From positions 46,751-95,712 of the forward strand of contig NZ_JAALLS010000019.1 of the NCBI RefSeq assembly GCF_011059105.1: a DNA stretch of 48,962 nt, read 5' to 3'. The translations under genes were made by a program, and so were the position numbers. Shown here one piece after another: positions 1 through 48,962 of this stretch. Source of the DNA: Fodinibius halophilus. GTDB lineage: Bacteria > Bacteroidota > Rhodothermia > Balneolales > Balneolaceae. Position 1 is the first letter of the stretch. Each line of letters starts with the position of its first letter. The notes under the pieces are model-generated. The model had not been told where the DNA came from and ran no database searches. It saw only the letters and a list, made by a program, of their open reading frames with translations.

Positions 1-2
1 AC

Positions 3-25
3 CCTTTAACAAATAACTGATCACT
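3..25. repeat. Short intergenic repeat, 23 nt
   Basis: This 23-nt segment recurs exactly, in inverted orientation, at 48629-48651 near the other end of the window. A 15-nt core (TAACAAATAACTGAT) is also present at 5441-5455 just before metY. All three copies are intergenic, which suggests a dispersed repeat family. The rest of 1-244 contains no gene I can support. Confidence 0.6.
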
Positions 26-244
26 ACAAACAACCACTTAGGACACTCAGCAATCTTACTGTTCTTTTTGCGGGTCTCTGATAACTGTAAGCTGTTCACT
101 GAAGTCGCAGAATTCAGAAACTCGCCACAGCACTTAATAAGTTTCTATAATTTCTTCTTTACAAAGAAAATGGAATGCTTATCTTTTCTCGATATTACGA
201 TCTTTCGATAACCTGATTTCATCATTTCGCAAATAATGATCTTT

Positions 245-1942
245 ATGAAAAAGCTCTACAACCTGATCCTGGCTGGATTCCTTACTTGTTTCCTCATTGC
301 CCTCAACCTGTCTGCCACAGCACAACATTCCGGGGTACTTGCTACCAAAGCCGATACACTGCGTGGCTCTATTACTCCACAGCGCGCCTGGTGGGATGTG
401 GAGTTTTACGATCTGAATGTAACAGTTCAGCCATCCGATTCTTCTATAACCGGCTATAACAATATTACCTACCGGGTTACCGATACGCCCAAGCGCATGC
501 AGATCGACCTGCAGGATCCATTGAAGATTGATCAGATAAAGCAGGATGGCCAAACGCTGGATTACCGGCGAATACCCGGCAGTTACGCTTATATGATAAA
601 AATGCCCAAAGGATTGGCAATAGATTCTACCTATACCATCTCTGTTTATTACCAAGGGCATCCCAAAGTTGCACAAAACGCTCCCTGGGATGGTGGTTTC
701 GTATGGGCACAGGACTCACTGGGCAACCCTTGGCTTGCAACGGCAAACCAGGGACTGGGAGCCAGCGTTTGGTGGCCCAACAAAGATCACCAAACTGCCG
801 AACCCGACAGTATGAGCATTAACATCACGGTACCAAATGACATAAAAAATGTATCCAACGGGCGATTACGGGATACCACACGCCACAACAACGGGATGAC
901 AACCTGGAGCTGGTTCGTCTCCAATCCCATAAATAATTATAACGTATCTGTAAATGCCGGCAATTATGTTAATTTTAAGGATACCTACCAAGGCAAAAAA
1001 GGTACGCTTGACCTCAGCTATTGGGTACTGGAACAGGATCTCGAAAAGGCCAAAGAGCAGTTTAAGCAGGTAAAGCCAATGATGCAGTGTTTTGAAAAAT
1101 GGTTTGGCCCCTACCCTTTTTATGAAGACAGTTTTAAACTTGTCCACACGCCCCACTTGGGGATGGAACACCAAAGTGCTGTTGCCTACGGTAACGATTT
1201 CCAAAATGGGTACAACGGAGCAGATCTATCCGGTTCGGGCTGGGGCCTCAAATGGGATTTTATCATCATCCACGAATCGGGACATGAGTGGTGGGGCAAT
1301 AATGTAACGACCAAAGATATTGCCGATATGTGGGTACACGAAAGTTTTACCAGCTATTCTGAATCTATCTACACCGAATGTCGTTATGGGAAGGAAGCTG
1401 CTTCGGAATATACCAGGGGATTACGAACGCGAATTCAAAACAAAGAGCCCATTACGGGCAAATATGGGCTTAATAATGAAGGTTCCGGTGATATGTACTA
1501 TAAGGGACACAACATGCTGCATACCATTCGCCAAATTGTAGATAATGACTCTACCTGGAAGCGTATCCTGCGAGGGATCCAACAAAAGTTCCGCCATGAA
1601 ACGGTTACTGCTGGTCAAGTTGAACGATATATCATTAAAAAATCAGGAAAAGACTTAGACGATATTTTCGATCAATACCTGCATTATCCGGATATTCCTA
1701 CGTTCAAATACTACATTAAAAATGATCTGCTCTATTATCGCTGGGATGCTGATGTTGCCCATTTTGATATGCCTCTGGAAGTAACTTTGAACGACAGCAA
1801 CTCATATACTTTTATATACCCTACCTCTAGCCAATGGAAAAATACAAAGCTGGATTTAAAAAAACCTGCAAACTTTTCCATAAATTATAATTATTATGTT
1901 AAAAAAGACTCTGTAACTGTTACCCCAAGGCCTTCTGAATAG
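245..1942 (+). CDS. Secreted M1-family zinc metallopeptidase
   Basis: Predicted exported aminopeptidase-type metallopeptidase of about 565 residues. A signal peptide (MKKLYNLILAGF then a hydrophobic stretch ending ATAQ) favours the ATG at 245 over the in-frame ATG at 236. The M1 hallmarks are present: GMEHQ at about residues 306-310, corresponding to the GxMEN substrate N-terminus motif; the zinc motif HESGH at 343-347; and the third ligand Glu366 in WVHESF, exactly 18 residues after the second His. YYKGHNML further on fits the catalytic Tyr region. The protein ends soon after the helical domain, so the long C-terminal ERAP-like domain is missing, as in short M1 forms. It probably digests peptides in the periplasm or at the surface. 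Substrate unknown. Confidence 0.9.
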   Translation: MKKLYNLILAGFLTCFLIALNLSATAQHSGVLATKADTLRGSITPQRAWWDVEFYDLNVTVQPSDSSITGYNNITYRVTDTPKRMQIDLQDPLKIDQIKQDGQTLDYRRIPGSYAYMIKMPKGLAIDSTYTISVYYQGHPKVAQNAPWDGGFVWAQDSLGNPWLATANQGLGASVWWPNKDHQTAEPDSMSINITVPNDIKNVSNGRLRDTTRHNNGMTTWSWFVSNPINNYNVSVNAGNYVNFKDTYQGKKGTLDLSYWVLEQDLEKAKEQFKQVKPMMQCFEKWFGPYPFYEDSFKLVHTPHLGMEHQSAVAYGNDFQNGYNGADLSGSGWGLKWDFIIIHESGHEWWGNNVTTKDIADMWVHESFTSYSESIYTECRYGKEAASEYTRGLRTRIQNKEPITGKYGLNNEGSGDMYYKGHNMLHTIRQIVDNDSTWKRILRGIQQKFRHETVTAGQVERYIIKKSGKDLDDIFDQYLHYPDIPTFKYYIKNDLLYYRWDADVAHFDMPLEVTLNDSNSYTFIYPTSSQWKNTKLDLKKPANFSINYNYYVKKDSVTVTPRPSE

Positions 1943-1993
1943 GGTTTATACTATTTCAGGAAGGTAGGTCCATAGGAATTTACTCTTATTACC

Positions 1994-3079
1994 ATGGCTG
2001 AAGATATTTTCAAAAACATCCGGAATAACCAACTAACTGAAGACTTATTCCAGTCTGTAGATCAAAGGATAGCTAAGACACTTATTCAAGCGATCCAAAC
2101 AACCAAGGAGATGGTTGTTGTGACAGATGCGCCCGATAAAATCGGTGATGAGAAAATTGTTTTTGTTAATAAGGCCTTTGAGGAGATTACCCAATATTCC
2201 AGGGAAGAAGTTATAGGTAAGTCACTCAGCATCTTGCAAGGGCCCAAAACTGACAAAGAGACTATCAAAGAGCTTGTAGAAAAAGTGAGTAAGGGAGAGC
2301 ATTTTGAAGGAGAAACTTTCAATTACAAAAAAGATGGTTCTACATACAGGGTCCGCTGGAGTATTGATCCTATTCGGGATGAAGATGGAGAAATTACTCA
2401 TTATGTATCTGTTCAGCGAAATGTTACTAAAGAGTGGGAACAGCGCCAACAGATGAAGGATATTATTGAAGAACGTGAAATGCTCATCAAAGAGACCCAT
2501 CACCGTATAAAAAATAACCTGGCTACTATTACAGGGATGCTAGAGCTACAGGTTATGAAGAGTAGCTCCCAAGAAGTTCAAGAGGTACTCTCAGAAAGTA
2601 TGAACCGAGTTCAGTCGATTGCTTCTATTCACGAAAAACTATACGAAACAGAAGGACTGGCCAGCATCACGCTTGACGATTACCTGGAAGACCTGATTCG
2701 GCAAGTTGACAGTTCGATTGAAAATATTGACGGACTTTCTGAAATCGATTTTGAGATAGATATAAAACCGATCTCCATTCGAACAAGGCAGGCTGTGCCA
2801 TTGGGTTTAATCATCAATGAACTAGTAACAAACTCCCATAAACATGCTTTCGATGAAGAAGGTGGGACAATCTCAATAAAATGTACTGAAGAGAACAACA
2901 CTGTATCTCTTGAAGTTAAAGATGATGGAAAAGGCCTCCCAGAGGGGTTGGATGTAACATCGTCCCAATCGCTTGGACTTAAACTCGTTGACTCACTTGC
3001 TAAACAACTAAAAGCTGAGTATTCATTTTCATCTGATAATGGTACCCAATTCACCATGACTTTTGAAAAAGAATATTAA
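1994..3079 (+). CDS. LOV-like PAS sensor histidine kinase (HisKA_2 type)
   Basis: A 361-residue soluble sensor kinase with no membrane segments. Residues about 35-150 form a PAS domain very like LOV domains: it keeps LQGPKTD, NYKKDG and VQRNVT. The photoactive motif usually read as GRNCRFLQ is GKSLSILQ here, so the adduct-forming Cys is absent. An H-box of HisKA_2/HWE type follows (ETHHRIKNNL, His169/170), then a HATPase domain with N-box NELVTNSHKHAF, DDGKGLPEG and a second glycine box SLGLKLVDSLA. Kinases of this family phosphorylate stand-alone receivers; none is adjacent. The gene lies 51 nt after the M1 peptidase. The ligand or stimulus cannot be read from sequence. Confidence 0.88.
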   Translation: MAEDIFKNIRNNQLTEDLFQSVDQRIAKTLIQAIQTTKEMVVVTDAPDKIGDEKIVFVNKAFEEITQYSREEVIGKSLSILQGPKTDKETIKELVEKVSKGEHFEGETFNYKKDGSTYRVRWSIDPIRDEDGEITHYVSVQRNVTKEWEQRQQMKDIIEEREMLIKETHHRIKNNLATITGMLELQVMKSSSQEVQEVLSESMNRVQSIASIHEKLYETEGLASITLDDYLEDLIRQVDSSIENIDGLSEIDFEIDIKPISIRTRQAVPLGLIINELVTNSHKHAFDEEGGTISIKCTEENNTVSLEVKDDGKGLPEGLDVTSSQSLGLKLVDSLAKQLKAEYSFSSDNGTQFTMTFEKEY

Positions 3080-3265
3080 AGAATTTCTTAGAACAAACGA
3101 CCTCCGAAGCAAGTCTACCGAGTATTTCACTAGTTCCATTTTGACCTAAAGGTCAAAATCCGAAATTCTGTTATTTAGATTCCGAATCAAAGCCTGTCCC
3201 GAACTATTCGGGGTTCGGAATGACATATTTTTCGGACCCCGACGCAAAGCGTCGAGGAATTCTTT
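3078..3265. repeat. Hairpin-rich intergenic repeat element
   Basis: Gene-free spacer after the kinase. It holds a perfect 10-bp inverted repeat with a 2-nt loop (3138-3147 / 3150-3159, ATTTTGACCT), a CCCGAA/TTCGGG hairpin, a CGACGC/GCGTCG hairpin near 3240-3254, and the repeat ending TTCGGAATGACA typical of other spacers here. AAAGAATT at its start mirrors AATTCTTT at its end. No T-run follows the first palindrome, so it is not a canonical terminator. Confidence 0.55.
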
Positions 3266-3308
3266 GATTTAAAATGTATAATCCAGAGCGAAGAAAATAA
3301 TAACTTTA

Positions 3309-3410
3309 TTACTTATTTGATAATTTGATCAATAAGTAAATTATCAATCCAATAATTACAAAAGCTGTAATTGCAATAAGTATATCGATTCCACCAAGAC
3401 TTCCAATCAT
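3309..3410 (-). CDS. 33-residue single-span membrane peptide
   Basis: A small ORF of 33 codons plus stop, reading from ATG at 3410 down to TAA at 3309. The product begins MIGSLGGIDI, continues as one uninterrupted hydrophobic helix (about residues 9-28) and ends in the basic tail KLSNK. It starts 9 nt after the stop codon of the lipoprotein gene on the same strand, so it would be co-transcribed. Hydrophobic organisation with a charged C-terminus argues for a genuine small protein. I do not recognise a family, and chance cannot be excluded at this length. Confidence 0.5.
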   Translation of the reverse strand: MIGSLGGIDILIAITAFVIIGLIIYLLIKLSNK

Positions 3411-3419
3411 GCCACACCA

Positions 3420-4448
3420 CTATTTAAACCAATTAGGATTTGTTTTAACGCTATGTAGACCACCGCGACCCATTCTAACATAGATAACATCTTCGGTTAT
3501 TGAAAAATCAATAACAGGTGCTGAATTTTCTTTAGGATCACGTAATATCTTTAATAAATTATTAGTTTGATATGAAGGATAATCTAGAATCCATATTAAA
3601 TTATCCATTAATACCAATATATGTCCTTTATAGAATTCAATTTTTGTTATATAAGGTTTAGACGAAGGAGCTTGTTTAGGATTTTTTACTTTAAATGGTT
3701 CTGGTATAGGTTCACTTTCACCAAATATTAGTTGTTTTTTTACCTCACCATTAAATCCAATAATATATATTTTTCTATCACCAACGAAGGAAACTGCAAA
3801 ACCATTAGGTAAAGCTCCCATTGCAACAACTTGATTACGTATTGCCGGTTCGTATCCAGGTGGCACCCTCGGTTCAAAAATATCTTTACTAGTATTATTG
3901 TTGGTATTTATTATTGAGAATAAGTTTTTCGAACTGAAAAATCTATTAAATGATGGAATCAAAAAATAGCCCTTACTATAAGAAAAACTATTTCCTGTAT
4001 TCATTAAAGTTTTAGAATTTTGAAATTCCAAACTATCAATTACAACACCATCATTATTTATTCCTAAATATTTTGCACTATTAGGGGAATAAAAAAGTAA
4101 AGTATCACCAGTAACTGATTTTGAACTTGCAAAGATTTGTGAAAGTTCATTCGGTCCTCTACCTTCTCTTATTATCCCTTCTAAATCACCACAGCATTTG
4201 TTCAACGCTTCTTTAGGATATTTATATAAAACTGTGTCATTAATTACATTGCTAGGAGTAATATATAATCCCGAATTATTAGCTTGAATAAATGAATACA
4301 AGGAAATGAAAAAGCTATAATTAATATCCATTTTATTCGCAATGACAGTAGTTGCTTTGCTTTTGCTTACATCAAAGCTATTGATATCATTACTTTTTTG
4401 ACATGCTAATACGACTAGAAAAAATAGGAAAAAAATATAATATCTCAT
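3420..4448 (-). CDS. BF3164-like 6-bladed beta-propeller lipoprotein
   Basis: A 342-residue predicted outer-membrane or periplasmic lipoprotein. The signal sequence ends in a lipobox-like VVLACQKS, placing the lipidated Cys at residue 16. The signature GRGPNEL (about residue 97-103) and the strand-rich remainder resemble the 6-bladed propeller (BF3164/NHL-like) lipoproteins common in Bacteroidota. No catalytic motif was seen. The gene is clearly more AT-rich than its neighbours, consistent with accessory DNA. It lies downstream of a small secreted protein gene (separated by a hairpin at 4463-4493) and upstream of a 33-residue membrane peptide. In Bacteroidota such propeller lipoproteins often sit next to small NVEALA-type peptides; here that pairing is inferred by architecture only. 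Confidence 0.7.
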   Translation of the reverse strand: MRYYIFFLFFLVVLACQKSNDINSFDVSKSKATTVIANKMDINYSFFISLYSFIQANNSGLYITPSNVINDTVLYKYPKEALNKCCGDLEGIIREGRGPNELSQIFASSKSVTGDTLLFYSPNSAKYLGINNDGVVIDSLEFQNSKTLMNTGNSFSYSKGYFLIPSFNRFFSSKNLFSIINTNNNTSKDIFEPRVPPGYEPAIRNQVVAMGALPNGFAVSFVGDRKIYIIGFNGEVKKQLIFGESEPIPEPFKVKNPKQAPSSKPYITKIEFYKGHILVLMDNLIWILDYPSYQTNNLLKILRDPKENSAPVIDFSITEDVIYVRMGRGGLHSVKTNPNWFK

Positions 4449-4462
4449 TATCTGAAAATATT

Positions 4463-4493
4463 AAAAGGAGCCCTGGATCTCTGAGCTCCTTTT
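4463..4493 (-). terminator. Intra-cassette hairpin, possible partial terminator
   Basis: A perfect 9-bp stem (AAAAGGAGC at 4463-4471, GCTCCTTTT at 4485-4493, 13-nt loop) lies between the small secreted protein gene and the lipoprotein gene. On the minus strand the 3' arm itself ends in TTTT and is followed by AATATT, so termination would be inefficient and could make the upstream small protein more abundant than the lipoprotein. Confidence 0.55.
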
Positions 4494-4502
4494 AATTCTA
4501 GA

Positions 4503-4778
4503 TTATATTTCACCGTTACATGCACTGCCTGAATATATTCCACTATATGACCAATTGCTCCATGATCCAAAATTACCAGAACTATCCATACATCTTACAT
4601 TAATGCTGTAAGCATTAACTAGGCCAGTATATTGTCGGACTATTACCTCACAGCCTCCATCTGAAGCACATGAAGAAACTTCAACATCCTGCAAAAATTC
4701 CGCTTGTGCATTTCCGATATTTGCAAAAGAAAAAAGAATAAACATTAAAGTAACAATAAAACAACTTAATTTTTTCAT
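4503..4778 (-). CDS. Small secreted Cys-containing protein (91 aa)
   Basis: An unrecognised 91-residue protein. The N-terminus MKKLSCFIVTLMFILFSFANIGNAQA is a typical signal peptide (given here only as a description of charge plus hydrophobic core), leaving about 65 mature residues. The mature part carries four Cys (SSCASDGGCEV, VRCMDSS, SACNGE), which could form two disulfides after export, and an aromatic segment with repeated W-S. It heads the AT-rich minus-strand cassette and is followed by a hairpin and the propeller lipoprotein. The placement resembles NVEALA-type small peptides next to BF3164 lipoproteins, but the NVEAL motif itself is not present. Confidence 0.6.
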   Translation of the reverse strand: MKKLSCFIVTLMFILFSFANIGNAQAEFLQDVEVSSCASDGGCEVIVRQYTGLVNAYSINVRCMDSSGNFGSWSNWSYSGIYSGSACNGEI

Positions 4779-4868
4779 AATATAGTCTGTATTTTACATT
4801 ATAATTGAATAGTTTTTCTAATCTAGCTAAAAAAAAAAAAACCAAGTCAAAAAATAGTTATTCTATAC

Positions 4869-4897
4869 TTGTTTGCTATCCAATAATCGCTTAAATT
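4869..4897 (+). promoter_or_regulatory. Candidate promoter of the metY leader
   Basis: TTG at 4869-4871 and TAAATT at 4892-4897 are separated by 20 nt. This approximates the Bacteroidota sigma pattern (TTG near -33, TAnnTTTG near -7), with only TAnnTT matched. Transcription would start around 4904, about 20 nt before the leader ORF. A 13-A tract at 4829-4841 lies just upstream, between this promoter and the divergent cassette. Confidence 0.35.
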
Positions 4898-4924
4898 AAA
4901 ACTGAAATTTCTAACCACAAGTCA

Positions 4925-5002
4925 ATGAATCAAATCGTCAAACATATTATTTGCCTCTGTTGCATGTGTATGCCTATGCCATACTTGCAACCGGAGGACT
5001 GA
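4925..5002 (+). CDS. Cys/Met-rich leader peptide of the met operon
   Basis: An ORF of 25 codons plus TGA. Residues 10-19 read CLCCMCMPMP: four Cys and three Met within nine consecutive residues, far above chance for a short spacer ORF. The stop codon lies 29 nt before an intrinsic terminator, and the Cys/Met codons overlap segment 1 of an alternative RNA fold (see the attenuator entry). This is the layout of amino-acid-sensing leader peptides, in which a ribosome stalled for lack of charged tRNA lets transcription continue. No clear Shine-Dalgarno sequence precedes the ATG, which is common in Bacteroidota. The product itself probably has no function beyond being translated. Confidence 0.65.
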   Translation: MNQIVKHIICLCCMCMPMPYLQPED

Positions 5003-5065
5003 TTTGATTCAACTTTTTTGAACAGATTTTTAAAGCCCTTCGGTCAGATCCCGAAGGGCTTTTTT
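4954..5065 (+). terminator. Transcription attenuator with leader-peptide control
   Basis: Four segments can pair in alternative ways. Segment 1 (4954-4964) pairs with segment 2 (4986-4997) in an 11-bp helix with one bulged C, holding Cys/Met codons in its loop. Segment 2 (CCGGAGG, 4991-4997) pairs fully with CCTTCGG (5037-5043, one G-U), forming an antiterminator. Segment 3 (5032-5043) pairs with segment 4 (5051-5062) in a perfect 12-bp stem with a 7-nt loop and T-run, an intrinsic terminator. A ribosome stalled on the Cys codons at 4952-4969 would cover segment 1 and free segment 2. One that reaches the stop codon at 5000 would cover segment 2 and allow termination. Confidence 0.7.
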
Positions 5066-5100
5066 AGTATCTGATCGTAGTTCTTTTCATTTACTGAATA

Positions 5101-5220
5101 CTCTTATCCAGAAAGACTGAGGGATCAGGCCCGAAGACGTCTTGGCAACCATCCTGCACATAAAATTTTTGTGTGAGAAAGGTGCCACCTCCTGCTCCGG
5201 TTTCCGGGGAAAGATGAGAA
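5101..5220 (+). ncRNA. SAM-I (S-box) riboswitch aptamer
   Basis: Strong match to the SAM-I consensus. P1 is formed by CTTATC (5103-5108) and GATGAG (5213-5218). The conserved core includes AGAAAGACTGAGGGA, CAGGCCCGAAGA and CTTGGCAACC, followed by a variable P3 hairpin, GGTGCCACCTCCTGC and a P4-like CTCCGGTTTCCGGGG. S-adenosylmethionine binding would stabilise P1 and favour the terminator at 5259-5315, shutting off metY-metX-thrA. It begins 38 nt after the leader-peptide attenuator. Confidence 0.95.
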
Positions 5221-5258
5221 ATGAGGTCATTCGTAATAAACTGCGAACAATTTTTACC

Positions 5259-5316
5259 AAGCCTCTTCTGAGATCTTCTCCCCCACCGGCGAAGATCTTA
5301 GGAGAGGCTTTTTTAT
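5259..5316 (+). terminator. Riboswitch expression-platform terminator
   Basis: A 20-bp stem (5259-5278 with 5291-5310, all pairs formed, two of them G-U) with a 12-nt loop is followed directly by a T-run. It is the off-state terminator of the SAM-I riboswitch. GAGG at 5223-5226, just after the P1 3' strand, could pair with CCTC in the terminator 5' arm, but I did not resolve a full antiterminator. Downstream, 5385-5396 is a perfect 12-nt palindrome (ACCTAATTAGGT) of unknown role. Confidence 0.9.
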
Positions 5317-5443
5317 TTGCAGTGGATTATAAAAAACTGAAACAAAAATGTGATCAATGTTCAATGAATGGTACAAAATTGACGACCTAATTAGGTTATC
5401 AATTTTTAAAACGATCCAGAAAATAAAATTAAGTAACAACTAA

Positions 5444-6796
<1,353 letters not shown>

Positions 6797-6813
6797 ATAA
6801 GTTTGCTGTCTAG

Positions 6814-6853
6814 AGCGCCCGCGCATTATGTACGTCTGGTTCGCGCGGGCGCT
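6814..6853 (+). other. GC-rich hairpin between metY and metX
   Basis: A perfect 11-bp, almost purely GC stem (AGCGCCCGCGC at 6814-6824, GCGCGGGCGCT at 6843-6853) with an 18-nt loop, lying 31 nt before the metX start. No T-run follows, so it is more likely an mRNA stabilising or processing element, or a REP-like repeat, than a terminator. Confidence 0.5.
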
Positions 6854-6883
6854 TGAACCAGCAAAAGAGTCACTGAGTTTATA

Positions 6884-7933
6884 ATGAGCAACAAAAATAC
6901 TATAACTTTTGAAGAGCCTTTTATCACAGAAAATGGCGCTTCTATACCTCAGCCTACGATCGCATATCGCAGCTGGGGAGATCTGAATGAGGCCCGTGAT
7001 AATGTGGTGGTAGTATGCCATGCCCTAACCGGCAATGCCGATGCGGATGAATGGTTCAATGGACTTTTGGGGCCCGGAAAAACCCTGGACCCAACGAACC
7101 AATTTATTATCTGTCCTAATGTATTGGGCAGCTGCTACGGTACCACCGGCCCAACCAGTATTAATCCTGAAACCGGTACGCCTTACCGAGCCAATTTTCC
7201 AAAAATTACAATTCGTGATATGGTGCGTCTGCAGCAGCAACTGGTCGATGCTCTTGAGATTACCGGCATTGAGTTGCTCATTGGCGGTTCCATGGGGGGT
7301 ATGCAAGTACTGGAATGGACGATCATGGATGACCGCCCACAGGCCGCCGTACTTATTGGGATGGGCAAAGCCCACCGTCCCTGGGCCATCGGTATAAGCC
7401 ATACGCAACGGCAGGCGATCTACAATGACCCTAACTGGAACAAAGGATACTACTCCGAAGAGCATCCTCCCAAAAAGGGACTGGCACTCGCCCGTATGAT
7501 TGCCATGATTAGTTATCGCAGCGATACCGATTATGAGCATAAGTTTGCACGCCTGCAAGAGGCCGATTCTGATGAATTCCAGGTAGAATCGTATCTCGAT
7601 TACCAGGGGCAAAAGCTGGTGGAGCGGTTTGATGCTGTTTCGTATGTACGCCTTACCCAGGCTATGGACAGCCACGATGTGGCCCGCAATCGATCTTCGT
7701 ATGTAGAAGTACTGGGTGATATTGATATTCCCGTTTTGGTTATCGGCATAAATTCAGACTTACTATACCCGGTGCGAGAACAGCATGAACTTGCCCAGCT
7801 TTTACCCAAAGGGCGTTATCGCCGTATACGATCTACCCACGGCCATGATGCTTTCCTGATTGAATTTGACCAGCTCAACAAGATTATAAAACCCTTTTTA
7901 ATAGAAACGCCAACAAGAATAGTACACTACTAA
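6884..7933 (+). CDS. metX: Homoserine O-acetyltransferase
   Basis: A 349-residue alpha/beta-hydrolase-fold acyltransferase that makes O-acetylhomoserine from homoserine and acetyl-CoA in the cytoplasm. The nucleophile elbow is GGSMGGMQVLEW with Ser136. The catalytic Asp lies in INSDLLYP and the His in THGHDAFLIE. The N-terminal YRSWGDLN and the NVLGSCYGTTGP segment are also typical of MetX. It sits between metY and the aspartokinase fusion, three nt before the latter, so the operon covers aspartate activation, homoserine formation, acetylation and sulfhydrylation. Acetyl versus succinyl specificity is not certain from sequence alone; the MetY neighbour favours acetyl. Confidence 0.93.
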   Translation: MSNKNTITFEEPFITENGASIPQPTIAYRSWGDLNEARDNVVVVCHALTGNADADEWFNGLLGPGKTLDPTNQFIICPNVLGSCYGTTGPTSINPETGTPYRANFPKITIRDMVRLQQQLVDALEITGIELLIGGSMGGMQVLEWTIMDDRPQAAVLIGMGKAHRPWAIGISHTQRQAIYNDPNWNKGYYSEEHPPKKGLALARMIAMISYRSDTDYEHKFARLQEADSDEFQVESYLDYQGQKLVERFDAVSYVRLTQAMDSHDVARNRSSYVEVLGDIDIPVLVIGINSDLLYPVREQHELAQLLPKGRYRRIRSTHGHDAFLIEFDQLNKIIKPFLIETPTRIVHY

Positions 7934-7936
7934 TCG

Positions 7937-10348
7937 ATGAATACTTCTGAAACACATGTTCTCAAATTCGGTGGTACTTCACTGCAAAACCCGAATTACA
8001 TTAAGCAGTCTACCCAAATTGTTATGGACCGAACCCAGCAGGCCCATCCTTTTGTGGTAGTCTCGGCCCTTGAAGGCGTTACAGATGCTCTTATTGAGCT
8101 CACGAAAGATATCGGCAAAAAAACTGATTTAATTGAAACCGGTGTAGACAATTTACGACAAAAGCATCTGACCATTTTTGATAAACTTACCGACGGGCAG
8201 CACAAAAAACGCAACCGGCTTGACAAACTGTTTGATGAGCTTACTCAAGACCTGCATAAACTCAGCCTTGATATAGAAAATAAGCGAGCTCTCAAAGATC
8301 GCATTCTCTCTATTGGCGAACGTGCCTCTGCGCTTATTTTTGCCTCGGTGCTATCCAGTAACGGGCTGCCGGCAGAATCATTTGAGGCCCATCAATTTAT
8401 TAAAACCGACTCTACCTTTGGCAAGGCGAAGGTTAAGCAGGATACTACCCGCAAGCTAATTCGGGAGTACTTGCAACAATCTAAGTTTGTGCCCGTAGTT
8501 ACCGGCTTTATCGGTTCCGATTCTCAAAATCGAATCACTACCCTGGGGCGTTCCGGCTCTGATTATACCGCAGGCCTTGTCGCCGATGCCCTCAATGCCG
8601 ACCACCTAGAAATTTGGACCGATGTGAACGGTGTACTCTCTGCTGATCCACGTTGGGTACCTACTGCACAGTCAATTAAGGAACTTAGTTTTGGGGATAT
8701 TACGGAGCTTTCCGCTCATGGGGCAAAAGTTATTCATCCGCAAACCATACGCCCTATACAGGATAAAGGTACTACTGTACTGGTCAAAAACAGCTATAAC
8801 CCCTCCCACCCCGGCACCTCTATCACCTCGGGTTTTGAATCGAATGGGGCACTTAAAACAATTACTGTTACCGGTCCTTTTGTGAAGCTTCAAGTTGATG
8901 AAACACACGCTTTTGAACTATTTTCAAAACTAACAGAATGGTCGGAGCAAGAAACCGACTCCGAAGCAGTTGGGTTTAAAACAAGCTCAGAGTTCGAGCC
9001 GGCACGATTTATCTTAAGACAATCGTTCTTTGAAAAGGTTTCGAACCTTCTCGGCCAATGGGCATCCAGCAGAGATGTGGTGCTGGATCTGCAAAGCAAC
9101 CTCTTCAAAGTCAAAAAGTTCAGCAATCACTTCTCTGATGATGAATCGCTATCCAAACGCATTTGGGATCTGTTAGTGTCGAACAACCTGCAGCCCATTA
9201 ATGCCGAACGCAACCTTGATGAACGGTTTATCTCTTTTCTTTTTGACAGACAAGATGCCCAGCTGGCAGCGCGCCTGCTCAACGATTATCTGCAGGGCGA
9301 CCAAAAGGTTATCGATCTTTTTGTGGCCGGTACCGGGGCCGTTGGCCATACCCTGCTGAAACAACTAAAAAGCCTGGAGCCGGAAGGCATTACCTTTCGA
9401 CTTATCGGGGCCTGTAACAGCCGCAATGCCTTGTGGCAGGAAGAAGGCATTGCGCTTAAAAATGATATCGACTGGTCGGACAGCGAACCTACCAATTGGG
9501 AGCTGCTGATCGATAAACTCACCGCGCCGCATCGTAATAATCTTATTTTTGTTGATGCGACAGGCAGTGAAGAAGTGGCCCGCCTGTATCCCCAACTGTT
9601 TGAAAACGGCACCCATATTGTTACGCCCAGCAAGCTTGCCAATACGTTTGAGCAGGCATTTTTTGATGATTTGCAGTCTCTGATCAAAGAAAACAACACC
9701 TCCTTCCGCTATGAAACTACGGCCGGGGCCGGACTGCCGGTGATCTCTACCCTCAACGAACTGCAATCTGCCGGTGATAGTATCACAGAAATATCGGGGG
9801 TGGTATCCGGCACCATGACCTACCTCTTTAACCAGCTGGAACAGGGCGTGCCTTTTAGTGAAGCTATTGTTGATGCCCGCGAAAAGGGCTATGCCGAACC
9901 CGATCCGCGCGATGACCTCTCCGGCGAAGACGTGGCCCGAAAGTTTTTAACGCTGGCCCGCACACTGGGCTATAAAATTGAACGCGAGCAGATAGCGGTT
10001 GAATCCCTGATTCCCGAAGCTCTTCGCGATGTCGACAAGGATACGTTCCTGGATCAACTCAGCAACTATGACCAGACTTGGGAACAACGCATTTCGGCTG
10101 CCCAAAACAAAGGCCAAACACTGCGTTATACCGGACGTTTTAAAGATGGTAAAGTAAATATCGGGATCGAGGTACTACCCAAAGATTCTCCCATTGGTCA
10201 ACTCAAAGGAACGGATAACCTGATCCAGATTTTCTCTGATCTATATAACCAAACACCTTTAGTAATTCAGGGACCCGGTGCTGGCAAAGAGGTAACGGCT
10301 GCCGGCGTTTTAGCCGATATTTTGAAGACGGCACGGTCTTTATCCTAA
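7937..10348 (+). CDS. thrA: Bifunctional aspartate kinase/homoserine dehydrogenase
   Basis: An 803-residue fusion. Residues 1-290 are aspartate kinase (KFGGTSLQNP, SIGERASALIFA, TLGRSGSDYTA, VNGVLSADPRWVP). Residues about 305-460 are the regulatory linker. Residues 462-803 are homoserine dehydrogenase (FVAGTGAVGHTLL nucleotide-binding motif, SGTMTYLFNQLE, YAEPDPRDDLSGEDVARK). The linker does not show the usual ACT motif with SSSE-type residues seen in threonine-sensitive ThrA, so feedback by threonine is doubtful. The gene starts 3 nt after metX and lies in a SAM-controlled operon, so it may play the role of MetL. The symbol thrA follows domain order only. Confidence 0.92.
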   Translation: MNTSETHVLKFGGTSLQNPNYIKQSTQIVMDRTQQAHPFVVVSALEGVTDALIELTKDIGKKTDLIETGVDNLRQKHLTIFDKLTDGQHKKRNRLDKLFDELTQDLHKLSLDIENKRALKDRILSIGERASALIFASVLSSNGLPAESFEAHQFIKTDSTFGKAKVKQDTTRKLIREYLQQSKFVPVVTGFIGSDSQNRITTLGRSGSDYTAGLVADALNADHLEIWTDVNGVLSADPRWVPTAQSIKELSFGDITELSAHGAKVIHPQTIRPIQDKGTTVLVKNSYNPSHPGTSITSGFESNGALKTITVTGPFVKLQVDETHAFELFSKLTEWSEQETDSEAVGFKTSSEFEPARFILRQSFFEKVSNLLGQWASSRDVVLDLQSNLFKVKKFSNHFSDDESLSKRIWDLLVSNNLQPINAERNLDERFISFLFDRQDAQLAARLLNDYLQGDQKVIDLFVAGTGAVGHTLLKQLKSLEPEGITFRLIGACNSRNALWQEEGIALKNDIDWSDSEPTNWELLIDKLTAPHRNNLIFVDATGSEEVARLYPQLFENGTHIVTPSKLANTFEQAFFDDLQSLIKENNTSFRYETTAGAGLPVISTLNELQSAGDSITEISGVVSGTMTYLFNQLEQGVPFSEAIVDAREKGYAEPDPRDDLSGEDVARKFLTLARTLGYKIEREQIAVESLIPEALRDVDKDTFLDQLSNYDQTWEQRISAAQNKGQTLRYTGRFKDGKVNIGIEVLPKDSPIGQLKGTDNLIQIFSDLYNQTPLVIQGPGAGKEVTAAGVLADILKTARSLS

Positions 10349-10467
10349 CTGCAACCGCTTCCAAACTTTCTGAGACGCTACATTTAATATCTAATTTTAT
10401 TAACTAACAAATGCGATGTAACTAATTTTATTTAACCACATACTAAAAGGACCTTACCAAGTTCATC

Positions 10468-13400
10468 ATGGATTCCGATCAAGGCTTATACCACTCCCAC
10501 CATGAACACGATGCATGCGGCATAGGATTTGTCGTTAATATGAAAGGGAAACAATCACATTCCATCGTGGAACAAGCGTTAACCGTGCTGCATAACCTCG
10601 ATCATCGCGGGGCTACGGGCAGCGAATCGAACACCGGTGACGGGGCGGGTATTCTCATGCAGATTCCGCATACATTTTTGGCTCATTCTTGCAGCGGATT
10701 AGGAATTGATCTGCCTCGACCGGGACACTATGGAGTAGGCATGCTCTTTTTGCCTCCCGATCGTGAAAACCGCCTGCCTTGTGAGGAACTTATTGAACAG
10801 ATCATTGAAGAAGAAGGCCAGGAAGTATTGGGATGGCGCAAGGTGCCTACCGACAATTTCTACCTCGGCAAATCTGCCATTGATGCCGAACCTTCGGTAC
10901 GTCAGCTTTTTATTGGCCGAAATGAAGATCTAAAAACAGAACTCGACTTTGAGCGCAAATTATATGTGATACGCCGTCGCACCGCTCGGGCAATTGCTGA
11001 AAGTACCCTTACGGACAAAGATTATTTCTACATCCCCAGCCTGTCAGCCCGTACCATTGTGTATAAAGGAATGCTGACGCCTACTCAGCTTAAAGAGTTT
11101 TATCCTGATCTTTCTGATCCTAAGATGAAATCGGCACTGGCGCTGGTGCACTCCCGTTTTAGTACTAATACTTTTCCCAGCTGGGAACTAGCTCACCCCT
11201 ATCGCTACCTCATCCACAATGGGGAAATCAATACCCTGCGCGGAAATCAAAACGCCATGCATGCGCGCGAAGCCCAGCTTGAGACCGACCTTTTTGGAGA
11301 TGACCTCGACAAGGTAAAACCAATTATCCAAGAATACGGGAGTGATTCTGCGAAGTTTGACAACTGCCTGGAATTTTTGATGCTGAGCGGTCGCTCACTG
11401 CCCCATGCTATTATGATGATGATTCCCGAACCCTGGGAAAAACATGAAAGTATGGATGAAGATCTGAAAGCTTTTTACGAGTACCACAGCTGTATCATGG
11501 AGCCGTGGGATGGTCCCGCCTCTATCGCTTTTACCGATGGCAAAGTCGTAGGTGCAACCCTGGACCGCAATGGGCTGCGCCCCTCGCGATACTATGTAAC
11601 TAACGATGATACGGTAATTCTATCCTCAGAAGTAGGCGTGCTCGATATCCCCCCGGAAGATATTGTTAAAAAAGACCGACTGCAGCCCGGCCGCATGCTC
11701 CTTATCGACACCGAAGAGGGACGTATCAAAAGCGATGAAGAGATCAAACAGGAGATTGCCGAAGAACACCCCTACCGTGAATGGCTGGATGACAAGCTGG
11801 TTGATTTTCATAAGTTACCAAACACTTTTAAAGATGAACTCAATCTTGAACACGAAGGCATTATACATCGCCAAAAAGCTTTTGGCTATACCTATGAGGA
11901 CCTGAATGTCAATATTGGTCCGATGGCTGAAAATATGCTGCAACCGGTGGGTGCCATGGGCAACGACGCTCCCATCGCCGTACTCTCCCGGAAACCACAG
12001 CTGTTATACAACTATTTTAAGCAGCTTTTTGCACAAGTGACCAACCCGCCTATCGATCCCATAAGGGAAGAGCTTATCACTTCTACGGAAACGATGCTGG
12101 GCTCGGATGGAAATATATTAGATCCTACCCCAGAATCATGCCGACAGATTAAGTTGGAAACGCCCATCCTGAAAAATACAGAACTTGACCGGCTTAAAAA
12201 CATTAACCGGGATGGATTTAAAAGCTGTACCCTCCCTATCCTTTTTGAAGTTAAGAAGGGCGGTGACGGCTTAGAAAAGGCGTTGGATAATCTCTTTGCT
12301 AAAGCTGATCAAGCTATTGCAGATGGGGCGAATATACTCATTCTCTCCGATCGCGATTTCGACAGCGATCACGCTCCCATTCCTGCCCTTCTTGCCGTAT
12401 CAGGACTGCATCATCACCTGGTACGTTCCGGTACACGTACCGAAGTAGGCCTTGTACTGGAATCGGGCGAACCCCGGGAAACACACCATTTTTGTACCCT
12501 GCTGGGATATGGCGTAGAGGCGATTAATCCCTATATGGCTTATGAAAGTTTGTATGATCTTATTGAGGAAGGACACCTGGAGCTGCCCTTCCAGCAGGCT
12601 CAACACCGGTATATCAAAGCCGCAGTAAAAGGCATTGTTAAGGTGATGTCAAAAATGGGAATCTCTACGATCAAATCGTATCGCGGGGCACAAATTTTTG
12701 AAGCCCTGGGTATTGACCAAGAGGTTATCGACCGATACTTCACCTGGACCGACTCACGCATCGGGGGCATTGGTCTTGATACCATTGCCAAAGAAGCGAA
12801 AATGCGACACCGACGCGCCTTCCCCAAATACCAAACTAACGGACAGGTACTGGATGAGGGCGGAGAATACAAATGGCGAAAGGGCAGTGAGTATCATGCC
12901 TACAATCCTAAAACAGTACACACGCTACAGCTGGCGACCAAAAACGGTGACTATCAGCTCTATAAGGAGTATGCTGATCTAATTGACGAGCAGGATGATC
13001 CGCCTCCAAACTTGCGTTCACTGCTGGACTTTGATTTCCAAAACTCTGAGCCTATTTCCATCGAAGAAGTGGAATCGGTTTCGGAAATATGTAAGCGCTT
13101 TAAAACCGGGGCGATGTCCTACGGATCCATCAGCCAGGAAACCCATGAGACACTGGCTATTGCCATGAATCGTATTGGTGGAAAAAGCAATACCGGCGAA
13201 GGCGGTGAAGACCCTAGCCGCTACACTACCGAAGCAAATGGGGATTCCAAACGCAGTGCTGTTAAACAGGTGGCTTCCGGACGTTTTGGCGTCACCAGCG
13301 AATACCTGACTGAAAGTGAGGAGATCCAGATTAAGATGGCCCAGGGAGCCAAGCCGGGCGAAGGCGGCGAACTGCCGGGACGAAAAGTATATCCCTGGAT

Positions 13401-15027
13401 TGCCGATGTAAGACTCTCCACCCCAGGCGTGGGTCTAATATCTCCGCCGCCGCATCACGATATCTATTCTATTGAAGATTTGGCGCAGCTTATTCATGAT
13501 CTTAAAAATGCTAATACCGAGGCCCGTATCAACGTCAAGCTGGTTTCGGCTGTGGGGGTGGGCACTATTGCAGCCGGTGTTGCCAAAGGTCATGCCGATG
13601 TCATTTTAATTAGCGGCCACGACGGGGGCACCGGGGCCTCACCGCAGACCAGTATTAAACATGCCGGACTGCCCTGGGAGCTGGGCCTTTCCGAGACACA
13701 GCAAACGCTGGTTCTTAATGATCTCCGAAGCCGGGTGAGCCTGGAGACCGACGGCCAAATAAAAACCGGCCGTGATATTGCCGTTGCTGCCCTTCTGGGT
13801 GCCGAGGAGTTTGGGTTCGGAACCAGCGCCCTCATTACGCTGGGGTGTGTAATGATGCGGGTCTGTCACCTGAATACCTGTCCCGTAGGTATTGCTACCC
13901 AAGATCCGGAGCTGCGCGAAAAGTTTACCGGTGATCCGGAGTATGTAATCAACTTTATGAAATTTGTAGCTCAACACCTGCGCGAATATATGGCTAAGCT
14001 GGGCTTCCGTACGGTTGACGAGATGATCGGTCGTGTTGACAAGCTGAAACAAAAAGAGACTGATCACTGGAAGGGACAATTCCTGGATCTTTCGCTGATC
14101 CTCAACCAGCCTGAAAATGCCCAGGAAGTCGGTAATCGCTGTATGAGCTGCCAAAACCACGGGCTTGATAATGCCATGGACATTCAAACGCTGATGGATA
14201 TTTGCGATCCGGCCCTCAACGAAGGAAAAAGTGTCCGGGCCACGCTCCCCATCACCAACACCAACAGGGTTGTTGGCACTATTGTAGGCAGTGAGCTAAC
14301 GCGGCGCCACGGAGCAGAAGGCCTCCCGGAAGATACCATCCACCTTACATTTAACGGCTCAGCAGGACAAAGCTACGGGGCTTTTATCCCCAAGGGAATG
14401 ACCCTGGAGCTGGAGGGCGATGCCAACGACTATTTTGGAAAGGGGCTCTCGGGCGGAAAGCTGATCCTGTATCCACCGAAAGATTCTCGCTTTGATCCGG
14501 CTGACAATATCATAGTGGGTAATGTCTCATTTTATGGGGCTACGGATGGGCAAGCCTACATCCGCGGCAAAGCCGGGGAACGATTTTGCGTGCGCAACAG
14601 CGGTTTGCATGCCGTAGTGGAATCGGTGGGCGACCATGCCTGTGAATATATGACCGGCGGACGGGTGGTTGTACTTGGAGACACGGGCCGAAATTTTGCG
14701 GCCGGGATGTCTGGTGGTATTGCCTATGTCCTGGACCAAGACCAGGATTTCCACAAGTATTGCAACACAGAGATGGTTGAACTGGTAAAGCTTCGCGACG
14801 ATGAAGAGATCAACCAGGTCTATGAGATGATTCGCCGCCATGCCGAATATACCGACAGCCATCGCGGCTGGAAAGTGCTGGCCAAATGGGAAGAAATGAT
14901 CTGTCAATTCGTAAAAGTACTTCCCAAAGACTATAAGCAGATGCAAAAGGCTATTCAAAAGGCCAAAGAAAAAGGTCTCAATGATGATGAAGCCGAAATG
15001 AAAGCCTTTTTACAAAAAAAGCAGTAA
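10468..15027 (+). CDS. gltB: Glutamate synthase, large (alpha) subunit
   Basis: A 1519-residue enzyme that moves the amide of glutamine to 2-oxoglutarate with electrons from the GltD subunit. A 16-residue propeptide precedes the Ntn amidotransferase nucleophile Cys17 (HDACGIGF). The central and FMN domains follow, with [23 protein letters not shown] and [14 protein letters not shown]. The 3Fe-4S ligands Cys1127, Cys1133 and Cys1138 have the family spacing ([12 protein letters not shown]). The C-terminal beta-helix domain has [12 protein letters not shown] and GGRVVVLG. Full length for the bacterial NADPH type. AAAAGG about 20 nt upstream may aid initiation. It is probably transcribed separately from the met operon, since 119 nt lie between; no terminator is evident there. 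Confidence 0.97.
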
Positions 15028-15064
15028 TCAATCGATAAGCAGAGTACAAAATCACAACACCGTT

Positions 15065-16549
15065 ATGGGTAAGCCTACCGGATTTATGGAATTTGAGCGG
15101 CAAGAAAAGCCGCATCGCAATCCTCAAAAACGTATTAACGATTGGGATGAATTTCACGAGTATCCATCAGAGGATGAACTACAAAAGCAGGGAGCACGCT
15201 GTATGGATTGCGGCATCCCCTTTTGTCAAACGGGAGAAGAACGAAACGGGAGTACGATGGGGTGCCCTATCCACAATCTAATTCCTGAATGGAATGACTT
15301 AGTTTATCACGGCAAGTGGAAAGAGGCCCTGCATCGCCTCCATAAGACCAATAATTTCCCGGAGTTTACCGGTCGTGCCTGCCCTGCTCCTTGTGAAGGC
15401 TCATGCGTCCTCGGTATTATTGATCCGCCGGTAGCCATTAAAAGTATTGAGCAGGCCATTATCGACAAAGGTTTTGAAGAAGGCTGGGTCACACCGGAAC
15501 CGCCGAAAAACAGAACGGACAAAATGGTGGCAATTGTGGGTTCGGGGCCTGCCGGTCTTGCCGCCGCAGATCAGCTTAATAGAGCCGGACACTGGGTTAC
15601 TGTCTTTGAACGACACGATAAAATCGGAGGTCTGCTAACTTACGGCATCCCCAACCAAAAACTGGATAAGTCGGTTGTGCAACGGCGGGTAGAATTGTTG
15701 GAAAAAGAAGGCATTAAGTTTGTCACGAACACTGAAGTTGGCACGGACCTATCTACCCGGGAACTTACCGATAACCATGATGCGATAATTCTGGCAACCG
15801 GAGCAACTAAACCGCGCGACCTCGATATTGAAGGCAGAGAGCTCGATGGCATCCATTTTGCAATGGAGTTTCTACATAAAAATGTGGAAAGCCTGCTGGA
15901 CTCCAACCATGAGGATGACAACTATATCTCTGCTAAAGACAAGGAGGTTATTGTAATTGGCGGCGGCGATACGGGCACCGATTGTGTGAGCACTTCGATG
16001 CGCCACGGCTGCAAAGATATTACCCAATTCGAAATCTTGCCTAAACCCCCCGGCAACAGATCCACCGACAACCCCTGGCCCGAATGGCCCCATATATATA
16101 AGGTGGATTATGGGCAGGAAGAAGCAAAAGCGAAATTTGGTGATGATCCGAGGGAATACCAGGTAATGACCAAAAAGTTTGTTGGGGATGACAAAGGGAA
16201 TGTCACGGCACTACATACGGTGGAAGTAGAGTGGAAAACAGATGGTAAAGGCCAAAAGGTGCCCAAAGAGATCCCCGGCACCGAAAAAGTGTGGGAGGCT
16301 GATTTAATTTTACTTGCTCTTGGCTTTTTGGGACCGGAAAGCCCCCTGCTCGACCAGTTCAATATTGAACGTGATGGTCGAACTAATGCCAAAGCTGATC
16401 ACGGAGATTACCGCACCAATATCGAGGGGATATTTGCCGCCGGTGATATGCGTCGCGGACAGAGCCTGATCGTCTGGGCCATCAATGAGGGACGTGGTGC
16501 GGCCCGCGAGTGTGATCGTTTTCTGATGGGATCTACCGAATTGCCATAA
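15065..16549 (+). CDS. gltD: Glutamate synthase, small (beta) subunit
   Basis: A 494-residue NADPH-dependent flavoprotein that feeds electrons to GltB. The N-terminal Cys clusters [10 protein letters not shown] and [10 protein letters not shown] are 4Fe-4S ligands. An FAD-binding [13 protein letters not shown] follows near residue 160, and the NADPH-binding GGGDTGTDC around residue 300. The C-terminus holds [14 protein letters not shown]. It follows gltB after 37 nt in the same direction, a standard gltBD operon. Confidence 0.96.
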
Positions 16550-16650
16550 ACTAAGCCATTCGTCAGCCCTCTCCCATGTGGTTTTTTTCTAATCCTTTCG
16601 ATACCAGGCACACCTAGGCCAATAATTTGGTACACTTTGCACACCTATTC

Positions 16651-16791
16651 CGGGAAATTACTTCGTCGGCAGGCCTCCTCGTAATGACATTGCTTTTAAC
16701 AATATTTTGAAGCTAATCTTAGCATTATGGTTAAGAGGGGGCCAGGCAGGCGGATGAGATTTCTCACCACCTCTCGGCGGTTCGAAATGAC
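16651..16791. repeat. Decayed intergenic repeats after gltD
   Basis: Two related segments, 16651-16695 (GGGAAATT... ending ATGACATTGCTT) and 16756-16791 (GAGATTTCTC... ending GAAATGAC). The first shares its start and end with 18336-18382. They belong to a dispersed hairpin family. The 16550-17498 spacer (about 950 nt) holds only such repeats and possible gene relics. Confidence 0.5.
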
Positions 16792-16943
16792 TTATGGCTT
16801 ATTTATTGCTCGCTCCCAAATACACAATGAGTAGTCCAAGTACGAGTGCTATTTCACGAACCTTTTAAGGAGATCTTCTTTTCATGTTTTTCATTGCGTG
16901 ATGCCTTGGCGTATATCACAAAAGAAACGATGCCGACTGTATC

Positions 16944-17027
16944 ACGGTCATCCCTGACCGTATGCCCATTAAGCAAGACCTTCGGAAAATCATGAGCAAC
17001 ATAGCGCGAGCGTCCCACTCGTGCTAT
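16944..17027. repeat. REP-like hairpin pair
   Basis: Two neat hairpins: ACGGTCA (16944-16950) with TGACCGT (16955-16961) around the loop TCCC; and ATAGCGCGAG (17001-17010) with CTCGTGCTAT (17018-17027, one G-U) around the loop CGTCCCA. Both loops contain TCCC, reminiscent of REP sequences mobilised by RAYT transposases. A minus-strand frame (16854-17006) also stays open for 50 codons here without a start, so a gene relic is possible. A second open stretch on the plus strand (17098-17208, 36 codons) is equally uncertain. Confidence 0.45.
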
Positions 17028-17218
17028 TTAGTTTAAATGACAATGAATAACAAAAGAAGATTCCTTTCTAATTCTAGAAAGAAAACAAGCACATTGAAAC
17101 TTTTATAATCTGCAAAACTATTACCTTGGCGAAGTTGATAGTGCAGGTGTGGGTCAATATAGTACACAAGATTTACAAAATGAGCTCGGCAATTACTTTC
17201 GAGAAAAGTAGAAGTTTT

Positions 17219-17346
17219 ACCGATTGAGATGCTGAAAGAGATACTTCGACAAGCTCAGTACACGGTTCAGCATCTCATATACAGTTATTAACCTTAAAAC
17301 CGAGATCCTGAACTGAATTCAGGATGACATGCCGGGTTTTGCAAAG
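17219..17346. repeat. Intergenic inverted-repeat element
   Basis: GAGATGCTGA near 17224 is mirrored by TCAGCATCTC near 17268-17277, followed by the GATCCTGAA...TTCAGGATGACA module and a right end GGTTTTGCAAAG (17335-17346) identical to the right terminus of the element at 18639-18757. Likely a non-autonomous mobile repeat. It ends about 150 nt before the carbonic anhydrase gene. Confidence 0.55.
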
Positions 17347-17498
17347 CTCCCTTTTTATTAATGTCTCTCTTAATATTTACCCTTATCCTTTTCTCCCCGA
17401 TTGCGAAATTACAACTGGTGAAAGCTTGCAAAAATACTGTTAAATCCGTAGCCTCTAAGGCATTTACGGAAACCATGGTTTAAAACAAAACAGACACT

Positions 17499-18107
17499 GT
17501 GAATACACCAACCGACCTTCTCGACCAGAACAAAGAATGGGCCAATCGTATTAAAAAGGAAGACCCCAACTTCTTTAAACAACTCTCCAAAGGACAATCA
17601 CCGAACTACCTGTGGATAGGTTGTGCCGACAGTCGCGTTCCTGCAAGCCAAGTGATAGACCTGGCTCCCGGCGATATGTTTGTGCACCGGAATATTGCAA
17701 ACGTTATTGCACACACGGATTTCAACAGCTTATCGGTCATCCAGTATGCGGTAGCTGTACTCAAAGTAGAACATGTTATTATCTGTGGACACTACGGCTG
17801 CGGCGGTGTTAAGGCAGCATTTGATGACCAAAGTCACGGCCTTATTGACAACTGGCTGCGCCATATCCAGGATGTGGGACGCCTGCATTCTGAAGAGCTC
17901 GAGAATCTTTCTGAAGAAGACAAGCTCAACCGACTTTGTGAGCTGAACGTAGCGGAACAGGTGCGCAATCTCTGCCAAACACCTATCGTGCAAAATGCCT
18001 GGAATAACGGGCAGGATCTAAACGTGCATGGATGGATTTACAGCTTAGCCCAGGGAGAGATTGCCGATCTCAAACTCACTGCTTCATCTAATAACGATCT
18101 GAGCTAA
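17499..18107 (+). CDS. can: Beta-class carbonic anhydrase
   Basis: A 202-residue zinc enzyme that interconverts CO2 and bicarbonate. The zinc ligands are Cys42 and Asp44 (GCADSRVPASQV), His98 and Cys101 (HYGCGGV). The positions match those of the E. coli Can enzyme. The start is a GTG at 17499; the in-frame ATG upstream (17475) runs straight into a stop. A hairpin (TCCGTA at 17445-17450 with TACGGA at 17465-17470, inner GCC/GGC) lies about 29 nt upstream and could matter for expression. The gene stands alone between repeat-rich spacers. Confidence 0.93.
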   Translation: MNTPTDLLDQNKEWANRIKKEDPNFFKQLSKGQSPNYLWIGCADSRVPASQVIDLAPGDMFVHRNIANVIAHTDFNSLSVIQYAVAVLKVEHVIICGHYGCGGVKAAFDDQSHGLIDNWLRHIQDVGRLHSEELENLSEEDKLNRLCELNVAEQVRNLCQTPIVQNAWNNGQDLNVHGWIYSLAQGEIADLKLTASSNNDLS

Positions 18108-18216
18108 ACTGCCAAATATCGTAATCACCCGGTATAAACCCACCCCGCTTCGTTCCTCAGCGCCCTTCCGCAGAGGGGACTTTTTCTTGTCCTTTAACAC
18201 AACTCGGAAAAGGAAT

Positions 18217-18424
18217 CCCTCCTTGAGGAGGGGGGGCAATTCGTGGGTTTCGAATTGGTCGGGAGGTGTTCGTCTCCCAGACATAGCTTTATAATATTCT
18301 AAAGGCATCCTTTAACTACTACGCGAACTTATTCTGGGAAATTTCTCGACTCCGCTACGCGCCCCTTGAAATGACATTGCTTCTATTGGGAAAGGAGTTT
18401 CCCTCCCTATCTTTTAGGGAGGGA
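18217..18424. repeat. Spacer hairpins after carbonic anhydrase
   Basis: The 18108-18780 spacer holds no gene I can support. It contains CCCTCC/GGAGGG (18217-18222 / 18227-18232), a repeat copy at 18336-18382, and a perfect 10-bp hairpin TCCCTCCCTA/TAGGGAGGGA (18400-18409 / 18415-18424). These purine/pyrimidine-rich hairpins resemble dispersed intergenic repeats in Bacteroidota. Confidence 0.45.
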
Positions 18425-18638
18425 CTAAGGGTGGGTCAGAAAAAGGGCGAATAAATATGTTTGTTTTACTTTTGGGAATGATACAAGATGTGTCATGGCC
18501 GCACTGAAGTACGGCCTACATGGTAGTGTCCATATTTGTGTGTCTGGGTTATCAATCTTTGGTCCGCGAGTGACAGCAGATTGATGGTATAAAAAAGAGG
18601 ACTGATCTGACGACCCATCCTCTTTTATTGCTAGAGGG

Positions 18639-18757
18639 CTTTGCAAAACCTTTGATTTCGTCATTCTGAGCTTGTCGAAGAATCTCCAGTATCCATCTGC
18701 TGCCGTTGAAAGGGAGATCCTTCATTACATTCAGGATGACTGCCTGGTTTTGCAAAG
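18639..18757. mobile_element. 119-bp MITE-like repeat with 12-bp terminal inverted repeats
   Basis: The ends are perfect inverted repeats, CTTTGCAAAACC (18639-18650) and GGTTTTGCAAAG (18746-18757). Inside lie GTCATTCTGAGCTTGTCG and TTCAGGATGAC modules. No coding capacity. The same right end occurs at 17335-17346. Minus-strand translation gives the familiar spurious peptide ILRQAQNDE, a known artefact of this repeat class. Confidence 0.6.
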
Positions 18758-18780
18758 GTTCCTGTTACCCATCCTATTCA

Positions 18781-21150
18781 CTAATCATTTTCGCCGATCA
18801 CATATTCAGGAGGCGTTACGCCTTTCAGGTGCTTCACAAAATAATCCCAGCGCTTATTCATAAAGTAGTTACGGGCATACCCAAAGCCGTGCCCCACATT
18901 GGGGATCATCAACATATCGAAATCCTTATTGGCCCTGATGAGTGCTTCGGCTACCAACAGCGTATTTGTGGGCGGCACATTGTCGTCCATCATCCCATGG
19001 GCAATTAAGAGTTTTCCTTCCAGGTTTTCAGCCAACAACTGGTTCGCCTGCTTGTCGTAGTTATCGCCCTGAGCAAAACGGGCCAGCTCTTTCTTATTAA
19101 CATCTTCGTTCTCTCTTAGTAAACCATGCCACTTTTCACCCCAGTCGGCTTCATAGTTTCGGTTATCGTGATTACCGGCACCTGAAACGGCTACCTTATA
19201 AAAATCAGGATATTCGAGAATAGCCCGGGTAGAAGCAAAACCGCCACCGGAGTGCCCCCAAATACCTACGCGGGTAGTATCCAGCCAGGAGTGACGATCG
19301 GCCAGCTGCCTGATGGTAGTAATCTGATCGGGCAGCCCGTTATCGCCCATATCACCATAGTATGCATCGTGGAATGACTTTGATCGACCGGGCGTCCCCA
19401 TCGCATCAACTTCTACAACAATAAATCCGAGTTCAGCTACCGCTTGTTTATCAGAACGTGACGGCATAAATGATCGTCCGCCCACACTACCCGATTGTGG
19501 TCCGGGGTACAGGTAGTTTAGCACCGGGTATGACTTGTCGGGATCAAAATCGGACGGCTTGTACATCAGTCCATAGAGGTTTGTTTCTCCATCCCGCGCT
19601 TTCACTGTAAACGGCTCGGGCGCAACCCAACCGCTCTCCTTCAGCTCACTGATATCTTCCTTTTCCAAGGTCATCACTTTTTCGCCATCCGTGTTTCTAA
19701 CCACGGTTACCGACGGCGTATCGGGTGTAGAATAATAATCCGTGAAATAGTCTTTCGATTGTGACCAGGTAATCCGGTGATTCTTTTGCTCGGGCGTTAA
19801 GTTCTGTAATCCAGAGCCATCCAGATTAATCTTATATTGATAGTGATAATAGGGATTCCCTTTCTCTCGGTTGGCTCCGGTAAAATAGACCATGCGTTCA
19901 TCTTCATCCACATGCTGCAAGTCCAGAACACGCCAATCCCCTTTGGTTATTTGATGCTTTAGCTCCCCGCTATTCAGATCATACAAATATAAATGTCCCC
20001 AGTTATCGCGCTCCGAAAACCAGATTACCTCATCGGTATCATCCAGTACCATCCAGCTTTCCGTACTATAGCCGGATTCAAAATAGGTGTCGACCTCCTC
20101 ACGCAACACATCCCGCACTTCTCCTGTCTGGGCATCAGCTACACGCAGTTGGGCAACCTGGTGATTGCGTGATGAAGATACAAAAGCCAGCTGCTCTCCA
20201 TCATTGATCCACTCGTTATCGAGAAAGCGTCCACCCCAGTCTGCAATATGATCGGAGATGGTAGAGCGGTGATAGTCGGGATCCATATCTAGCTCCACCA
20301 CCTCGGGATTATCACCCAGGTGCACAATTACGCGCTCAATTTTAAAAACAGTGCTGTCGCCGGGCAACGGGTACTTCCATCGCTGCAGATCAGAATGTCC
20401 TACCTTTGTATTATAGAGATACATCTCTTTAACGTCGCGACTATCATGACGAAAGGTAGCAAGTTTTTCAGAATTCGGTCCCCAAAGCAGCACCGGCGTA
20501 TCACTTTTCACCCATCCGGCATTATTGGTGGCATATCCATAGTACCGCTCACCGTCGGTAGTCAACTGGGTATGCTCCCCGGTTTCGGTATCGCGCACCC
20601 AAAGGTTATAATCCTTGATATATGCGGCTTTTTTGCCGTCCGGCGACAATACCTCATTCCTCTTTTTCTTTTGGGCAAGCTTTGTCGTTTTATAATCTGA
20701 AAAATCGGTTTCATAGCGCTTCCCCATAAAATGATAGCGTAACTTATTGCCCCCATCAGTGAGAGACACCGAGCGCAAAGGAAGTTTGCCGGGCTCCATT
20801 TCCTGATTCGTTTCTTCTGCCAGGCTTTTGGCCAAACGCTTGTGATCAAACGCTTTCTCTTTCTCTCCAGTCTGTGGGTTAGCTTTATAATATACTTTAC
20901 CATCGGGCGTGCGCGTATTATATATTAAAACGTTTCCCGAACTCCAGTTTTGCCCCACCACCCGATTATATACTTTGTCAGAAGTATGCTGTCTCAAAAA
21001 CTGCTCTGCACGTTTATAATCTTCTCCCGTAACTGTTGAAGTACTGGAGCCTACTTGTACAGAAACCGAAGCCTGTTGTAACGCCCACCCCGAAGTTACC
21101 GAGAAGGACATAAGAAAAGCTGTCAGAAAAAGTATGAGTAACCGTTGCAT
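18781..21150 (-). CDS. Secreted S9 (DPP-IV-like) dipeptidyl peptidase
   Basis: A 789-residue exported serine peptidase. It has a signal peptide (MQRLLILFLTAFLMSF...), a DPPIV_N beta-propeller (about 100-500, with SPDGKKAAYIKDYNLWV and EVIWFSERDNWGHLYLYDL) and a C-terminal alpha/beta hydrolase. The nucleophile is Ser634 in GIWGHSGGGFAS; Asp lies in HGMMDDNVPP and His in NVGHGFG. Such enzymes cleave X-Pro or similar dipeptides from peptide N-termini in the periplasm. The gene converges on the carbonic anhydrase and diverges from mraZ; the shared 482-nt spacer holds MraZ-type boxes nearer to it (21358-21372). Confidence 0.93.
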   Translation of the reverse strand: MQRLLILFLTAFLMSFSVTSGWALQQASVSVQVGSSTSTVTGEDYKRAEQFLRQHTSDKVYNRVVGQNWSSGNVLIYNTRTPDGKVYYKANPQTGEKEKAFDHKRLAKSLAEETNQEMEPGKLPLRSVSLTDGGNKLRYHFMGKRYETDFSDYKTTKLAQKKKRNEVLSPDGKKAAYIKDYNLWVRDTETGEHTQLTTDGERYYGYATNNAGWVKSDTPVLLWGPNSEKLATFRHDSRDVKEMYLYNTKVGHSDLQRWKYPLPGDSTVFKIERVIVHLGDNPEVVELDMDPDYHRSTISDHIADWGGRFLDNEWINDGEQLAFVSSSRNHQVAQLRVADAQTGEVRDVLREEVDTYFESGYSTESWMVLDDTDEVIWFSERDNWGHLYLYDLNSGELKHQITKGDWRVLDLQHVDEDERMVYFTGANREKGNPYYHYQYKINLDGSGLQNLTPEQKNHRITWSQSKDYFTDYYSTPDTPSVTVVRNTDGEKVMTLEKEDISELKESGWVAPEPFTVKARDGETNLYGLMYKPSDFDPDKSYPVLNYLYPGPQSGSVGGRSFMPSRSDKQAVAELGFIVVEVDAMGTPGRSKSFHDAYYGDMGDNGLPDQITTIRQLADRHSWLDTTRVGIWGHSGGGFASTRAILEYPDFYKVAVSGAGNHDNRNYEADWGEKWHGLLRENEDVNKKELARFAQGDNYDKQANQLLAENLEGKLLIAHGMMDDNVPPTNTLLVAEALIRANKDFDMLMIPNVGHGFGYARNYFMNKRWDYFVKHLKGVTPPEYVIGEND

Positions 21151-21357
21151 AATATATTAGTAGTTAATTGTTAAGATGATTCTCAGAATTGTAATGTCGC
21201 ACATCCTTCTTACATTCCAAGTGCTCTGTAAATTATTTATCCAAGGATAATCTATTGAAAATGCGAAGGCAATGTTTTGTCCAATGTTTAAAAAGTTGTA
21301 ACGTAATCATGCGTTGCAACTATATAGCTCAGCTTTTTATCCCTAAATAAAAAACTC

Positions 21358-21372
21358 TACCACTTTCTACCA
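21358..21372 (-). promoter_or_regulatory. Second pair of MraZ-type boxes, inverted
   Basis: On the minus strand, TGGTA (21372-21368) and TGGTA (21362-21358) are spaced by 5 nt, a 10-nt period identical to that of the main MraZ boxes, and TGGTA is also the middle main box. They point towards the divergent peptidase gene, 208 nt from its start. Confidence 0.35.
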
Positions 21373-21522
21373 CGGCAATGCCAAATCGATACAAAAAACG
21401 GTTTATCTTCTAAACAAGATTACCAAATCCCCTATACGTCCTATAGCCCCCCTTTTAGGTAATAGACAAAATCATCCCGCCTACCGTTTTTGAGAATATT
21501 TTAATCTTTCTGAAATCAACCC

Positions 21523-21578
21523 TTGACATATTACACCCTTTCGGGGTACATTGTGGGGTGAAGTGGTAGAATGTGGGA
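21523..21578 (+). promoter_or_regulatory. mraZ promoter with three MraZ boxes
   Basis: TTGACA at 21523-21528 and TACATT at 21547-21552 form a promoter candidate (18-nt spacing; the latter also resembles TAnnTTTG). Immediately downstream are three direct repeats on a strict 10-nt period: TGGGG (21554-21558), TGGTA (21564-21568) and TGGGA (21574-21578). This is the known TGGGN-N5 operator layout bound by MraZ, and here it would autoregulate the whole dcw operon. Confidence 0.8.
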
Positions 21579-21632
21579 GTTCATATCCACGATCGAATTC
21601 GATAACAATGCTGTAATTCTGGGGATCCATAT

Positions 21633-22100
21633 ATGCCTAGCTTTAAAGGCGAATACGAACATAGTGTTGATAATAAAGGACGCGTTAGCTTCCCGGCTAA
21701 ACTGCGTAAAGCTCTGAATCCCCAAGCGAAAGAGCACTTTACTATAGTACGAGGTCTTGACAAATGCCTTTATCTCTACCCAGAAGATGAATGGCAGCAA
21801 GTTGAAGACCAGCTTTCCCAGATAAACAGCTTTACAAAAAAAGGTCGCACACTCAAGCGTAACTTTCTTCGCTTTGCAGTTGATGTAAACCTGGATAACC
21901 AGAATCGCATTCCACTTCCTTCACAACTTACAGAATGGGCCGGCATCGACGGTAAAGCCATATTTATTGGCACAGGCGAACGTGTTGAAATATGGTCGCC
22001 AGAGGAACTCAAGCCCGTTGATGACGACCTGGACTTTGAATCGTACCAAGAACTTTTTGAGGGCGTAATGGGTGACGATGACAGCCATGAACAACAATGA
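21633..22100 (+). CDS. mraZ: MraZ, dcw-cluster transcriptional regulator
   Basis: A 155-residue DNA-binding protein with two AbrB-like repeats, each with the DxxxR signature: DNKGRVSFPAKLR (about residues 14-26) and DNQNRIPLPSQL (about 90-101). It typically forms rings and represses the dcw promoter through TGGGN repeats, which are present at 21554-21578. First gene of the cluster; its end overlaps the start of rsmH. The acidic C-terminal tail (DDDSHEQQ) is longer than in many homologues. Confidence 0.95.
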   Translation: MPSFKGEYEHSVDNKGRVSFPAKLRKALNPQAKEHFTIVRGLDKCLYLYPEDEWQQVEDQLSQINSFTKKGRTLKRNFLRFAVDVNLDNQNRIPLPSQLTEWAGIDGKAIFIGTGERVEIWSPEELKPVDDDLDFESYQELFEGVMGDDDSHEQQ

Positions 22101-23022
22101 CACATATTATGAACATCATCCGGTACTGCTTGATGAGTCCGTAGAATACCTTATTACGGACCCCAGCGGTATCTATATTGATGCTACCCTAGGCGGTGGA
22201 GGACACAGCCAGGCATTGTTATCTGCACTCAATAACGACGCCCAACTTATTGGTATCGATCAGGATGACGAAGCCCTCGCTGCAGCAAACTCCCGCATTG
22301 GCGATGATCCCCGCTTCTCATCCGTTAAAGGTAATTTCGGCTATCTTTCCAGGCTGCTCCCCCCAGAACTGCATGGAAACGTTAGCGGAATTCTCCTGGA
22401 TCTGGGCGTTTCTACGCACCAGATAAAAGAAGAAGAACGCGGTTTCACCTTCCAAAAAGAAGGTCCGCTGGATATGCGCATGAGTAACCTCCGTGGCGTA
22501 ACGGCATATCAAGTAGTTAACGAATACTCCTACGAAGATCTTCGTGATGTCATCTTCCACTACGGCGAAGAGCGAATGAGTCGCCAAATTGCTCGCGAGA
22601 TAATTGATCGTCGTCCTATCGAAACGACGACCGAGCTTCGTGAGGCTGTAGAAGCCGTTGTCAAGGGCCAATACCAAATAAAAAGTGTGGCTCGTGTATT
22701 CCAGGGAATCCGTATAGAGGTAAACAGAGAACTGGATATGCTGCGACAAGTGCTGGAACAAGCCCTTGAACTTTTGACCATTGATGGTCGCATTGTTGCC
22801 ATTAGCTATCACTCACTTGAAGATCGAATCGTCAAGAGATTTTTTAAAGCAGGCAACCATGAAGGAAAAATCGAGAAGGATTTTTATGGCAACCCCCAGA
22901 ATCCCATAGAAGAGATCTCTGGCGGGATTATTCGTCCTACCGAAGAAGAAATAGAACGAAATTCTGCTGCACGAAGCGCCAAAATGCGCGTTGCACAGAA
23001 GATAGAAGAGCCAGAGGTGTAG
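22087..23022 (+). CDS. rsmH: 16S rRNA (cytosine1402-N4)-methyltransferase
   Basis: About 311 residues from the ATG at 22087 (alternatives ATG 22078 and GTG 22072). RsmH methylates C1402 of 16S rRNA. The SAM-binding motif ATLGGGGHSQALL lies near residue 33, followed by GILLDLGVSTHQ, the RGFTFQKEGPLDMRM loop and the late signatures VARVFQGIRIEVNREL and SYHSLEDRIVKRFF. The start overlaps mraZ by 14 nt, consistent with translational coupling. ftsL follows after 1 nt. Confidence 0.95.
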   Translation: MNNNDTYYEHHPVLLDESVEYLITDPSGIYIDATLGGGGHSQALLSALNNDAQLIGIDQDDEALAAANSRIGDDPRFSSVKGNFGYLSRLLPPELHGNVSGILLDLGVSTHQIKEEERGFTFQKEGPLDMRMSNLRGVTAYQVVNEYSYEDLRDVIFHYGEERMSRQIAREIIDRRPIETTTELREAVEAVVKGQYQIKSVARVFQGIRIEVNRELDMLRQVLEQALELLTIDGRIVAISYHSLEDRIVKRFFKAGNHEGKIEKDFYGNPQNPIEEISGGIIRPTEEEIERNSAARSAKMRVAQKIEEPEV

Positions 23023-23023
23023 C

Positions 23024-23458
23024 ATGCTTATAAAATCTCCACTCAAAAAAGAAAAGGTAAAACAAAATAAACGTCGTTCTTCTTCGAAAGATAAGAAACG
23101 AAGTACCATCAAAGGGGCAGCCCGTTCAAAGGGAAATCACTATGGCAGACGAAAACAACCTGGCAACCAAGACAGTGGATTTTCGTTCCCCAAGCTAAAG
23201 CCGTGGAAAGTTATCGTCGGCGCTCTTGCAATTGGCGCACTTGGCATCCTGTACCTGAACCATGTGTTCGCTACACAACAGTTGTTACAAGAAGTACAGC
23301 AACTGGAACGCGAGTACAATCAGGTTAAACGGATGCATGAAGACTATCGGCTTACCTACGATCGGATGATCGGGCCGGCCGATATTTATGAAAATGCAAA
23401 AGATGCAGGATTCATCAATGGCGGACCTGCAGAAAAAGTAATTGAGGTGGAAAAGTAA
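23024..23458 (+). CDS. ftsL: FtsL-like division protein
   Basis: A 144-residue bitopic membrane protein. It has a long, very basic cytoplasmic tail (residues 1-60), one transmembrane helix at about 63-83 (VIVGALAIGALGILYLNHV) and a coiled-coil (84-115). Sequence similarity to FtsL is low in this protein family in general; assignment rests on topology and on position between rsmH and ftsI, directly abutting ftsI. FtsL partners FtsB and FtsQ and activates FtsW-FtsI. Confidence 0.75.
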   Translation: MLIKSPLKKEKVKQNKRRSSSKDKKRSTIKGAARSKGNHYGRRKQPGNQDSGFSFPKLKPWKVIVGALAIGALGILYLNHVFATQQLLQEVQQLEREYNQVKRMHEDYRLTYDRMIGPADIYENAKDAGFINGGPAEKVIEVEK

Positions 23459-25621
23459 ATGCGAAAAGAACGTTCTGCCATATTAAACAGGATGTTTATC
23501 GTCTTTGGGCTGGTACTTTTGGTACCTTGTGCCATTGGTGTACAACTTTTTCGCGTAAACTTTATAGAAGGTCCCGAACTTCGCCAACTCTGGAGCGAAC
23601 AAGCCATTGACTACATCCCCATTCCGGCCCAAAGAGGAAACATCTATAGTACGGATGGCAGCTTGCTGGCAACAAATTCTGTAGCCTATAAAATTGCGAT
23701 CGACCCTAAAATAGGCGGACTTGAACAATCTCAAATTTCACAAGTTTGTGATACCCTGGCAAAATACACCTCGCAATCTTCCTACCAATACTCACAGAAG
23801 ATTCGCAGCGCATCGCCCCGTTCCCGCTATATAGTACTGGGCAAGAATGTAGGGCCTGAGGCACACCAAGCGTTACAGCAGATGAATATTCGCGGTGTCA
23901 TTCTGGAAGAAAATTATAAGAGACGGTATAATTTCGGATCTCTTGCCGCTCATACTCTCGGCTTTGTCAACCATAACACCCAAGGTATCACGGGACTTGA
24001 GAAAAAGTACGACAACCGACTCAGTGGTGAAGATGGTGTACAGCAAGTTCGGCGAGAACGAAATGGACGTATTTCTTCATATGTAGGAGCACCGACCAAA
24101 AAACCACAACAAGGGCAATCGCTCCACTCCACCATTAATGCCCATATTCAAGCAATTGTTGAAGAAGAACTTAAAGCCGGGATAGACCGAACGAGATCAT
24201 CCTACGGTTCTGCTATTGTTATGGATCCCAATACAGGAGCTATTAAAGCGATGGCTAATTATCCCACATTCAACCCCAATAATCCTGCTTCCCTTAACAG
24301 CACGAACCGCAGGAACTTTGCGATCTCGGATATGATCGAACCCGGCTCTACTTTTAAATTGGTTACTGCTATAGCCGCTGTTGAGCAGCAAAAAGTGCAA
24401 TTTTCCGAATCTTTTGAAACTCCTGAAGACGGGAAAACAAAAATTCACGGTCAGTGGATGCGTGATCACGAACCCCTGGGAACACTTACCTTCCCCGAGG
24501 TCATCCAGAAGTCATCTAACGTGGCTACGGCAGAAATCGCCATGCGGCTTTCCAAGGATACGTTCTACCAGTATGCCCGCAACCTGGGTTTTGGCACCCC
24601 TACAAATATCGATCTGCCGAACGAAGAAACCGGTCGGCTGCCCAAACCGTACGAATGGAGCGAAGTGTCACTTCCATGGATGTCTATTGGGTATGAGCTC
24701 CAGGTAACGCCCTTGCAACTGGCCCAAGCTTATGCAGCATTTGCTAATACAGGCCAAATGATGCGGCCATACCTTGTTGATAAAATCACTGACAAACAAG
24801 GCAATATCACCTGGGAACATGAAGATGTAGAAGTGCGCCAAATCGCCGAGCGTGAGACATTGGAGCAGCTGTACCCGGTATTCCGCAGTGTTGTTACAGA
24901 CTCGGGCACAGCAAAATATGCCCAGATCCAAGGACTTCCTATTGCCGGAAAAACGGGTACCGCCCAAAAACTTATTGACGGGCAATACCGCAGTGAATAT
25001 CGATCTTCTTTTGTGGGATTTTTTCCGGCTCAAAACCCAAAATATGTATGCCTTGTAGTTCTCGATAACCCCGACACTTACCCCCCTTACGGTGGTGTTA
25101 CAGCGGGACCGATCTTCCGTGAATCGGCGAAACGTATTGCAGGACTTGATAACGAAATTGAAAAACAGATTATCGAAAGCGAATCAACAAGCAAAACCTG
25201 GGCCCATGCTCCTGACTTATCAGGCCTCACAAAGAAGGAAGCCCAATCACTGCTTGCAAAACAGGAATTAGAATATAAGACCGACGGAGATGGCAACTGG
25301 ATCAGCGGACAACAACCCGAAGCTGGTGCAAAACTATCTCCAAAAGATAAAATCACGCTTGAACTTTCAAACACCGTCGCCGTTGCCGATACCTCCGAGC
25401 TTCCTGACGGCTACTCCATCATACCCGATGTGGGTGGCATGAGCATGCGTAAAGCAACAGTAGTAATTCACGCCCGAGGATTCGAAACCAAGATGATTGG
25501 TTCTGGAACAGTTTATAGCCAGTTCCCACGGCCCGGCGATATGATGAAACAAGGCCGGACTATTACGGTTCGCGGTAAAGCAAAAGCAATGGAAACCCTG
25601 ACTAGCAAAACCACAAAGTGA
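23459..25621 (+). CDS. ftsI: Division transpeptidase FtsI (PBP3) with PASTA domains
   Basis: A 720-residue septal peptidoglycan transpeptidase. N-terminal membrane anchor (about 12-30), dimerisation domain (RGNIYSTDGSLLATN), then the catalytic domain: SxxK as Ser297-Lys300 (EPGSTFKL), the SSN motif after PEVIQK, and KTG from Lys498 (GKTGTAQK). Two C-terminal PASTA-like repeats are visible (from APDLSGLTKKEA and IPDVGGMSMRKA). It starts right after ftsL's stop and overlaps murE by GTGA. Confidence 0.95.
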   Translation: MRKERSAILNRMFIVFGLVLLVPCAIGVQLFRVNFIEGPELRQLWSEQAIDYIPIPAQRGNIYSTDGSLLATNSVAYKIAIDPKIGGLEQSQISQVCDTLAKYTSQSSYQYSQKIRSASPRSRYIVLGKNVGPEAHQALQQMNIRGVILEENYKRRYNFGSLAAHTLGFVNHNTQGITGLEKKYDNRLSGEDGVQQVRRERNGRISSYVGAPTKKPQQGQSLHSTINAHIQAIVEEELKAGIDRTRSSYGSAIVMDPNTGAIKAMANYPTFNPNNPASLNSTNRRNFAISDMIEPGSTFKLVTAIAAVEQQKVQFSESFETPEDGKTKIHGQWMRDHEPLGTLTFPEVIQKSSNVATAEIAMRLSKDTFYQYARNLGFGTPTNIDLPNEETGRLPKPYEWSEVSLPWMSIGYELQVTPLQLAQAYAAFANTGQMMRPYLVDKITDKQGNITWEHEDVEVRQIAERETLEQLYPVFRSVVTDSGTAKYAQIQGLPIAGKTGTAQKLIDGQYRSEYRSSFVGFFPAQNPKYVCLVVLDNPDTYPPYGGVTAGPIFRESAKRIAGLDNEIEKQIIESESTSKTWAHAPDLSGLTKKEAQSLLAKQELEYKTDGDGNWISGQQPEAGAKLSPKDKITLELSNTVAVADTSELPDGYSIIPDVGGMSMRKATVVIHARGFETKMIGSGTVYSQFPRPGDMMKQGRTITVRGKAKAMETLTSKTTK

Positions 25622-27099
25622 CTTACGAAAAACTCATATCCCTTTGTAAGCCAATTGACGTCTCCGGACCGGAGCCGACTGCCATTGGTGCGCTTACCCA
25701 GGATTCTCGTGCAGTGGAAGAAGGAGATGTTTTTATTGCCGTTCGTGGGTTCAATGTTGACGGCCATATCTTTATTGAAGATGCAGTAGAAAATGGGGCC
25801 TCGGTAATCATTTGTGAAGAGTCATACTATACCGATAAAGAGGTTTGTGTACTGGAGGTAGAAGATACCCGATTACTTGTCGGAAAACTAGCCCAGGCAT
25901 TTGAAGGGAATCCCGCGGATCGACTTACCATCATCGGCATTACCGGAACAAACGGTAAAACGACTGTAGCGACCCTGGTATTTCAGGTACTGCAACAGCT
26001 GGGAGAGCAGCCATCCCTGCTTGGCACTGTAGCAAAACGCATTGGCAACGAAGAACTCAGGAGCTTGCTTACTACTTCAGATCCTATTGAGCTGGCCGCT
26101 GATATGGCCAAAATGGTAGAAACAAATTCTACGCACCTGGTAATGGAGGTCTCGTCTCATGCACTTGACCAAGAACGCGTGGCAGGAGTTAACTTTGATA
26201 TAGCTGTATTTACCAATTTAAGCCACGATCATCTTGACTATCACGACGACCTTAAATCCTATGCGGCATCAAAGAAGAAATTATTCGACAATCTCGATGA
26301 CGATGCGCATGCTATTATTAACGGGGATGACGACCAGGCTGCCTTTATTACAATGGATTGTTCGGCAAAGGTTATTGATTTCAGCTTTAATAAGGCCCTT
26401 GATGTTGAATGTCAGATCTTGTCAAATAGCATTGAAGGGGTCGTCACCCGTATAGGCGACCAAGTTATTGAAAGTCCACTGATTGGTGCCTTTAACGCCT
26501 ATAATATTGCAGAGGCATTTTTAATCTGTAGAGCGCTGGGATATGAAAAAGAAGCTATAGCTAACGCCCTGGAAACAGCATCAGGTGCTGCAGGTCGCCT
26601 GGAACGGGTCCAAGAATCCGCGAATGGAAATAACCCCGTTGTATTAGTGGACTACGCTCACACCCCTGATGCACTTGAAAATGTAGTACAAACACTGGCA
26701 GAACTCAAACAAGAAAACCAGCTATTGCACACCATCTTTGGATGTGGCGGTGACAGAGATAAAACGAAGCGCCCCAAAATGGCTAAAATCGCCGAACGCT
26801 ATAGCGATAAAGTGACGGTGACATCCGATAATCCCAGAAGCGAAGATCCCGATGAAATTATTGACGAGATCATGGTCGGTTTTGAGGAAACCGATAGTGC
26901 CGAACGTATAACCGACCGCAGAGAAGCAATTGAGAAAGCTGTTAAAGATGGTGACCATCACACCATGATTTTAATTGCCGGCAAAGGCCACGAAACATAC
27001 CAGGAAGTGCAAGGCCAACGCCACGATTTTGACGACCGGGCTATTGCTAGTAAAGCCCTGGCAAGCAGGAACTCCAATCAAAATATTGGAGGTTCTTGA
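25618..27099 (+). CDS. murE: UDP-MurNAc-tripeptide ligase MurE
   Basis: A 493-residue Mur ligase that adds the third residue of the peptidoglycan stem. The GTG start overlaps the ftsI stop (GTGA). The P-loop GITGTNGKTTVATL lies near residue 108. The selectivity motif DNPR (Asp404-Arg407) indicates meso-diaminopimelate as substrate. HTPDALENV and GKGHETYQ are further family marks. A Shine-Dalgarno-like GGAGG in its last codons serves mraY. Confidence 0.95.
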   Translation: MTYEKLISLCKPIDVSGPEPTAIGALTQDSRAVEEGDVFIAVRGFNVDGHIFIEDAVENGASVIICEESYYTDKEVCVLEVEDTRLLVGKLAQAFEGNPADRLTIIGITGTNGKTTVATLVFQVLQQLGEQPSLLGTVAKRIGNEELRSLLTTSDPIELAADMAKMVETNSTHLVMEVSSHALDQERVAGVNFDIAVFTNLSHDHLDYHDDLKSYAASKKKLFDNLDDDAHAIINGDDDQAAFITMDCSAKVIDFSFNKALDVECQILSNSIEGVVTRIGDQVIESPLIGAFNAYNIAEAFLICRALGYEKEAIANALETASGAAGRLERVQESANGNNPVVLVDYAHTPDALENVVQTLAELKQENQLLHTIFGCGGDRDKTKRPKMAKIAERYSDKVTVTSDNPRSEDPDEIIDEIMVGFEETDSAERITDRREAIEKAVKDGDHHTMILIAGKGHETYQEVQGQRHDFDDRAIASKALASRNSNQNIGGS

Positions 27100-28235
27100 T
27101 GCTATACGAACTTTTACACTGGCTGGAAATCAACTATCAACCGCCCGGCTTTGGCGCATTTGAATTTATCACAACGCGAGCTGCCGTTGCTGCCGCTATG
27201 GCCCTGTTCATCAGCGTGATGATAGGTCGCCGTATTATCCAGTGGCTTGAAAAAATGCAGCTGCGCGAAGTTATTCGCGAAGATATTGGTCTCGACAATC
27301 ACTTGGGCAAAGCACATACCCCTACCATGGGTGGAATTATCATACTATTGGCTGTGCTCATCCCTGCCCTGTTTTGGATGAAGATGGACAGCGTATATAC
27401 ATGGATGATTATCCTTGTCACTTTCGTGCTGGGCGTTGTCGGTTTTGTAGATGACTATATCAAAGTTGTTAAAAAGGATAAAAGCGGCCTTAGCGGAAAG
27501 TTTAAGGTAGCCGGCCAAGTAACCGTAGGGCTTTTATTGGGATTAACCCTCTACTTTTGGCCCGACTTCCAGAGTTTCAATACGCTGTCAACAGTACCCT
27601 TTTTAAAGAGCGTGAACATTGACTATGCCTTTTTAGGAGAAGCACTCGGGTGGGTTATCTACATCCCAATGGTGATTTTTGTAATAACAGCAGTTAGCAA
27701 TGCAACCAATTTAACGGATGGTCTCGACGGACTGGCGGCAGGAACATCAGCTATAGCAGGTCTGATACTAGGTATTTTTGCATACGTTTCCGGGCGTACC
27801 GACTTTTCGGATTTTTTGAACATTATCTATCTGCCCGGGTCGGGAGAGCTGACCATCTTTTGCGCCTCATTGGTAGGAGCCTGCATGGGCTTTTTATGGT
27901 ACAACACGCACCCCGCTTCTGTTTTTATGGGAGATACCGGATCCCTGGCGCTCGGCGGATCCTTTGGTGCTCTTGCGCTTATGCTGCACAAAGAATTATT
28001 ACTGCCGATTATCTGCGGAATTTTCTTCGTGGAAACGGTATCAGTCATTATTCAAACAACGTATTTCAAATACACGAAGAAAAAGTATGGTGAAGGCAAA
28101 CGTGTATTCCTGATGACCCCTATTCACCATCATTTTGAGAAAAAAGGACTGCCGGAATCCAAAATCGTTGTTCGTTTCTGGATTATTGCGGTACTCCTCG
28201 GCATTCTAAGCCTCTTAACCCTGAAACTGCGATGA
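27099..28235 (+). CDS. mraY: Phospho-MurNAc-pentapeptide transferase MraY
   Basis: About 378 residues, ten predicted transmembrane helices; makes lipid I from UDP-MurNAc-pentapeptide and undecaprenyl phosphate. Key motifs: HTPTMGG, GFVDDYIKVVKK, NATNLTDGLDGLAAG, FMGDTGSLALGG and the cytoplasmic loop MTPIHHHFEKKG. The ATG at 27099 (TGATG overlap with murE, GGAGG about 7 nt upstream) is preferred over TTG 27096. murF, usually located between murE and mraY, is absent here. Confidence 0.96.
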   Translation: MLYELLHWLEINYQPPGFGAFEFITTRAAVAAAMALFISVMIGRRIIQWLEKMQLREVIREDIGLDNHLGKAHTPTMGGIIILLAVLIPALFWMKMDSVYTWMIILVTFVLGVVGFVDDYIKVVKKDKSGLSGKFKVAGQVTVGLLLGLTLYFWPDFQSFNTLSTVPFLKSVNIDYAFLGEALGWVIYIPMVIFVITAVSNATNLTDGLDGLAAGTSAIAGLILGIFAYVSGRTDFSDFLNIIYLPGSGELTIFCASLVGACMGFLWYNTHPASVFMGDTGSLALGGSFGALALMLHKELLLPIICGIFFVETVSVIIQTTYFKYTKKKYGEGKRVFLMTPIHHHFEKKGLPESKIVVRFWIIAVLLGILSLLTLKLR

Positions 28236-29599
28236 TAGAAGTACAAAACAAACATATCGTTGTTGTAGGAGCTGCCCGCAGTGGGCTGGCTGTCGCTTCG
28301 TTGCTGAAGCGCAAAGGGGCTCGTGTATTTGTAACGGACCATAGTGCTATTGCTGAGAATGTGAAAGAAAATTTAGAACAGGAGCAAATTCCTTTTGAAG
28401 AAAACGGACATACCGAAAAAGCACGCGGTGCCGACCTCCTGGCAATAAGTCCCGGTGTGCCTACAGAGGCACCATTAGTACAAGAGTATATCAACGCCGG
28501 CAAAAAGGTGTTTTCAGAGATTGAAATTGCCAGTTGGTTCAACAAAGGTCCTATTGTGGCCGTCACCGGCAGTAACGGTAAAACGACCGTCACCAATTGG
28601 TTAGACCATACATGGGAAAAGGCAAACCGAGAACATATTACCGCCGGAAACATCGGACATGCGTTTTCTGATGCTGTAGCACAAACTACAGAGAATACGG
28701 ATGCTCTTTTGGAAGTAAGCAGCTTCCAGCTTGATCATATTGATACTTTTAAACCCCATGTGAGCTTGTTGCTTAACGTAACGGCCGATCACCTGGATCG
28801 ATATAAAGAGAATTTTTCTAACTATGCAGCATCAAAATTTAGAATTACTGAAAACCAAACAACCAACGATTGGTTCATCTATAATTATGATGATCCAACG
28901 ATTACTGATTATGTAAACGAACTCCAAAAAAAAGCCGATGCCCCAAGGTTATTGGCTTTTTCGAACCGGCAAAAACCGGACGAAAGCGATGGGGCCTTTG
29001 TTCGCGATCAAAACATCATTCTCAAAATTAACCAAGAAGAAGAGGTACTGATGCCAATCAGCGATGTACAACTTTCCGGAAAGCACAATTTAAAAAACGG
29101 CCTGGCAACAGCCCTGGCTGCTCGTGCTTCTGAAATTAATAATGATGTGATACGTGAAAGCTTACGCACTTTTGAAGGTGTTGAACACCGGCTGGAACTG
29201 GTACGTGAAGCAAACGAGGTCAAGTACATTAACGACAGTAAAGCAACAAACATCAACGCTGTATGGTATGCTCTCGACAGCTTTAATGTGCCGCTCACGC
29301 TCATTCTCGGCGGGCGCGACAAGGGTAACGATTATTCAGAACTGGTTGACCAGATCCGGAAAAAAGTGCATACCATCATCGCTATCGGCGAGGCAAAACC
29401 CCTTATCGAAGAGCAACTAAAAACAGTGGTTCCTCATTTTAAAACCGCCAAGAACATGAACGAAGCCGTGCGGCAGGCCAAAAAAGGAGCAAAACGAGGT
29501 GAAGCTGTACTACTGAGCCCCGCCTGCTCATCATTCGATATGTACGACAATTATAAACACAGAGGTAACGAATTTAAGAAAGCAGTAAACAGACTTTAA
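28232..29599 (+). CDS. murD: UDP-MurNAc-L-alanine:D-glutamate ligase MurD
   Basis: A 455-residue ligase that adds D-Glu to UDP-MurNAc-L-Ala. The N-terminal Rossmann part has GAARSGLAVASLL, the ATP site is VTGSNGKTTVTNWL near residue 112, followed by NVTADHLDRY, NDSKATNINA and LSPACSSFDMY at the C-terminus, all typical of MurD. The ATG overlaps the mraY stop (ATGA). After it there is a 66-nt gap with a hairpin before ftsW. Confidence 0.95.
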   Translation: MIEVQNKHIVVVGAARSGLAVASLLKRKGARVFVTDHSAIAENVKENLEQEQIPFEENGHTEKARGADLLAISPGVPTEAPLVQEYINAGKKVFSEIEIASWFNKGPIVAVTGSNGKTTVTNWLDHTWEKANREHITAGNIGHAFSDAVAQTTENTDALLEVSSFQLDHIDTFKPHVSLLLNVTADHLDRYKENFSNYAASKFRITENQTTNDWFIYNYDDPTITDYVNELQKKADAPRLLAFSNRQKPDESDGAFVRDQNIILKINQEEEVLMPISDVQLSGKHNLKNGLATALAARASEINNDVIRESLRTFEGVEHRLELVREANEVKYINDSKATNINAVWYALDSFNVPLTLILGGRDKGNDYSELVDQIRKKVHTIIAIGEAKPLIEEQLKTVVPHFKTAKNMNEAVRQAKKGAKRGEAVLLSPACSSFDMYDNYKHRGNEFKKAVNRL

Positions 29600-29619
29600 A
29601 TAATTAACAGTAAACGGTG

Positions 29620-29642
29620 ACCAGTGATCAATTTTCACTGGT
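29620..29642 (+). other. Hairpin between murD and ftsW
   Basis: A perfect 8-bp stem (ACCAGTGA at 29620-29627, TCACTGGT at 29635-29642) with a 7-nt loop, in the 66-nt murD-ftsW gap. No T-run follows. It resembles the TGATCACTG-type short repeats seen at both ends of the window. Confidence 0.4.
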
Positions 29643-29665
29643 GATTGTAAACTGATCACAAAAAA

Positions 29666-30856
29666 ATGCTATATACAACGCCAAATAAAAATATATCATC
29701 CATCATGGGCACCAGCCCGGATGACATCGATACCCCCAAGCAGGGTAGCGATCGCGTGCTTCTTATATCGGTGATATTCCTGATGATTATCGGGGTACTG
29801 GCGGTGTATTCTTCTATTGCCTACTTCGCTGAAACTAAACACACGACTGCAGGCAGCCTGGTCATAGGCCATGCCGTAAAGCTGGGTATTGCCTTTTTGG
29901 CCATGCTTATTGCATCCAAAGTAGATTATCACTTGTTAGCCAAATTCAGTCGACTGGGCATGGTGGTCAGCTGGATACTGCTTATTGCCGTGGTGGTTTT
30001 CGGCAACGAGGTATTTGGAGCAAAACGCTCATTGAACATCGGTGGGTTTTCATTCCAGCCGGCTCCTTTTGCTTCGCTGGCCCTGCTGATTCATATCTCT
30101 GTATTATTGGAAGAAAAACAGGATTATATCAAAGATTTTAAGCGGGCCTTTCTACCTATCATGTTTTGGGTAGTTATTACTTGCGGGCTTATCGGCATTG
30201 AAGATTTCAGTAGCGCCGCACTACTTATGGGACTTTCCCTGCTTGTAATGTTTATCGGTCGAATAAGCACGCTTCAGCTGGGCTCCTTAATGCTTATCGC
30301 CGTAATGGGTGCCGGGCTGCTCATTTGGCAATCACCGGAACGCCAGAGCCGAGTTGACCAGTATGTCAATCAAATTACAGATATCAACAGCGACGAATTT
30401 AATATAGAAGAAGGATACCAGGCCCAGCAGGCCCATATCGCCATTGCACAGGGTGAAATTTTTGGAGTCGGTATTGGAAAAAGTACCCAGCGTAACTTCC
30501 TCCCGGCTCCATATAATGATTTCATTTTTGCCATTATCGCCGAAGAATATGGGCTGGTCGGTTCTGTTTCTCTGATCACCCTCTTTAGCGTAATTCTGTT
30601 CCGGGGTATTGCCAAAATTGCCAAAAATGCACCCGATACACTCGGCATGCTCATGGCTGTGGGTTGTACGCTCACAATCGTCTTATATGGATTTGTTAAT
30701 GCAGGCGTAGCCAGCGGATTATTGCCGGTAACCGGGCTTCCCATGCCCTTTGTGAGTTACGGGGGGACAAGCATTCTTTTTGCAGGATTAATGATTGGCA
30801 TCCTTATGAATATTTCGAAACACAGTAACAATAAGAAAGCAGTTTTTTATGCATAG
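29666..30856 (+). CDS. ftsW: SEDS peptidoglycan glycosyltransferase FtsW
   Basis: Up to 396 residues with about ten transmembrane helices. It polymerises lipid II at the septum in complex with FtsI. The SEDS signature VTGLPMPFVSYGGTS lies near the C-terminus, and GKSTQRNFLPAPYNDFIFAIIAEE in the large loop is typical (only part quoted by necessity: FLPAPYNDFIFA). The ATG at 29705 (MGTSPDD) is an alternative start. Its end overlaps murG by 8 nt. Confidence 0.94.
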   Translation: MLYTTPNKNISSIMGTSPDDIDTPKQGSDRVLLISVIFLMIIGVLAVYSSIAYFAETKHTTAGSLVIGHAVKLGIAFLAMLIASKVDYHLLAKFSRLGMVVSWILLIAVVVFGNEVFGAKRSLNIGGFSFQPAPFASLALLIHISVLLEEKQDYIKDFKRAFLPIMFWVVITCGLIGIEDFSSAALLMGLSLLVMFIGRISTLQLGSLMLIAVMGAGLLIWQSPERQSRVDQYVNQITDINSDEFNIEEGYQAQQAHIAIAQGEIFGVGIGKSTQRNFLPAPYNDFIFAIIAEEYGLVGSVSLITLFSVILFRGIAKIAKNAPDTLGMLMAVGCTLTIVLYGFVNAGVASGLLPVTGLPMPFVSYGGTSILFAGLMIGILMNISKHSNNKKAVFYA

Positions 30857-32021
30857 CGCTGCAACAAAGGACATATCATCACAAGGCGGACCAGCCTCTG
30901 CTGCTATGAGCGAAGTGAAAGTGCTCATAGCAGCCGGAGGTACTGGCGGCCATGTGTACCCGGCCATCGCTATTGCCGATGCGCTGCGGGAGAGCTATGA
31001 TGATATCGATATCCTTTTTGTAGGCACCAAAGATCATATGGAGTGGAAAACCGTCCCCAAGGCCGGTTACGACATTACCAGTATCTGGATTAGCGGCTTC
31101 CACCGTCGATTGACGCCTAAAAATTTGCTATTCCCGTTTAAACTGGCGACAAGCTTGGTGCAAAGTCTTGGTATACTCGGCAAATTCAAACCCGATGTTG
31201 TTATCTCTTGCGGGGGATACGCAGCCGGTCCCATTGGGTGGGTCGCTGCCAAAAAAGGAGTTCCCCTGATTGTGCAAGAGCAAAACAGCTATCCGGGAGT
31301 TACTAACCGTATATTGGGCAAAAGTGCTGAACATATTTTTACGGCCTTTAAAGATGCAGACCACTATTTCCCCATTGAAAAAACGGAAGTAGCCGGAAAT
31401 CCCACACGGAAATCCCTTACCGATGTTGATAGCCGGCAGGCTTATAAAAGCTTTGGCTTTAGTGAAGATAAAAAGACCCTGCTGGTGTTGGGCGGCAGTG
31501 GAGGAGCAAAAAGCATCAATGAAGCGATGCTACAGAATATTGAGAAGCTTCACGATAATATGGAATTACAAATTATCTGGCAGTGCGGTAAGCGATATTA
31601 CGACCAGTTACGTCGAGATATTGACCCCCAGACATATGAGCATCTGCTACTCAAAGATTTTATACATGATATGCCATCAGCTTACGAAGTAGCAGATATC
31701 GTTGTTAGCCGTGCCGGTGCACTTTCATGTGCAGAATTAGCACTTACGGGCAACGCAAGCATACTTGTGCCCTCGCCCAACGTGGCGGGTAATCATCAAA
31801 CAAAAAATGCACAATCGATGGTTGAAGAAGGTGCTGCTGAAATGGCTGCAGACGAAGAGCTTAAAGAAACACTGCCGGCCCTCGTTAAAAAAGTTATCAG
31901 CAGTGACGATAAACTGGAACAAATGAAAAGGGCAGCTAAAGAATTAGCGCGACCGGAAGCTGCAAAAACCATTGCAAATAAGATATTAGCACTGGTAAAA
32001 CAGAAGAAATCAGAAATATAA
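30849..32021 (+). CDS. murG: UDP-GlcNAc:lipid I transferase MurG
   Basis: A 390-residue GT28 glycosyltransferase that makes lipid II. The donor/lipid-binding G-loops AAGGTGGHVYPA and CGGYAAGP are present, as well as GGSGGAKSIN and a C-terminal SRAGALSCAEL motif. The first ATG (30849) adds about 19 residues without homologous look; ATG 30906 (MSEVKVLIA) is an equally good start. Followed by a repeat element, then murC. Confidence 0.94.
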   Translation: MHSAATKDISSQGGPASAAMSEVKVLIAAGGTGGHVYPAIAIADALRESYDDIDILFVGTKDHMEWKTVPKAGYDITSIWISGFHRRLTPKNLLFPFKLATSLVQSLGILGKFKPDVVISCGGYAAGPIGWVAAKKGVPLIVQEQNSYPGVTNRILGKSAEHIFTAFKDADHYFPIEKTEVAGNPTRKSLTDVDSRQAYKSFGFSEDKKTLLVLGGSGGAKSINEAMLQNIEKLHDNMELQIIWQCGKRYYDQLRRDIDPQTYEHLLLKDFIHDMPSAYEVADIVVSRAGALSCAELALTGNASILVPSPNVAGNHQTKNAQSMVEEGAAEMAADEELKETLPALVKKVISSDDKLEQMKRAAKELARPEAAKTIANKILALVKQKKSEI

Positions 32022-32028
32022 ACGACAA

Positions 32029-32098
32029 TGTCATGCTGAACTTGTTTCAGCATCTATAGATTAGATGTTGAAGATCCTGAAATAAATTCAGGATGACA
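32029..32098. repeat. 70-bp repeat element between murG and murC
   Basis: Ends TGTCATGCTGAA (32029-32040) and TTCAGGATGACA (32087-32098) form an inverted repeat with one mismatch. Inside are two local hairpins, ATGCTGAA/TTCAGCAT and ATCCTGAA/TTCAGGAT. The same family occurs at 33596-33673 and elsewhere. Confidence 0.75.
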
Positions 32099-32123
32099 TA
32101 ATACGTAAAACTGAAGTAGTTAA

Positions 32124-33551
32124 ATGAGTAAACAAATACAAACACAACCCATATTCGGGCGAACCCGCCATATTCATATGGTAGGTATCGGCGGAATCGG
32201 CATGAGTGGCATGGCCGAAATTCTGCTGCAAAAAGGATATAACGTATCCGGCTCGGATGCCAGTATGGGCGAGACCATTGAGCGGCTGCAAGAACTTGGA
32301 GCAGATATCGCCATTGGTCATGACGAAGAAAATATTGAAGGTTGCGATGTCGTCGTCTACACCAGCGCTGTAGAAGCGGAAGAAAATATTGAGACCAAGG
32401 CCGCCTTAGACCAAGGTATTCCCGTTATTAAACGCGCCGAAATGCTGGCAGAACTCATGCGCATGAAGTACGGTGTTGGAGTTGCCGGTACGCACGGTAA
32501 AACCACAACCACTACGATGATCGGCCATGTTATTCAGGATGGTAGTTTTGATCCTACAATTATGGTTGGCGGCAAAGTGCACAGTTTTTCCGAAACCAAC
32601 GCTGTTGTGGGCAAAGGAGATATTATCGTCGTAGAAGCCGATGAATTTGATCGCACCTTCTTACGCCTTACTCCTTCGCTGGGTGTCATTACCAATATCG
32701 AGGCCGAGCACCTGGATATCTATGATAACCTTGAAGATGTGAAGGAAGCTTTTATTGAGTTTGCCAACAAGGTACCCTTTTACGGCGCCGTGGCCCTCTG
32801 CCTGGATGATCCCAATGTACGGAGCATCATCCCGGATTTAGAAAGACGGACTATTACGTATGGGTTAACACCACAAGCCGAAATTCGAGCAATCGATATA
32901 GAGATCGATCACTTCACCAGCACCTTCACCGTTATCGATGAAGGTAAAAAACTGGGTGAAATCGTCCTTCAAGCACCCGGCGAACACAATGTGAAAAATG
33001 CACTGGCGGCAGTAGCCGTAGGACTTGAACTAGATATTGATTTCGAAAAGATAAAATCCGGCCTGGAACGGTTCCAGGGGGTATTCCGACGCTTCCAGCT
33101 TAAAGCTGAAAAGGATGATGTAATCGTTATTGACGACTATGCACACCATCCCACAGAAGTACAGGCAACCCTTAGCGCTGCTCGTGAAGGATGGAAAGAT
33201 CGCCGTATTGTGGCTGTATTCCAGCCGCACCTGTACTCGCGTACACAAGATTTATATGAAGAATTCGGGCTTTCATTTTTTGATGCGGAGGTTTCTGTCA
33301 TTACGGATGTCTATCCCTCGCGTGAAGATCCCATCAAAGGAGTAAACGGGAAGCTTATTGCCGATTCAGCAAGAGAATACGGCCATCGCAAAGTACATTA
33401 CGTGGAAGATAAGACCGAACTACCCAAACGACTCAAAGAAATTGTTGAACCCGGTGATGTTATCATCACTATGGGCGCCGGTGATATTTATAAATACGGC
33501 GAAGAGTTTGTAGAAGCATTAGATGCGGGAATTTCAACTTTGAAATCATGA
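32124..33551 (+). CDS. murC: UDP-MurNAc:L-alanine ligase MurC
   Basis: A 475-residue ligase that starts the stem peptide by adding L-Ala to UDP-MurNAc. N-terminal MVGIGGIGMSGMAEILL, ATP site GVAGTHGKTTTTTMIG near residue 122, then EADEFDRTFL, DDYAHHPTEVQATL and FQPHLYSRT are all MurC signatures. It is separated from murG and ftsQ by repeat-bearing gaps, unlike the overlapping genes upstream. Confidence 0.96.
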   Translation: MSKQIQTQPIFGRTRHIHMVGIGGIGMSGMAEILLQKGYNVSGSDASMGETIERLQELGADIAIGHDEENIEGCDVVVYTSAVEAEENIETKAALDQGIPVIKRAEMLAELMRMKYGVGVAGTHGKTTTTTMIGHVIQDGSFDPTIMVGGKVHSFSETNAVVGKGDIIVVEADEFDRTFLRLTPSLGVITNIEAEHLDIYDNLEDVKEAFIEFANKVPFYGAVALCLDDPNVRSIIPDLERRTITYGLTPQAEIRAIDIEIDHFTSTFTVIDEGKKLGEIVLQAPGEHNVKNALAAVAVGLELDIDFEKIKSGLERFQGVFRRFQLKAEKDDVIVIDDYAHHPTEVQATLSAAREGWKDRRIVAVFQPHLYSRTQDLYEEFGLSFFDAEVSVITDVYPSREDPIKGVNGKLIADSAREYGHRKVHYVEDKTELPKRLKEIVEPGDVIITMGAGDIYKYGEEFVEALDAGISTLKS

Positions 33552-33595
33552 ATCACGGAATCACTGACTCAATAGAACTAATAAACACTTAAAAA

Positions 33596-33673
33596 TGTCA
33601 TGCTGAACTTGTTTCAGCATCTCGACTTTAAGCTGACGGTCCCGAACTCGAATACTTTCGAAACGGGATGACA
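33596..33673. repeat. 78-bp repeat element between murC and ftsQ
   Basis: Begins with the same left module as the murG-murC element (TGTCATGCTGAACTTG then TTCAGCATCT) but has a different right half, with GTCCCGAAC and TTTCGAAACGGGATGACA, again forming hairpins and ending ATGACA. So the elements are built of interchangeable halves. Confidence 0.7.
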
Positions 33674-33689
33674 TAAAATGAAGTAATTA

Positions 33690-34442
33690 ATGACAAAAGA
33701 CGAAACACATAACGATACAAAAAGTAGCAAAAATCCACTGCCGTGGATCGCTGGTGCTGTGCTTATTCTGGGTATGGCAATCGTGGGAGGACTCTACTGG
33801 AGTGCCAACATGACCGTAGAGCAGGTTCGTTTTGAAGGTAATTATTTTGTTTCCTCTGATGAGCTCGAAAAGGTTGAAGTACCCACGGGTATTAATCCCG
33901 ACAGCCTCGACTATGCAGATATACGCCGCCAATTTGAACAACTGCCCTATGTTCGCAGGGCTGACATTAGTGTTGAACCAAACGGTGAACTGCTGGTAGA
34001 TATTACCGAGAGAAAACCTATTGCCTTACTGGCTGAGGGGACTACCAAAGTATATGTAGACCATGAAGGAATACGACTTCCCAAGGTGCTGGGCAAAACC
34101 GTTGACGTGCCCATTCTTTACGGATTTAGTGCTACTCCCCTGGGAGATACACTCAACAGCAAAGCTTTTGAATATGCATCAAACTTTTTGAAAACGGTAC
34201 ACAATAAGAACGTCAGCAATGCCACCATAAGTGAAGTTGCATGGACCAAGAAGGAAGGCATTGTAGCGTTGACCAATCAAAATGGCGTAAAACTGATTTT
34301 TGGCAAAGGTGATTATGCGAACCGCCTGCGAAACTGGGAAGCATTTTATGGTAAAGTCATCAAACAGAAAGGAATTAAGGCAATGCGTTCGGTTGATCTG
34401 CGCTTTCAGGGGCAGATCGTAACGCGCGAAAAAGAAACATAA
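33690..34442 (+). CDS. ftsQ: Division protein FtsQ
   Basis: A 250-residue bitopic protein: short cytoplasmic tail, one transmembrane helix (about residues 19-39), then a POTRA domain (VEQVRFEGNYFVSSDELEKV) and the FtsQ beta domain with RRADISVEPNGELLVDITERKPIA (cited in part: DITERKPIA). The position between murC and ftsA supports the call. FtsQ links early and late division proteins. Confidence 0.88.
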   Translation: MTKDETHNDTKSSKNPLPWIAGAVLILGMAIVGGLYWSANMTVEQVRFEGNYFVSSDELEKVEVPTGINPDSLDYADIRRQFEQLPYVRRADISVEPNGELLVDITERKPIALLAEGTTKVYVDHEGIRLPKVLGKTVDVPILYGFSATPLGDTLNSKAFEYASNFLKTVHNKNVSNATISEVAWTKKEGIVALTNQNGVKLIFGKGDYANRLRNWEAFYGKVIKQKGIKAMRSVDLRFQGQIVTREKET

Positions 34443-34461
34443 ACAGGAATAGAAAAATAGC

Positions 34462-34546
34462 ATCCTGTCCGTCGGACGGCGGATCAGGATCTCAAAGAAT
34501 CTTGCTGAATAGATATTGATCCGCCAGCTGGCGGACAGCATGACAT
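34462..34546. repeat. Repeat element between ftsQ and ftsA
   Basis: Contains ATCCTG...CAGGAT around a GC-rich segment, and a perfect 16-nt palindrome TCCGCCAGCTGGCGGA at 34520-34535, then CATGACA. It is a third member of the repeat set in the dcw cluster, with a GC-rich core. Confidence 0.65.
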
Positions 34547-34584
34547 GATGAAAATCAATCATATAACAGTACGTGGATAGTATT

Positions 34585-35850
34585 ATGGAAGAACAAGAAG
34601 ATCGAATTGTCGTCGGATTGGATATTGGCACAACCAAAGTATGTGCTATTGTTGCATCCATCGATCCCCAGGACCGGATCCATATCCTGGGCGTTGGTAA
34701 AGCCCCGAGTGATGGGCTAAATCGCGGTGTGGTTGTCAATATTGACAAGACCGTTAATGCCATACAGACTGCCGTAGAGCAGGCACAGCTTGCCTCCGGT
34801 ATCGAGGTAAATTCGGTAAATGTCGGCATTGCCGGGGATCACATCCGCAGCATGCGCAGCAAAGGCGTTATCACCATCAATAACCGTGATAATGAAATTA
34901 CGGTAGATGATGTGGAGCGTCTGCTCGAAGATTGTCAGCAGATTATGCTGCCTACCGACCAGCAGATTATCCACGTGATTCCCCAAGAGTTTGTCGTTGA
35001 CGGACAAGACGGTATCAGCGATCCTGTGGGAATGAGCGGAATGCGAATGGAAGCCGAAGTACATATTATCACCGGTCTCGTATCAGCAGCAAAGAATATT
35101 TATCGCTGTGTAGAACGTGCCGGTTACCAGGTTGCCGACATCATTCTTGAGCCCCTGGCCTCTTCCTATTCCGTACTCGATGATGAAGAAAAAGAAGCAG
35201 GCGTTGTGCTTGTGGATATCGGTGGCGGTACCACTGATGTAGCGATCTTTCAGGATAACACCATTCGTCATACAGCAGTTATCGCCATTGCCGGCAAAAA
35301 AGTGACTGATGATATCCGTGTAGGACTAAGCGTACTTGACGACCAGGCCGAAAAGCTGAAGCGTGAACACGGCGAAGCGTATGTGGATATGATCCAGGAG
35401 GATGAAGCAATTACCGTACCCGGTATTGCCGGACGTCCGCCCAAAGAAATTACAAAGAGCATTTTAGCAAAAATCATCCAGGCACGTATGGAAGAGATCC
35501 TGGAGATTGTGGCTATCGAAGTTAAACGCAGTGGATATGCCGATAACCTGAGTGCCGGTGTGGTGCTTAGTGGCGGTGGCTCACTGATAAAGAACGTATG
35601 TCCCCTTGCCAACGAAGTACTCGGCATGGATGCCAAAATCGGCAAGCCGCTCGGACTCAGCGGCGGACTTATTGAAGAAGTTAATAATCCAATTTATGCA
35701 ACCGGCGTGGGCTTAGTGATGCACGCCATTGAGACGGGCAGCGGTCCTGCAAACCAAGCTATCGTGCCCTCATCAACCCAAGGTTCCAGTGTCGAGAAGG
35801 TGATGAATCGCATCGCTGATCGTATGAAAAGCTGGTTCAAGGAATTATAG
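34585..35850 (+). CDS. ftsA: Division ATPase/membrane anchor FtsA
   Basis: About 421 residues of the actin/HSP70 fold; tethers FtsZ to the membrane. Phosphate-binding DIGTTKVCAIVA, the 1C-domain region, DIGGGTTDVAIF and LSGGGSLIKNV are visible. The C-terminal amphipathic helix NRIADRMKSWFKEL is the membrane-targeting sequence. The ATG at 34585 is preferred to the in-frame GTG at 34573. ftsZ follows after a 67-nt A-rich gap. Confidence 0.95.
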   Translation: MEEQEDRIVVGLDIGTTKVCAIVASIDPQDRIHILGVGKAPSDGLNRGVVVNIDKTVNAIQTAVEQAQLASGIEVNSVNVGIAGDHIRSMRSKGVITINNRDNEITVDDVERLLEDCQQIMLPTDQQIIHVIPQEFVVDGQDGISDPVGMSGMRMEAEVHIITGLVSAAKNIYRCVERAGYQVADIILEPLASSYSVLDDEEKEAGVVLVDIGGGTTDVAIFQDNTIRHTAVIAIAGKKVTDDIRVGLSVLDDQAEKLKREHGEAYVDMIQEDEAITVPGIAGRPPKEITKSILAKIIQARMEEILEIVAIEVKRSGYADNLSAGVVLSGGGSLIKNVCPLANEVLGMDAKIGKPLGLSGGLIEEVNNPIYATGVGLVMHAIETGSGPANQAIVPSSTQGSSVEKVMNRIADRMKSWFKEL

Positions 35851-35917
35851 CAACAAACACTAGCAATCAAATAGCAACATAAACAGCATACAGCAATCAA
35901 AATAAGGAGTAACTATT

Positions 35918-37243
35918 ATGTCTAACCTCAACTCTCGTTTTAGTTTTGACATCGACGGTCAAGACAATGCGAAAATTAAAGTCGTGGGTGTTGGAGGCGG
36001 CGGCGGTAATGCCGTTAACAACATGATCCACAAAGGCTTGACCAGTGTAGAGTATATCGCACTCAATACTGATGCCCAGGCCTTGAAGAATAGCATGGCA
36101 GATATCACGATCCAAGTGGGGGCAAACCTCACCAATGGACTCGGTGCCGGTGCTCGACCCGAAATTGGTCGAGAAGCGGTAGAAGAAAATCGACACGAAA
36201 TTGAAGAAGCAATAGAGGGCGCCGACATGGTGTTTGTCACCGCCGGTATGGGGGGCGGCACCGGAACCGGGGGCGCTCCTGTGGTCTCGGGTATTGCCAA
36301 ACGAAAAGGTATTTTGACGGTCGGTATCGTCACTACCCCTTTCGATTGTGAAGGGCCCAAGCGGATGAAATATGCCCTTGAAGGCATTACTGAACTCAAG
36401 AAAAACAGTGACACCGTCATAGTAATCCCCAACGAACAGTTGATGGAGATTGCCAATGAAGACACCACCCTTCTTGAGGCATTCGACCAGGCTAACCAAG
36501 TACTGTATAATGCCACACGTGGTATTTCAGACCTGATCTTAATGCCCGGACTTATCAACCTTGACTTCGCTGATGTGCGCACTACCATGCTTGATGGAGG
36601 TGCTGCCATTATGGGATCAGCAAGTTCTACCGGCGAAGACCGCGCCGAAATTGCAGCTCGCGAGGCTATCAACTCGCCACTGCTTGACGGTGTAAGTATC
36701 CGCGGAGCACGCAATGTGCTGGTCAATATTTCCTCGGGTGCCAACCTGGGAATGCGAGAAACCACCACTGCAACCAGCATTATCCAGCAAGAGGCCGGAG
36801 AAGATGCCGAAATTATTCTTGGTACTGTACTCGACGAAAGCTTTGAGGATGAATTGCGTGTAACGGTCATTGCCACTGGATTTGATCTGGCCGAAAGCAA
36901 TAACGAAGCCCGGGTTGCTCCGAACTCGAAACCTGATAAAAAGCAGAAATCAAATGACATGGAAATGCCGTCAGCCAAAGATATGACCGGTCAAACCAAG
37001 CATTCTGCAACCAATGATCCATTTTATAAGGGGGAGAAAAACCTCAAGCATATGGATCAACCTGCATTCCATCGTCGTGGCCTGAAGAATGTACGCTCTT
37101 TAGATAACGATGATGAAAACGACCAGAACCAGGAAATGCAGGACGAGCAGAAACAGGGCGATGAACTGCTCAACAATCGCAGGGAACGAATCGACAAGTC
37201 CGATTCTGACCAACCGGCGTTTCTGCGAAAAATTATGGATTAA
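35918..37243 (+). CDS. ftsZ: Division GTPase FtsZ
   Basis: A 441-residue tubulin-like GTPase that forms the Z ring. GVGGGGGNAVNNM at the N-terminus, the tubulin signature GGGTGTGGAP near residue 110, and NLDFADVRTTM for the T7 synergy loop. A strong Shine-Dalgarno AAGGAG precedes the ATG. A long variable linker (about 330-430) ends in the conserved tail DQPAFLRKIMD (431-441). A near copy, DQPAFHRR, lies inside the linker at 380-387. Last gene of the cluster. Confidence 0.97.
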   Translation: MSNLNSRFSFDIDGQDNAKIKVVGVGGGGGNAVNNMIHKGLTSVEYIALNTDAQALKNSMADITIQVGANLTNGLGAGARPEIGREAVEENRHEIEEAIEGADMVFVTAGMGGGTGTGGAPVVSGIAKRKGILTVGIVTTPFDCEGPKRMKYALEGITELKKNSDTVIVIPNEQLMEIANEDTTLLEAFDQANQVLYNATRGISDLILMPGLINLDFADVRTTMLDGGAAIMGSASSTGEDRAEIAAREAINSPLLDGVSIRGARNVLVNISSGANLGMRETTTATSIIQQEAGEDAEIILGTVLDESFEDELRVTVIATGFDLAESNNEARVAPNSKPDKKQKSNDMEMPSAKDMTGQTKHSATNDPFYKGEKNLKHMDQPAFHRRGLKNVRSLDNDDENDQNQEMQDEQKQGDELLNNRRERIDKSDSDQPAFLRKIMD

Positions 37244-37350
37244 CGCAGTACAGTGAACGCGATGTTCATTGCTGTATGTATGTTGATATGCTGATATTTT
37301 ATCAGTGATATCTCTCCCGCGTTTATGCGGATTTGATTGCTATAATACAG

Positions 37351-37384
37351 AAGGAGTCTCCTGACCGGGGACTCCTTTTTTTTA
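37351..37384 (+). terminator. Intrinsic terminator of the dcw operon
   Basis: An 11-bp stem (37351-37361 with 37367-37377, one G-U) with a 5-nt loop followed by a run of T. It lies 108 nt after ftsZ and closes the dcw transcript. Confidence 0.9.
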
Positions 37385-37467
37385 TTAGATTATTTTATGG
37401 ACTTGTATTTACGTTTCTGAATATATACTATCCTTATAGTAATTATTTGATAACAAACATCTTCATC

Positions 37468-39099
37468 ATGAGACTATCAATTTTCTTCGCTTTGCTTACC
37501 ATTTTACTCCCTATTTCCCTCTTGGGGCAAAACATTAGCCCGGATAGTGTAAAGATTACCTTTAAAGTCAGTGTACCCGAATCTACCCCCGAAAATGCAA
37601 CTATCTATTGGGCAGGATCACTAAACAATTGGGATCCGGGGGACCAGGGATTTGGATTTAGTTCCAAAGAATTCGCCCAACCCCTAACATCCCCAAATGG
37701 GCACTGGGTAGTTACCCTCACCGCCCCAAAAGGAAGTACGCACTCTTATAAATATACCCGGGGATCTATCTATAACGCCGAAGAAAAATCCGGATTCAAT
37801 TTCCGACCTGCCAGAAAAGTGGAGTTTGATCATGACAAAACAGTCCACGACACAGTAGAAGCCTGGCGTGATAAGCCTCCAAAATCACTGTCTGATTCCT
37901 GGCCAATCATCCAACTCGACACCGCTAACCCCACCATTACTTACAATGGAACAGTCATGAACGGTAGCTCTACTCTTCTCTATGATAAACAAATGGGTAG
38001 CAAATTTGTCGAATATACCGACGAAAGCACATCGGTTAAAAAAGTGCCGGAGTCATTCACAAAAACCGTACACTACTATCAAAAAGTGTCAGCTACTACT
38101 GATGATCTCCAACTTATAACTGCAGCAAAAACCAATACCGATACTCTATGGCATGTCTATGTAGATACCGATGGAAATAAAATCATTGAAAAATCAGAGC
38201 ATGCCTTTACTATAGCAGACAGCAATAATACCAAGTGGTCAGGTCCTGTACCGGTCCGAAATATTATAGACGGTGAAACAGTAATTGATTCTGTTATCTT
38301 AAAAGTAAAGCTGGCAAAGAACCTCCCGGCTAATTATCGATCCAGTGCTATTAAAGGTGCTCCAGACCTTATCTACGGTCTTCCTTTTAAAGAACGTATA
38401 GGGACATTAAACAATAATCCCTTCTATGTAATAAGCAGTACTACATCTCCTTTTAATACCTTTAATCGGCTTTTTGTTGACTATAACAATAACGACACGC
38501 TCGAGATTGGTTCCGGCTCAAATGAAGTATATGTTGCTGACTTTAATAAAATGCACAAAAAGAAAAAGTTCTATCAAATCCCCTCCTTCCAACTGGGACA
38601 GAAGTTCTGGACTATTGCTGATATAGACCCTCATGGCCGATGGATTAGATTACGCCCCGGTGATAGATCCCAAAAAAGACGAGCTTTAAAAAAGGGCGAC
38701 AAAATCCCGTCTTGGAAAGGGATTACAATAAACAACAACGCCATTAGCTCAAAACAGTTGCAAGGCCAATATGTGCTTTTGGATTTCTGGGGAAGTTGGT
38801 GCGGCCCATGTATTGATGCTATTCCCAAGCTTCAAAAGGCATACAACCAGTTTAAAACCGAGAATTTTGAGATTGTTGGATTTGCGTATGAAAATGAAAA
38901 ATCGCTTACCAAAACCTTAGAAAAATACAAGATGCCTTGGTTTCATATCCTTGATGAAGAGGGAGATTTTGGTTCTCAATTTTTGGTCCAGGGATACCCA
39001 ACCTACTATTTAGTAGATCCCGATGGAAAAATAGTAGAGACCGAAAACACACTGCAAGGTAAAAAGCTCATTCCCACACTTGAAAAACACCTCAAATAA
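37468..39099 (+). CDS. Secreted protein with CBM-like N-terminus and TlpA thioredoxin domain
   Basis: About 543 residues from the ATG at 37468, chosen because it gives a signal peptide (MRLSIFFALLTILLPISLLG); the frame is open further upstream across the ftsZ terminator. Residues about 25-130 resemble CBM20/48-type starch-binding or AMPK glycogen-binding modules (IYWAGSLNNWDPG, HSYKYTRG). A strand-rich middle part (150-400) is unrecognised. Residues 415-543 form a TlpA/ResA-like thioredoxin domain with WCGPC (Cys445, Cys448) and a cis-Pro in GYPTYYLVDPDG. Probably a periplasmic thiol oxidoreductase. The combination with a CBM-like domain is unusual. Confidence 0.8.
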   Translation: MRLSIFFALLTILLPISLLGQNISPDSVKITFKVSVPESTPENATIYWAGSLNNWDPGDQGFGFSSKEFAQPLTSPNGHWVVTLTAPKGSTHSYKYTRGSIYNAEEKSGFNFRPARKVEFDHDKTVHDTVEAWRDKPPKSLSDSWPIIQLDTANPTITYNGTVMNGSSTLLYDKQMGSKFVEYTDESTSVKKVPESFTKTVHYYQKVSATTDDLQLITAAKTNTDTLWHVYVDTDGNKIIEKSEHAFTIADSNNTKWSGPVPVRNIIDGETVIDSVILKVKLAKNLPANYRSSAIKGAPDLIYGLPFKERIGTLNNNPFYVISSTTSPFNTFNRLFVDYNNNDTLEIGSGSNEVYVADFNKMHKKKKFYQIPSFQLGQKFWTIADIDPHGRWIRLRPGDRSQKRRALKKGDKIPSWKGITINNNAISSKQLQGQYVLLDFWGSWCGPCIDAIPKLQKAYNQFKTENFEIVGFAYENEKSLTKTLEKYKMPWFHILDEEGDFGSQFLVQGYPTYYLVDPDGKIVETENTLQGKKLIPTLEKHLK

Positions 39100-39203
39100 A
39101 GCCCAAATATTGACAAGGGAAATTAAAAGCCCGACTTTCCAATCCGGTTCAAATTTTGTACTGTTACAAGCAGTGTGTTCAATTTTTAACAAATGTGGTT
39201 ACA

Positions 39204-41936
39204 ATGCGGTTTATCAAGCTTTTTCCCCTTACAATAATTCTGTCATTATTCGTCATCTCTTCCCTTTTTGCCCAAAAGCAAAAGCTTACCCCTGATGATT
39301 ATGATCAGTGGCAATCTATTGGATCAACCGAACTATCGGCCAATGGACAATGGTTTGGCTACAACATCAACCTGGTAGATGGCGATGGTTGGCTTACCAT
39401 CAAAAAAGTAGGCACAGACTCTACCGGGGATCATAAATTTATGCACGGCAAAAAGCTCGACTTCTCCCAGGACAACCAATGGGCGGCATTCCAGATCGGC
39501 GTTTCTGAGAACCAAAAAGAAAAGCTCGAAAAACAGGAGAAAAAGGTTCACCTCAAGCTTGGCCTCATGAACCTGGCAACGGCTGAAGTTGATACTTTTA
39601 AGAATATTGCAAACTATACCTTCTCTGATAACGGCCGTTACCTGGCAATGAAAAAGTATCAGGCTGAGAAAATAAAAACCAAGGGCTCAGATCTCATCTT
39701 ACGGGACCTTAATAAAGAAACGAACCAGCTTATAGGTAATGTTTCTGATTATTCATTTAATGATGGGGGTACCAAACTTGCCGTACTGCTTGATGCTCAC
39801 TCCACACTCGGTAATGGGGCCCATCTGTATGACCTGTCATCAGGAAAAGTCACCGTACTAGATAGTGACGCTACAGCATACAAAGGCCTAGAATGGAATG
39901 AAGATGGAACAGCCCTGGCATTCTTTAAAGAAGAAAAGAATGAAGACTATAAAGAGCCGACCCACCATGTTCTGGCTTTTAAAAATATTGATGGGAAGCC
40001 CGAAAAGTATTTATTCAACCAGCAAAAACAGACCTCTTTCCCGGGCGACTTTCGGGTTGTTGACTATCGTGATCTCCGTTGGTCTGAAGATGGCAATACC
40101 CTTTTCTTTGGGATTAAGGAATGGGAGAAAAAGGAGAAAGAGGCAGAATCAGACTCCACAAATGAGAAAAAGAATGATGAACTGGATCCCTCGAATGTAG
40201 AAGTTTGGCACTGGCAAGATGACGATATCCAAGCCAAACAAGAAGTTCTGGCCGGACAAATAAAACAAGAAAATCACCTTTCGGCCTGGCACCTCGACGA
40301 AAACACTTTTGTACAAATAGGAAATGAAAAACTTGAAGAAACATTCCTGACAGGAAACCAGCAATATGCGGTGGGCTACAACCCTAAACCCTATGAACCC
40401 ACCTTTGAGGAAGAGTGGAAAGATATCTACCTGGTTGATGTAACATCCGGTGATACCAAAAAAATTCTGACAAAACATGAATATGTTAGGAACTCACCGA
40501 ACGGTAATTACCTGCAGTACTTTAAAGATAAAAACTGGTGGGTTTATAATATTGAAGAAGGAAAGCATACCAACCTGACCAAAAATATTGATACGCGATT
40601 TCAAGATTTTACGAATGTCAACGGACGCGAAAACCGGCGTCCCTTTGGTCGTGGAGAATGGGCCGAAGACGACAGCTGGTTTATTGTTTATGATCAATAT
40701 GATGCCTACAAAGTTTGGGCTGATGGCAGTAAGACCCAAAAGCTGACTTCGGGCAGCCAAGATAAAATCCGCCATCGTCAAGTACGCTTTGATTATGAAA
40801 ACGATGGTATGGCTAAAGATGAAGACCTCTATTTTTCTCTGTATGGTGATGGAACAAAAAAACGCGGGTATGCACGTCTTTCTGATGGAGATAAAGCCAA
40901 AGCTTTGTTTTATGAGGATAAGATGTACAATCGCATTTCCAAAGCAGATTCTACCAAACAGTATATCTACCAGGTACAATCGGCTACCGACTCTCCGGAT
41001 TTCTTCCACGTAGATCACGACTTTGATAATCCTGTTGCCCTGACTCACACTAATCTTCAGCAAGAAGACTATTACTGGGCTGATGATGAAGTAGTCACTT
41101 TTACCAATAAAGACGGAGAACAGCTAGAAGGACGTCTTCTCTACCCTGCGAATTATGATCCGGATAAAAAATACCCGATGATCACTTATATTTATGAGGA
41201 GCGATCACAAACAACGCACCGGTATAGCATACCCACCAAAAGAAGTCCCTATAACTTCCGACGCTTTTCTTCGGAAGGCTATTTCGTTTTCCAGCCCGAT
41301 ATCACCTACGAACTGAGTGATCCCGGAATGTCTGCCGTTGAAAGCGTTGTACCGGCTGTTGAGAAGATGATTGATACCGGCATGATTAATAAGGACCAAG
41401 TTGGACTTACCGGCCACTCCTGGGGGGCCTACCAAACGACCTTTATTATCACACAGACCAACCTATTTAACTCTGCAGTAGCGGGAGCGCCGCTTACCAA
41501 TATGATCAGCATGTACAATTCGGTGTACTGGAATTCGGGTACTCCCGACGCTAAAATATTTGAAACCAGCCAGGGACGCTTTCCTGAACCATGGTGGAAA
41601 GACTGGGATAACTTTGTTGAAAACTCCCCCATCTTTCAGATGGAGGGTGTCAGCACTCCGCTATTAGTAGAATTTGGTACTAAAGATGGTGCCGTGGACT
41701 TTAACCAAGGGGTAGAGCTATACAATACCATGCGCCGCATGCAAAATCCTTTTGTGATGCTGGTCTATGAAGGAGAGAATCACGGGTTGGCCCGCGAAGA
41801 AAACCAGATCGACTATGCTAACCGTGCCTTCCAATGGCACGAGCATTATCTCTTGGGCAAAGAAGCTCCTGAATGGATTACCGATGGTTTGCCCTACCTG
41901 GAACGACCAACTATGAAAGACAACGCAGCCGAGTAG
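39204..41936 (+). CDS. Secreted S9-family peptidase
   Basis: About 910 residues from ATG 39204 (the upstream in-frame start would spoil the signal peptide MRFIKLFPLTIILSLFVISS). A long WD/propeller-like N-terminal region (about 30-640) is followed by an alpha/beta hydrolase: nucleophile Ser739 in GLTGHSWGAYQT, Asp in EFGTKDGAVDF and His in YEGENHGLA. The GHSWGAYQ elbow and length place it in the large S9 peptidases of Bacteroidota relatives; it is not closely similar to the DPP-IV-like protein at 18.8-21.2 kb. Likely digests peptides outside the cytoplasm. A terminator follows. Confidence 0.9.
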   Translation: MRFIKLFPLTIILSLFVISSLFAQKQKLTPDDYDQWQSIGSTELSANGQWFGYNINLVDGDGWLTIKKVGTDSTGDHKFMHGKKLDFSQDNQWAAFQIGVSENQKEKLEKQEKKVHLKLGLMNLATAEVDTFKNIANYTFSDNGRYLAMKKYQAEKIKTKGSDLILRDLNKETNQLIGNVSDYSFNDGGTKLAVLLDAHSTLGNGAHLYDLSSGKVTVLDSDATAYKGLEWNEDGTALAFFKEEKNEDYKEPTHHVLAFKNIDGKPEKYLFNQQKQTSFPGDFRVVDYRDLRWSEDGNTLFFGIKEWEKKEKEAESDSTNEKKNDELDPSNVEVWHWQDDDIQAKQEVLAGQIKQENHLSAWHLDENTFVQIGNEKLEETFLTGNQQYAVGYNPKPYEPTFEEEWKDIYLVDVTSGDTKKILTKHEYVRNSPNGNYLQYFKDKNWWVYNIEEGKHTNLTKNIDTRFQDFTNVNGRENRRPFGRGEWAEDDSWFIVYDQYDAYKVWADGSKTQKLTSGSQDKIRHRQVRFDYENDGMAKDEDLYFSLYGDGTKKRGYARLSDGDKAKALFYEDKMYNRISKADSTKQYIYQVQSATDSPDFFHVDHDFDNPVALTHTNLQQEDYYWADDEVVTFTNKDGEQLEGRLLYPANYDPDKKYPMITYIYEERSQTTHRYSIPTKRSPYNFRRFSSEGYFVFQPDITYELSDPGMSAVESVVPAVEKMIDTGMINKDQVGLTGHSWGAYQTTFIITQTNLFNSAVAGAPLTNMISMYNSVYWNSGTPDAKIFETSQGRFPEPWWKDWDNFVENSPIFQMEGVSTPLLVEFGTKDGAVDFNQGVELYNTMRRMQNPFVMLVYEGENHGLAREENQIDYANRAFQWHEHYLLGKEAPEWITDGLPYLERPTMKDNAAE

Positions 41937-41964
41937 ATTTTTATCCATAAATTATTATTTTAAT

Positions 41965-42001
41965 AATAGCTCATGCTTTTAAACAGGTGTGAGCTATTTT
42001 T
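41965..42001 (+). terminator. Intrinsic terminator after S9 peptidase
   Basis: A 9-bp stem (AATAGCTCA at 41965-41973, TGAGCTATT at 41990-41998), extendable by G-U pairs, followed by T. It separates the peptidase from the next gene, whose start lies 15 nt beyond. Confidence 0.7.
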
Positions 42002-42015
42002 CAAACCCATTTCTT

Positions 42016-42495
42016 ATGGATATGGCCACCTATAAAACAGATACCGATACCAGGAGCATGCTCTTTGCCAGAGGAATGCTGCTAATTGGTGGCATGGCTT
42101 TACTAGCCACTGAACTCCATAAGCTGTATCTTGGAGAAGGCCCAAGCCTTGCTGGAATTGGTGTAGGTATTGCATGCCTGTTTAACGGCCTTATATTTGA
42201 TCACTTTTGGAAAGGAGATACTATCACCATCGGGCAAGAAGGTATTCGTTACACAGCACCGGAAACCGCTTTTGACGATGCAAAAGAAAAGTTTTCTTCT
42301 TGGAAATATATTACCGAAGTAACACTCAATAATTTTAGTATAGAAGTAGTGGAGGAAGTATTAAATGAACATTCCGCTACAACAACCTACCGCCTCCCCT
42401 TTTATACCAAAAAACAGTTTGATTCCATCAAAGAGAAATTACGTCAGCTCAGCGACCAAAAGGGAGCACGCTTTAAAATCAAGAGCTGGTGGTAA
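42016..42495 (+). CDS. Small two-span membrane protein, PH-like, paralogue 1
   Basis: About 159 residues from ATG 42016 (a GTG at 41989 lies inside the terminator stem). Two predicted membrane helices (about residues 18-32 and 42-58) precede a cytoplasmic, strand-rich part (ITIGQEGIRYTA, SSWKYITEVTLNN, TTTYRLPFYTKKQFDSIKEKL) that looks like a bacterial PH-type fold. First of three tandem genes with the same layout. No family is recognised; function unknown. Confidence 0.6.
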   Translation: MDMATYKTDTDTRSMLFARGMLLIGGMALLATELHKLYLGEGPSLAGIGVGIACLFNGLIFDHFWKGDTITIGQEGIRYTAPETAFDDAKEKFSSWKYITEVTLNNFSIEVVEEVLNEHSATTTYRLPFYTKKQFDSIKEKLRQLSDQKGARFKIKSWW

Positions 42496-42511
42496 AAACT
42501 CATCTGTATCA

Positions 42512-42961
42512 ATGGATGACTTTACAATCACTTATAGGGACAACCAATCTTTAACTTGGCTTCGTTATCTTGTAATCAGCTTGGGAGTCCTCCACCTTTC
42601 TACTGTTGGAATACATTACTGGCAATATGATATAGATTGGACTTCATACATCTATTTATTTACGGGGGCGATAGAAATATTTATCGGTCTTTTCCGATTT
42701 GAACAATATTTCTTTCCCTATCCGGAACTAACCTTTTCAGATAAAGAGATCATCATAGAAGAAGGAAAGGAAAAGGAAAAACTCCCTTGGGACATAATTA
42801 AGGAGATCACCATAGACAGCACTTCCATTATTGTAGTACTTGCAGATGATCAAAAAGAAATAAATATTCAATATCTTAACTACGGGGATATCCAAAACGC
42901 AAAACAAGAGATTAAACAACGCGCTGAAAAGAACGGTATCGCCTATAACTCAGTTTTTTAA
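42512..42961 (+). CDS. Small two-span membrane protein, PH-like, paralogue 2
   Basis: About 149 residues from ATG 42512, 16 nt after the previous gene. Two membrane helices (about 16-34 and 45-62) and a strand-rich tail (LTFSDKEIIIEEG, LPWDIIKEITIDSTSIIVVL). Sequence identity to its neighbours is low but the order of elements, including the W-x-x-I/L-x-x-I/L-T pattern, is kept. The longer open frame starting at 42365 overlaps paralogue 1 and is not used. Unknown function. Confidence 0.6.
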   Translation: MDDFTITYRDNQSLTWLRYLVISLGVLHLSTVGIHYWQYDIDWTSYIYLFTGAIEIFIGLFRFEQYFFPYPELTFSDKEIIIEEGKEKEKLPWDIIKEITIDSTSIIVVLADDQKEINIQYLNYGDIQNAKQEIKQRAEKNGIAYNSVF

Positions 42962-42991
42962 TACCTCGAACTAAACTATACATCATAAGCT

Positions 42992-43447
42992 ATGGCTGAG
43001 CTAACGCTTAAATCTGATAAAGCTAATTTTTATAGCAATATATTCCGTGTTGTGCTGGGTATTTGGGGAATACTCATGTTTTATGATGGAATTACGGAGA
43101 TGCTGCCGCATTGGAACGTTACAGCACTGGGCGTGCTCAACAGTGCTGTAGGTTTGGGAATCATCATTGCAGCTATTACCAAAACCTCTATTGAATCCGA
43201 TATAGAAATCAACATTACGGATGAGACGTTGCGTACCACCGAAGATGCTATGACACGCACTGCCTATTGGCATAAGCTGGACAAGCTCACCCTTACAAAG
43301 TTTGGTCTTCGTATTACCTATGAGAGTGGAACCAAGGAGCGATTTCGTCTGCCCTATCTAACTGCCGACGAGTTTAAAAATTTAAAGACTACCTTGACAG
43401 AACAAAGCGAATCATACGATTTTGATATTGAGGAAAAAGCGTGGTAG
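42992..43447 (+). CDS. Small two-span membrane protein, PH-like, paralogue 3
   Basis: A 151-residue protein with two membrane helices (about 16-35 and 45-64) and a strand-rich tail (INITDETLRTTE, AYWHKLDKLTLTKFGLRITY, FRLPYLTADEFKNLKTTL). Its RLPYLTADEF matches RLPFYTKKQF of paralogue 1, and both end in a similar acidic/aromatic segment. 30 nt after paralogue 2. Unknown function. Confidence 0.62.
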   Translation: MAELTLKSDKANFYSNIFRVVLGIWGILMFYDGITEMLPHWNVTALGVLNSAVGLGIIIAAITKTSIESDIEINITDETLRTTEDAMTRTAYWHKLDKLTLTKFGLRITYESGTKERFRLPYLTADEFKNLKTTLTEQSESYDFDIEEKAW

Positions 43448-43451
43448 AAAA

Positions 43452-43478
43452 TTTTCTAGGCTGACACCCCCTAGAAAA
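43452..43478 (-). terminator. Terminator at the 3' end of the TauE/SafE gene
   Basis: A perfect 9-bp stem (TTTTCTAGG at 43452-43460, CCTAGAAAA at 43470-43478). The stem includes the stop codon of the minus-strand gene, and TTTT follows on that strand. It separates two converging transcripts. Confidence 0.6.
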
Positions 43479-44283
43479 CTTCAGCGATTAGTTTTATGGC
43501 CATGCCCACGGCCAATGCAGAGAATGCATATTGCAGGTAACGCCGATCTATTTTTAGGTTGAACAGCGCCCCGGCGAAACCACCGAACATACCACCGGCT
43601 GCCAACGGCAGAGCAGCTCCAAAATCTACGTAGCCCCAGTGAAAGGCGGTCAGGGTATCGATACCATTGCCTGCAAAACCAAGCTGCACCCAACCCGACA
43701 GTGAGATCATTACAATGGCGAGCGATGAGATACTTACCGCACGAACAAACTGCTTTTTGTAGAGCAGGTTAAGGAGGGGCACCATTACGCCCCCACCACC
43801 GATACCGGCTAAGGCTGCCACAAATCCCCCAAAACCCCCGGTAATAAAAGACTGGGAAATAGTTACCGTATTATTATGGGTCTCGATACTATCGGACTTC
43901 TTGGTACCTCTTCGGTAAAACATGTAGGCTACATAAAACAGCAACAGGCTAAAGAAAATCACAAATTCTTGTTTGCTGTAGTATGGAGAGGTGATAATTA
44001 ACTTTCCCAGGTACACCCCGGCCGCCCCCATAAGTCCCACTTTGAGTCCATCTTTCCAGAAAATATTCTTCTGCTGGTACTGCCGTACGGAGCTGCCCGC
44101 TGCGGCAATAAAGGTGCAAAACAGGGAACTGCCTATCGTTAGTACGACGGGATCTTGAATACCGGCATCGCTAAAAACTACAAATAGGATGGGGGTGAAC
44201 AGTACGCCTCCGCCCAGGCCAAAAAGTCCGGCAACAATTCCGGCGATAATACCTAAAACCAATAGTACGGCAATCTCTATCAT
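43471..44283 (-). CDS. TauE/SafE-family sulfite or anion exporter
   Basis: A 270-residue membrane protein with about eight hydrophobic segments in two repeats, marked by GLFGLGGGVLFTPIL (residues about 20-34) and ALAGIGGGGVMVPLL (about 157-171). This is the TauE/SafE (DUF81) family, implicated in export of sulfite or sulfoacetate-type anions; substrate here unknown. It is translationally coupled to the PhzF-like gene upstream (ATGA overlap at 44280-44283). Confidence 0.9.
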   Translation of the reverse strand: MIEIAVLLVLGIIAGIVAGLFGLGGGVLFTPILFVVFSDAGIQDPVVLTIGSSLFCTFIAAAGSSVRQYQQKNIFWKDGLKVGLMGAAGVYLGKLIITSPYYSKQEFVIFFSLLLFYVAYMFYRRGTKKSDSIETHNNTVTISQSFITGGFGGFVAALAGIGGGGVMVPLLNLLYKKQFVRAVSISSLAIVMISLSGWVQLGFAGNGIDTLTAFHWGYVDFGAALPLAAGGMFGGFAGALFNLKIDRRYLQYAFSALAVGMAIKLIAEVF

Positions 44284-45059
44284 AACTGTATCTCACCCTG
44301 CATATAGGTGCACGCTTCTCCGGCCAGCTGCACCCGATCCCCCATCTGTTGGCAATACACCGTGCCTCCTCGTTGTGATACCTGCCGGGCTATCAATTCG
44401 TTCTTCTCCAGCCGCTTGCTCCAATATGGGGTGAGCATGGTATGGGCAGAACCGGTTACGGGATCTTCGTCGACCCCGGCGTTTGGGGCAAAGAAACGGG
44501 ATACGAAATCAACTTCTTCACCCGAGGCCGTCACAATAATACCGCGCACATCTGCTTTGGCAAGCAATCGAATATCGGGATTGAGGTTATGGACCTGTTG
44601 TTCATTTTCCACCACATACAGGTAATCGGTGTCGCGGTAGAGTTCTTGGCACGGCACGCCCACTGCTTCTTCTAGAAAATCGGGCACATCAGCTTCTTCA
44701 AGCTTAGCAGCCGGAAAGTTCATAACCAACCTGTCCTGCTCTTTCTGAACTACGAGCTCTCCACTGCGGCAATCAAAATGTATCTCCTTTTGGGGATAGT
44801 TGAAATGCTCGAAAATAACGTGAGATGTTGCCAGTGTGGCATGTCCACAGAGATCTACTTCGGTTGTAGGGGTGAACCATCGCAGGTGAAAACCGTTCTC
44901 ATTCTCTACGAAAAAGGCGGTCTCGGAAAGGTTATTCTCCATCGCAATTTGCTGCATTTGTGCATCAGACAGCCACTCTTCCAGTGGACAAACGGCTGCG
45001 GGATTACCTTCGAAAAGTTTTGTTGCAAAAGCATCTACCTGGTAGATATCCAATCGCAT
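44280..45059 (-). CDS. PhzF-family isomerase/epimerase-like protein
   Basis: About 259 residues from the ATG at 45059 (MRLDIYQVDAFA). An in-frame start at 45104 would add 15 atypical residues. Family marks are FEGNPAAVCPLEEW, the Glu-containing NLSETAFF (the catalytic Glu of PhzF), LCGHATLATSHV and DPVTGSAHTML. These enzymes have a diaminopimelate-epimerase fold and mostly unknown substrates. No phenazine genes are nearby, so it is not part of a phenazine pathway. Overlaps the TauE/SafE gene. Confidence 0.9.
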   Translation of the reverse strand: MRLDIYQVDAFATKLFEGNPAAVCPLEEWLSDAQMQQIAMENNLSETAFFVENENGFHLRWFTPTTEVDLCGHATLATSHVIFEHFNYPQKEIHFDCRSGELVVQKEQDRLVMNFPAAKLEEADVPDFLEEAVGVPCQELYRDTDYLYVVENEQQVHNLNPDIRLLAKADVRGIIVTASGEEVDFVSRFFAPNAGVDEDPVTGSAHTMLTPYWSKRLEKNELIARQVSQRGGTVYCQQMGDRVQLAGEACTYMQGEIQL

Positions 45060-45161
45060 GGGTATTCTGTTTTTTTGATTTAGTGGTTCCCCTTCAATTA
45101 ACAATTATTTTCCTCTTTTCAAATTCATCATTTCCGTTGAAAGAAGCTTATATTTAGGGCA

Positions 45162-45242
45162 ATGAGTAACAATGTCTGCAAAATTTTGAAATTTCTTTAT
45201 ATGCTGGGTCCCCTTAGTGCTATTTTAGTTTTATATTATTGA
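45162..45242 (+). CDS. Possible 26-residue hydrophobic peptide
   Basis: A short ORF starting MSNNVCKILKFL and ending LVLYY, a charged N-terminus followed by one hydrophobic span. AGGG lies about 3 nt before the ATG. It is in the AT-rich spacer (45060-45362) ahead of the accessory gene pair. It may be a toxin-like membrane peptide or a chance ORF. Confidence 0.25.
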   Translation: MSNNVCKILKFLYMLGPLSAILVLYY

Positions 45243-45362
45243 TAATATCATCGTCTGGAGAGCTAATTCAAGGGTTAGGCGTTTAAGACTTAGTTTATTA
45301 TCTTCTCAATTAAGGTAGAATGTTTTAGCTAATTGTTGCGTTAATACTACCTAAGTTATAAA

Positions 45363-45686
45363 ATGAAGGATTATTACAATAAAATGGAAGACATAAAAAA
45401 ATCAGAAGAGAAAAGGTTACGTAATGCTTTTCTCAAGGGTATGTCTGAAGTTTTAGTTTTGGGTAAAAAACCTAAGACTAGAAAATTTTATAATTATTTA
45501 GATGCTTTGAATCATGACATAAGATACTTACGTGAAGATTTTATTGAGGCATTTATTCAATTGATAAAAGAATTACCGCCAGAGAAGAAGCTTGAGCTAA
45601 AAAATAAGATATTAGAACTTGAGGTGGATGAAGATTGGGGCAATATTACTTTTGAATTTGAAGACCGTAAAAAAGTTAGGGAATGA
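45363..45686 (+). CDS. Hypothetical 107-residue protein, accessory pair
   Basis: Unrecognised, highly charged, predicted helical cytoplasmic protein (MKDYYNKMEDIKKSEEKR..., ELPPEKKLELKNKILELE). No signal or membrane segment. Its stop overlaps the next gene's start (ATGA, 45683-45686), so the two are likely one unit. The codon use is AT-rich compared with mutS2 and the PhzF-like gene, a sign of acquired DNA. Confidence 0.6.
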   Translation: MKDYYNKMEDIKKSEEKRLRNAFLKGMSEVLVLGKKPKTRKFYNYLDALNHDIRYLREDFIEAFIQLIKELPPEKKLELKNKILELEVDEDWGNITFEFEDRKKVRE

Positions 45687-46159
45687 GCGAAGAAGAAAGT
45701 AAACAAAAAGACAATGACAATTCGGTTGAAAAACGTGAAGAAAGTGATACTGTAGATCCTGATTCGGTTGGAGAATTGGCGGATGCTTTAGATATAGAAG
45801 ATCCTGAAGAGAGAAAGCAGTTAATTGCTAAATTTAGTCAAATTACATCAAGTCCTGTACCCCCACCTAAAGTTCTAAAAGGTTATGAAAAAGTTGTTGA
45901 TGGTGGAGCAAAATGGCTAATGGAGTATACAAAGGCTGAGCAATTACATCGACACAAAATGGATAGAAAGGAATTAAGCTATTATTCAGCTGGTCAGATA
46001 TTCGGTTTTATCTTGGGACTAATAGGCATTGGTGGCGGATTATACCTAGCATTAACCGGTGCCACGTGGTTCGGTTTCGCAGCATTTTTCACCTCCCTCG
46101 TTTCTTTAGTCGGTTTATTTGTCTACAACAAAAGGGAAGAGTCTAAGAAGGACAGCTAA
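45683..46159 (+). CDS. DUF2335-like predicted membrane protein
   Basis: A 158-residue protein with an acidic N-terminus (about 1-50), a motif PVPPPKVLKGYEKVVDGGAK, and a helix ending in EQLHRHKMDRKE, followed by two membrane spans (about 100-118 and 122-142: GFILGLIGIGGGLYLAL, AAFFTSLVSLVGLFVY). The P-x-P-x-x-L-x-x-Y, HRH and C-terminal double-span order match DUF2335. Function unknown; members are often in accessory regions. It is coupled to the gene upstream. Confidence 0.65.
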   Translation: MSEEESKQKDNDNSVEKREESDTVDPDSVGELADALDIEDPEERKQLIAKFSQITSSPVPPPKVLKGYEKVVDGGAKWLMEYTKAEQLHRHKMDRKELSYYSAGQIFGFILGLIGIGGGLYLALTGATWFGFAAFFTSLVSLVGLFVYNKREESKKDS

Positions 46160-46217
46160 TCTAAAATACCTAACCTGTTCCTTTTTTGATACAGGACAGC
46201 CTGAAGTTTATTTGTAT

Positions 46218-48617
46218 ATGCACCTATTTCCAGAACATCTGAGCGAGAAAATTGGCTTTAATTCAGTCCGGTCGGCTACACAAGACAAAGCCCGATCAGA
46301 GATGGCTAAAACGAAGCTTGCTACGATGCAGCCCTTTTCTGACCGGCAGGTCATTGAACGCCGGCTGGAACAGACCGCCGAAATGATGGACCTGCTGCTA
46401 AATGATTCGGCCTTTCCGCTCAATAACTTGCATGATGTGCAACAATTTCTGGATAAGGCGCGCCCGCAGAATAGCATCATCCCGCTTCAGGCTTTTGTTA
46501 AGATACTGGAACTCAGCATCACGGCCCGCCGCATCAAAACCTATATTGAGCAGCGCGAAGAACACTACCCGGCCCTGAAAGAAGTTTCTATTCAACTGAT
46601 CCCCTTGAAAGAGCTGGAAGAAACCTTGCAAGGGATACTCACGGAAAACGGAGAACTCCGTGATGATGCCAGTCCCAAACTGCGATCTATTCGGAAAAGA
46701 ATTAATAGACGGAAGAATGATCTTCGCACTACCATCAACCGGGTCATGGGACGTCTTTCAAAAAAGGGTATGGCTTCTGATGAGGGACCTACTATTCGCA
46801 ACGGACGTATGGTAGTGCCGGTACAGGTGGAGTATAAGCGTAAAGTCAAAGGTTTTGTACATGATGTATCATCATCGGGACAAACGGTGTACCTGGAACC
46901 GGTAGAAGCACTGAATATTAATAATGAAATACGTCAGCTTGAGTCAGAAGAGAAACAGGAGATTGAGCGCATCCTGCGCGAACTAACGGGAGAAATCCGT
47001 AGCCGAAGCGATAAAATTCGGCAAAATATGAATTGCCTTACCACCTTTGATATTATTCGGGCGAAGGCGGAACTCAGTATAGATCTCGATGGCTTTACCC
47101 CTGTCATCTCCGAGAGCTCTCACTTGTACATTAAAGAGGCTTATAATCCGCTGTTATTGCTCAAGAATCGCGGCCTTCCGGAAAGCAAGCAAGAAAAAGT
47201 CGTACCCTTGGATATGGAGCTTGAAGAGGAAGAGCGATGCCTGGTTATTACGGGTCCCAATGCCGGGGGTAAATCGGTGGCACTAAAAACGCTGGGACTT
47301 TGCTCCATGATGATACAGGCTGGCTTTGCCATTCCCGCTCGCGACAGCTCCGAGATTCCTATTTTTAGCAGTATCTTTGTGGATATGGGCGATGATCAGT
47401 CTATAGAAAATGACTTGAGTACCTTTTCCTCGCGACTGGAGTGGATGAAACATACCCTGGAAAATGCGGATAAACACAGCTTGGTTCTTATTGATGAAGC
47501 GGCTGCCGGTACCGATCCCGAAGAAGGGGGAGCGCTCTTTCAGGCGTTCATCGAGATACTGATGGAACGGAATGCCAAAATATTGGTCACCACTCACCAC
47601 GGATCACTCAAAGTTTTTGCCCATGACCATGAGTATGCTGTCAATGGGTCAATGAAGTTTGACCAAGATACCTTATCGCCCACTTATAGATTTAAGAAAG
47701 GCGTACCGGGTAGCAGTTACGCTTTTGAGATTGCGGAACGCATGCAATTGCAGGAACAACTTCTAAATAATGCACGCACACTACTCGGAGAAGCTAAGGG
47801 CGATATGGAAACGCTGATCACAGAATTGGAGACCAAGAGCCAGGAAGCCGAAGAGCTCAAAAAGAAATATGATAAACTAAAGGCTCATACGGAGAAGGAA
47901 CGAAATCGCTACAAAGAGAAGCGATCGGCCATTGAAAAGGAAAAGGAGAAAATCCGTGAAAAAGCCCTTAACGAGGCCAAGCAGATTATGGACTCGGCCA
48001 ACAAGAAGATCGAAGAGGCTGTTGAACGCATTGTTACAAAAGGAGAAAAGGACGATGAAACTATACAAAAAGCACGTGAAGAGGTAGAAGAACATCGTCA
48101 GCAAGTACAAACGGAGCTCCAGGAACTGGAAGAGGAACAGGAAGAGCGCTACCAAGATGCAAAGGAGCAACCGGAGGTCGGGGACCTTGTGAGGCTCAAA
48201 GATGCCAATACTACCGGCGAACTCAAGAAGATTAACGGCAACAAAGCGGTAATATCGGCAGGCGGACTGCGCGTCAAAACGAAATACAAAAAGCTCATCA
48301 AGGTTGAAGATGCTTCAAAACAGAAGAAAGAACAGAAGGTGAAGGTCAACTTTGAGGAGGGAAGTCGTTATAAAATGGTGAAACCCCAATTAAGTATTCG
48401 CGGCATGCGCGGTCGCGAAGCGATGAAGGAGGTAGAACACTATATCGATAATGCCCTGGCAGCGGGACGCAATGAGGTGCATATTGTGCATGGTAAAGGC
48501 GAGGGAATTCTTAAGAACCTTGTGCATGAGTACCTGAACAAACGAAAAGAAGTATCAAGCTATGAGATTGCCCCTATCCAAAAGGGAGGCGCAGGCTGTA
48601 CCGTTGTTCACTTTTAA
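46218..48617 (+). CDS. mutS2: MutS2 endonuclease/ribosome-associated ATPase
   Basis: About 799 residues from ATG 46218 (MHLFPEHLSEKIGFN); a longer frame from 46119 overlaps the previous gene and is not used. A coiled-coil MutS core (about 130-310), Walker A GPNAGGKSVALKTLG, the Walker B region LVLIDEAAAGTDPEEGG, STFSSRLEWM and TTHHGSLK are present. A long charged coiled-coil (about 520-650) is followed by the KOW-like region and a C-terminal Smr domain (LSIRGMRGREA, HGKGEGILKN). MutS2 limits recombination and in some bacteria rescues collided ribosomes. Confidence 0.95.
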   Translation: MHLFPEHLSEKIGFNSVRSATQDKARSEMAKTKLATMQPFSDRQVIERRLEQTAEMMDLLLNDSAFPLNNLHDVQQFLDKARPQNSIIPLQAFVKILELSITARRIKTYIEQREEHYPALKEVSIQLIPLKELEETLQGILTENGELRDDASPKLRSIRKRINRRKNDLRTTINRVMGRLSKKGMASDEGPTIRNGRMVVPVQVEYKRKVKGFVHDVSSSGQTVYLEPVEALNINNEIRQLESEEKQEIERILRELTGEIRSRSDKIRQNMNCLTTFDIIRAKAELSIDLDGFTPVISESSHLYIKEAYNPLLLLKNRGLPESKQEKVVPLDMELEEEERCLVITGPNAGGKSVALKTLGLCSMMIQAGFAIPARDSSEIPIFSSIFVDMGDDQSIENDLSTFSSRLEWMKHTLENADKHSLVLIDEAAAGTDPEEGGALFQAFIEILMERNAKILVTTHHGSLKVFAHDHEYAVNGSMKFDQDTLSPTYRFKKGVPGSSYAFEIAERMQLQEQLLNNARTLLGEAKGDMETLITELETKSQEAEELKKKYDKLKAHTEKERNRYKEKRSAIEKEKEKIREKALNEAKQIMDSANKKIEEAVERIVTKGEKDDETIQKAREEVEEHRQQVQTELQELEEEQEERYQDAKEQPEVGDLVRLKDANTTGELKKINGNKAVISAGGLRVKTKYKKLIKVEDASKQKKEQKVKVNFEEGSRYKMVKPQLSIRGMRGREAMKEVEHYIDNALAAGRNEVHIVHGKGEGILKNLVHEYLNKRKEVSSYEIAPIQKGGAGCTVVHF

Positions 48618-48628
48618 TTTGGGACTTC

Positions 48629-48651
48629 AGTGATCAGTTATTTGTTAAAGG
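48629..48651. repeat. Inverted copy of the 23-nt repeat at 3-25
   Basis: Exact reverse complement of 3-25, 11 nt after the mutS2 stop. See the entry at 3-25. Confidence 0.65.
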
Positions 48652-48828
48652 TTATTAGGTAACTACGTAATTGCTTTTGGTAATTAAGTAATAAAAGCTG
48701 AAAATAACAGGGCTGGAATTTTTAATTCTTAACGATTCACGCATTTTCGAATCCCCCCCCTCTCATCATATTGATTACAGGCTGTCTACAGATAGCTGGA
48801 CGAAAACACAAAGGCATTAAATACCCGC

Positions 48829-48956
48829 CGGGAGTACAACTCCCTTGGAGCTAGTAATATTTTAATATGACAACCAGCTTCGAAAACCTTGCTACTTTTT
48901 TGTTGGTGATATAATCAGCCACCAACAACTACAGCTCTGAGGGAGTTGTACTCCCG
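48829..48956. repeat. REPIN-like inverted repeat pair
   Basis: Two 24-nt arms (48829-48852 and 48933-48956) are inverted copies with two mismatches. Each arm is itself a small hairpin, GGGAGT-ACA-ACTCCC type. The 80-nt centre holds a further perfect 9-bp hairpin TTGTTGGTG/CACCAACAA. Two REPs in inverted order are the definition of a REPIN, normally moved by a RAYT transposase, which may lie beyond the window. The rest of 48618-48962 is gene-free. Confidence 0.6.
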
Positions 48957-48962
48957 TTTCTT

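Follow-up and report, generated by a model that had tools for sequence, protein, structure and literature searches.

The metY-metX-thrA transcript of Fodinibius halophilus very probably carries a trp-type attenuator that responds to the charging of tRNA for cysteine, and probably methionine, in series with a SAM-I riboswitch (we place the probability of this reading at roughly 0.86). The transcript is encoded in a 48,962-nucleotide stretch of contig NZ_JAALLS010000019.1, referred to here as the window. A first-pass annotation of the window had interpreted the DNA upstream of metY as an attenuator followed in series by a SAM-I riboswitch, and this interpretation is supported by the present analysis, in which the anatomy of the leader, its conservation among relatives and its alternative pairings are established in silico.

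Anatomy of the metY leader and its proposed mechanism

All features described below lie on the + strand and are numbered by position in the window. A promoter-like element, TTGTTT-17-TAAATT, occupies 4869-4897, with the -35 at 4869-4874 and the -10 at 4892-4897. The 25-codon open reading frame that the first-pass annotation had singled out for its CLCCMCMPMP run is present at 4925-5002 and encodes MNQIVKHIICLCCMCMPMPYLQPED; its putative regulatory codons, C10 L C12 C13 M C15 M P M P, span 4952-4981. Segment 1, over the Cys codons (4954-4963), is paired with segment 2 (4987-4997) on the basis of RNA folding and duplex energy. Segment 2 contains CCGGAGG (4991-4997), which has either segment 1 or segment 3 as its alternative partner. 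Segment 3, CCTTCGG (5037-5043), is complementary to CCGGAGG, as expected for the proposed 2:3 antiterminator, and forms part of the 5' arm of intrinsic terminator 1 (the 3:4 hairpin, 5032-5065). This terminator is located where it had been annotated, and the terminator scan gives it a stem at 5032-5062 of 12 pairs, 7 of them G-C, followed by the U-run. It was the one terminator returned by the scan of 4700-5500, against a shuffle mean of 0.3, and since the closest long ORF on its left side, at 4503-4778, is oppositely oriented, terminator 1 is not the closing terminator of that ORF. The RNA fold of 4860-5070 has an energy of -53.2 kcal/mol compared with a shuffled mean of -34.8 (z of -4.6). 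In the same fold the Cys codons lie within the 1:2 helix, and a further helix, not mentioned in the first-pass annotation, joins 4926-4936, at the start codon, to 5001-5011 by 11 pairs. This start-codon helix is seen in both the RNA fold and the alignment of the genus.

The SAM-I aptamer, which had been placed 38 nt beyond terminator 1, is found at that spacing (5101-5220), where RF00162 matches at 75.9 bits (cut-off 44.4), and it is the single SAM-I match in the organism's own genome, a draft of 91 contigs. In the window RF00162 was the one Rfam model to reach its gathering score, and no T-box model did so. Between terminator 1 and the aptamer lies a boxA-like GTTCTTT (5080-5086, 21 nt ahead of the aptamer). 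The aptamer is followed, again as annotated, by a second intrinsic terminator representing the SAM-I expression platform, a 20-pair hairpin that begins at 5259 with a U-run to 5314; this hairpin is absent from the output of the simple terminator scan of 4700-5500. The three genes had been named correctly, as the profile matches fit MetY, MetX and an aspartokinase/homoserine dehydrogenase. The product of metY, O-acetylhomoserine sulfhydrylase (L123, 5468-6796), matches TIGR01326 at 683.7 bits, over the cut-off; that of metX, homoserine O-acetyltransferase (6884-7933), is over the cut-off of PRK00175 and under that of TIGR01392; and the thrA-type aspartokinase/homoserine dehydrogenase (7937-10348) scores 680.5 bits with PRK09436, for which the cut-off is 726. 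Downstream of the met operon, and likewise on the + strand, lies a gene of the glutamate synthase large-subunit type (GATase_2, Glu_synthase; 10468-15027).

From this layout we infer the transcription start site, translation of the leader, ribosome stalling, termination, SAM binding and the regulatory logic. Transcription would begin about 20 nt upstream of the leader ORF. With Cys- and Met-tRNA plentiful, the ribosome would reach the stop codon and cover segment 2, so that segments 3 and 4 would form terminator 1. A ribosome stalled at the Cys or Met codons would instead leave segment 2 free to pair with segment 3, and RNA polymerase would pass. Beyond terminator 1 the SAM-I aptamer would be transcribed; bound SAM would lead to terminator 2, while in its absence metY-metX-thrA would be made. 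Because the two switches stand in series, expression would need low levels both of sulfur amino acids and of SAM, an AND gate whose logic is taken from the layout.

Conservation of the leader and of its pairings

We searched 146 genomes, including that of the window, for SAM-I riboswitches and obtained matches in 134. The DNA around 111 SAM-I loci, a subset of the listed matches, was taken for comparison, comprising 71 metY loci in the order of the window (Balneolales; Fodinibius is placed in Balneolaceae by NCBI), 18 metH loci, 19 metY loci outside the order and 3 others. Loci L048, L019 and L102, with downstream genes that are not close MetY orthologues, were excluded from the leader count. 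The metH label denotes the 18 loci at which the downstream protein begins MGTM[IV]QR; the one of these proteins that was examined matches PF02574, homocysteine S-methyltransferase. In the 12 genomes that gave no SAM-I match, the MetY matches are only 28-46% identical, apart from a contig-edge piece at 73% (G068) and a 35-residue piece at 77% (G085), and the independence of leader and SAM-I is therefore not inferable from these genomes. Many metY loci have a short ORF between the riboswitch and metY, and the product of one of these intervening ORFs has a CoA-binding domain (PF13380).

The Cys/Met run, for which the first-pass annotation had suggested a comparison with relatives, proved to be conserved. 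An upstream ORF with at least three Cys codons is present at 61 of the 71 metY-type SAM-I loci of the order, compared with 10 of 71 when the opposite strand of these loci is read; in shuffled sequences the frequency of such an ORF was 15-24% in the order's three metY groups. By rank, it occurs at 12/12 loci in the genus, 32/36 in the rest of the family and 17/23 among the order's remaining families; a leader with both Cys and Met is present at every one of the 12 genus loci, that of the window included. Outside the order the ORF is found at 3 of 19 metY loci, and ahead of metH at 1 of 18. Each of the nine genomes sampled at both loci has the leader at metY and no 3-Cys ORF at metH. Some loci below the three-Cys threshold have leaders with two Cys, for example MSQQQNISIAKRSCMMLCN, and at four metY loci of the order (L041, L055, L012, and L018) no leader is visible. 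Within the leader ORF, insertions and deletions are 0, 3 or 6 nt long in 12/12 rows of the genus alignment, with other lengths past the stop codon. The same ORF alignment has no excess of changes at third positions, with 13, 8 and 13 variable columns at the three codon positions.

A first terminator of -10 kcal/mol or lower stands downstream of the leader at 59 of the 71 metY loci of the order. At the other 12 the finder used returned no terminator at this threshold, and at two of them (L039 and L020) one is seen with a looser finder. The second terminator is present at 69/71 loci, a count that carries no shuffle control. The antiterminator test and those that follow it refer to the 59 loci with the first terminator; these loci represent 25 genera and are related, so the counts are not independent. 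Pairing between the region of the leader stop codon and the 5' arm of the terminator was matched by at most 10 of 200 dinucleotide shuffles at 51/59 loci, which supports the 2:3 pairing, and by at most 2 of 200 at 40/59. The antiterminator partners are located from -14 to +25 relative to the leader stop. Their sequences vary jointly by genus: CCG(G/A)AGG with CCTTCGG in the genus of the window, GAGGG with CCCTC in g19, AAGGGCT with AGCCCTT in g4 and g13, and GGAGAGCC with GGCTCTC in one g39 locus. At the other g39 locus (L099), 25 of 200 shuffles equalled the antiterminator pairing.

ORFs as short as the leader often arise by chance, and terminator 1 might be an ordinary terminator unrelated to a chance ORF. 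The opposite-strand, shuffle, metH and outside-order controls disfavor this explanation, as does the antiterminator test, and we give it next to no chance of being correct.

In the genus alignment 93.9% of the cells of the start-codon helix are paired and three of its 11 pairs are altered on both sides, so the covariation for which the helices were to be examined is seen here, within the genus. For all 33 pairs of the structure together, 92.2% of cells are paired, a figure that falls to 56.3% or less when the structure is slid along the alignment. Two of the shuffle controls for this alignment are weak, as 22 of 500 shuffles had at least as many doubly changed pairs and 82 of 500 at least as many pair types. 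The proposed 1:2 helix stood in part: it is present in the fold of the window, but outside the genus the support is weak and in aggregate only. By duplex energy, a test devised after a weak test by base count, the helix reaches the 5% level in 25/59 loci and in 8/12 within the genus, the window included; by count of paired bases it does so in 7/59. A 1:2 helix is thus likely within the genus. Five g24 loci (L086, L089, L091, L026, and L092) have no terminator in the 22-57 nt that separate the end of the leader from the aptamer, and these leaders perhaps represent another coupling of ribosome and riboswitch.

The first-pass reading presupposed a transcription start before 5062. A promoter-like element, TTGnnn-17-TAnnTT, lies 23-28 nt upstream of the leader ATG in 12/12 members of the genus (this count has no shuffle control) and agrees with such a start, but the start position itself is our prediction. 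A strict sigma-70 scan of 4700-5500 gave no + strand promoter and so does not pick up the genus element. Across the order, strict promoter matches within 55 nt upstream were found for 35 of 66 leaders, compared with 225 of 1320 mononucleotide shuffles. In 14 of these 35 leaders only 6-8 nt lie between the end of the -10 and the ATG, and the transcript may therefore start close to the ATG. For leaders with a -10-like box some 6-8 nt upstream of the ATG, L084, L090, L094 and L009 among them, the mRNA may be leaderless.

That only about half of the leaders have a strict promoter match upstream leaves some room for a different arrangement, in which the operon is transcribed from a promoter located downstream of terminator 1 and upstream of the aptamer, the leader governs a short RNA only, and the two switches do not function in series. 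By arithmetic, a promoter whose transcripts began close to the aptamer's first base could barely fit the linker at some loci, as the linker between terminator 1 and the aptamer is 18-48 nt in 58/59 loci. However, the 18-nt linker of L035 is too short, the promoter-like element precedes the leader throughout the genus, and the scan of 4700-5500 gave no internal promoter, although it also misses the pre-leader element. We consider an internal promoter to have a small probability and retain the series arrangement. By eye, a box resembling TATATT or TTATCTT stands some 20 nt upstream of the aptamer at most metH loci, and the g5 loci L041 and L055, where no leader is visible, have a promoter-like TTGCAT/TAGTAT shortly before the boxA-like site and aptamer.

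Amino acids read by the leader and sulfur physiology

Residue enrichment was measured in any ORF ending 12-45 nt before the first terminator, taking the highest count per locus. These ORFs were chosen by place alone; the terminators, however, had been located from leaders chosen for Cys and Met. Over the 59 loci there are 3.92 Cys per locus ahead of the terminator against 0.72 in shuffled sequences, and 2.68 Met against 0.44, with Pro, His and Tyr next at 0.9-1.1 against 0.4-0.6. Enrichment of both Cys and Met in ORFs chosen by place marks both sulfur amino acids. The composition of the 67 chosen leaders is partly circular because these ORFs were picked for Cys and Met; two of the 67 have no Met beyond the start codon.

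The leader might sense cysteine alone, with the Met codons suiting the helices (AUG beside UGY) or arising as a by-product. The two leaders with no further Met are compatible with this, and the comparable known leaders, in the available text of the papers that describe them, are Cys leaders (PMC8632094, PMC1262725, PMC4633059). Against it, the Met enrichment ahead of the terminator is nearly as strong as that of Cys, and Met is abundant in the 17 rhodanese leaders described below, which have different terminator and antiterminator sequences. We judge a cysteine-only leader to be possible but rather unlikely.

The leader peptides have dense CxC and CC motifs and no fixed order or spacing of Cys and Met. 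Such motifs could point to the Cys-rich nascent peptide itself as the sensor, as a thiol, metal or redox arrest peptide, and not to tRNA charging. Arrest peptides usually retain defined residues, and here it is the Cys/Met content that is kept but not the order or spacing, which makes a nascent-peptide sensor improbable. A redox influence has been speculated for the Cys-rich uORFs of mycobacteria, in the excerpt available of PMC4633059.

The first-pass annotation had reasoned that control by both amino acids would be sensible for MetY in competition with cysteine synthesis. This rationale is doubtful, as the organism's own genome has no serine acetyltransferase over the TIGR01172 cut-off and gives two hits of 34 and 25 bits. 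None of 58 genomes has a match over this cut-off, and 24 of the 58 have hits of 158-183 bits that may be serine acetyltransferases; within the genus only G001 has such a hit. A CBS/cysteine-synthase-like protein (L114) and a CysM-like protein (L118) are present, under curated cut-offs, and L122 is over the cut-off of the cystathionine gamma-synthase model. As no serine acetyltransferase is over the cut-off, homocysteine made by MetY may feed both methionine and cysteine, which would explain the reading of both amino acids by the proposed attenuator.

Known systems and related leaders

The trp-type attenuator operates by a four-segment logic, and the metY leader shares this logic, with other codons and stacked on a riboswitch. 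T-box RNA binds tRNA; here a ribosome on the leader ORF would read the charging, and of both Cys and Met. In this the metY leader is unlike the T box(Met)/SAM-I tandems, which it resembles in having a sensor of uncharged tRNA and SAM-I in series in one leader, and which the excerpted text of PMC9481103 describes as an A AND NOT B gate. The uORFC-8-2 ahead of cysS in Rhodobacterales is similar in being a predicted Cys leader with a helix over its Cys codons and an intrinsic terminator, and differs in having two Cys codons, the gene cysS and, in the text that describes it, neither a riboswitch nor Met codons (PMC8632094). The Xanthomonas SAM-I riboswitch also provides one leader that answers to SAM and to uncharged tRNA, there the initiator tRNA; unlike here, a single expression platform binds the tRNA and control is mainly translational (PMC7270179). 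Tandem attenuators are described in Salmonella mgtCBR (PMC3641672). The individual parts are known, and among the literature matches listed the nearest are the T box(Met)/SAM-I tandem (PMC9481103) and the Cys leader before cysS (PMC8632094), while none of these matches, which cover few subscription journals, places a leader-peptide attenuator and a SAM riboswitch in series. If the proposed reading is true, nature has conserved an RNA switch read by a ribosome and one read by a ligand in a single series, present at metY and absent from metH in all nine genomes sampled at both loci. Such a leader would show how cysteine, methionine and SAM can be weighed together, would lend itself readily to tests with two inputs, and would add to the known leaders a Cys/Met group from Balneolales.

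Similar leaders were sought with the pattern TGYTGYATGTGY, which has 7 matches in the organism's own genome against 2 when reversed, and 26 in six other genomes against 9 when reversed. Since the reversed pattern also matches, single matches mean little. The 26 include three metY leaders, one rhodanese leader and one leader in G112; the other 21 overlap long ORFs or have no terminator by eye. In the organism's own genome the leader MNFLNYIYKPFANMPMCMCCMCCMCTAEGRGCNFVT (L186:1447-1557, equal to G000:C12 157394-157504) is followed by a terminator and a rhodanese gene (PF00581) with no SAM-I, and is thus a candidate Cys/Met leader attenuator without a riboswitch. We examined 25 of 30 sampled rhodanese loci, leaving out L216-L220; the sample itself did not include a second copy in G007. 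A Cys/Met leader without SAM-I precedes the rhodanese gene at 17 of the 25 (L191-L206 and L208), including 16/16 of those examined with at least 72% identity to the query, and G119 at 53%; the 8 remaining loci, 50-66% identical to the query, have no such leader. The antiterminator reaches the 5% level at 15 of the 17 loci. The leader of the organism's own genome (L191) misses this level, with 18 of 200 shuffles as good, and L196 fails the test, the script having taken the wrong terminator. Together the 17 leaders contain 94 Cys and 88 Met, in ORFs chosen for Cys and not for Met. By eye, a recurring CTGCATCAG ... GGGCTT.GTGA is seen between the terminator and the rhodanese gene in several of the loci L191-L205.

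The gene cysA2 encodes thiosulfate sulfurtransferase, and the rhodanese here may likewise be a thiosulfate sulfurtransferase. The polycysteine leaderless uORFs of mycobacteria resemble the present leaders as Cys-codon leaders before sulfur genes, cysA2 among them (PMC9031893 citing Canestrari 2020; PMC4633059, PMC1262725; all in excerpt). They differ in that the Mycobacterium uORFs have no conserved terminator hairpin, according to the available part of PMC1262725, and that no SAM riboswitch is described in the available parts of the three papers (PMC4633059, PMC1262725, PMC9031893). The G112 leader, MTHPNPYIVNACFCMCCTMPLRGECGCCMC (L241:1423-1515), is followed by a terminator and then a DASS/CitMHS-type anion transporter gene; the encoded transporter is over the cut-off of the Pfam CitMHS model and under that of the DASS model.

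The boxA-like GTTCTTT is found 14-24 nt before the aptamer at 65 of the 71 metY loci of the order, compared with 122 of 35500 shuffles and 10 of 6063 windows further upstream. It is present at 0/18 metH loci and at 5/21 loci outside the order, and the four loci with no visible leader (L041, L055, L012, and L018) also have it. In other bacteria NusB/E binds boxA, as described in the available part of PMC5725501. Our guess is that the site shields the long untranslated leader from Rho. On a wider and tentative view, doubtful as a whole, the leader would have three layers, with the Cys/Met-tRNA attenuator followed by boxA, acting through a NusB/S10 antitermination complex, and then by SAM-I; the attenuator would be a transferable module, used also alone before rhodanese and anion-transporter genes, in an RNA-based sulfur regulon across the order. 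The position of the boxA-like site directly before a riboswitch raises the question of its role there. The organism's own rRNA operon has three copies of GTTCTTT in the interval from the spacer tRNAs to 23S, and the closely similar GTTCTATTACATACTGAGAA upstream of 16S.
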